A DNA stretch of 35,722 nt from the NCBI GenBank assembly GCA_013204345.1, contig JABMOB010000007.1:1-35722 (forward strand), written 5' to 3'. The notes beneath the pieces were generated by a model. The model worked only from the letters and a program-made list of their open reading frames with translations, searched no databases and was not told the origin of the DNA. The first letter of the stretch is position 1, and each line of letters opens with the position of its first letter. The DNA is from Parcubacteria group bacterium. Lineage in GTDB: Bacteria; Patescibacteriota; Minisyncoccia; Phycocordibacterales; JABMOB01. The position numbers were made by a program, and so were the translations under genes. Below, piece by piece: positions 1 to 35,722 of the stretch.

Positions 1-56
1 AGAGCAATAGTTTTGTAAACTATAGGTCGTCGGTTCGAATCCGACGGGTGGCTCCA
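1..56 (+). tRNA. tRNA-Thr(TGT), 3' portion only (5' end outside window)
   Basis: Anticodon arm ATAGT-TTTGTAA-ACTAT gives anticodon TGT; T arm GTCGG-TTCGAAT-CCGAC; acceptor strand GGGTGGC + T + CCA. Confidence 0.9.
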
Positions 57-162
57 ATTTTTGGAAAAGGTCGGGTGAAATCCAACCTTTTTAATTTATA
101 GAATTGTAGTAATTTTATATAGTTTTCAATAAAAGAGTTAGTCTGGTATAATTTTGCTATAT

Positions 163-1896
163 ATGAAAATTGCCGCTGCACAGTTGGAAATTTTACTAGT
201 TGGTTCCAACCTTATTTCTCATAAGGTTTTTACTGATGCGATAAACAAATCCGAAAAAGAGAACATTCCTATTGAGGAATATTTGGTAAATGAAGGAATA
301 ATTTCCGATTTGAATCTGGGCCAATTGATCGCTAACACATTAGGCCAAAGTTACATTAATCTCTCAAGATTAAAAATACCAGAAGAAATTTTGCAAATAA
401 TTCCAGAAGTTGTAGCTCGTTCGCGCGGAGTGATAGCTTTTGCTAAAGACGATAAAAGTGTTTCTCTTGGTATGACTGATCCTGACGATTTAGAAATTAC
501 TAACACGGTTTTTAAGAGAACTGGGTTGTCAGTCAATAGGTTTTTTATTACTACTCTTGATTTTCAGTCCACAGTATCACGTTACAATTCTAGTGCTAAA
601 GATGCATTGGAAAAGATATTGGCCGAATTAAAAGGTGTTTCTTTGTCGAAAATACAAAAAGAAGCAAGTGTTATTAAACTTGTCGATACAATGATGCAAT
701 ATGGACAGCTTAATAATGCGTCAGATGCTCATTTTGATCCCTTGGAAGAATCAGCCGTTTTGCGTTATCGTATCGATGGGATTTTGCACGACATTGTTGA
801 AATTCCAAAAAATATTGTAGAAATGGTAGTCGCCCGAGTCAAAATTTTAGCCAAAATGCGCACCGATGAACAGAGAGCGGCTCAAGATGGTAAATTGACA
901 TTTGCTATGCCTGTTAGTGATAGTGGAAGCAACGCAGAAAAAAAAGAAAGTAAAAAGATTGATGTGCGTGTGTCTATAGTTCCCACCACTCATGGGGAGA
1001 ACATTGTTATGCGATTTCTTTCAATTCAAAATCGAGCGTTGTCTCTTGATGACTTGGGATTCTCTCCTGCAGATGCTGAGAAAGTTAGGCAAGCTATTAA
1101 AAATCCTGTTGGGATGATTTTAGTCACAGGACCGACTGGAAGCGGTAAGACAACAACTCTTTATGGTGTTTTAAAAATTCTTAACAAACGTGAAGTTAAT
1201 ATTGCTACAGTTGAAGATCCGGTAGAGTATGCCATTGAAGGTATTACTCAAATTCAAGTTAATCCAAAAACTGATCTAACATTTGCTAATGGGCTTCGTT
1301 CTATTGTTCGTCAAGATCCAAACATTATTATGGTTGGTGAAATTCGTGACCATGAAACTGCTGACATCGCTGTTAATTCTGCTATGACTGGCCACCTTGT
1401 TCTTTCTACTTTGCATACCAATAACGCCGCCACTACTTTGCCAAGACTTCTGGATATGGGTATTGAGCCATTTTTAATTGCTTCAACTATCAATATTGCC
1501 GTTGCTCAACGTTTGGTTAGAAAAGTTTGTGAAAACTGTCGTGAGTCTTATATATATTCTGATGATGAAAAATTGTTGATTGAAACTTTGCCGCGTTTAA
1601 AAAATTCTTTGGTTAAACGTGTTGGGGAAGATCTTTCCACCCTCCGTCTTTATAAAGGAAAAGGTTGTAAGGTTTGTGAAAATACTGGCTATGTTGGGCG
1701 TATTGGTGTTTTTGAGATTTTATCTATGAGCTCGAAAATAAAGGCCGCTATTTTAAATCGAGCATCTAGTCAGGAAATTGAAACTATTGCTGAGTCTGAG
1801 GGTATGACTCCAATGTTTGAAGATGGTATTGAAAAAGTGCTAAAAGGGATTACCACAATAACAGAATTGCTTCGTGTAGCAAGTAGTGAGTATTAA
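163..1896 (+). CDS. pilB: Type IV pilus assembly / type II secretion ATPase (PilB/GspE family)
   Basis: Walker A GPTGSGKTTTLY, VRQDPNIIMVGEIRD, CENC...CKVC cysteine motif. ORF track starts at 154; ATG at 163 (MKIAAAQLE) preferred because TATAAT lies at 147-152. Confidence 0.93.
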   Translation: MKIAAAQLEILLVGSNLISHKVFTDAINKSEKENIPIEEYLVNEGIISDLNLGQLIANTLGQSYINLSRLKIPEEILQIIPEVVARSRGVIAFAKDDKSVSLGMTDPDDLEITNTVFKRTGLSVNRFFITTLDFQSTVSRYNSSAKDALEKILAELKGVSLSKIQKEASVIKLVDTMMQYGQLNNASDAHFDPLEESAVLRYRIDGILHDIVEIPKNIVEMVVARVKILAKMRTDEQRAAQDGKLTFAMPVSDSGSNAEKKESKKIDVRVSIVPTTHGENIVMRFLSIQNRALSLDDLGFSPADAEKVRQAIKNPVGMILVTGPTGSGKTTTLYGVLKILNKREVNIATVEDPVEYAIEGITQIQVNPKTDLTFANGLRSIVRQDPNIIMVGEIRDHETADIAVNSAMTGHLVLSTLHTNNAATTLPRLLDMGIEPFLIASTINIAVAQRLVRKVCENCRESYIYSDDEKLLIETLPRLKNSLVKRVGEDLSTLRLYKGKGCKVCENTGYVGRIGVFEILSMSSKIKAAILNRASSQEIETIAESEGMTPMFEDGIEKVLKGITTITELLRVASSEY

Positions 1897-2989
1897 TTGT
1901 ATGTTGAAAAACAAAACAAAAAAAAGTGCTTTCAATATAGAAATAAATATCGGCGGTTTTAGTCTAACTGAGAAAGTATTGTTTGCAAAAAATATGGCGG
2001 TAATGATTAAGTCAGGGCTCACTATTAGTGATGCGTTGGATATTACAGCCGACTCAATGTCCGGAAAATTTAAAAAGATTATCAAAAGGATTCAGGAATC
2101 TGTCGAATCCGGCAACAAATTTAGTGATTCTTTAAAAGAATATCCAAAAATTTTTCCACCTCTTTTTATAAGTGCGGTTTTTGCTGGAGAAACTTCTGGA
2201 TCGCTTGAAGAAAATCTAGAACATGCATCTGAACAAATGCGCAAAGAAAAGGAATTGTCCGGAAAGATAAAAGGGGCAATGCTGTATCCAATAGTGGTTC
2301 TTATCGCTACTTTTGCTTTAGGTATGGCCATCTCCTTTTTTGTTTTACCACAAATCACTCCTCTTTTTGAGGGATTAAATGTAAAGCTTCCAGTCACTAC
2401 TCGCGGATTAATCTGGTTTTCTCATTTGGTTCAAAATCATGGTTTTATTTTATTCGGAGGCGCTATCATCTTTTTGGTTGGTCTTGTTTATATAACTAGG
2501 CAAAAATTTTCTTACCCGACTACTCATTGGTTATTATTGAATTCTCCAGTAATCAAACAACTTGTTAGAAATGCCAATATTGCTAGATTTTGTCGAACCC
2601 TCGGTACACTTCTTAAAAGTGGTTTAACAATAAGTGAAGCTGTTGGCATAACAAACTCATCACTTGATAATTATTATTATAAAAAAGCGGTTTCAGATGT
2701 GGCCGACCGACTCGGGTCTGGGACTCCACTTTCCGAACATCTTAAGAGGCATGAAAATCTTTTTCCAAAATTAGTTACTCGTATGATTCATGTTGGAGAG
2801 CAGTCGGGTAAATTGGAAGATTCACTATACTATTTAGCTAGTTTCTATGAAGAAGAAGTAGATAATAGTGCCAAAACGATGGCTACTGCTATCGAGCCAG
2901 TGCTTTTAATTGGAATTGGATTAGTCGTAGGATTTCTAGCTCTGTCTATTATCACTCCTATTTATAGTATAACTGGTAACCTAAAGTAG
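1886..2989 (+). CDS. pilC: Type IV pilus inner membrane protein (PilC/GspF family)
   Basis: Two GspF-like repeats (FAKNMAVMIKSGLTISDAL..., FCRTLGTLLKSGLTISEAV...) and C-terminal TM; overlaps pilB end. Confidence 0.92.
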   Translation: MSINCMLKNKTKKSAFNIEINIGGFSLTEKVLFAKNMAVMIKSGLTISDALDITADSMSGKFKKIIKRIQESVESGNKFSDSLKEYPKIFPPLFISAVFAGETSGSLEENLEHASEQMRKEKELSGKIKGAMLYPIVVLIATFALGMAISFFVLPQITPLFEGLNVKLPVTTRGLIWFSHLVQNHGFILFGGAIIFLVGLVYITRQKFSYPTTHWLLLNSPVIKQLVRNANIARFCRTLGTLLKSGLTISEAVGITNSSLDNYYYKKAVSDVADRLGSGTPLSEHLKRHENLFPKLVTRMIHVGEQSGKLEDSLYYLASFYEEEVDNSAKTMATAIEPVLLIGIGLVVGFLALSIITPIYSITGNLK

Positions 2990-3001
2990 GTAGTAGAGCA
3001 G

Positions 3002-3019
3002 TAGGGGGTAGGTAGTAGG
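3002..3019. repeat. Left arm of imperfect inverted repeat flanking the four-helix-bundle gene (TAGGGGGTAGGTAGTAGG)
   Basis: Reverse complement matches 3421-3438 (CCTACAACCTACTCCCTA) at 16/18 positions. Confidence 0.8.
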
Positions 3020-3028
3020 AAATTTAAA

Positions 3029-3394
3029 ATGGATAATGTAAAAATAGAATCATATAAAGATTTAATTGTCTGGCAAAAAGCAGTAGAGCTTGTGACCGCT
3101 ATATACAAATTAACAGATCAGTTTCCGAGAGAAGAGATATATGGGCTGACTTCTCAAATGCGTAGATCTTCAGTTTCGATCCCATCAAATATTGCAGAAG
3201 GAAAAAGACGCGGAACTCAAAAGGATTATAGACAGTTTTTAATAATCGCATTTGGTTCTGGGTCTGAACTTGAAACACAATTATTGATTGCTAGAAATCT
3301 TGCTTTCATAAATAGTAAAGATACTAAGGAAGTTGACAGACTACTTGATGAAATAATGCGTATGTTAAATGTTTTAATTGCTAAGCTCAAATGA
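3029..3394 (+). CDS. Four-helix-bundle protein (23S rRNA intervening-sequence / S23 family)
   Basis: Family-typical sequence: YKDLIVWQKAVELV...LTSQMRRSSVSIPSNIAEGKRRGTQKDYRQFL...GSGSELETQL. Confidence 0.9.
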   Translation: MDNVKIESYKDLIVWQKAVELVTAIYKLTDQFPREEIYGLTSQMRRSSVSIPSNIAEGKRRGTQKDYRQFLIIAFGSGSELETQLLIARNLAFINSKDTKEVDRLLDEIMRMLNVLIAKLK

Positions 3395-3880
3395 AAAAAT
3401 CTACAACCTACAACCTACAACCTACAACCTACTCCCTATAATCAAGGTTTTACCTTGATTGAGTTATTGATCGTCATCGGTATAACTACCATTTTAGCCG
3501 GCGTGTCTTCTGTGGTATATGGGAACCTTCAAGTTTCTTCCCAACTCAACGAAACTTCAGCCCAGATTACTCAAAACCTACGTATCGCTCGCGAACAAAG
3601 CAGTTCAGGTTTAAATAATATTGCTCATGGGGTGGAATTTACTTCATCGCAATACACTATTTATCAAGGAGCTTCATACGCTACACGAGATTCTTCTTAT
3701 GATCGTGTTTATTCACTTCCTTCAGCTGTCACTTTATCTACAACTCTGACTGGCGATGAAGTTCTTTTTTCCAAGGGTGTAGGGATCCCGAGTACAACAG
3801 GCACGATTACCATTACACATTCAGTTAATGGTTCAAAAACAATTTCTGTTAATAATCAGGGTATTATCCTTGAGCAATAA
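3391..3880 (+). CDS. Prepilin-like/GspH-type pseudopilin; ATG (3391) out of frame with the body in this sequence (ORF track shows only 3455-3880)
   Basis: Prepilin cleavage/TM motif G|FTLIELLIVIGITTILAGV encoded from 3446. ATG at 3391 overlaps upstream TGA but is 55 nt away (+1 frame) because of the heptamer tract. Confidence 0.75.
3401..3432 (+). repeat. Heptanucleotide tandem repeat (CTACAAC)x4 + CTAC
   Basis: Read directly: ctacaac ctacaac ctacaac ctacaac ctac; no interruptions. Confidence 0.97.
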
Positions 3881-6450
3881 TGATTAAAAAAATAAATTTA
3901 CAAAAAGGACAATCACTTATTGAAGTTATTGTGGCGATGGCTATTTTTGCCATTATGTCTGGAGCAATTATGAGTGTGACTCTCGGTAGTCTAAATGGTC
4001 TAACCCAAGGCGGAGAAGAAACTGAAGCCAAAGCTTTGACACAGGAGGGAATGGAAGCAATTCGTTCGGTGCGTGATGATGCGTGGAATAATCTTGTTTA
4101 TAGCCCAGCTTCAGTAGCAACAAGTAGTAACGCTTGGTTTATTTCAGAGGACGTTTCAGAGCTTATCAATAATAAATATACTCGCATCATTACAATTTCT
4201 AATGTTTGTCGTGATGGAAGTAATAATATCGCAACTTGTCCCGCAACGTATATTGATCCACATACCAAATTTGCTTCTACTACCGTAAGTTGGTCACCAA
4301 GAAATGGGGCAACAAATATAGTAGAACAGTTTGGTTTTATTAGTAATTGGGATTCATATGATTGGACACAAACTGATTGGTCTGGGGGGAACGGACAAAC
4401 GAATTGGTCTTCTGATACCAAATACGATACAGATGACAGTAAGATTGATGTTACAACATCTGGGGAAGTGAAGTTAGCTACAGTTAGTTCAATCCCGTTA
4501 GTTAAAGACTCAGATTTTGAAGGTTCAACAAATACTAGTTATGATTGGCCATTTACGACAGCTGGGAATTATACATATGACACAGATGCTATTGAGGTAA
4601 CAGGTGGTGTAGCACGATTAAACAGTAGCGGTGGTGATCCAATTGATGGAAATACCAAAGGAATGTGGCATCTGGACGAGGCTAGTGGAACAGTTGTTGA
4701 TTATTCAGGGAATTCAAATGACCTTTCTAATGTTAAAGGCTCACCTTCCTATAACCAATCTGGTAAATTTAGCACCTCGCTACAATTTAATGCTAATAGT
4801 TCTCGATATATTAATAATGGTCAACAGACCGGATTAGGTATTACTGGTCCAATTACCATTGATGCTTGGGTTTATAAAACTTCTGCAGCAACAACCAATC
4901 AAGCCATTATTTCTAAATGGCGCGAGACTGGTAATAAACGATCTTATGCTCTAATTTTAAATTCAAGTAATAAGTTACAATTTTATCTTTCAAGTAATGG
5001 TTCGAATGCTACCAGTGTTAGTGCGGTAAACCAATTGCCGCTAAATTCCTGGGTACATATAGCAGCTGTTTATGATGGTGTACAAATGTATATTTTTCAA
5101 AATGGAATATTAGAAAACTCTATTGCATATAGTGGGGGTATCTCTGATGAGGCAGCATTCGTTAGTGTTAGTGGGGCTGACAGTTTTGATGGTGGAGATG
5201 CTTTTTTTAATGGCAAAATAGATGAAGCTCGTGTATCTGATATCGCTCGATGGACTGGAGCATTTACAGTACCAAGTGGAGTATACGGAGCAGTTTCGTA
5301 TGCTTCAGATAGTCCTACCATTAATCCTAGTAGTTCTTTTACTGAAACTGATGTTATTAGTTGGGATTCTTTTACTGAAATCGCTACTAAAAATGGCGGA
5401 CAAATATATTATCAGCTCTCTGATGATAGTGGTTCCACTTGGCAGTATTGGGATGGATCCGCTTGGTCAGCTGTCTCTCTGGCTACTGACTATAATACAG
5501 CTACGGATATAAATACAAATATTGGAACCTTTGATGTTACAGCCGAAAAGATATTATTTAAAGCTTTTCTGGAAAGTGATGGTTCTCAACAAGTTCAGTT
5601 GGACAATATTAATATCGGATTTTCTCCAGCTAGTTCCGCTTGGACATTTAATACTTGGAACAAAGGAAGTGGGGAAGTAACACCAACTGGTACCAGACAG
5701 ACTTCAGGCGGGAATCCCACTGGATATGCTGATATAGATATTCCGTCAAATGCTAAAAATGATGAAGTTGGAGGATTTTGGCAACAAACAATTGAGGTCG
5801 CTAATAACGGAGACACTTTAACTTGTGAATTAGATTGGAAAGTTTTTGATTGGGTAGCTGCTGATGGTGTTGATGATAGTCAGTTGTACGTTTTCTTAGA
5901 TTCAACAAGTGGGGATCCATCAATTGGTACTGAGATTTGGTCATCCGGTATCTTATCCGGCACATCAGGTTGGACAGGTGTTTCGTTTGATTGCTCAGCC
6001 GCAGCCTCAACTGCTGGAACATATTATATAAAGATTGCTCAATGGCTAGATACCGCTAATGCTCAAGATACTGGACCAATTACAATTGGATATGATGATG
6101 TCGGAATTAACTCTTCGGCTTCGGCATATCAAACTTCTGGTTCATTTGTTTCTTCCGCTTTTGATATGAGTGACGCTTCTCCGGTTCAAGTTATAGAATG
6201 GGATGAGACTAAGCCAGCTAATACAGATATACAAGTACAAGTTCGAACGGCACCAGACTCCGGTGGCTCACATGGAACCTGGACTGATTGGTTCGGTATA
6301 AGTGGGGCTAGTACCTTCTTCAGTAATCATTTTGGATCTTTGATACCGATAGATTTGAATGGTAATCAGTGGGTGCAATATCGGGTTGATCTGTCGGGAG
6401 ACGGATCAGATACCCCTATTTTAGAAGAGATTAGAGTGAATTATAAATAA
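3880..6450 (+). CDS. Large prepilin-like protein with LamG/concanavalin-type domain
   Basis: N-terminal type III signal KGQSLIEVIVAMAIFAIMSGAIM; central GMWHLDEASGTVVDYSGNSNDLS... LamG-like segment. Confidence 0.85.
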   Translation: MIKKINLQKGQSLIEVIVAMAIFAIMSGAIMSVTLGSLNGLTQGGEETEAKALTQEGMEAIRSVRDDAWNNLVYSPASVATSSNAWFISEDVSELINNKYTRIITISNVCRDGSNNIATCPATYIDPHTKFASTTVSWSPRNGATNIVEQFGFISNWDSYDWTQTDWSGGNGQTNWSSDTKYDTDDSKIDVTTSGEVKLATVSSIPLVKDSDFEGSTNTSYDWPFTTAGNYTYDTDAIEVTGGVARLNSSGGDPIDGNTKGMWHLDEASGTVVDYSGNSNDLSNVKGSPSYNQSGKFSTSLQFNANSSRYINNGQQTGLGITGPITIDAWVYKTSAATTNQAIISKWRETGNKRSYALILNSSNKLQFYLSSNGSNATSVSAVNQLPLNSWVHIAAVYDGVQMYIFQNGILENSIAYSGGISDEAAFVSVSGADSFDGGDAFFNGKIDEARVSDIARWTGAFTVPSGVYGAVSYASDSPTINPSSSFTETDVISWDSFTEIATKNGGQIYYQLSDDSGSTWQYWDGSAWSAVSLATDYNTATDINTNIGTFDVTAEKILFKAFLESDGSQQVQLDNINIGFSPASSAWTFNTWNKGSGEVTPTGTRQTSGGNPTGYADIDIPSNAKNDEVGGFWQQTIEVANNGDTLTCELDWKVFDWVAADGVDDSQLYVFLDSTSGDPSIGTEIWSSGILSGTSGWTGVSFDCSAAASTAGTYYIKIAQWLDTANAQDTGPITIGYDDVGINSSASAYQTSGSFVSSAFDMSDASPVQVIEWDETKPANTDIQVQVRTAPDSGGSHGTWTDWFGISGASTFFSNHFGSLIPIDLNGNQWVQYRVDLSGDGSDTPILEEIRVNYK

Positions 6451-6452
6451 TA

Positions 6453-6500
6453 TCCGCAGATATCACGCAGATTTAATACGCGGATCAAACGCAGAAATAT
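6453..6500 (+). repeat. Degenerate CGCAGAT-type short repeats preceding the GxxExxY fragment
   Basis: ccgcagatat cacgcagattt aatacgcggatcaaa cgcagaaatat. Confidence 0.7.
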
Positions 6501-6692
6501 ATGAAAGAATTATTATACAATAACATAACTTACGATATCCGAGGCGCTTGTTTTTCTGTATACAAGGAATTTGGTGGGGCTTTTAAAGAAAAAGTAATTG
6601 AAAGGTCACTGATTTTAGAACTTAAAAAGCGTAAGCATTCAATAGAGTCTCAAAAGAGAATTGATATCTATTATTTAAATGAAGCTGGTTGA
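6501..6692 (+). pseudogene. GxxExxY-family protein, C-terminally truncated (N-terminal ~60 aa only)
   Basis: MKELLYNNITYDIRGACFSVYKEFGGAFKEKVIERSLILELKKRKHSIESQKRIDIYY matches the N-terminal half of the family; core/C-terminal half is missing. Confidence 0.75.
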
Positions 6693-7782
6693 ATTAGCTA
6701 AGAAGGATGAGTCACTTGGCTCACTTGCCGACCATCTTGATCGCCTTGTGTCGGATCTTCAGTTTCAGGTAATGCAAGCACGTTTAGTGCCTGTGGAACA
6801 GATTTTTGCTAGATTTCCTAGGTTGGTGAGAGATACGGCAATGCAGATGAAAAAAGAAGTTAATTTTCAAATTATTGGTGGTGAAATTGAACTCGACAGA
6901 ACTATCGTTGATAAGTTGGCTGAACCGTTGGTACATTTGCTTAAAAATGCTGTTGATCATGGGGTGGGGCAAAAAGGAACGATTACATTAAAAGCATCAA
7001 GAGAAAAAGAGTTTGCGATTATTACTGTTGAAAATGATGGTAAGAATATTGATTGGGAAAAAATTAGAAACACTGCCGTATCGCGCGGTATCATCAATTC
7101 CGAAATAGCTTCTAGGTTGGATAAAGCCGGACTAATGGAATTATTATATGTTGGTAGATTGTCTACAAAAGAGGAGGTAACCGAGACTTCAGGTCGGGGT
7201 ATTGGGATGAGTGTGGTAAAAAGCTTTGCAGAACAAAATGGTGGGCGCTTACAAGTTGAGTCACCACTACTTACCGGTGGGACTCGCTTTACACTAGAAT
7301 TACCATTATCTATGGCTATTATCAATTCACTTTTGATGGAGGTAGACAGTAAATTATTCGCCATACCATTCTCTGTTATTGATCGATCTGTTAGAATTAC
7401 TTCGGACGATATAAAAAGTATGGGAGATCAGGATGTGGCTATTGTCGGAGAACAAAATGTTCCACTGGTTTATTTATCAAAATTATTTGCTAAAACTCAG
7501 GTGGTGATCGGGGTAGAAAAAATCATCACAGAAAAAACAGATAAAAAAATTAATTCTGTTTTGGCTGTGTTATTAAAACGAGGATCTGAAACGGTGGGGT
7601 TGGTAGTTGATGCTCTGCATGATAAATTGGAAATAATCGTCAAACCTCTTCCGTCAGTATTAAAAAAAACCAAGGGATTTTCTGGGTCGACTATTCTTGG
7701 TGATGGACAGGCAATTCTTATTGTTGATGCAGTTTCACTTTTAGAAGACTCTGCTCGTTTAGTTAGGACAAATAATTTATAA
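6679..7782 (+). CDS. cheA: CheA-like histidine kinase, N-terminally truncated (starts within P3; HATPase and CheW-like domains present)
   Basis: MQARLVPVEQIFARFPRLVRDTA, ELDRTIVDKLAEPLVHLLKNAVDHGVG, TSGRGIGMSVVKSF; no Hpt domain upstream; in-frame TAA directly before the ATG. Confidence 0.88.
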   Translation: MKLVELAKKDESLGSLADHLDRLVSDLQFQVMQARLVPVEQIFARFPRLVRDTAMQMKKEVNFQIIGGEIELDRTIVDKLAEPLVHLLKNAVDHGVGQKGTITLKASREKEFAIITVENDGKNIDWEKIRNTAVSRGIINSEIASRLDKAGLMELLYVGRLSTKEEVTETSGRGIGMSVVKSFAEQNGGRLQVESPLLTGGTRFTLELPLSMAIINSLLMEVDSKLFAIPFSVIDRSVRITSDDIKSMGDQDVAIVGEQNVPLVYLSKLFAKTQVVIGVEKIITEKTDKKINSVLAVLLKRGSETVGLVVDALHDKLEIIVKPLPSVLKKTKGFSGSTILGDGQAILIVDAVSLLEDSARLVRTNNL

Positions 7783-7789
7783 TTTAAAT

Positions 7790-8422
7790 ATGGAACCGAT
7801 ACTTACAAATTTACATAAAGATGAATTGGTGGAAATAATAAATATAGGAGCAAGTAAGGCGGCCACAGCTCTTTCCAATATGATCGGGGGAAGAAAAGTG
7901 GTTATTCAAGTTCCAGAAGTTTTTGTTGATCACCCGGAAAAAGTGCCAGCATTTGTAGACAATTTACAAAAAGTTGAAACAGTGGTTTTGTTGAAATTTT
8001 TAGGCGATACTCCTGGGGTAATGATTTTTAGCTTTGAACCGAAATCAGCTCTCAAACTGGCGTCTTTTCTTACTTCTGGCCATAAGGAACAATTACCAGT
8101 TCTTGATGAATTCGACCGTTCGGCTTTAAAAGAAGCAGGTAATGTTTTATCGGGAGCGGTAGTATCTTCTTTATCATCATTTCTAAATTTAAATATTCAA
8201 CAATCAGTTCCAGATACGGCCACTGATATGTTTGGTTCTATTATTGATGCCATAATCGTAGAAATGAGTGAACATACAAATGAAGTTTTAGTTTTTAGGG
8301 TTAATTTTGGAATAATTGATACTAATAACATAGAAATTTCTGGCCAAATGATATTTATGTTTGAACCTCAGGCAACAACAAAAATTATAGAGGCGTTAAA
8401 GATTAAATTTCCAAATATTTAG
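7790..8422 (+). CDS. cheC: CheC-like phosphatase
   Basis: LHKDELVEIINIGASKAATALSNMIGG and second DEFDRSALKEAGNVLSGAVVSSLSSFL helix, CheC/FliY/CheX fold. Confidence 0.85.
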   Translation: MEPILTNLHKDELVEIINIGASKAATALSNMIGGRKVVIQVPEVFVDHPEKVPAFVDNLQKVETVVLLKFLGDTPGVMIFSFEPKSALKLASFLTSGHKEQLPVLDEFDRSALKEAGNVLSGAVVSSLSSFLNLNIQQSVPDTATDMFGSIIDAIIVEMSEHTNEVLVFRVNFGIIDTNNIEISGQMIFMFEPQATTKIIEALKIKFPNI

Positions 8423-8423
8423 T

Positions 8424-8927
8424 ATGACTTCTGAAATTATAACAATCAATATGGCAGAGATGGCTGTGGGTACAAAAAATACAATCATTAAAACGATGAG
8501 TCTGGGTTCTTGTGTGGCTATTGTTATTCATGATCATGAAAATCAGGTTGGTGGAATGGCTCATGCTATGCTACCTTCGCGTAAAGGAGCTCCAAATGAC
8601 GTTGTGGAGGAAGCTCGAGCAAGTATAAGATCTAATGAAGCGGTTGCTAAATATGCTGACGAGGGAGTCATTAGACTATTTGAGGAGTTGAAAAAGATGG
8701 GTGCCAAGCAAGAAAGCCTCAAAGCCAAACTTGTTGGTGGTTCAAAAATGTTTCGCTTTTTAAGCGGAGATGATCATGGTATTGGTTTTAGAAATGCCGA
8801 AGCTGCGCGTAAACAGTTGTTGTTGTTGGGTATTCCTGTGGAATCTGAAGATGTTGGCGGCTCAGTAGGTCGTAGTGCTGAATTTAATATAGAAAACGGA
8901 TTGGTTGAGATAACTACCGTGATATAA
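8424..8927 (+). CDS. cheD: Chemoreceptor glutamine deamidase CheD
   Basis: TMSLGSCVAIVIHD (catalytic Cys), GGMAHAMLPSR, AKLVGGSKMF, DVGGSVGRSAEFNIENG. Confidence 0.92.
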   Translation: MTSEIITINMAEMAVGTKNTIIKTMSLGSCVAIVIHDHENQVGGMAHAMLPSRKGAPNDVVEEARASIRSNEAVAKYADEGVIRLFEELKKMGAKQESLKAKLVGGSKMFRFLSGDDHGIGFRNAEAARKQLLLLGIPVESEDVGGSVGRSAEFNIENGLVEITTVI

Positions 8928-8957
8928 AGTCACCTATTATCTTTCATTATCTCTTAT

Positions 8958-9704
8958 CTATTTTACAGCAGTCTCTGTAGTGGATGCTGTTTTTTGTTTA
9001 TCCATCTCTTTTTGCCAGACATCAAGTTGTGGAATGATTTCGTTTATATCATCTATACTTTTAAAACCGTAATATATATTGTCGTCGATCAGCAATGCTG
9101 GTGGTGTGTTTTTTACTTTGTTGATAGAAATCAATGTTTTTATGGCTGAAAGATCTAGGTTGTAGTCAAAGGAGTATACGCGTAGTTGTGGAAAGTCTTC
9201 GCGAAGTTTTGTTAAGACATAGCCTTGTTTCTGACACTCCCCACAGTTTTGTGTGTAGAAATAGATGATAAAGACATTTTTTGTTCCACATTTTTCTCTG
9301 ACTTTATTCATCAAAACAAAGTCCTTGATTTGGAGTAGGGAATAGTAGCGTTTTAGCTCTACGACTTCTAGGTTGGTAATTCCGCGCGTACTTTCTGTAG
9401 CTACGAGTTTGTCACCAAGACTCCCGAGCTCTTCAGATAGTGCCGTGCCAGAAACATCTTTACAGGAAAATTGTTCTAATAATGAGGTTTGTATTTCTGA
9501 AGATAAAATATTTATGGAAATTTGGTTTTGTATTGAACGAAGTTCCTCTATCTTTTTTTGTCCAAAATAATTACTAATAAATATTGCGGTAAAAAAAATA
9601 GCCGATGTGATCACAAAAACCAGCAAGTACTTTTTCCATTCGAGTGTTTTTTTGTCCATATTATTTGTAACGGTTATTTTTGAGATAGGTTCATTTATCT
9701 CCAC
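8958..9704 (-). CDS. Membrane-anchored thioredoxin-fold protein (CGEC motif)
   Basis: N-terminal TM helix; FIIYFYTQNCGECQKQGYVLTKL; NTPPALLIDD. Confidence 0.8.
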   Translation of the reverse strand: MEINEPISKITVTNNMDKKTLEWKKYLLVFVITSAIFFTAIFISNYFGQKKIEELRSIQNQISINILSSEIQTSLLEQFSCKDVSGTALSEELGSLGDKLVATESTRGITNLEVVELKRYYSLLQIKDFVLMNKVREKCGTKNVFIIYFYTQNCGECQKQGYVLTKLREDFPQLRVYSFDYNLDLSAIKTLISINKVKNTPPALLIDDNIYYGFKSIDDINEIIPQLDVWQKEMDKQKTASTTETAVK

Positions 9705-10930
9705 GTGGTAGTTACTGAGAAAGCGACATTGTATAGGGCCTTACCGAGCCATAATGGCGCGATAAAGGCATATAAACAGAGAAAGTAGACAAGATCAAGA
9801 GAAAACCTTATCTTTCCATCAACCATCTTTTTTGAAAGGAGGATTAGGATAATGGTGGTGACAAGTAATATTAGGGAAATGATTGCAATGGGCTCTGTAT
9901 TGACAAAAAACCAATCAAAATGGAAAAATTTAGAGAAATTGAAATTAAGGCCTATTGTTTGGATCTTAATAACTTTTTCCACTAAACTGTTTGCTATTAA
10001 GTATAGAAAATTTCCAATAAAATAAAGAGCGGTAAATATGGAAATAGTTGCTACTGGCAAGATAAACAAACCAAGATTACCGTGTTTTTTACTAAAAAAT
10101 AGATGTTTGTAATCAACCGAATTCTTGAGAAAGCCGTATGTCCACCTTAGTCGTTGTTTATAAAGTGCTTTTAGGGTTTTAGGAGTAACTGTGTAAACGT
10201 ATGAAGTGTGGGAGTTGGCAATTTTGTAATGATTGTTTTGCATTCGTACAGCCATCTCCAAATCCTCGGTGTTGTAAGCGTGTTTGTAGAGCCCAAGTTT
10301 TTTAAAGACTTCGGTACGGAATATAGAAAATGGTCCGGGAGTAACATATATGGCGTCCATATAAGAAAACATTTTTTTGATAAGAATAGCCCAAACGTAT
10401 TCTACTCTTTGAACGAGTTGAATAATACTCTTTGCGTTGTGCACTTTAATGGATGGAGTTACGGCCATTATTTCTTCATTGTCAAAATACTGGAGCATTC
10501 TTTTCAAAGCCATTTTATCTACAAAAGAATCGGCGTCAAGACAACCAACAAGGTCAGTTGTTGTTTGTTCCAAAGCAAAATTTAGTGCTGTATATTTACC
10601 ACCATTTTCTTTATGGAAAACTTTTATTTGGTTGTTATTCTCAAAAGTTTTCGCTACAGCGAAAGTGTTGTCTTTACTGCCATCATCAACGATTATTATG
10701 TTCAGTTTTTCTTTTGGATAATCTAGGTCAAGTATTGATTGCACTGTACCCCCGATAGTTTTTTCTTCGTTGAAACAAGGGACAATCACTGTAACGCTTG
10801 GGTAGTTTTCTATAACCCTATCTTCGGACTCTTTTTTCATATGAGGTCTTTTTTCCAAGTATGTGATAAGTAGAAAAACCTCGAAAAACAAGGAAAGATA
10901 TAACGATGTGTAGATAAAAAGATTGACCAT
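9695..10930 (-). CDS. Membrane glycosyltransferase family 2 (processive synthase-like)
   Basis: VTVIVPCFNEEKTIGGTV, IIVDDGSKDNT, DADSF, QRLRWTYG; several TM segments. Confidence 0.9.
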   Translation of the reverse strand: MVNLFIYTSLYLSLFFEVFLLITYLEKRPHMKKESEDRVIENYPSVTVIVPCFNEEKTIGGTVQSILDLDYPKEKLNIIIVDDGSKDNTFAVAKTFENNNQIKVFHKENGGKYTALNFALEQTTTDLVGCLDADSFVDKMALKRMLQYFDNEEIMAVTPSIKVHNAKSIIQLVQRVEYVWAILIKKMFSYMDAIYVTPGPFSIFRTEVFKKLGLYKHAYNTEDLEMAVRMQNNHYKIANSHTSYVYTVTPKTLKALYKQRLRWTYGFLKNSVDYKHLFFSKKHGNLGLFILPVATISIFTALYFIGNFLYLIANSLVEKVIKIQTIGLNFNFSKFFHFDWFFVNTEPIAIISLILLVTTIILILLSKKMVDGKIRFSLDLVYFLCLYAFIAPLWLGKALYNVAFSVTTTWR

Positions 10931-11033
10931 TACGGACTTTTGTATATTTCTCTAATGAACTGATTATAGTCATTTATCCTATATTTTTCAAGTGTAGAAT
11001 TGAAATATCCTCTATTTTCTATATAATATGGAG

Positions 11034-11795
11034 ATGAAAGATAAAGAAGAAATTGTCGGACATCTCCATCCTGTCACCACCGCAATTCGTCAAGCTTGCG
11101 AAGTTTTCAAAGAAATGGGCTTTGTTATTGCCGAAGGGCCAGAAACAGAAGAAGAATTTTTTAATTTCGATGCTTTGAATGTTCCCGCAGATCACCCTTC
11201 TCGTGATATGCAGGATACTTTTTGGCTAAAGCGAGTCGCCCTGGGCGACCGCTCGCCCGACCAGAATGGTTTAGGGCTAAAGCCACGTTCAACCAATAAG
11301 CTTTTGCGCACGCACATGACGTCGGTTTCTTTGCGCGAATTAGCAAAGAAAAATCTGCCTTTGCGGGTAATTTCTCCTGGCCGAGTTTTTCGCAATGAAG
11401 CAACTGACGCTACTCACGAAGCACAGTTTTATCAATTGGACGGTTTGGCGGTTGATAAGCCTGGTAAAATCACAATGACTCATTTGAAAGACACTTTGGA
11501 ACAGTTTTATAAAAAACTGGCTGGTAAAAAAGTAGAAATGCGTTTCCGTACAAGTTTCTTTCCGTTTGTGGAGCCTGGTGTGGAGGTAGATATAAAATGG
11601 GGGGATAAATGGCTTGAAGTTTGCGGTGCAGGGATGCTTCATCCAAATGTTTTCAAGGCCGCTGGGCTTGATCCGAAAGAATGGCAAGGTTTTGCCTTTG
11701 GTAGCACGGTTGACCGTATGTTGATGATTAAATACGGTATTGAGGACATTAGACTGCTTTATTCAGGTGATTTGAGGTTTGTTAATCAATTTTGA
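11034..11795 (+). CDS. pheS: Phenylalanine-tRNA ligase alpha subunit, short form
   Basis: HPVTTAIRQ, MGFVIAEGPE, RDMQDTFWLK, RVFRNEATDATHEAQFYQLDGL, GAGMLHPNV. Start revised from 11028 to 11034 from promoter position. Confidence 0.92.
   Translation: MKDKEEIVGHLHPVTTAIRQACEVFKEMGFVIAEGPETEEEFFNFDALNVPADHPSRDMQDTFWLKRVALGDRSPDQNGLGLKPRSTNKLLRTHMTSVSLRELAKKNLPLRVISPGRVFRNEATDATHEAQFYQLDGLAVDKPGKITMTHLKDTLEQFYKKLAGKKVEMRFRTSFFPFVEPGVEVDIKWGDKWLEVCGAGMLHPNVFKAAGLDPKEWQGFAFGSTVDRMLMIKYGIEDIRLLYSGDLRFVNQF
11228..11263 (+). repeat. Palindromic element within pheS (related to the trmD 3' element)
   Basis: GTCGCCC-T-GGGCGAC hairpin flanked by GCGAG/CTCGC. Aligns without gaps to 33943-33978 with conserved flanks aaagcg and cgctYgccc. 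Confidence 0.65.
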
Positions 11796-11801
11796 AATAG
11801 A

Positions 11802-11870
11802 TATTAGGCATTAGGCATTAGGCTTTAGGAATTTCCTAGTGCCTAGCGCCTAGGGTCTAAAACCCTAAAC
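11802..11870. repeat. TTAGGCA heptamer tandem repeats folding into an inverted repeat (pheS-pheT junction)
   Basis: attaggcattaggcattaggctttaggaa then ttcctagtgcctagcgcctaggg: arms complementary at about 16/20 positions. Confidence 0.8.
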
Positions 11871-11874
11871 AATT

Positions 11875-13869
11875 ATGTTAGTTTCTTATAATTGGCTACA
11901 GTCTTATTTTAAAGATAAAATACCGACCCCAGAAAAAATCTCGGAGCTTTTTACGATGAGTGCCTTTGAGGTGGATTCATTTGAGAAAAAAGGAAATGAT
12001 TTTTTATTTGATATAAAAGTTCTTCCTGATCGTGCTTGTTATGCACTGTGTCACAGAGGTATTGTCGGAGAATTGTCAGCGATTACATCTACTCCTATCC
12101 AAGAAATGCAAAATGAAAAAGATTTTCCAAAAATCGGTAAAACTCCAGAGCTAAAAATAAAAATTGAAAACGAAAAACTTTGCCCTAGGTATATTGGACG
12201 GAGAGTCTTAAACGTTGATGTTGGACAATCTGAAGGTTGGTTGAAAGAACTTTTGGAAACTATCGGACAGCGGGCAATCAATACTGTTGTAGACTCAGCA
12301 AACTTTGTGATGTTTGATATTGGCCAACCACTCCATGCTTTTGACGCGGATAAGGTCAAAGGTGAAATCGTTGTGCGTCTTGCAAATAAAGGTGAGAAAA
12401 TTGAACTCTTGCATGACACAGAAGTGGCGAAAGGCGGAGTGGTTGCAGAAAGAGAGAGGCTGTATGAGTTTAAAGGCGATGAACTTGTTATTGCTGACGA
12501 TCTAGGCCCCATTGCTCTGGCTGGTATAAAAGGAGGTGAAAGAACCAAAGTTTCCGAAGGTACGAAAAACTTAATTCTAGAATCAGCAAATTTTGACTCG
12601 GTTTATATTCGTAAAATTTCAAATCGTCTAGAACTAAAAAGTGATGCATCAAAACGCTACGAAAATAAAATTACTCCAAATCTTGCAGAGAAAGCGATGG
12701 ATGAATTTTCTGTATTTTTGGATAAGTTTTGTAAAACTTCAGATACTGTGTTTGGTGAAAAAGTTGATGTATACCCAGAACCTGCCAAACAGAAAAAAAT
12801 ATCTTTTGATCATAAAGACGCAGAAAGGATACTTGGTATCAAAATCCCAGAGAGTGAAATCGTTGACGTTTTAAGTAGACTTCAGATTGGTGTTGAGAAA
12901 AAGGTTGATGAAATGGATCTCACGGTTCCATTTGAGCGTCTCGATCTGGTTATTACCGAAGATATCGTTGATGAAATAGCTCGACTTTATGGATATGACA
13001 AAATGAAAGCTGTCTCTCTAGAGAAGTCTTCCCAAAAGCCATCTATTTTAAAATCATTTTATTGGTCGGCAAAAATAAAAGATACATTTGTTAGTGAGGG
13101 TTTTTCTGAAGTTTTATTGTATACATTGGTTGCAAAAGGGGATATAGAAATAGAGCATCCGCTTGCCAGTGATAAAGCTTTTTTGCGAACTAATTTGTCC
13201 GACGGTATAAAAAAGTGTCTGGAATTTAATAGTAGGAACGCAGATTTTTTGGGTTTGGACGCTATAAAAATATTTGAGATTGGCCGAGTGTTTGGCAAAA
13301 AAGACCTACCCGCCGAAAAGGCAGGGGAGTATAATTCTTTGGCGATTGGGGTATCTCAGGTTAAAAAAATTAAGGGTGTAACGAGCGAAAATATTATTAA
13401 AGAAGCGATTAGTGATGTTGAAAAAACTATTGGAATAAAATTAAGCGGTAAAATTGAAACCACACCGGTCGGAAGTGTGTTTGAGATTAATCTAGATGAA
13501 GTTTTTTCTAAATTAAAAAGCCCGTCTTCTATTGACGTCTTAGATGTTCCAAAGGAAAAAGAAATAATTTACAAAAAAATATCAGCCTTTCCTTTTGCTG
13601 CGCGTGATGTCGCTGTGTTTGTACCGAATGGGGTTTCTGGTGATAAGGTTTTGGATATTATAAAAAAAGAGGGTGGGGAACTTTTGGTTCGTACGACTTT
13701 GTTTGATACTTTTACAAAGACCTTTCCGGATGGTTCACAAAAAGAATCCTTCGCTTTCAGGTTGATTTTTCAGTCTATGAATAAAACTCTTTCAGAGCAG
13801 GATATAAGCTCTCTAATGGAAAAGATTACAAAATCTATAAACTTGGAAAAAGATTGGCAGGTTAGGTAA
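11875..13869 (+). CDS. pheT: Phenylalanine-tRNA ligase beta subunit, short form
   Basis: MLVSYNWLQSYF; DSANFVMFDIGQPLHAFDADK; GERTKVSEGTKNLILESANFD; C-terminal anticodon-binding-like FPFAARDVAVFV. Confidence 0.92.
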   Translation: MLVSYNWLQSYFKDKIPTPEKISELFTMSAFEVDSFEKKGNDFLFDIKVLPDRACYALCHRGIVGELSAITSTPIQEMQNEKDFPKIGKTPELKIKIENEKLCPRYIGRRVLNVDVGQSEGWLKELLETIGQRAINTVVDSANFVMFDIGQPLHAFDADKVKGEIVVRLANKGEKIELLHDTEVAKGGVVAERERLYEFKGDELVIADDLGPIALAGIKGGERTKVSEGTKNLILESANFDSVYIRKISNRLELKSDASKRYENKITPNLAEKAMDEFSVFLDKFCKTSDTVFGEKVDVYPEPAKQKKISFDHKDAERILGIKIPESEIVDVLSRLQIGVEKKVDEMDLTVPFERLDLVITEDIVDEIARLYGYDKMKAVSLEKSSQKPSILKSFYWSAKIKDTFVSEGFSEVLLYTLVAKGDIEIEHPLASDKAFLRTNLSDGIKKCLEFNSRNADFLGLDAIKIFEIGRVFGKKDLPAEKAGEYNSLAIGVSQVKKIKGVTSENIIKEAISDVEKTIGIKLSGKIETTPVGSVFEINLDEVFSKLKSPSSIDVLDVPKEKEIIYKKISAFPFAARDVAVFVPNGVSGDKVLDIIKKEGGELLVRTTLFDTFTKTFPDGSQKESFAFRLIFQSMNKTLSEQDISSLMEKITKSINLEKDWQVR

Positions 13870-14019
13870 GGGTTGATTGACCCCTCCCTCAGTACGTTGA
13901 ATATACATTAATGCAGAAAACCTTATCATTTAGAACGGTTGTTCTTCTGAGTGATGGGTTAATATCTGCAATCCACGATTTTTTCTTGCAGACAAATACG
14001 TGGGCAGATATTAAAAAAT

Positions 14020-14041
14020 CCAGCCGCTCGAGAGCAGCTGG
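14020..14041 (-). terminator. Intrinsic terminator of the minus-strand small-ORF unit
   Basis: Minus strand CCAGCTGCTC-TC-GAGCGGCTGG followed by ATTTTTTAATA. Confidence 0.8.
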
Positions 14042-14071
14042 AGATGGATATTTTTTGCCCCACTTTCTGGT

Positions 14072-14224
14072 TTAAGACTTTTTCTGTTTCTTTTGTTTGG
14101 CGGTTGTTTTGCCCTTTTGCTCACCACCTTCGACTTTGACGGGACTGCCACCCCATGGCGCAAACTGTCCTTTTCTTGCCCCCTTGTTCAATGCGGTGAT
14201 CGTTGCTTGACTCATACCACTCAT
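14072..14224 (-). CDS. Unlisted small protein, 50 aa, Lys/Gly-rich C-terminus
   Basis: MSGMSQATITALNKGARKGQFAPWGGSPVKVEGGEQKGKTTAKQKKQKKS*. AAGGGG upstream of the ATG, promoter upstream and terminator downstream. Below the 60-aa cut-off of the ORF track. Confidence 0.6.
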   Translation of the reverse strand: MSGMSQATITALNKGARKGQFAPWGGSPVKVEGGEQKGKTTAKQKKQKKS

Positions 14225-14561
14225 AACCTGCCCCTTTTGCCCTTTAGATGGGCTAAGAAAGAAATGAACTTGCGGGTATCCATTTGCCCGCTTTCATATG
14301 TATTATTACGCAAAAAAGTTCTTCTGTCTATTTATGGTTGTGGATTAATCCATTGCTAAAAGTCACACAGGTTTGTTTGTACTTTAATCTAAAGTTACCC
14401 CTCACATTTTTCAACAAAGTTTATACAAAATATATATTCAGGAAACGAAATTGCTTTACAGCTTTTGAGTGTGGTTCCATTTTCTTTTTACCAAAAAATG
14501 TAAGGGGTTAATATTTATAAATCGTGTTTTACTCTTTCAGGTAAAATCACGAGTAAATATT

Positions 14562-14778
14562 AAAAAAACCCACGCTGTGCCAAAGCGTGGGTCGTATTCA
14601 GTTGTTGGTAGGGTTTACCTACCGCGCCGGCTTGCTGTGGTTCGCAAGGCGGCCGCTCCATTTCGTAAACTGGAGTTTCTGCTGCCCGCTCCAGATTGCC
14701 CGATAGGTCAACTTGTTCACGATTTGCTCCTTCTTAAAAGAGCCCCTAGATCTGTTGAACCCTTCCTTAGGTCCAACT
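14562..14778 (-). ncRNA. Structured non-coding RNA candidate, about 217 nt, family unidentified
   Basis: Promoter TTGACA (14808-14813) / 17 nt / TATACT (14785-14790); terminator ACCCACGCT-TTGGCAC-AGCGTGGGT + T7; internal hairpins CTGGAG/CTCCAG, CTTGC/GCAAG, GGTAGG/CCTACC, GCTCTTTT/GAAGGAGC. Confidence 0.7.
14568..14592 (-). terminator. Intrinsic terminator of the ncRNA candidate
   Basis: 9-bp perfect stem followed on the minus strand by TTTTTTT. Confidence 0.9.
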
Positions 14779-14784
14779 ATTAAC

Positions 14785-14813
14785 AGTATACACCAAAACA
14801 ATATAAATGTCAA
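14785..14813 (-). promoter_or_regulatory. Sigma-70-type promoter TTGACA-N17-TATACT
   Basis: Read from the minus strand. Confidence 0.85.
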
Positions 14814-14817
14814 GCAT

Positions 14818-14826
14818 TTATCCACA
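14818..14826 (+). promoter_or_regulatory. Perfect DnaA-box consensus TTATCCACA in the ncRNA/gyrB divergent region
   Basis: Exact 9-mer, 4 nt upstream of the ncRNA -35 hexamer. Confidence 0.5.
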
Positions 14827-14939
14827 GTTTTTGGGTCTTTTTTGCCAATAAAGCCCTTATTTTTCTTTGTATTTTCATTATAAGTTTGCTATAATAAACG
14901 GGTAAAAATATGCAATAGAAATGCATTTTTTGCTTTAAA

Positions 14940-17048
14940 ATGGCTAAAGAAGAAAAAGAAAATAAAAAGATTTCGGAAAACGGTTCTGCTAGTTATGGAG
15001 CCAAAGATATTACAGTTCTTGAAGGTCTTGATCCTGTAAGGAAGCGACCTGGAATGTATATTGGTACCACTGGTCCAGATGGTTTTCATCATCTTGTAAC
15101 CGAAATTTGGGACAACTCTCGTGATGAAGCGATGGGTGGTTTTGCAAATGATATTGAAGTGGCGCTTCTTCCTGGTAACCGTGTTCGTGTAGTAGATAAT
15201 GGACGAGGTATCCCAGTAGATATTCATAAAAAGTCAAAAGTTTCTGCGCTTGAAACAATTATGACAACCCTTCATGCTGGAGGAAAATTTGGTGGAGATG
15301 GATACAAAGTGTCCGGAGGTTTGCATGGTGTGGGTGCTTCTGTTGTGAATGCGCTTTCTATTTTTACTCATGTTGCAGTTTACAAGGATGGTGGTATTTA
15401 TGTACAAGAATATAAACAAGGTAAAAAGAAAACATCTGTTAAAAAAGTTGGCTCCACAAAACTTTCCGGTACGATTGTTACTTTTGAGCCAGATGAAGAA
15501 ATTTTTGGTAAACAAACGTTTGACTGGACTAGAATTGTTACACACCTAAGGCAACAAGCATATCTATTGAAAAGTGTTCGTGTGAGTGTTCTTGATGCCC
15601 GTGAATATAAAGGTGATATTGATTTAGACAAAACTTTCTATCTAAGAGATTTAAATCCCGAAACACCATCACAGACTTTTTATTTTGAAGGAGGGTTACT
15701 TTCTTTTATCAGATTTCAAAACCAAGAGTTAAAGCCAATTCACAAAAATATTTTCTATGTTGAGAAAAAGACAAATGAATACGAGTCTGTCGAAATCGCA
15801 TTGCAATATATAGACGATATTTCTTCTAGGATTTTACCTTTTGCAAACAATATTTATAACGCTGAAGGAGGAACTCATATTACGGGTTTTAAAGCGGCCT
15901 TGACCCGTTCTTTAAATGCTTATGGTCGTAAAAATAATCTGATAAAAGACAGCGAAGACAATTTTACGGGAGACGATGTTTTGGAAGGTTTGACGGCTGT
16001 TATTTCCGTAAAAATTCGCGAGATTCAATTTGAGGGCCAGACCAAAGCAAAACTCGGTACGGTAGAAGCTCGTGGTATGGTGGAGGGCGTCTTCAATGAG
16101 TCATTTGAAAGTTTTCTAGAGGAGAACCCAGATGATGCTAAATCTATTATAAATAAGGTAGTTTTGGCCCTAAAGGCACGAAAAGCAGCTAAGGCAGCCA
16201 AAGATAGTATTTTGCGAAAAGGCGCTCTTGAGGGAATGACATTACCTGGAAAACTTTCTGACTGTCAGAGTAAAGATGCAAGTGAATCTGAGATATTTAT
16301 TGTGGAGGGAGATTCTGCTGGTGGTACAGCAAAGTCTGGCCGAGACAGGAGGGTACAAGCTATATTGCCTTTGCGAGGTAAGATTTTAAACATTGAGCGA
16401 GCACGTTTAGATAAAATGCTTGCTTCGGAACAGATTAAAAACTTGGTTGTAGCTTTCGGTACAGCTATTGGTGATACTTTTGATATTACTAAACTTCGTT
16501 ATCATAAAATTATTCTTGCTACAGATGCCGATGTGGATGGCGCACATATCAGAACCCTTCTTTTGACATTGTTGTATAGATTTTTCCGTCCACTTATTGA
16601 CGCTGGATATATTTATATTGCTCAACCCCCACTTTTCAAAATTAAAAGGGGTAAAGAAATTATGTATGCTTATTCGGATGAAGAGAAAGATAAACTTGTT
16701 GGTAAGGATGTTCAGATTGAAGAGCCTTCATCTGAAATAGAGCAGGGTGGAGTTGGGGAAGAGGAATCAGTTTTGACTCCAGAAGAAGAAGCAAAAATAG
16801 CTAAAGCATTGGGTCAAGCGCCGACAAAACAAAAAGTTACTATTCAAAGATATAAAGGTCTTGGAGAAATGAATGCCGAAGAACTTTGGGAAACAACCAT
16901 GGATCCCGCAAGGAGGGTATTAAAACAAGTGACCGTCGAAGATGCCGTAGAAGCTGACAAAGTCTTCGACACTCTTATGGGTACAGATGTACCCTCACGA
17001 AAATCTTTCATTCAGTCCAACGCGAAGAAAGCGACAATAGATATATAA
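14940..17048 (+). CDS. gyrB: DNA topoisomerase (ATP-hydrolysing) subunit B, GyrB/ParE family
   Basis: DPVRKRPGMYIGTTGPDGFHHLV, DNGRGIPVD, GLHGVGASVVNALS, EGDSAGGTAKSGRDRRVQAILPLRGKILN, RYKGLGEMN. Promoter TTGTAT-N17-TATAAT upstream. Confidence 0.95.
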   Translation: MAKEEKENKKISENGSASYGAKDITVLEGLDPVRKRPGMYIGTTGPDGFHHLVTEIWDNSRDEAMGGFANDIEVALLPGNRVRVVDNGRGIPVDIHKKSKVSALETIMTTLHAGGKFGGDGYKVSGGLHGVGASVVNALSIFTHVAVYKDGGIYVQEYKQGKKKTSVKKVGSTKLSGTIVTFEPDEEIFGKQTFDWTRIVTHLRQQAYLLKSVRVSVLDAREYKGDIDLDKTFYLRDLNPETPSQTFYFEGGLLSFIRFQNQELKPIHKNIFYVEKKTNEYESVEIALQYIDDISSRILPFANNIYNAEGGTHITGFKAALTRSLNAYGRKNNLIKDSEDNFTGDDVLEGLTAVISVKIREIQFEGQTKAKLGTVEARGMVEGVFNESFESFLEENPDDAKSIINKVVLALKARKAAKAAKDSILRKGALEGMTLPGKLSDCQSKDASESEIFIVEGDSAGGTAKSGRDRRVQAILPLRGKILNIERARLDKMLASEQIKNLVVAFGTAIGDTFDITKLRYHKIILATDADVDGAHIRTLLLTLLYRFFRPLIDAGYIYIAQPPLFKIKRGKEIMYAYSDEEKDKLVGKDVQIEEPSSEIEQGGVGEEESVLTPEEEAKIAKALGQAPTKQKVTIQRYKGLGEMNAEELWETTMDPARRVLKQVTVEDAVEADKVFDTLMGTDVPSRKSFIQSNAKKATIDI

Positions 17049-17089
17049 ATTTAGTTCTTAAAAAATAACTAAATTTATATAAACCCCCT

Positions 17090-17143
17090 TATTCTACATA
17101 TTCTATTTATTCTATTTATTAAACGTATTTTACGTATTAAACT
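17090..17143 (+). repeat. Nonanucleotide degenerate tandem repeat after gyrB
   Basis: TATTCTACA TATTCTATT TATTCTATT TATTAAACG TATTTTACG TATTAAACT. Confidence 0.85.
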
Positions 17144-17163
17144 AGTTTATATAAAAATATAGA

Positions 17164-17199
17164 CTATCAAATAGAGCGATATATCGCTCTATTTGATAG
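17164..17199. promoter_or_regulatory. 36-nt perfect palindrome containing GAGCGATATATCGCTC (3' of the TrpR-like gene)
   Basis: CTATCAAATAGAGCGATATATCGCTCTATTTGATAG is fully self-complementary. Confidence 0.85.
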
Positions 17200-17599
17200 A
17201 TTTGAAAACATCCTTCCATCTATTTTTGCCTTGTGGTGGTAATCCGGCTTGTATTATTTTTTCTGCAAAATCCCAAAACTCTTTCTTTTGTTTTTTATTT
17301 TTGTATCCATCAGTAACACCTTTGTATAATCCTTTCTCTAGGTTATCTGCAATTCTGCCGACAGTTGAGGAGCTTATTTTGAGAGCGTGACAAATCTCAT
17401 ACTCAGTTATGTCCTCTTGTAACATTATGATAATCGCCAAACGCTTTGCGATCATTATCTTTTCTGTGTAGGTCAGTAGTCCTTTCATTAATGATTGTAA
17501 TTTGTTTTTATTTTTTGTACTAGCAATAAGATTGATAAATTGATCCTGAATTTGATAGTAGGTTTCTTTTTCTAATTTATTTTGAGATATGTGTGGCAT
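17189..17599 (-). CDS. TrpR/YerC-YecD family HTH repressor
   Basis: MKGLLTYTEKIMIAKRLAIIIMLQEDITEYEICHALKISSSTVGRIADNLEKG matches the TrpR-like HTH family. Confidence 0.85.
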   Translation of the reverse strand: MPHISQNKLEKETYYQIQDQFINLIASTKNKNKLQSLMKGLLTYTEKIMIAKRLAIIIMLQEDITEYEICHALKISSSTVGRIADNLEKGLYKGVTDGYKNKKQKKEFWDFAEKIIQAGLPPQGKNRWKDVFKSIK

Positions 17600-17668
17600 G
17601 TAAGTTTGTACTCTTTATCTAGAGGAGAGACTTTCGTTAAGTAGATTTTATTATACAGTAAATAGATA

Positions 17669-17712
17669 TTTATAGCGATATATCGCTCTATTTCATTCGA
17701 TATATCGCTATA
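17669..17712. promoter_or_regulatory. Operator-like inverted repeat upstream of the TrpR-like gene
   Basis: TTTATAGCGATATATCG-N12-CGATATATCGCTATAAA; overlaps the expected -35 position for the -10 TATAAT at 17650-17655 (minus). Confidence 0.75.
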
Positions 17713-17772
17713 AATTCAAAAGTTTATTACTTTCTAAATTAAAATCAAGAGGGAGATGATAATTTAAACCCA

Positions 17773-19515
17773 CTAACTTTTATTTGAAATTTCCTCGGTA
17801 AGTTTGGACAGAAGATCTTCGGTAGAGATTTGACCGAGGTTTCCTTTGTCTCGGCTTTCCAGTGTGACCTTGTCGGCTTCTATTTCTTTGTCACCGATGA
17901 TTAGAAAATATGGAATTTTGTCTACCTTTGCCTGGCGGACTTTTTTACCGAAACCTTCATCACTAAAATCTTCTTCTACTCTAATACCGGCAGACTTCAA
18001 AGATTCAGAAACTTTTTTTGCAAATTCTATGTGTACTTCTCCGATCGGAATTATTTTTACTTGAACAGGGGAGAGCCACAGCGGAAATGCTCCAGCGAAG
18101 TGTTCGATAATCACAGAAAGGAATCTCTCAATAGAACCCATAATAGCTGCATGTATCATAACAATAGTTTCTTTTTCTCCTTTTTCGTTGGTGCAAGTTA
18201 GGTCAAAATTTACAGGCATATTCATATCAAGTTGTATTGTGGCAACCTGCCATTCTCTACCCAATGAATCATTACCCATAAAATCAACTTTTGGGCCGTA
18301 AAACGCCGCTTCACCCGGTGCCTCAATTGCATTCACTCCTTTTTCTTTGACCAATTCTCGCAATTCTTGTTCTGCTTTTTGCCAGATTTTTTCATCACCA
18401 AGATATTTATCCATTTGTTTTGGATCATGGAGAGAAAGACGGGGAGTAAGAGTAAATCCGACTGCAGAATAAAACGTTTCTATCATTGTCCAAATGTTTT
18501 TCATCTCTTGTTTTACTTGATCGTGTCTACAGAAAACATGAGCGTCGTCTTGGGTTATACATCTTACACGCGATAAGCCGGAAAGTTCACCGGATTGTTC
18601 GTCGCGATAAACTTTTGTGGTACTTGCGTATCGTTGGGGTAGTTCTTTGTAGCTCCATGGTTTTCGGTCATAAATTTGAACATGGTGAGGACAGTTCATA
18701 GGCTTCATCACAAAAGTATGCCCTTCTCGCGTTTCTATTTTAAATAGCTCGTCTTTGAATTTTTGCCAATGTCCACTCTTTTCGTACAGATCTTTTTTTG
18801 TGATGTGTGGAATATCTACTCGTTCATAACCAAATTTCTGACGAAGTTCCCAGACGAAATTATCTAAAACATCGCGCAACATTGTTCCTTTTGGTGTCCA
18901 TAGTGGGAGACCTGCGCCAACTAGTTCAGAGAATGTGAAAAGATCTAATTCTTTTCCTAGTTTTTTGTGGTCACGCTTCTTTGCTTCTTCAATTTGTATT
19001 TCATAAGTATTCAATTCTTCTTTTGTATTGAAAGCCAAGCCGTAAATGCGTGTGAGCATTTTGTTTTTTTCATCTCCGCGCCAATATGCTCCTGCTATGT
19101 GAGTAAGTTTGAAAGCTTCTGGTTTTATATCTCGTGCACTCTCCACGTGTCCGCCTCGGCATAGATCGGTAAATTTCCCGGCTGTGTAAAGAGTAATCTT
19201 CTCTTTTTTTTCGACAATTTCCTCAATCAGTTCCTTCTTATATTCATTGTCTTTGAAAAAATCTTTAGCTTCTTTTTCTGAGACTTCCTTGTGCTCAAAA
19301 CCACTCCATGTTTGGAGGATTTTTTTCATTACCTTTTCAATTTTTGGTAATTCTTTATCTGAAATAGGGGATGAAAATTCAAAATCGTAATAGAAGCCAT
19401 TTTCTATGGATGGTCCGATGCTGTTTTTCGTGTCTGGATAGAGTTCCAAAACCGCAGCGGCCAAAAGGTGGGCAAGCGAGTGTCTTAAATTATTTAAGTC
19501 AGTATCTTTATCCAT
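17773..19515 (-). CDS. thrS: Threonine-tRNA ligase lacking the N-terminal TGS domain
   Basis: LRHSLAHLLAAAVLELYPD, GPSIENGFYYDFE, HEVS..GGHVESARDIKPEAFKL, MNCPHHVQIY, catalytic and anticodon domains. Start revised from 19527 to 19515. Confidence 0.94.
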   Translation of the reverse strand: MDKDTDLNNLRHSLAHLLAAAVLELYPDTKNSIGPSIENGFYYDFEFSSPISDKELPKIEKVMKKILQTWSGFEHKEVSEKEAKDFFKDNEYKKELIEEIVEKKEKITLYTAGKFTDLCRGGHVESARDIKPEAFKLTHIAGAYWRGDEKNKMLTRIYGLAFNTKEELNTYEIQIEEAKKRDHKKLGKELDLFTFSELVGAGLPLWTPKGTMLRDVLDNFVWELRQKFGYERVDIPHITKKDLYEKSGHWQKFKDELFKIETREGHTFVMKPMNCPHHVQIYDRKPWSYKELPQRYASTTKVYRDEQSGELSGLSRVRCITQDDAHVFCRHDQVKQEMKNIWTMIETFYSAVGFTLTPRLSLHDPKQMDKYLGDEKIWQKAEQELRELVKEKGVNAIEAPGEAAFYGPKVDFMGNDSLGREWQVATIQLDMNMPVNFDLTCTNEKGEKETIVMIHAAIMGSIERFLSVIIEHFAGAFPLWLSPVQVKIIPIGEVHIEFAKKVSESLKSAGIRVEEDFSDEGFGKKVRQAKVDKIPYFLIIGDKEIEADKVTLESRDKGNLGQISTEDLLSKLTEEISNKS

Positions 19516-19606
19516 GTGTAATATCATAGCACTTTGCCCTTTTGTCGTATAGTTCTGCTATAATAATATGAGATGCACCTTACATGAATTATAGATCGGA
19601 GGCTAT

Positions 19607-20035
19607 ATGGAAATGCGTCGTAGAGAGACAATCGCTTTGTTGTATCTGAGATATGCTGTAAAAAAGAAGCTACTTCCTGTGGGGCTTTGTTCTACAGCGT
19701 CAGAAATCGCTATAGCAGTCGATTTTTCTTCAAGTGACATTAGACTTTTTTTGCTCGGATTAAAAAATCCCGCTAAACAAGTTCCAAAAAATGATTCCAA
19801 GCGTAGGCCAGTGGTTCCTATTTTGAATGCGATTACCCTTCGAAAACAAGAAGAGATGGCATTTGTTTGTTTGAAACATTTCTGCGCCAGAAAACATTTT
19901 CCATTTCATACTGATCTTGTGCTTTTCGCAAAAACAGCAAAGGACATCGGAGTTTCCCTGTCGGAGTTTCTAGAATTTTGGAAAATTCTTGGGCATGAGC
20001 TGGTAGACGAATCTTTTACAATCCCCGATATTTAG
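19607..20035 (+). CDS. Hypothetical protein, 142 aa
   Basis: Intact ORF with SD-like GGAGG upstream, TATAAT upstream, and a terminator-like hairpin downstream. Confidence 0.65.
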   Translation: MEMRRRETIALLYLRYAVKKKLLPVGLCSTASEIAIAVDFSSSDIRLFLLGLKNPAKQVPKNDSKRRPVVPILNAITLRKQEEMAFVCLKHFCARKHFPFHTDLVLFAKTAKDIGVSLSEFLEFWKILGHELVDESFTIPDI

Positions 20036-20061
20036 TCCTGTGCGACTAGATACGGGGATTT
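20017..20061 (+). terminator. Terminator-like hairpin at the end of the 142-aa ORF
   Basis: AATCCCCG...TAGTC..GACTA...CGGGGATT then TCCTTATATA. Confidence 0.6.
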
Positions 20062-20070
20062 CCTTATATA

Positions 20071-23000
20071 TTAGAGTGCTTTGGCTTTATCGGTAATGAT
20101 ACTTATGGTACCGTTTCGAGTAGAAATTTTACCTTTTATTGCTACACAATTTTCCGGAACAAAAATTGTTTTGAATTCTTCAAAAACTCTAGGAAAAACC
20201 ACGGCCTCAATACTACCGGTGAAATCGCTTAGTTTTAGGAAAAGCATGGAATCTCCTTTTTTAGTAATTATGTTTTTTACTTCTTCCAATATCCCCCCCA
20301 CAACAACAGTCTCTCCTTCTTTTGCTTCTTCTTTTACTTTTCTAATATTTGAATCGCGTTTGTCCAATTTTTCTTTAAATTTATCCAAAGGATGGCCGGA
20401 AATATACAAACCGAGAAGCTCTTTTTCCCAAAGGAGTTTATCGGCTTGTTTTGCTTCCGGAGCTTCTTCTAGTTTTAGTTTTGGTACACTAGTCTGATCA
20501 TCCATAAGGCCGAAGAGCGAGTTCTGATTATCTGCTGTCTGATTTTTCTCTTTGTTATAAGCCAAAATATTTTCCAAATTTGAAAGAAGTACACCTCTTT
20601 CTCCAAAATTATCCATCGCCCCAGATTTTATCAAAGCATCCATAGATTTTTTGTTTAGATTTTTATCTTTAATTCTATCCAGAAAATCAACAAGTGACTT
20701 GAATTTTCCACCCATTTTTCTTTCGGTGATGATAAAATCGGCAATTCCAATCCCAAAGTTTTTTATAGTGTAAAGTCCGAAACGAATTTGGTTCCTCACC
20801 CCAGCGGTTGGAGTATTCTCCAACTCGCTTTTGGGGTTTGCTTCCATTTGTACCACAGTAAATCCACCAAAACTCTCATTGATATTCGGTGGCAAGACAG
20901 GAATACGCATCCTTTTACACTCCGCAATAATTTCAGAGATTTTCTCTACATCACCAGAGTCTGCGGTAAGGACAGCCGACATGTAAATAGCAGGAAAGTT
21001 TGCTTTCATATAGGCGGTCTGATATGCCACGCGTCCGTAGCTTGCAGCGTGAGCTTTGTTGAATCCATACGCAGCAAATGGCTCGATAAGTTTCCACAAC
21101 TCTTCTGCTTTTTGTTTTGTCATTCCATTTTTTATCAAACCTTCATTCAGTTTTTCTTTCTGAGCTTCCATTTCTGCTGGGATTTTTTTACCCATAGCTT
21201 TTCGGAGTTTATCTGCTTCTAACCATGAATACCCTCCAAGTTTTATTGCGATAAGCATCACATCATCCTGATATGTGATAACACCGTAAGACTGCGAAAG
21301 AATATCTTTCATTCGCGGATCAAGGTATTTTATTTTACCTGCATCATGTTTGCGCTCAACGTATTGTGGAATAGATTCCATTGGGCCTGGGCGATAAAGA
21401 GCAACCATGGCATTTATGTCGGTGATTACTGTTGGTCTAAGTTCTTTGAGGTAGCGTGTCATTCCTTGACCATTTAACTGAAAAAGGCCGATTGTTTCTC
21501 CACGCGCCAACATTTCGAATGTTATTTTGTCGTCCCATGGAATATTTTCTATGTCTATTTTTATTCCGCGAAGTTTCTCTGTGATTTTTACTGCATCAGC
21601 AAGAATAGAGAGGTTTTTTATTCCAAGAAAGTCAAATTTTAGGAGGCCAGCATCTTCTACTGCATGCATATCAAACTGCGTAATAATTTTATTTTCACCT
21701 TTTGTGTCGTACTGCAGTGGTACATAGTCTGTAAGTGGGGTGGGGGAAATAACAACTCCTGCAGCGTGTACCGAGATATGCCGTGCACACCCCTCGATTT
21801 TTTTTGCCATGTCGATAATCTCTTTTACATCCTTTTCTTCTTTGTAGATTTTTTTTAGGTCGGGGACTTCAGCAATTGCTTTGTCTATTGTCATTGGAAA
21901 TCCCTGCGCCCCCATTGGGATGAGCTTCGCTATTTTGTCGCCGGTAGTATATGGAAATCCCATAGCACGTGCTGCATCTCGTACAGAGCCCCGCGCCATC
22001 ATCGTACCAAAAGTACCTATTTGGGCGACTTTATCTTCTCCATATTTTTGTTTTGCATAAGCGATAATCTCATCTCTGCGATTGTCGGCATAGTCCATAT
22101 CAATATCCGGCGCGGAAGGTCTTTCTGGGTTTAGAAAACGCTCAAACGGTAATTTAAATTCTATCGGGTTTACGTTGGTGATATTTGCAAGGTATGTGAC
22201 GAGTGATCCTGCAACCGATCCTCTAATCGTAGTGAGAATTCCGTGTTCGTGCGCATATTTTAAAAGATCGCTTACAACCAGAAAATACGGAGCGTAACCC
22301 TTGTCTTTTATAACTTTCAATTCGTACTCGACTCTTTCTCGGAGCTCTGATGTTTCGGTTAATTTTCTTTTTCCAAAACCTTTCTCCACCAAGTCTCGTA
22401 GGGCGTCATCTGCGACCACACCGTCTGGCAACTTATAGTCTGGGAAAACCCAACTCCCAAGCTCTAGCTCAAGATCACACATATTGGCTATTTTTTCACA
22501 GTTTAGAATTGCCTCTGGGATTTTTTTGAAGTATTTTTCTGCCTGCACACCTGTTATAAAAGAGAAATTTTCTTCACTACTTTCTAGGCGTTTTTTGTCG
22601 CTGAAATCAACGTTGTTTTGGATCGAAATCAAAGTGTTTCGCGCCTGTCGATCTTTTTCATTTATATAATAGACATCATGAGCCGCAACTAATGGGGTTT
22701 TACTCTCTTTGGCGATTTCTATCAAAGTTTTCATTTTATCTTCGTGGCCGTCGATTTCCGGATGATGGGTTATCTCTATGAAGAAATTTTCTTCTCCAAA
22801 TACTTTTTTGTACCACTCTATCAAGTCGCGTGCCTTGTCGTGGTCTTTGTTTTTAATCGCCACGGAAATATCTCCGCTGAAAGATGGCGAAATACAAACT
22901 AGCCCTTCTTTGTATTTTTCTAAAATTTCTTTGTCTACTCGAGGTTTGTAATAGAAACCGTCTATATAAGATTCAGTGACAAGCTTTATCAGATTTTTAT

Positions 23001-23295
23001 AACCAACTAGATTTTTGGCGAGAAGTACTAGTCTGTATCGTGAGCTGTCTACTCCAGCTTGTTTGTCTTTACGTCCTCGCACGGCGAGATAGGCGTCAAT
23101 CCCAATAATTGGTTTTATGTCCGCTTTTTTACAGGTTTTGTAAAACTCAATCGCACCATAAAGATTGCCGTTATCTGTGAGCGCCAAAGCTGTCATTTCA
23201 CATTTTTTTGCAGCTTTCACCAACTCGTCAATTTTCGGCAAAGCATTGAGTAAACTATAGTGTGAATGTGTGTGAAGATGTATAAATTTTGACAT
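20071..23295 (-). CDS. dnaE: DNA polymerase III alpha subunit
   Basis: HLHTHSHYSLLNALPKIDELV (PHP), PDIDMDYADNRRDEII, GPMESIPQYVERKH, C-terminal OB fold. Confidence 0.96.
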   Translation of the reverse strand: MSKFIHLHTHSHYSLLNALPKIDELVKAAKKCEMTALALTDNGNLYGAIEFYKTCKKADIKPIIGIDAYLAVRGRKDKQAGVDSSRYRLVLLAKNLVGYKNLIKLVTESYIDGFYYKPRVDKEILEKYKEGLVCISPSFSGDISVAIKNKDHDKARDLIEWYKKVFGEENFFIEITHHPEIDGHEDKMKTLIEIAKESKTPLVAAHDVYYINEKDRQARNTLISIQNNVDFSDKKRLESSEENFSFITGVQAEKYFKKIPEAILNCEKIANMCDLELELGSWVFPDYKLPDGVVADDALRDLVEKGFGKRKLTETSELRERVEYELKVIKDKGYAPYFLVVSDLLKYAHEHGILTTIRGSVAGSLVTYLANITNVNPIEFKLPFERFLNPERPSAPDIDMDYADNRRDEIIAYAKQKYGEDKVAQIGTFGTMMARGSVRDAARAMGFPYTTGDKIAKLIPMGAQGFPMTIDKAIAEVPDLKKIYKEEKDVKEIIDMAKKIEGCARHISVHAAGVVISPTPLTDYVPLQYDTKGENKIITQFDMHAVEDAGLLKFDFLGIKNLSILADAVKITEKLRGIKIDIENIPWDDKITFEMLARGETIGLFQLNGQGMTRYLKELRPTVITDINAMVALYRPGPMESIPQYVERKHDAGKIKYLDPRMKDILSQSYGVITYQDDVMLIAIKLGGYSWLEADKLRKAMGKKIPAEMEAQKEKLNEGLIKNGMTKQKAEELWKLIEPFAAYGFNKAHAASYGRVAYQTAYMKANFPAIYMSAVLTADSGDVEKISEIIAECKRMRIPVLPPNINESFGGFTVVQMEANPKSELENTPTAGVRNQIRFGLYTIKNFGIGIADFIITERKMGGKFKSLVDFLDRIKDKNLNKKSMDALIKSGAMDNFGERGVLLSNLENILAYNKEKNQTADNQNSLFGLMDDQTSVPKLKLEEAPEAKQADKLLWEKELLGLYISGHPLDKFKEKLDKRDSNIRKVKEEAKEGETVVVGGILEEVKNIITKKGDSMLFLKLSDFTGSIEAVVFPRVFEEFKTIFVPENCVAIKGKISTRNGTISIITDKAKAL
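20798..20837. repeat. Palindromic in-frame insertion within dnaE
   Basis: ACCCCA-gcg-GTTGGAG-tatt-CTCCAAC-tcgctt-TTGGGGT; encodes KSELENTPTAGV inside an apparent extra segment of DnaE. Confidence 0.6.
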
Positions 23296-23296
23296 A

Positions 23297-23335
23297 AAGA
23301 TACCAATATACGAATGTATGCGAATGATACGAATG
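23297..23335 (+). repeat. Degenerate ~10-nt tandem repeat at the dnaE/rnhB junction
   Basis: tatacgaatg tatgcgaatg atacgaatgg. Confidence 0.7.
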
Positions 23336-23408
23336 GCTACAAATAAGGACCGGAAATTCTTAAGGTTATTATATCAAAAAAGCTGGCGAGTTAGGATATA
23401 CTAATAGT

Positions 23409-24017
23409 ATGAAGTATGGCACAAAAATAAAGTATATCGTAGGTGTTGATGAAGTTGGGCGTGGACCATTTGCTGGGCCGGTTACTTTGGGTGTTTGTGT
23501 TGTTCCTATCGGTTTTAATAAAAAGTTTTTCAGAGGGTTAAGGGATTCCAAAAAACTTAGTCCAGAAAAACGGCAAGAATGGTTTAAAAAAATTAATCAA
23601 GAAAAGAAATCTAAGAAGCTTCGTTACTCTGTTTTTTCTGTTAGGGCCTCGGTAATTGATAAGCGTGGACTTTCTTTTGCGATTAATTTTGCTTTAAATA
23701 AAGCTCTGTTACTTCTTAAGCTGAAACCGAATCAGTGTTTTATTTTTCTTGATGGGGGCCTCAGAGCGCCCAAAGAGTTTATTTTCCAAAAAACTGTTAT
23801 CAAAGGAGATGAAAAAATTCCCGTCATTTCTCTCGCTTCGATTGTTGCTAAGGTAACTCGCGACAGAAAAATGGTTTTGTTTGCCAAGAGATATCCAAAA
23901 TACGGTTTCGAAATTCATAAAGGTTATGGGACTTTGGCACACAGGCGAGCTATAAAAAAATATAGCTCGTGTCAGATTCATCGCAAGAGTTTTTTAAAAA
24001 AACTTGATAACAGTTGA
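23409..24017 (+). CDS. rnhB: Ribonuclease HII
   Basis: YIVGVDEVGRGPFAGPV, LRDSKKLS, SIVAKVTRDR, IHRKSF. Confidence 0.93.
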   Translation: MKYGTKIKYIVGVDEVGRGPFAGPVTLGVCVVPIGFNKKFFRGLRDSKKLSPEKRQEWFKKINQEKKSKKLRYSVFSVRASVIDKRGLSFAINFALNKALLLLKLKPNQCFIFLDGGLRAPKEFIFQKTVIKGDEKIPVISLASIVAKVTRDRKMVLFAKRYPKYGFEIHKGYGTLAHRRAIKKYSSCQIHRKSFLKKLDNS

Positions 24018-24049
24018 CCTTTTTGGGTTTTTGTTTATACTTATATTCT

Positions 24050-24283
24050 ATGGTAATAAGAATGAGAAGTACGCGGTCTCATACCGCAAATCGAAGGTCT
24101 CATCACAGACTTAAGTCTATGAGTTTTTCTGTTTGTCCAGATTGTAAAAAGCCAAAAGAAAATCACAAAGCTTGTGGAAATTGTGGAAAATATAACGGCA
24201 GAGTGGTTACTGATGTTCACGCAAAGATGGCTAAAAAAGCAGCAAAGAATAAGGATAAGGACAAGAAAACAGAAGGGAAATAG
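24050..24283 (+). CDS. rpmF: Ribosomal protein bL32
   Basis: RSHTANRRSHHRLK...CPDCKKPKENHKACGNCGKYNGR. Start revised from 24014 to 24050; promoter TTGACC-16-TATACT upstream. Confidence 0.9.
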   Translation: MVIRMRSTRSHTANRRSHHRLKSMSFSVCPDCKKPKENHKACGNCGKYNGRVVTDVHAKMAKKAAKNKDKDKKTEGK

Positions 24284-24339
24284 TTTTTAAGTTGATAAGT
24301 TAAAAGTTTGTAAGTTTTGTTTTTGGTTTTTATGTTCAT

Positions 24340-25236
24340 ATGGCAAATAGGCACCTTTCAAGATCAATAGTTACACAATCACTCTTTGAATGGGATTTCA
24401 ACCAGAAATCTGACAAAGAGGCTATGGAAATATTCCGTCGAAACACGGAAGAGTTTGCTCCCGGTATGGGAGATTTTTCGTTTATGGAGTCGCTTATGGA
24501 AAATGTTTTAAAGAAGAGAAAAGACCTTGATGTGATTATTACTAAAGCTGCTCCAGATTGGCCACTGGATAAAATCTCAATAATTGACCGAAATATTTTG
24601 CGAATCGGGCTATATGAACTACTTTTCGCTGATAGGTCACAGGTTCCTCCCAAGGTTGCTATAAATGAAGCGATTGAGCTAGCAAAAACTTTTGGTGGTG
24701 ATACTTCTGGTAAGTTTGTGAATGGTGTTTTGGGTGCTGTTTATAAAGAAATGGGTGAGCCCGGCAAGGAAGAGCAATCTAAAAATAAAGTAAGAAAAGA
24801 TATCCCTGATGAACTTGCGCCGATAGAAAAACTCGGTGGGGCGGTGGTGTATGCTTCAGACAATGGTGAAATATATTTGGCACTTGTCCATGATGTTTTT
24901 GGACACTGGACGCTTTCAAAAGGAAAATTAGAACCAAATATTGATGTGGAGGAAGGTACCATAAAAGAAATGAAAGAAGAGCTTGGTTTGGATGTTGTTA
25001 TAAAAGAAAAGCTCGGTGACAATCAGTATATTGCCTTTGATCCAGAGAAAGGTAAAATCAGAAAACAGGTTAATTATTTCTTAGCAGAAGCCCCTTTTGG
25101 AGAGTTAAAAAAACCAGAATCATGTGGTTTGGATGACATAAAATGGTTTAAACTTGCTGATATTCTTGATTTAAACTTTTATAACGATATTTTACCTCTC
25201 GTCACGAAAGCAATCAACATATTGCTAAAGAAGTAA
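24340..25236 (+). CDS. NusB-like antitermination domain fused to a C-terminal NUDIX domain
   Basis: NusB part: RSIVTQSLFEWDF...IIDRNILRIGLYELLF...PPKVAINEAIELAKTFGGDTSGKFVNGVLGAVYK. NUDIX part: GHWTLSKGKLEPNIDVEEGTIKEMKEELGLDV. Confidence 0.88.
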   Translation: MANRHLSRSIVTQSLFEWDFNQKSDKEAMEIFRRNTEEFAPGMGDFSFMESLMENVLKKRKDLDVIITKAAPDWPLDKISIIDRNILRIGLYELLFADRSQVPPKVAINEAIELAKTFGGDTSGKFVNGVLGAVYKEMGEPGKEEQSKNKVRKDIPDELAPIEKLGGAVVYASDNGEIYLALVHDVFGHWTLSKGKLEPNIDVEEGTIKEMKEELGLDVVIKEKLGDNQYIAFDPEKGKIRKQVNYFLAEAPFGELKKPESCGLDDIKWFKLADILDLNFYNDILPLVTKAINILLKK

Positions 25237-25257
25237 CTTTTTGATAAACATACTTCT

Positions 25258-25953
25258 ATGAATATTGATTTTACCCAATTTGAAAAACTTGCGGGTGTGA
25301 AGTTTAAAGACAAAAACCTTCTTAAACAGGCGTTTCTTCATCGTTCCTATATAAATGAAAATAAGGGTTCTGGGCTAGATCACAATGAGCGTCTGGAGTT
25401 TTTAGGTGATGCAGTTTTGGAGCTGGTTATTACTGAAGAGCTTTATGAAAAATATCCTGCAAAACCGGAGGGGGAATTGACAAGTTATCGCTCGGCTCTT
25501 GTAAATGCAGTGACTTGTGCACAAGTTGCAACCAATTTGAGTGTAAACGATTTTTTACTTCTTTCTCGCGGTGAGGCAAAGGATACCGGTCGTGCTAGAC
25601 AGTTTATTTTGGCGAATACTCTAGAGGCAATTATTGGTGCGATTTATCTTGATCAAGGTTACGAATCAGCCAAAAAATTTATTGCAAAAAATATCTCACC
25701 TTTAATTGATGATATTATAGAAAAACGTGCTTGGATTGATGCAAAAAGTTTGTTTCAAGAAAAAGCACAAGAAGTGGATGGTATTACTCCAGCATACAAA
25801 ACAGTGAAAGAAACTGGTCCAGATCATGATAAGAAATTTACAGTCGGTGTTTATCTCGGTAAAGAGCTCGTCATCTCTGGTGAAGGAGATTCTAAACAGG
25901 AGGCGGAACAAGACGCGGCCAGAAAAGCGTTGGAAAAAAAAGGATGGGAATAG
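25258..25953 (+). CDS. rnc: Ribonuclease III
   Basis: HRSYINE, HNERLEFLGDAVLEL, NTLEAIIGAIYLDQG, dsRBD at the C-terminus. Confidence 0.95.
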   Translation: MNIDFTQFEKLAGVKFKDKNLLKQAFLHRSYINENKGSGLDHNERLEFLGDAVLELVITEELYEKYPAKPEGELTSYRSALVNAVTCAQVATNLSVNDFLLLSRGEAKDTGRARQFILANTLEAIIGAIYLDQGYESAKKFIAKNISPLIDDIIEKRAWIDAKSLFQEKAQEVDGITPAYKTVKETGPDHDKKFTVGVYLGKELVISGEGDSKQEAEQDAARKALEKKGWE

Positions 25954-25957
25954 ATAA

Positions 25958-26236
25958 ATGGTTATGGACGAAAAAATAAAAGAGCTGGAAAAAGAGGTCG
26001 GTTATATAAAAGAAAGAAATAAGCGAGTAGAAGCCGACAAAGCGTGGGAGGTGAGTATGGTTAGGATGCTTTCCCTAACGGTAATTACATACATAATCGC
26101 TTCTTTGGTTTTATATTTTATCGGGGTTAATAATTTTCTACTTAGCGCACTTGTGCCGGCTCTGGGCTACTTTCTATCTACCCAATCATTGCCTTTTATA
26201 AAGAAGCGCTGGATAAGTAAATTTATCTCTAAGTAA
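25958..26236 (+). CDS. Small membrane protein with N-terminal coiled coil
   Basis: Intact 92-aa ORF with two hydrophobic segments, closely following rnc. Confidence 0.6.
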   Translation: MVMDEKIKELEKEVGYIKERNKRVEADKAWEVSMVRMLSLTVITYIIASLVLYFIGVNNFLLSALVPALGYFLSTQSLPFIKKRWISKFISK

Positions 26237-26264
26237 GAGCCTTAAACAGAGGCTTTACTTTTTT
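26233..26264 (+). terminator. Intrinsic terminator after the rnc operon
   Basis: GTAAGAGCCT-taaacag-AGGCTTTAC followed by TTTTTT. Confidence 0.75.
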
Positions 26265-26322
26265 ATACTCAAGAAAGGTGCTATATTTATAACCAATGTA
26301 TTCTGTAGCAGAATTTTAATTT

Positions 26323-28638
26323 ATGTATCTCAAAAGCCTAGAAATCACCGGTTTTAAATCTTTTGCCAAGAAAAGCAATTTGGAGTTCAATACTTCTATT
26401 TCTGCTATAGTCGGGCCGAATGGTTCCGGTAAATCAAACATTGCCGAGGCTTTTCGTTTTGTTTTGGGCGAACAATCTATAAAATCTTTGCGCGGTAAAA
26501 AAGGTGAAGATCTCATTTTTAACGGCTCAGGAGATGTAGGCAAGGCAAACAGAGCCTCGGTAAAAGTTATTTTTGATAATAGCAAGAAATTTTTAAATAT
26601 TGATTTTCCCGAGGTTTCCATTGAGCGAGTGGTTTTTCGAGATTCGGTCAATGAATATTATATAAACGGTAGCCAGGTGCGTTTGCGTGACATTTTAGAA
26701 CTTCTTGCTTCTGCGCATATTGGCTCGTCCGGTCATCATATAATATCTCAAGGAGAGGCAGATAAAATTCTTTCAGCCAATTTCAAAGAGAAAAAATCCA
26801 TTATTGAAGATGCACTTGGTCTAAAGATCTATCAATATAAAAGACAAGAAAGCGAGAGGAAGCTTTTGAAAACGGAAGAAAATATAAAATCGGTTGAATC
26901 ATTGCGTCGCGAGATTGCTCCGCATATGAAGTTTCTCAAAAAACAAGTAGAGAAAGTGGAGAAAAGTTTAGAAATGAAAGAGGATCTTCGTAATTTATAC
27001 AAAGATTATCTTAAACGTGAAGATGTTTATGTAAAAGAGAGTCGTAAGAAAATTAATGAAGAAGGGTCACCCCTTCGTTCTACTCTAAAAGAACTTGAAA
27101 ATAATCTAGCAAAAGCCCGCGATATTTTGTCTAAGTCTTCTGAAAAAGATAAAAAAAGTGATGAAGTGTTGTCTGTGGAAGAAAAAATAAAGAAAGCGCG
27201 AGATGATAAAGATAACTTATTGCGGGACGGCGGAAGAATTGAAGGAGAAATAAATTCTCTAAAAAAACTCATAAGTAAACAGAAGGAGCTTGGTAGTTTG
27301 GTTTCTCAAAAAGGTGTTGCTTTGGATGAGGTCCAAACAATGTCATCAGAGATTGAAGATGTGATTACTGAAGCAGAGCAGGAGACGGAAGTAGAAAATA
27401 TTTATAGTATTTTAAAAGAAATTCGAAGTATTATTGCGCGTTTTATTTCTAAACATAAAAATGAGGGAGAGGATTCTTCGGGGAATGAATATCAGGCTGA
27501 AGTAGATAAACTTATTTTTGAAAAAAGTAATCTTGACCAAAAGATTTATGAAGCTGTGAATACAGAGAAAGCTTTGCTTGCTAAATACGAAGCATTAAAA
27601 GAAGACATTGAAAAAGAAAAAGATTCTAGTCGTGATGCAGAAAGAGCGGTTTTCAAGATAATGTCAGAACAAAATGAGATTATTTCAAAACTCAATGCCC
27701 TCAAAGCTTTTTCTGATAAGTTGGCTGTAGAAGAAGAGAATCTAAAGAGAGAGCTTTCTGAGGGGGCTGTTCTTATTGGTAGGGGTATAACTGATTTTGT
27801 GGAACATACTATAATGGATGAAAATGGGGTAACTTTGTCTGTGGATGGTGTGTGTGCAGAGCCAAGAAATCTCCAAGAAGACAGAAGACGTGCTATTGAA
27901 AAGATAAAAATACGACTAGAAGATGCTGGTTTGGGTGGTAGTGAGGAAATAATGAAGGAATATAAAGAGGTTAGCGAAAGAGATGAATTTTTGGCGAAAG
28001 AATTGGTTGACTTGGAAAAATCAGCAGTTTCTTTAAAACAACTTATCTCAGAACTAGAAGAAAAATTGAATACGGAATTCAAACTGGGTGTTGAAAAGAT
28101 AAATAAACAATTTCAGCAATTTTTTACACTTATGTTTGGTGGAGGACAGGCATCACTTTCTATAATAAAAGAAAAGAAACGACGTAGATCAGATACAGAC
28201 TTAGGTGGCGTAATGGATATGGATAATATATCAGAAGAAGATTTGGGTGACGAAGAAGGAAAAGGGGCCGTTGAAATCGAAGAGGAGGGAATTGAAATTG
28301 CTGTCAATTTACCTCGCAAAAAAACCAAAGGTTTAATGATGCTTTCCGGAGGTGAGAGGGCGCTTACTTCTATTGCCTTACTCTTTGCAATTTCTCAGGT
28401 GAATCCTCCGCCGTTTATTATTCTGGATGAGACGGATGCCGCTTTGGATGAGGCAAACTCCAGAAAATATGGAGACATGGTAGAAAACCTTTCAAAACAT
28501 TCACAGTTAATTTTGATTACTCATAATAGAGAAACCATGTCTCGGGCAGGGATTCTTTACGGTGTCACTATGGATGGCGGAGGCGTTTCTAAATTATTAT
28601 CTATTCAGTTTGAAGAAGCCGTTGTTGTAGCGAAATAG
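26323..28638 (+). CDS. smc: SMC-like ATPase, short and apparently hinge-less
   Basis: LEITGFKSFA, GPNGSGKSNIAEAFRFVLGEQS, LSGGERALTSIALLFAI, PPFIILDETDAALDEAN; only 771 aa. Confidence 0.88.
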   Translation: MYLKSLEITGFKSFAKKSNLEFNTSISAIVGPNGSGKSNIAEAFRFVLGEQSIKSLRGKKGEDLIFNGSGDVGKANRASVKVIFDNSKKFLNIDFPEVSIERVVFRDSVNEYYINGSQVRLRDILELLASAHIGSSGHHIISQGEADKILSANFKEKKSIIEDALGLKIYQYKRQESERKLLKTEENIKSVESLRREIAPHMKFLKKQVEKVEKSLEMKEDLRNLYKDYLKREDVYVKESRKKINEEGSPLRSTLKELENNLAKARDILSKSSEKDKKSDEVLSVEEKIKKARDDKDNLLRDGGRIEGEINSLKKLISKQKELGSLVSQKGVALDEVQTMSSEIEDVITEAEQETEVENIYSILKEIRSIIARFISKHKNEGEDSSGNEYQAEVDKLIFEKSNLDQKIYEAVNTEKALLAKYEALKEDIEKEKDSSRDAERAVFKIMSEQNEIISKLNALKAFSDKLAVEEENLKRELSEGAVLIGRGITDFVEHTIMDENGVTLSVDGVCAEPRNLQEDRRRAIEKIKIRLEDAGLGGSEEIMKEYKEVSERDEFLAKELVDLEKSAVSLKQLISELEEKLNTEFKLGVEKINKQFQQFFTLMFGGGQASLSIIKEKKRRRSDTDLGGVMDMDNISEEDLGDEEGKGAVEIEEEGIEIAVNLPRKKTKGLMMLSGGERALTSIALLFAISQVNPPPFIILDETDAALDEANSRKYGDMVENLSKHSQLILITHNRETMSRAGILYGVTMDGGGVSKLLSIQFEEAVVVAK

Positions 28639-28642
28639 AACT

Positions 28643-28682
28643 TAGTCTATAAAGTCAAAAGTCCATAAAGTCCTTAAAGTAA
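28643..28682 (+). repeat. Degenerate TAAAGTC short repeats at the smc/rnr junction
   Basis: ctataaagtc aaaagtc cataaagtc cttaaagt. Confidence 0.75.
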
Positions 28683-28729
28683 AAACGGCTCTCATTTTAA
28701 AATAGAAGTTTATATAAAGTGGTGTTTAT

Positions 28730-30748
28730 TTATGCAAACACATAGTCCAAAGTTTTTTTGTTTAAATCGGCACCGGTAATTTTTATACGAACCTTATCTC
28801 CGAGTGAATATTTTTTCTTTTTCTTTTGTCCGACGATGGCATAATTTTTGGGATCTAACATATAGAAATCATCTTTCATATCGCGTAAACGTACCATTCC
28901 TTCAGATTTAGTTTCAGCTTCTTCTACATAAAGTCCCCATTCAGTGACGCCGGAAATAATTCCTTCAAATGTCTCGCCGATATGTTTCGCCATATACTCT
29001 ACTTGTTTGTATTTTATAGAAGCACGTTCCGCTTCAGAGGCAGAAATTTCTCTTTGTGATGAATCCATAGCCATTTTTTCATACTTTGCAAATTCTTGAG
29101 AGGATATTTTTTCTCCATGGATATGTTTGAATAAAACCCTTTGCACGAGAAGGTCTGGGTATCTTCTGATGGGTGAAGTGAAATGTGTATAGTATTCAAA
29201 AGCCAAGCCGAAATGTCCGATGTTTTTGGTGGAATATATTGCTTTTGCCATTGATCGAATTGCTGCAGTCTTTATCAAAGATTCTTCAGCTTTTCCTTCT
29301 ATTTTTTTCAAAAGACTTCCAATATCTCTAGACGTTACTCCTTTTGCACTAATCGGTAGTTCATAACCCAAGGCACGTAAAAAGACGGAGAGATTTTTAA
29401 TTTTTTCTTTATCAGGAGCATCGTGAATTCTGTATATAGATAGTCCTCCTTTTTTCTCCAAAGCTTTGTACAAAAACTCAGCAACTTCTCTGTTTGCGAG
29501 GAGCATAAATTCCTCCACAAGTTTGTGCGTGTCCAATCGTTCTTTTCTTATAACTTTTATTGGCACTCCGGCGGGGTCAAGAACAAATTTCACTTCGTCC
29601 GATTCAAAATCAATGGCACCTTTTTTGAATTTTTCGGCCTGAAGTTTTTTGGCAATATTATTTAAAGTGGTGAGCTCTTTGTGATACAACCCTTTGGAAT
29701 CGTCCAAACTTTTCTGTGCTTCTTCGTAAGAAAATCTTTTATTGGAATTGATTATTGTTTTTCCAAACCATCGTTCGCTCACGTGTCCCTCACCATTTAT
29801 CTTGAATACTGCGGAGAAAGCCATTTTGTTTTCATTTGGATTCAAGCTACAGAGGTCGTTTGAGAGTATTTCCGGAAGCATTGGAATTGTTCTGTCTACA
29901 AGGTATACAGATAAAGCGCGTTTGCGTGCCTCTTTGTCTAATTCACTTCCTTCTTTTACATAATGCGAGACATCTGCAATATGTATACCTATCTCATATT
30001 TATTTTCACCCAAATTTTTGAAAGACAGTGCATCGTCAAAATCTTTCGCATCAACTGGGTCTATGGTAAAAGTGAGGGTATCTCGGAAATCTTTTCTTAG
30101 GGCAACCTCTGCCTCAAAAAGCCCCTTTTTTTCTTCGGCGATTTTCTTAGCCTCCTCTTCTACTTCCGATGGAAAGCTGGTATTAAAACCTTTCTCAAAA
30201 ACAATCGATTCCATCTCTGTATTGTGTTCGCCCGCTTTACCGATTACTTTTAGAATTTTACCCTCTGGATTTTTTTTGCCATTTTCCCATCCAGTAATTT
30301 TCACTAGAACTTTATAGCCGTCCTCTATATCTTTACATTCAGAAGAGGGGATAATAATGTCTACGTACATTTTTTTATCGTCTGGCACCAAAAAACACAT
30401 CTTGTCGTTTTTCTGCAAAGTCCCAACAAACTCACTTTTTGCTCGTTTTTCTATTTTTATGACTTCACCTTGAATACGAAGACCTTTTACTGGTTTGTGG
30501 ATAAGGACTTCAACTTCGTCATTGTGTAAGGCCGTTTTTAGAAAATTACTGTCTATCTCTATGTCTTCGTCAAAATCTGGCGCCGTAATATAGCCAACCC
30601 CTAGAGAGTTGACACTTATTTGACCTTTTACGATTTTGTCTTTTTTTGTGGCAAGCTTTGCTTTGCTACCGAGGTCGCCTTTAAATGACTTTTCGATAGG
30701 TTTTTGTTTTGGTTTTTTTGCGTGGTTCTTGTGGGGAGTATTTTTCAT
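28730..30748 (-). CDS. rnr: Ribonuclease R (RNase II/R family)
   Basis: DFRDTLTFTIDPVDAKDFDDALS, HIADVSHYV, YTHFTSPIRRYPDLLVQR, C-terminal S1 domain. Confidence 0.94.
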   Translation of the reverse strand: MKNTPHKNHAKKPKQKPIEKSFKGDLGSKAKLATKKDKIVKGQISVNSLGVGYITAPDFDEDIEIDSNFLKTALHNDEVEVLIHKPVKGLRIQGEVIKIEKRAKSEFVGTLQKNDKMCFLVPDDKKMYVDIIIPSSECKDIEDGYKVLVKITGWENGKKNPEGKILKVIGKAGEHNTEMESIVFEKGFNTSFPSEVEEEAKKIAEEKKGLFEAEVALRKDFRDTLTFTIDPVDAKDFDDALSFKNLGENKYEIGIHIADVSHYVKEGSELDKEARKRALSVYLVDRTIPMLPEILSNDLCSLNPNENKMAFSAVFKINGEGHVSERWFGKTIINSNKRFSYEEAQKSLDDSKGLYHKELTTLNNIAKKLQAEKFKKGAIDFESDEVKFVLDPAGVPIKVIRKERLDTHKLVEEFMLLANREVAEFLYKALEKKGGLSIYRIHDAPDKEKIKNLSVFLRALGYELPISAKGVTSRDIGSLLKKIEGKAEESLIKTAAIRSMAKAIYSTKNIGHFGLAFEYYTHFTSPIRRYPDLLVQRVLFKHIHGEKISSQEFAKYEKMAMDSSQREISASEAERASIKYKQVEYMAKHIGETFEGIISGVTEWGLYVEEAETKSEGMVRLRDMKDDFYMLDPKNYAIVGQKKKKKYSLGDKVRIKITGADLNKKTLDYVFA

Positions 30749-30756
30749 GTCTGTCT

Positions 30757-30785
30757 AATCTACAGTAAATCAGGTAATTTATCAA
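30757..30785 (-). promoter_or_regulatory. rnr promoter TTGATA-N17-TAGATT, 8 nt from ATG
   Basis: Read from the minus strand. Confidence 0.75.
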
Positions 30786-30919
30786 TTTTTGTAGTGTTTA
30801 GGTTTGAACTTTACAGGCTTTAAACCTGTCTGCGTCGCGCTTGACGCGACAGGCAGGCTTGGGACTTTAAGACTAACCAAAGGTTGACCCTTTGGCTCGC
30901 TTCTGTTAGTATAGCCCGT

Positions 30920-31369
30920 ATGTTAAAAATTCGATTACAGCGAGTTGGGCGAAAGCATGAGCCGACATTTCGTATTGTAGTGACTGAATCTCAAAATAGC
31001 ACAAAGAGTGGGCGGTCTTTGGAAGTGCTTGGTGCTTATGATTCTCGTCGAGGTGAAAATGTAGAACTAAATGCAGAACGTATAAAATATTGGATGTCCA
31101 AAGGGGCAAAAGCGTCAGGTACTATGCATAATATTCTCGTAGAAAAGAAAATTATTTCTGGCAAGAAAATCAATGTTCTCGGTAAAAAGAAACCAATTGT
31201 TAAAGAAGTTAAAGAAACTGAGGAAAAAGAAAAAACTCCAGTAGCTGATAAAGCACCTGAAGCTGAAACTCCTGCCAAAGAAGCTGGCGCTACCCAAGCT
31301 CCAGTTGTCGAAGTACCAAAAGAAGAAGTTGCTTCTGTGGAGAAACCCGTTGAAGAAGCTAAGGTTTAG
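30920..31369 (+). CDS. rpsP: Ribosomal protein bS16 with extended Ala/Pro/Glu-rich tail
   Basis: MLKIRLQRVGRKHEPTFRIVVTESQNSTKSGRSLEVLGAYD. Start revised from 30884; TTGACC-17-TAGTAT-7-ATG. Confidence 0.92.
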   Translation: MLKIRLQRVGRKHEPTFRIVVTESQNSTKSGRSLEVLGAYDSRRGENVELNAERIKYWMSKGAKASGTMHNILVEKKIISGKKINVLGKKKPIVKEVKETEEKEKTPVADKAPEAETPAKEAGATQAPVVEVPKEEVASVEKPVEEAKV

Positions 31370-31413
31370 ACTTCTCCCTAAGTCACTTCGCCTTAGGCGA
31401 ATGATTGGGCAAG
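31370..31413 (-). repeat. Dispersed palindromic element, copy A (abuts rpsP stop)
   Basis: ACTTCTCCCTAAGTCACTTCGCCTTAGGCGAATGATTGGGCAAG; matches the reverse complement of 33967-34011. Confidence 0.85.
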
Positions 31414-31473
31414 TAAATTTACAAACAGGAATTACTTGGGAGTTTAACTCCCAAGTGGGAGATTATCGAAACT

Positions 31474-31498
31474 CTTGCTAACGCAAGGGCTTTTTTAT
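31474..31498 (+). terminator. Intrinsic terminator-like hairpin downstream of rpsP
   Basis: CTTGC-TAAC-GCAAG-GG then CTTTTTTAT. Confidence 0.65.
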
Positions 31499-31568
31499 AT
31501 AATATAAGGTAGAACAGAAAACCATGTCCGGTATTGCTGTTCATTAATAGTTAACTGAATTTCTATAT

Positions 31569-31931
31569 ATGGAACAAGACGCACAGTTTTTAGAGTATGT
31601 TGTTAAAGCTTTGGTAGATAATCCTGGAGATGTAAAAATTAAAAGAACAGTAGATGAAATGGGGGTGCTTATGAATCTTGATGTGAACCCCGCAGATATG
31701 GGTAAAATCATTGGACGAATGGGGAACACCGCAAAGGCGATCAGAACTTTACTTCGAGTTGTTGGAATGAAAAACAACGCGCGAGTTAATCTAAAAATAA
31801 ATGAACCGGAAGGAAGTACAAGAGGGGAGAATACCCCTAGTGCTTCAGGCGAATCAAGCGCTCCTAGTGCCCCAGCTGAATCAAGGGCTGCAAAAAGCGT
31901 AGACGAAGCGATGGCGGACCTCAAGATCTAA
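31569..31931 (+). CDS. KH-domain RNA-binding protein (KhpA-like)
   Basis: NLDVNPADMGKIIGRMGNTAKAIRTLLRVVGMKNNARVNLKI. Confidence 0.9.
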   Translation: MEQDAQFLEYVVKALVDNPGDVKIKRTVDEMGVLMNLDVNPADMGKIIGRMGNTAKAIRTLLRVVGMKNNARVNLKINEPEGSTRGENTPSASGESSAPSAPAESRAAKSVDEAMADLKI

Positions 31932-31935
31932 AACT

Positions 31936-31965
31936 AGTTAGTAGATAGTAGTCTATAGTTAGTAG
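31936..31965 (+). repeat. Degenerate heptamer repeats (tagttag tagatag tagtcta tagttag)
   Basis: Read directly after the KH gene. Confidence 0.7.
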
Positions 31966-31970
31966 AACCA

Positions 31971-31997
31971 AAAAACACCCCCGCGGGTGTTTTTTGT
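31971..31997. terminator. Bidirectional terminator AAAAAACACCC-CCGC-GGGTGTTTTTT
   Basis: Perfect stem with A/T flanks. Confidence 0.85.
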
Positions 31998-32068
31998 TAA
32001 CCAATCAAATTTTTCTGCGAACAACCTCAAAACTTATATCTTGAGGTCTGTGGGAATTAGGAACATCA

Positions 32069-32094
32069 AAAAACATTCCTGCGGGTGTTTTTTG
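32069..32094. terminator. Second, related terminator AAAAAACATTCCTGCGGGTGTTTTTT
   Basis: Near copy of the previous hairpin; stem preserved with wobble pairs on one strand. Confidence 0.7.
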
Positions 32095-32186
32095 GTTTAT
32101 TCAATCTAAACTTTACTTTTTAATAAATAGGTGCAAGATAGTATTTGGAAGAAACCTTTGGTAACAAAACTTTCAGGAGATGGTAA

Positions 32187-33038
32187 ATGGAAGTCACACA
32201 TATGCAGGGAGCAGGAAAAAAGGTTGGAAGGAAAAGACAAATAGTTGCCGGCAAAAATCTTACAACAGGACAGATGGCAAGACTTTGTTCCCTTTCCCTT
32301 CAAACGGTAATTCGATCATTTGATCGTGGAGAAATTGAGGGAGGATTTGTCACACATGGATCAAACCATCGTCGTATTCCTTGGTATGCTTACATTGCTT
32401 TTGCTAAGGCAAAAGACATACCTGTTGTTTGCGATGATGTTTCTGTTGAGTCTGTTGTTTTAGGTGACGCAAATCAAATTATTCTGAATCGTCAAATCTT
32501 TACTACAGGTGAGGTTGCCCAGATTTGCGGGGTTGTGTCAAAGACAGTGTGTCGGTGGATTGATTCAGGTAAACTTATTGCGCACCGTATTCCTAGTTTA
32601 AGAAAAGACCGTAGGATCACTCTACCAAACCTCACTTGTTTTATGGAGGCAAATGGTATACCTTTACCCCTTCTTTCGACACTTTCCGGTAAGAGTGAGG
32701 AACATATCCGTGTCGCGATTTTTTGTGTCCAGGCCTCCTTACTTGAGGGTGTTCTGAAAAATTCTGGGCATTCTTTGGAGTTTATGAAACCAAATTTTGA
32801 GGGTGGAATGGTTATAAAACAATTTCGGCCACATTTTGCTGTCTTTGATCTTCGGCACGGTCAGGTTCCTTTGTTTGTTGATATTGTCAAAAGTATTAAG
32901 CGTTGTGTTGATATTAGAAATCCCATAACGACCATCGGTTTGCAGAGGGATTTAAACTCTAAGCGTCAGGATTTTTTTGACCATATCGTTTCTACACCCC
33001 ACAGTGTGAATGAGGTCATTAGTAAACTATCAGGCTAG
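32187..33038 (+). CDS. Regulator with two MerR/excisionase-like HTH domains and a C-terminal receiver-like domain
   Basis: LTTGQMARLCSLSLQTVIRSFDRGEI and FTTGEVAQICGVVSKTVCRWIDSGKL; C-terminal alpha/beta region HIRVAIFCVQ...PHFAVFDLRHG...NPITTIGL. SD-like AGGAGA upstream. Confidence 0.75.
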   Translation: MEVTHMQGAGKKVGRKRQIVAGKNLTTGQMARLCSLSLQTVIRSFDRGEIEGGFVTHGSNHRRIPWYAYIAFAKAKDIPVVCDDVSVESVVLGDANQIILNRQIFTTGEVAQICGVVSKTVCRWIDSGKLIAHRIPSLRKDRRITLPNLTCFMEANGIPLPLLSTLSGKSEEHIRVAIFCVQASLLEGVLKNSGHSLEFMKPNFEGGMVIKQFRPHFAVFDLRHGQVPLFVDIVKSIKRCVDIRNPITTIGLQRDLNSKRQDFFDHIVSTPHSVNEVISKLSG

Positions 33039-33058
33039 AAGTAAAAGGTAACTTCTAC

Positions 33059-33221
33059 TAAATGCTCGGACTCACCTGTTTTATGGTGGATACGAGCATT
33101 TTATTTACAAAATATTTTAAAATGGTATTGTTTATCCTGTAAATGCTCGGACTCACCTGTTTTATGGTGGATACGAGCATTTTATTTACAAAATATTTTA
33201 AAATGGTATTGTTTATCCTGT
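33059..33221 (+). repeat. Perfect 81-bp tandem duplication, each copy carrying a terminator hairpin
   Basis: aaatgctcggactcacctgttttatggtggatacgagcattttatttacaaaatattttaaaatggtattgtttatcctgt present twice, identical. Confidence 0.97.
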
Positions 33222-33268
33222 TAAATACAACCAAAGATCGTTAGTGTCAGTGTATTTAGCAGAATAAA

Positions 33269-33958
33269 ATGAATTTTCATATCATTACACTTTTTCCAGA
33301 TGCTTTTAGCTCGTATCTAAGCGAGTCTATTTTGAAGCGCGCGATTCTAGACAAAAAAATAAAGATTAAGTTTTACGACCCTAAAGATTTTGAAAAGGAT
33401 AAGAAGAAAAGAGTTGACGATAGGCCTTATGCGGGAGGGCCTGGAATGGTTATACGCGCTCTGCCCGTCATCAAAGCTATCGAACGGGCAATAGCGCAGT
33501 CGAAAGCTTATAAAGTCTATAAAGTCCGTAAAGTTGAATCAAGAAAGCAAAATTCAAGGGTTAAGATTATTTGGTTGAGTCCAGGGGGAAAACAATTTGA
33601 TACTATTTACGCAAAGCAAACAGCTAAAAAGTTTAAGGACATAATTATTGTTTGTGGTAGGTACGAAGGTATTGATGCGCGAGTCAAAAAAGTTTTCAAA
33701 ATGGAAAATATTTCAGTTGGACCATTCGTAGTCACTGGTGGGGAATTGCCGGCGATGATTATTTTGGATTGCATCTCTCGTCAGGTTCCCGGTGTTTTAG
33801 GTGATATAAATTCTTTGGAAGAAAGCCGTACTGCTTCAAGTGATGTTTACACACGCCCTGAAGTTTTTGAATATAAGAGCAAAAAATACAGAGTACCAAA
33901 GGTTCTTCTCTCTGGTGATCACAAAAAAATAGAAGAATGGCGAAAGCGCTCCGCCTAA
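33269..33958 (+). CDS. trmD: tRNA (guanine-N1)-methyltransferase
   Basis: ITLFPDAFSSYL, VDDRPYAGGPGMVI, IIVCGRYEGIDARV, VVTGGELPAMIILD, YTRPEVFE, VLLSGDH. Confidence 0.95.
   Translation: MNFHIITLFPDAFSSYLSESILKRAILDKKIKIKFYDPKDFEKDKKKRVDDRPYAGGPGMVIRALPVIKAIERAIAQSKAYKVYKVRKVESRKQNSRVKIIWLSPGGKQFDTIYAKQTAKKFKDIIIVCGRYEGIDARVKKVFKMENISVGPFVVTGGELPAMIILDCISRQVPGVLGDINSLEESRTASSDVYTRPEVFEYKSKKYRVPKVLLSGDHKKIEEWRKRSA
33508..33537 (+). repeat. TATAAAGTC-type short repeats inside trmD
   Basis: ttataaagtc tataaagtc cgtaaagtt encoding YKVYKVRKV. Confidence 0.75.
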
Positions 33959-34011
33959 GGCGGACGCTTGCCCAGTCAATTCGCCAATGGCGAATTAACT
34001 TAGGGAGAAGT
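33943..34011 (+). repeat. Dispersed palindromic element, copy B (two hairpins), overlaps the trmD stop
   Basis: TCCGCC-TAA-GGCGGA and ATTCGCC-AAT-GGCGAAT; right half is the reverse complement of copy A at 31370-31413. Confidence 0.85.
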
Positions 34012-34062
34012 AATCGAAAGTCCTTAAAGTGATTAGATTTTCTGAGGGTCATAAGACTTTAA

Positions 34063-34096
34063 AAGCCCCTTATCCACAGATGTGGATAAGGGGCTT
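34063..34096. promoter_or_regulatory. Palindrome with two perfect inverted DnaA-box consensus sequences
   Basis: AAGCCCCTTATCCACA-GA-TGTGGATAAGGGGCTT; 16-bp perfect arms. Confidence 0.75.
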
Positions 34097-34323
34097 GACT
34101 TTCAGCTTCTAAGGGTATAGACTTTTTCCACTTGCAATCAAGATTGAGTTATGAGTGAAAATGCAATATTTATAGGGGTTAATTGTATATTGCACATCTT
34201 GCCTACATACAATAAATAAGTTCGGTGAGCATTTTTCAGTGCCTTTTCTGATGGAGGCAATTTTTTCGTTTTGTTATTCCCATTATTAATAGAGGGTGAT
34301 ATTAATTTTAATAAAAACACGTT

Positions 34324-35722
34324 ATGTCATTACAAAAGGAGAGTAATGTAAATGTTAACGCACGGGAGAAAAAATATTTTGGTAAATTTAGGGAATCACT
34401 TGTGCCGATTCCAAATCTTGTAAAGTCACAAGTCGATTCGTTCCAGTGGCTTATGGAAAAAGGACTCAAAGAAGTCTTTAGTGAGTTTTCTTCTATCAAA
34501 GATTATTCTGAGAAGAAATTTCAACTAGACTTCACAGGTTTTGAGTTATCAGAACCAAAGTACGATGAGTATTACGCAAAAGACAATAAACTTTCCTACG
34601 AAGCTCCTTTGAAAGTAAAAATAAGATTAAAAAATCTTACTCTCAATACTACAAAAGAACAGGAGATTTTTATGGCAGATTTTCCTCTGATGACAAGTCA
34701 TGGGACATTTATCATAACTGGAATCGAAAGAGTTATTGTTCCTCAGCTTGCACGTTCATATGGAGTGTTTTTTACTTCTCAAAAGGTAAAAGGCAGAACT
34801 CTTTTTGGTGCGAAGATAATTCCTTCCCGTGGTGCTTGGATTGAGATTGAAACCGATGCTGATGGTGTTATATATGCCAGAATTGATAGAAAGAGAAAAT
34901 TCCCAATAACCTCTCTCCTTAGAGTATTGGGGGCTCATACTGATAAAGATATTTTTGCAGTTTTTCCAAACAATCCAAATGCAAAAACTACGATTGAGAA
35001 GACTTTGGCAAAAGATCATGCAAAAAATTTGAATGACTCTTATATAGACATGCACAAAAGACTTCGTGACGGAGATCTCGCCACTGTAGATAATGCAAAA
35101 GAGTTTATAAACTCTGTATTTAGCGAAGATAGGTATGACCTTTCACGTGTCGGGCGATTTGGTTTCAATAAGCGATTTGGAAAAAGTTTAGACGAAAAAG
35201 AACTTACTAAGAAAACGATTTCAATTGCGGATATGGGAATAATTCTTTCTCATGTTATTCATCTAAACAATACTCCAGATGCTATGGAAGATGACATAGA
35301 CCATCTTGGTTCTAGACGTGTTAGATATGTCGGTGAACTTTTTCAGCAAAAAATCAGGGTTGGAATGTCTCAAATCAAACGAAATATTCAAAACAGAATG
35401 TCCACTGTGGAAGCGGACGTGACTTTGCCTGTACAATTTATTTCACCCAAGCCACTACAGGCTAGAATAAAAGAATTTTTCACTACAAACCAGTTGTCGC
35501 AGTTTATGCAACAGGAAAATGCTCTTACCGAAATAGAGCATTTGCGAACTCTCTCTGCTTTGGGTCCCGGAGGTCTAAACCGAGCAAGAGCAGGTTTTGA
35601 GGTTCGTGATGTGCATCCATCTCACTACGGCAGACTTTGTCCGATTCACACACCCGAAGGTCCAAACATTGGTCTTATTTTACGTCTCTCTGTTTATGCT
35701 CGTATCAATGATTTTGGAATGA
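34324..35722 (+). CDS. rpoB: RNA polymerase beta subunit, N-terminal part (truncated by window end)
   Basis: MSLQKESNVNVNAREKKYFGKFRESLVPIPNLVKSQVDSFQWL...DFPLMTSHGTFIITGIERVIVPQLARSYGV...HPSHYGRLCPIHTPEGPNIGLI; open to the window end. Confidence 0.96.
   Translation, partial: MSLQKESNVNVNAREKKYFGKFRESLVPIPNLVKSQVDSFQWLMEKGLKEVFSEFSSIKDYSEKKFQLDFTGFELSEPKYDEYYAKDNKLSYEAPLKVKIRLKNLTLNTTKEQEIFMADFPLMTSHGTFIITGIERVIVPQLARSYGVFFTSQKVKGRTLFGAKIIPSRGAWIEIETDADGVIYARIDRKRKFPITSLLRVLGAHTDKDIFAVFPNNPNAKTTIEKTLAKDHAKNLNDSYIDMHKRLRDGDLATVDNAKEFINSVFSEDRYDLSRVGRFGFNKRFGKSLDEKELTKKTISIADMGIILSHVIHLNNTPDAMEDDIDHLGSRRVRYVGELFQQKIRVGMSQIKRNIQNRMSTVEADVTLPVQFISPKPLQARIKEFFTTNQLSQFMQQENALTEIEHLRTLSALGPGGLNRARAGFEVRDVHPSHYGRLCPIHTPEGPNIGLILRLSVYARINDFGM

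Follow-up and report, generated by a model that had tools for sequence, protein, structure and literature searches.

A heptamer array in front of a patescibacterial prepilin gene is probably the terminal arm of an IVS-like element

The window, by which we mean the whole 35,722-nucleotide stretch of DNA analysed here, is contig C5 of a 756-kb draft genome in 47 contigs. The host is a Patescibacterium related to Magasanikbacteria; the nearest match of its PilC (65%) is to Candidatus Magasanikbacteria records. Near the start of the window lies a pilus operon with genes for an assembly ATPase and an inner-membrane protein, followed by a gene for an IVP/S23p protein between two inverted arms and then by two prepilin genes (Table 1). 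The TAG stop of pilC forms the first part of the left arm, and the ATG of the second prepilin overlaps the stop of the first (TAATG).

Table 1 Features of the window discussed in the text, with positions on the forward strand and the evidence for each.
Feature	Position	Strand	Evidence
pilB/gspE-type pilus assembly ATPase	154..1896	+	T2SSE 7.7e-123, MshEN, TIGR02538
pilC/gspF inner-membrane protein	1886..2989	+	T2SSF 7.3e-61
Left arm, degenerate AGTAGGT-like heptamers, inverted relative to the right arm	2986..3019	+	TRF period 7
Gene for a 121-aa IVP/S23p protein (four-helix bundle), in the loop enclosed by the arms	3029..3394	+	PF05635 2.3e-40; TIGR02436 4.6e-38; PDB 2gsc 3.9e-27
Presumed prepilin start, an ATG that overlaps the stop of the IVP gene (ATGA)	3391..3393	+	Sequence; like layout in L067 and L179
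A6 tract, second candidate site of a frame-breaking indel	3394..3399	+	Sequence
Right arm, (CTACAAC)x4 + CTAC	3401..3432	+	TRF 100%; pairs with left arm
GspH/FimT-like type IV prepilin body, GFTLIELLIVIG...	3446..3880	+	N_methyl 1.3e-4, GspH 2.5e-4
Second prepilin with LamG-like domain	3880..6450	+	N_methyl 1e-6, Laminin_G_3 1.8e-24
Second heptameric hairpin of like design, without IVP gene, pheS-pheT junction	11803..11853	+	Fold -31.1 kcal/mol, z -5.8
RNase III	25258..25953	+	PF14622 6.4e-39, PF00636, dsrm

A preliminary description of this DNA had reported a perfect heptamer array between an ATG and a prepilin body that is out of frame with it. Direct reading of the sequence bore this out. 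Tandem Repeats Finder gives the array a period of 7, 4.6 copies, a 100% match and a score of 64. With up to two mismatches, the pattern CTACAACCTACAAC occurs five times in the window against 0.18 expected, and its exact form has no second place in the 756-kb genome. Read from the ATG, the frame is MKKSTTYNLQPTTYSL and stops at a TAA (3439-3441). The pilin-frame codons of 3395-3445 (KNLQPTTYNLQPTPYNQ), back to a TGA at 3392, contain no ATG, GTG, TTG, CTG or ATN, as had also been noted. The prepilin motif GFTLIELLIVIG is present with its N_methyl and GspH matches, and the body is coding in the frame described: the codon log-likelihood is +0.10 per codon, versus -0.40 and -0.61 in the other frames. 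Matches to the body were found in 62 of 98 genomes searched, its own genome counted. The gene thus has the leader ending in G, the F-x(3)-E and the hydrophobic helix of a type IV prepilin, and this allele lacks an in-frame start for a translated leader. Because start and body are out of frame by one base, the pilin, judged from its sequence, is off as assembled. Removing one heptamer brings it back in frame, just as the preliminary description had stated. Dropping one A from the A6 tract does so too, and the number of heptamers is therefore not the sole candidate for the indel.

The protein encoded between the arms scores 137.5 bits against PF05635 (cut-off 33.8) and belongs to the S23p family. 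The left arm aligns with the reverse complement of the right arm at a score of 31, and in an RNA fold of 2980-3450 (-107.4 kcal/mol, z -2.5) the paired arms enclose the entire IVP gene. The arms are imperfect and their match is moderate. To look at the family as a whole, we compared the left flank of each IVP ORF with the reverse complement of its right flank. Scores of at least 30 were obtained at 40 of 88 IVP ORFs of the order versus 2 of 35 control ORFs, and flanks compared in direct orientation reached this score at none of the 88. The arm alignment, the fold and this survey all show the terminal inverted repeats, forming a stem round the ORF, that characterize S23p elements. The most frequent period of IVP flanks is 7. 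Three IVP copies are present in the window's genome; all three have inverted arms, and each pair of arms has its own sequence. What sets the window's element apart from S23p elements is its location at a pilC-prepilin junction instead of in an rRNA gene; a search of the 35,722-nt window found no rRNA, and no Rfam family matches the hairpin. We assign a probability of about 0.8 to the reading that the array forms the right-hand arm at the end of an IVS-like element, in which an IVP/S23p gene lies between inverted arms of degenerate heptamers at the pilC-prepilin junction. The proposal that the array arose as a contingency locus of the pilin gene gives way to this reading.

The closest parallel is the IVS of Coxiella burnetii, an S23p ORF in helix 45 of the 23S rRNA whose terminal inverted repeats form a stem of 28 bp that RNase III cuts, and which carries two or three tandem heptamers, depending on the strain, 5' of the ORF (PMC4990558). 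The window's element resembles it in the IVP/S23p gene in the loop, the terminal inverted repeats (about 28 bp in Coxiella) and the tandem heptamers adjoining the ORF. Unlike the Coxiella IVS, it is found among the protein genes of a pilus operon, where its right arm would form the leader of a prepilin. The window's genome encodes RNase III, the class of enzyme that cuts IVS stems in rRNA. IVP-bearing insertion sequences have been described in 16S and 23S rRNA genes of CPR bacteria, according to the accessible portion of that study (PMC11270868). They share their protein family and bacterial radiation with the window's element, which lies between protein genes instead; that portion reports no link to prepilins. 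The Avd accessory proteins of diversity-generating retroelements are distant four-helix-bundle relatives; the match to NF033474 (1.9e-7) stays far under its curated cut-off. Our literature search found no published report of IVP elements outside rRNA genes or of heptamer leaders of prepilins.

In most relatives the prepilin gene directly follows pilC, as a rule with a short leader. The order pilC, IVP, prepilin was also found in L067 (genome G130) and in L092, a Magasanikbacteria locus with an IVP of a distant subfamily, while in G027 the IVP gene lies between the genes for the prepilin peptidase and a prepilin. Since at least three label changes are needed on the IVP tree to account for the IVPs at pilus loci, these elements are best read as separate arrivals. 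The empty site, with pilC next to the prepilin gene, is reconstructed from genomes of families other than the window's own. From this comparison we infer that the element was inserted. A prepilin lies within 260 nt of the IVP gene at 5 of 94 IVP loci; as several of the 94 were picked for pilC or for the heptamer, we claim no enrichment of prepilins near IVP genes.

Arms serve as prepilin leaders elsewhere. In L067 and L179, an ATG that overlaps the 3' end of the IVP gene or lies just past it precedes a heptamer arm and then the motif G/FTxxE. In G130 the prepilin starts within the end of the IVP gene, and its leader is MNWKRNSLQPTTYNLQPNQ before GFTLVE. The corresponding leaders are MPNNKSEKKLLTTHYSLPTKS before GFTMVE in G027 and MKNKNLQSVGFLLQPTTYNLQPNR before GFAML in G316, and in L106 a complete hairpin lies within the leader. 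This last hairpin, built of GGAACAC and GTTCCGT (L106:5125-5230), adjoins an IVP gene with similar flank repeats. Apart from the window's, 12 leaders bear an arm, and each of them has an in-frame ATG before the array; L116 was left out of this set because its array lies 5' of the start codon. Among patescibacterial loci picked by PilC alone, arrays of period 7 or 8 precede 6 of 39 prepilin motifs versus 2 of 186 starts of other genes (p=4e-4, with thresholds of the array scan set in the course of the analysis). In a random sample of N_methyl proteins a strong array was present in 1 of 101 leaders, which makes arm-built leaders a minority trait, and one not typical of the best-scoring major pilins. 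A search of 380 genomes of the phylum for a CTACAAC array followed by GFT or GFA matched the window only, because the sequence of the arms differs by lineage; a leader scan independent of sequence took its place.

These observations suggest how the locus may work. Insertion of the element would have displaced the original pilin start, so that translation of the prepilin would now be meant to begin at the ATG where the IVP gene ends and to continue across the arm. The arm would then be a disposable leader ending in G/F, removed by the prepilin peptidase. Inserts of this kind are tolerated in a leader that is later removed, and this gives a concrete reason for the association of element and prepilin. 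With the one-base offset of the assembly, the prepilin would not be made, and perhaps neither would the second prepilin coupled to it. In the mRNA the stem also covers the ribosome-binding region of the IVP gene, and it may serve as a target of RNase III or as a means of translation control. An RNase III cut would leave the ATG and the pilin body on different pieces of RNA, so that within one transcript excision would conflict with reading the arm as a leader.

For the frame offset itself, we give even odds to an assembly error or a fixed frameshift, with one heptamer or one A too many, where the true gene would be in frame or else a pseudogene of recent origin. Assembly errors typically fall in short tandem repeats and homopolymers; both are present here, in a draft genome of 47 contigs. 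The window's allele is also the only one out of frame among 153 prepilin sites. A simple indel or an assembly error, located either in the heptamers or in the A6 tract, fits the sequence equally well as slippage does.

The preliminary description had instead proposed functional phase variation, in which slippage of the heptamers switches the pilin and three or six units are in frame; on this reading the assembly would have captured an off state. In slipped-strand contingency loci, a tandem repeat whose unit is not a multiple of 3 lies between the start codon and the body of a gene. Such loci control pili and other surface genes in Haemophilus and Neisseria, as the accessible portion of one account has it (PMC2651432). 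The window's repeat has this placement and a unit not divisible by 3, and slippage by one unit would change the frame of the pilin; with a perfect heptamer array as its leader, the locus can in principle switch. Unlike the Haemophilus and Neisseria loci, the repeat has an inverted partner, is part of an IVP element and is known here from the sequence of one allele.

Parts of the proposal are supported. The ATG it named as the start is the one expected from the layout in L067 and L179, arm heptamers are translated in frame as leaders of like make-up in the relatives, and the pilin body is intact and coding. Copy number varies among Coxiella strains (PMC4990558), and an orthologous hairpin before pilC in two congeners, of a genus other than the window's, has four CTACAAC units in one and five CTAAAAC units in the other. 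Against it stand the single allele seen, the A6 tract as an equally good site of the change, and the one comparable pair of orthologous leaders, NLQPTTYNLQPSK and NLSPETRNLKPQK before GFT in genus g5: the frame is kept in both species, which favours stability over switching. Slipped-strand switching of the window's pilin is thus possible on the sequence, and we hold functional phase variation to be a tentative reading, with the odds somewhat worse than one in three. A dispersed repeat in genus g5, about 115 bp long and self-palindromic, has many copies on both strands (at L265:5713-5840 and at dozens of sites in G316) and is distinct from the heptamer element.

Recoding is improbable. The present allele would yield the pilin by a +1 ribosomal frameshift near CTA TAA (3436-3441), by transcript slippage at the A6 tract or by readthrough of TGA 3392, this last giving an IVP-pilin fusion. 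The pilin does lie in the frame of the IVP gene, and since frame 2 is open over 3395-3445, any +1 shift within that stretch would suffice. However, the A6 tract is short, and TGA acts as a stop in other genes. Inspection revealed neither a Shine-Dalgarno-like stimulator nor a slippery codon of the RF2 type, and we set a programmed +1 frameshift aside. An alternative genetic code with TGA readthrough was rejected because TGA stops other genes and is absent from the interior of long ORFs.

That the array is a simple repeat of its own, unrelated to the IVP gene, is already disfavoured and very unlikely: CTACAAC and other heptamer hairpins do occur between genes without an IVP gene in several genomes, and a hairpin of this kind (ATTAGGC x4 plus inverted partner) lies at the pheS-pheT junction of the window, but many IVP-less arrays have an inverted partner, inverted arms flank nearly half of the IVP genes compared, and CTACAAC itself builds the right arm of the IVP element in L067.

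Returning to the IVS-like element, such elements and the S23p proteins have so far been regarded as curiosities of rRNA genes, their function obscure. Protein operons from across an order of Patescibacteria now show this architecture, along with IVP-less hairpins of like make, and the terminal repeats of the element are coding sequence for prepilin leaders. A broader and more speculative proposal, to which we give a rather low likelihood, is that heptameric hairpin elements, with or without IVP, have been inserted repeatedly into patescibacterial operons for type IV pili, their arms acting as leaders and as slippage-prone frame switches. If copy number also varies in populations, the elements would provide pili with a frame-switch system in a group in which surface variation is hardly known.

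Two other repeats were noted in the window. At the convergent junction of smc and rnr (28649-28680) there are AGTCCATAA-type repeats akin to those arms that flank the IVP gene on another contig of this genome, C15. Just 5' of a trmD-like gene at 33269, positions 33059-33226 hold two tandem copies of 81 bp with 98% identity.
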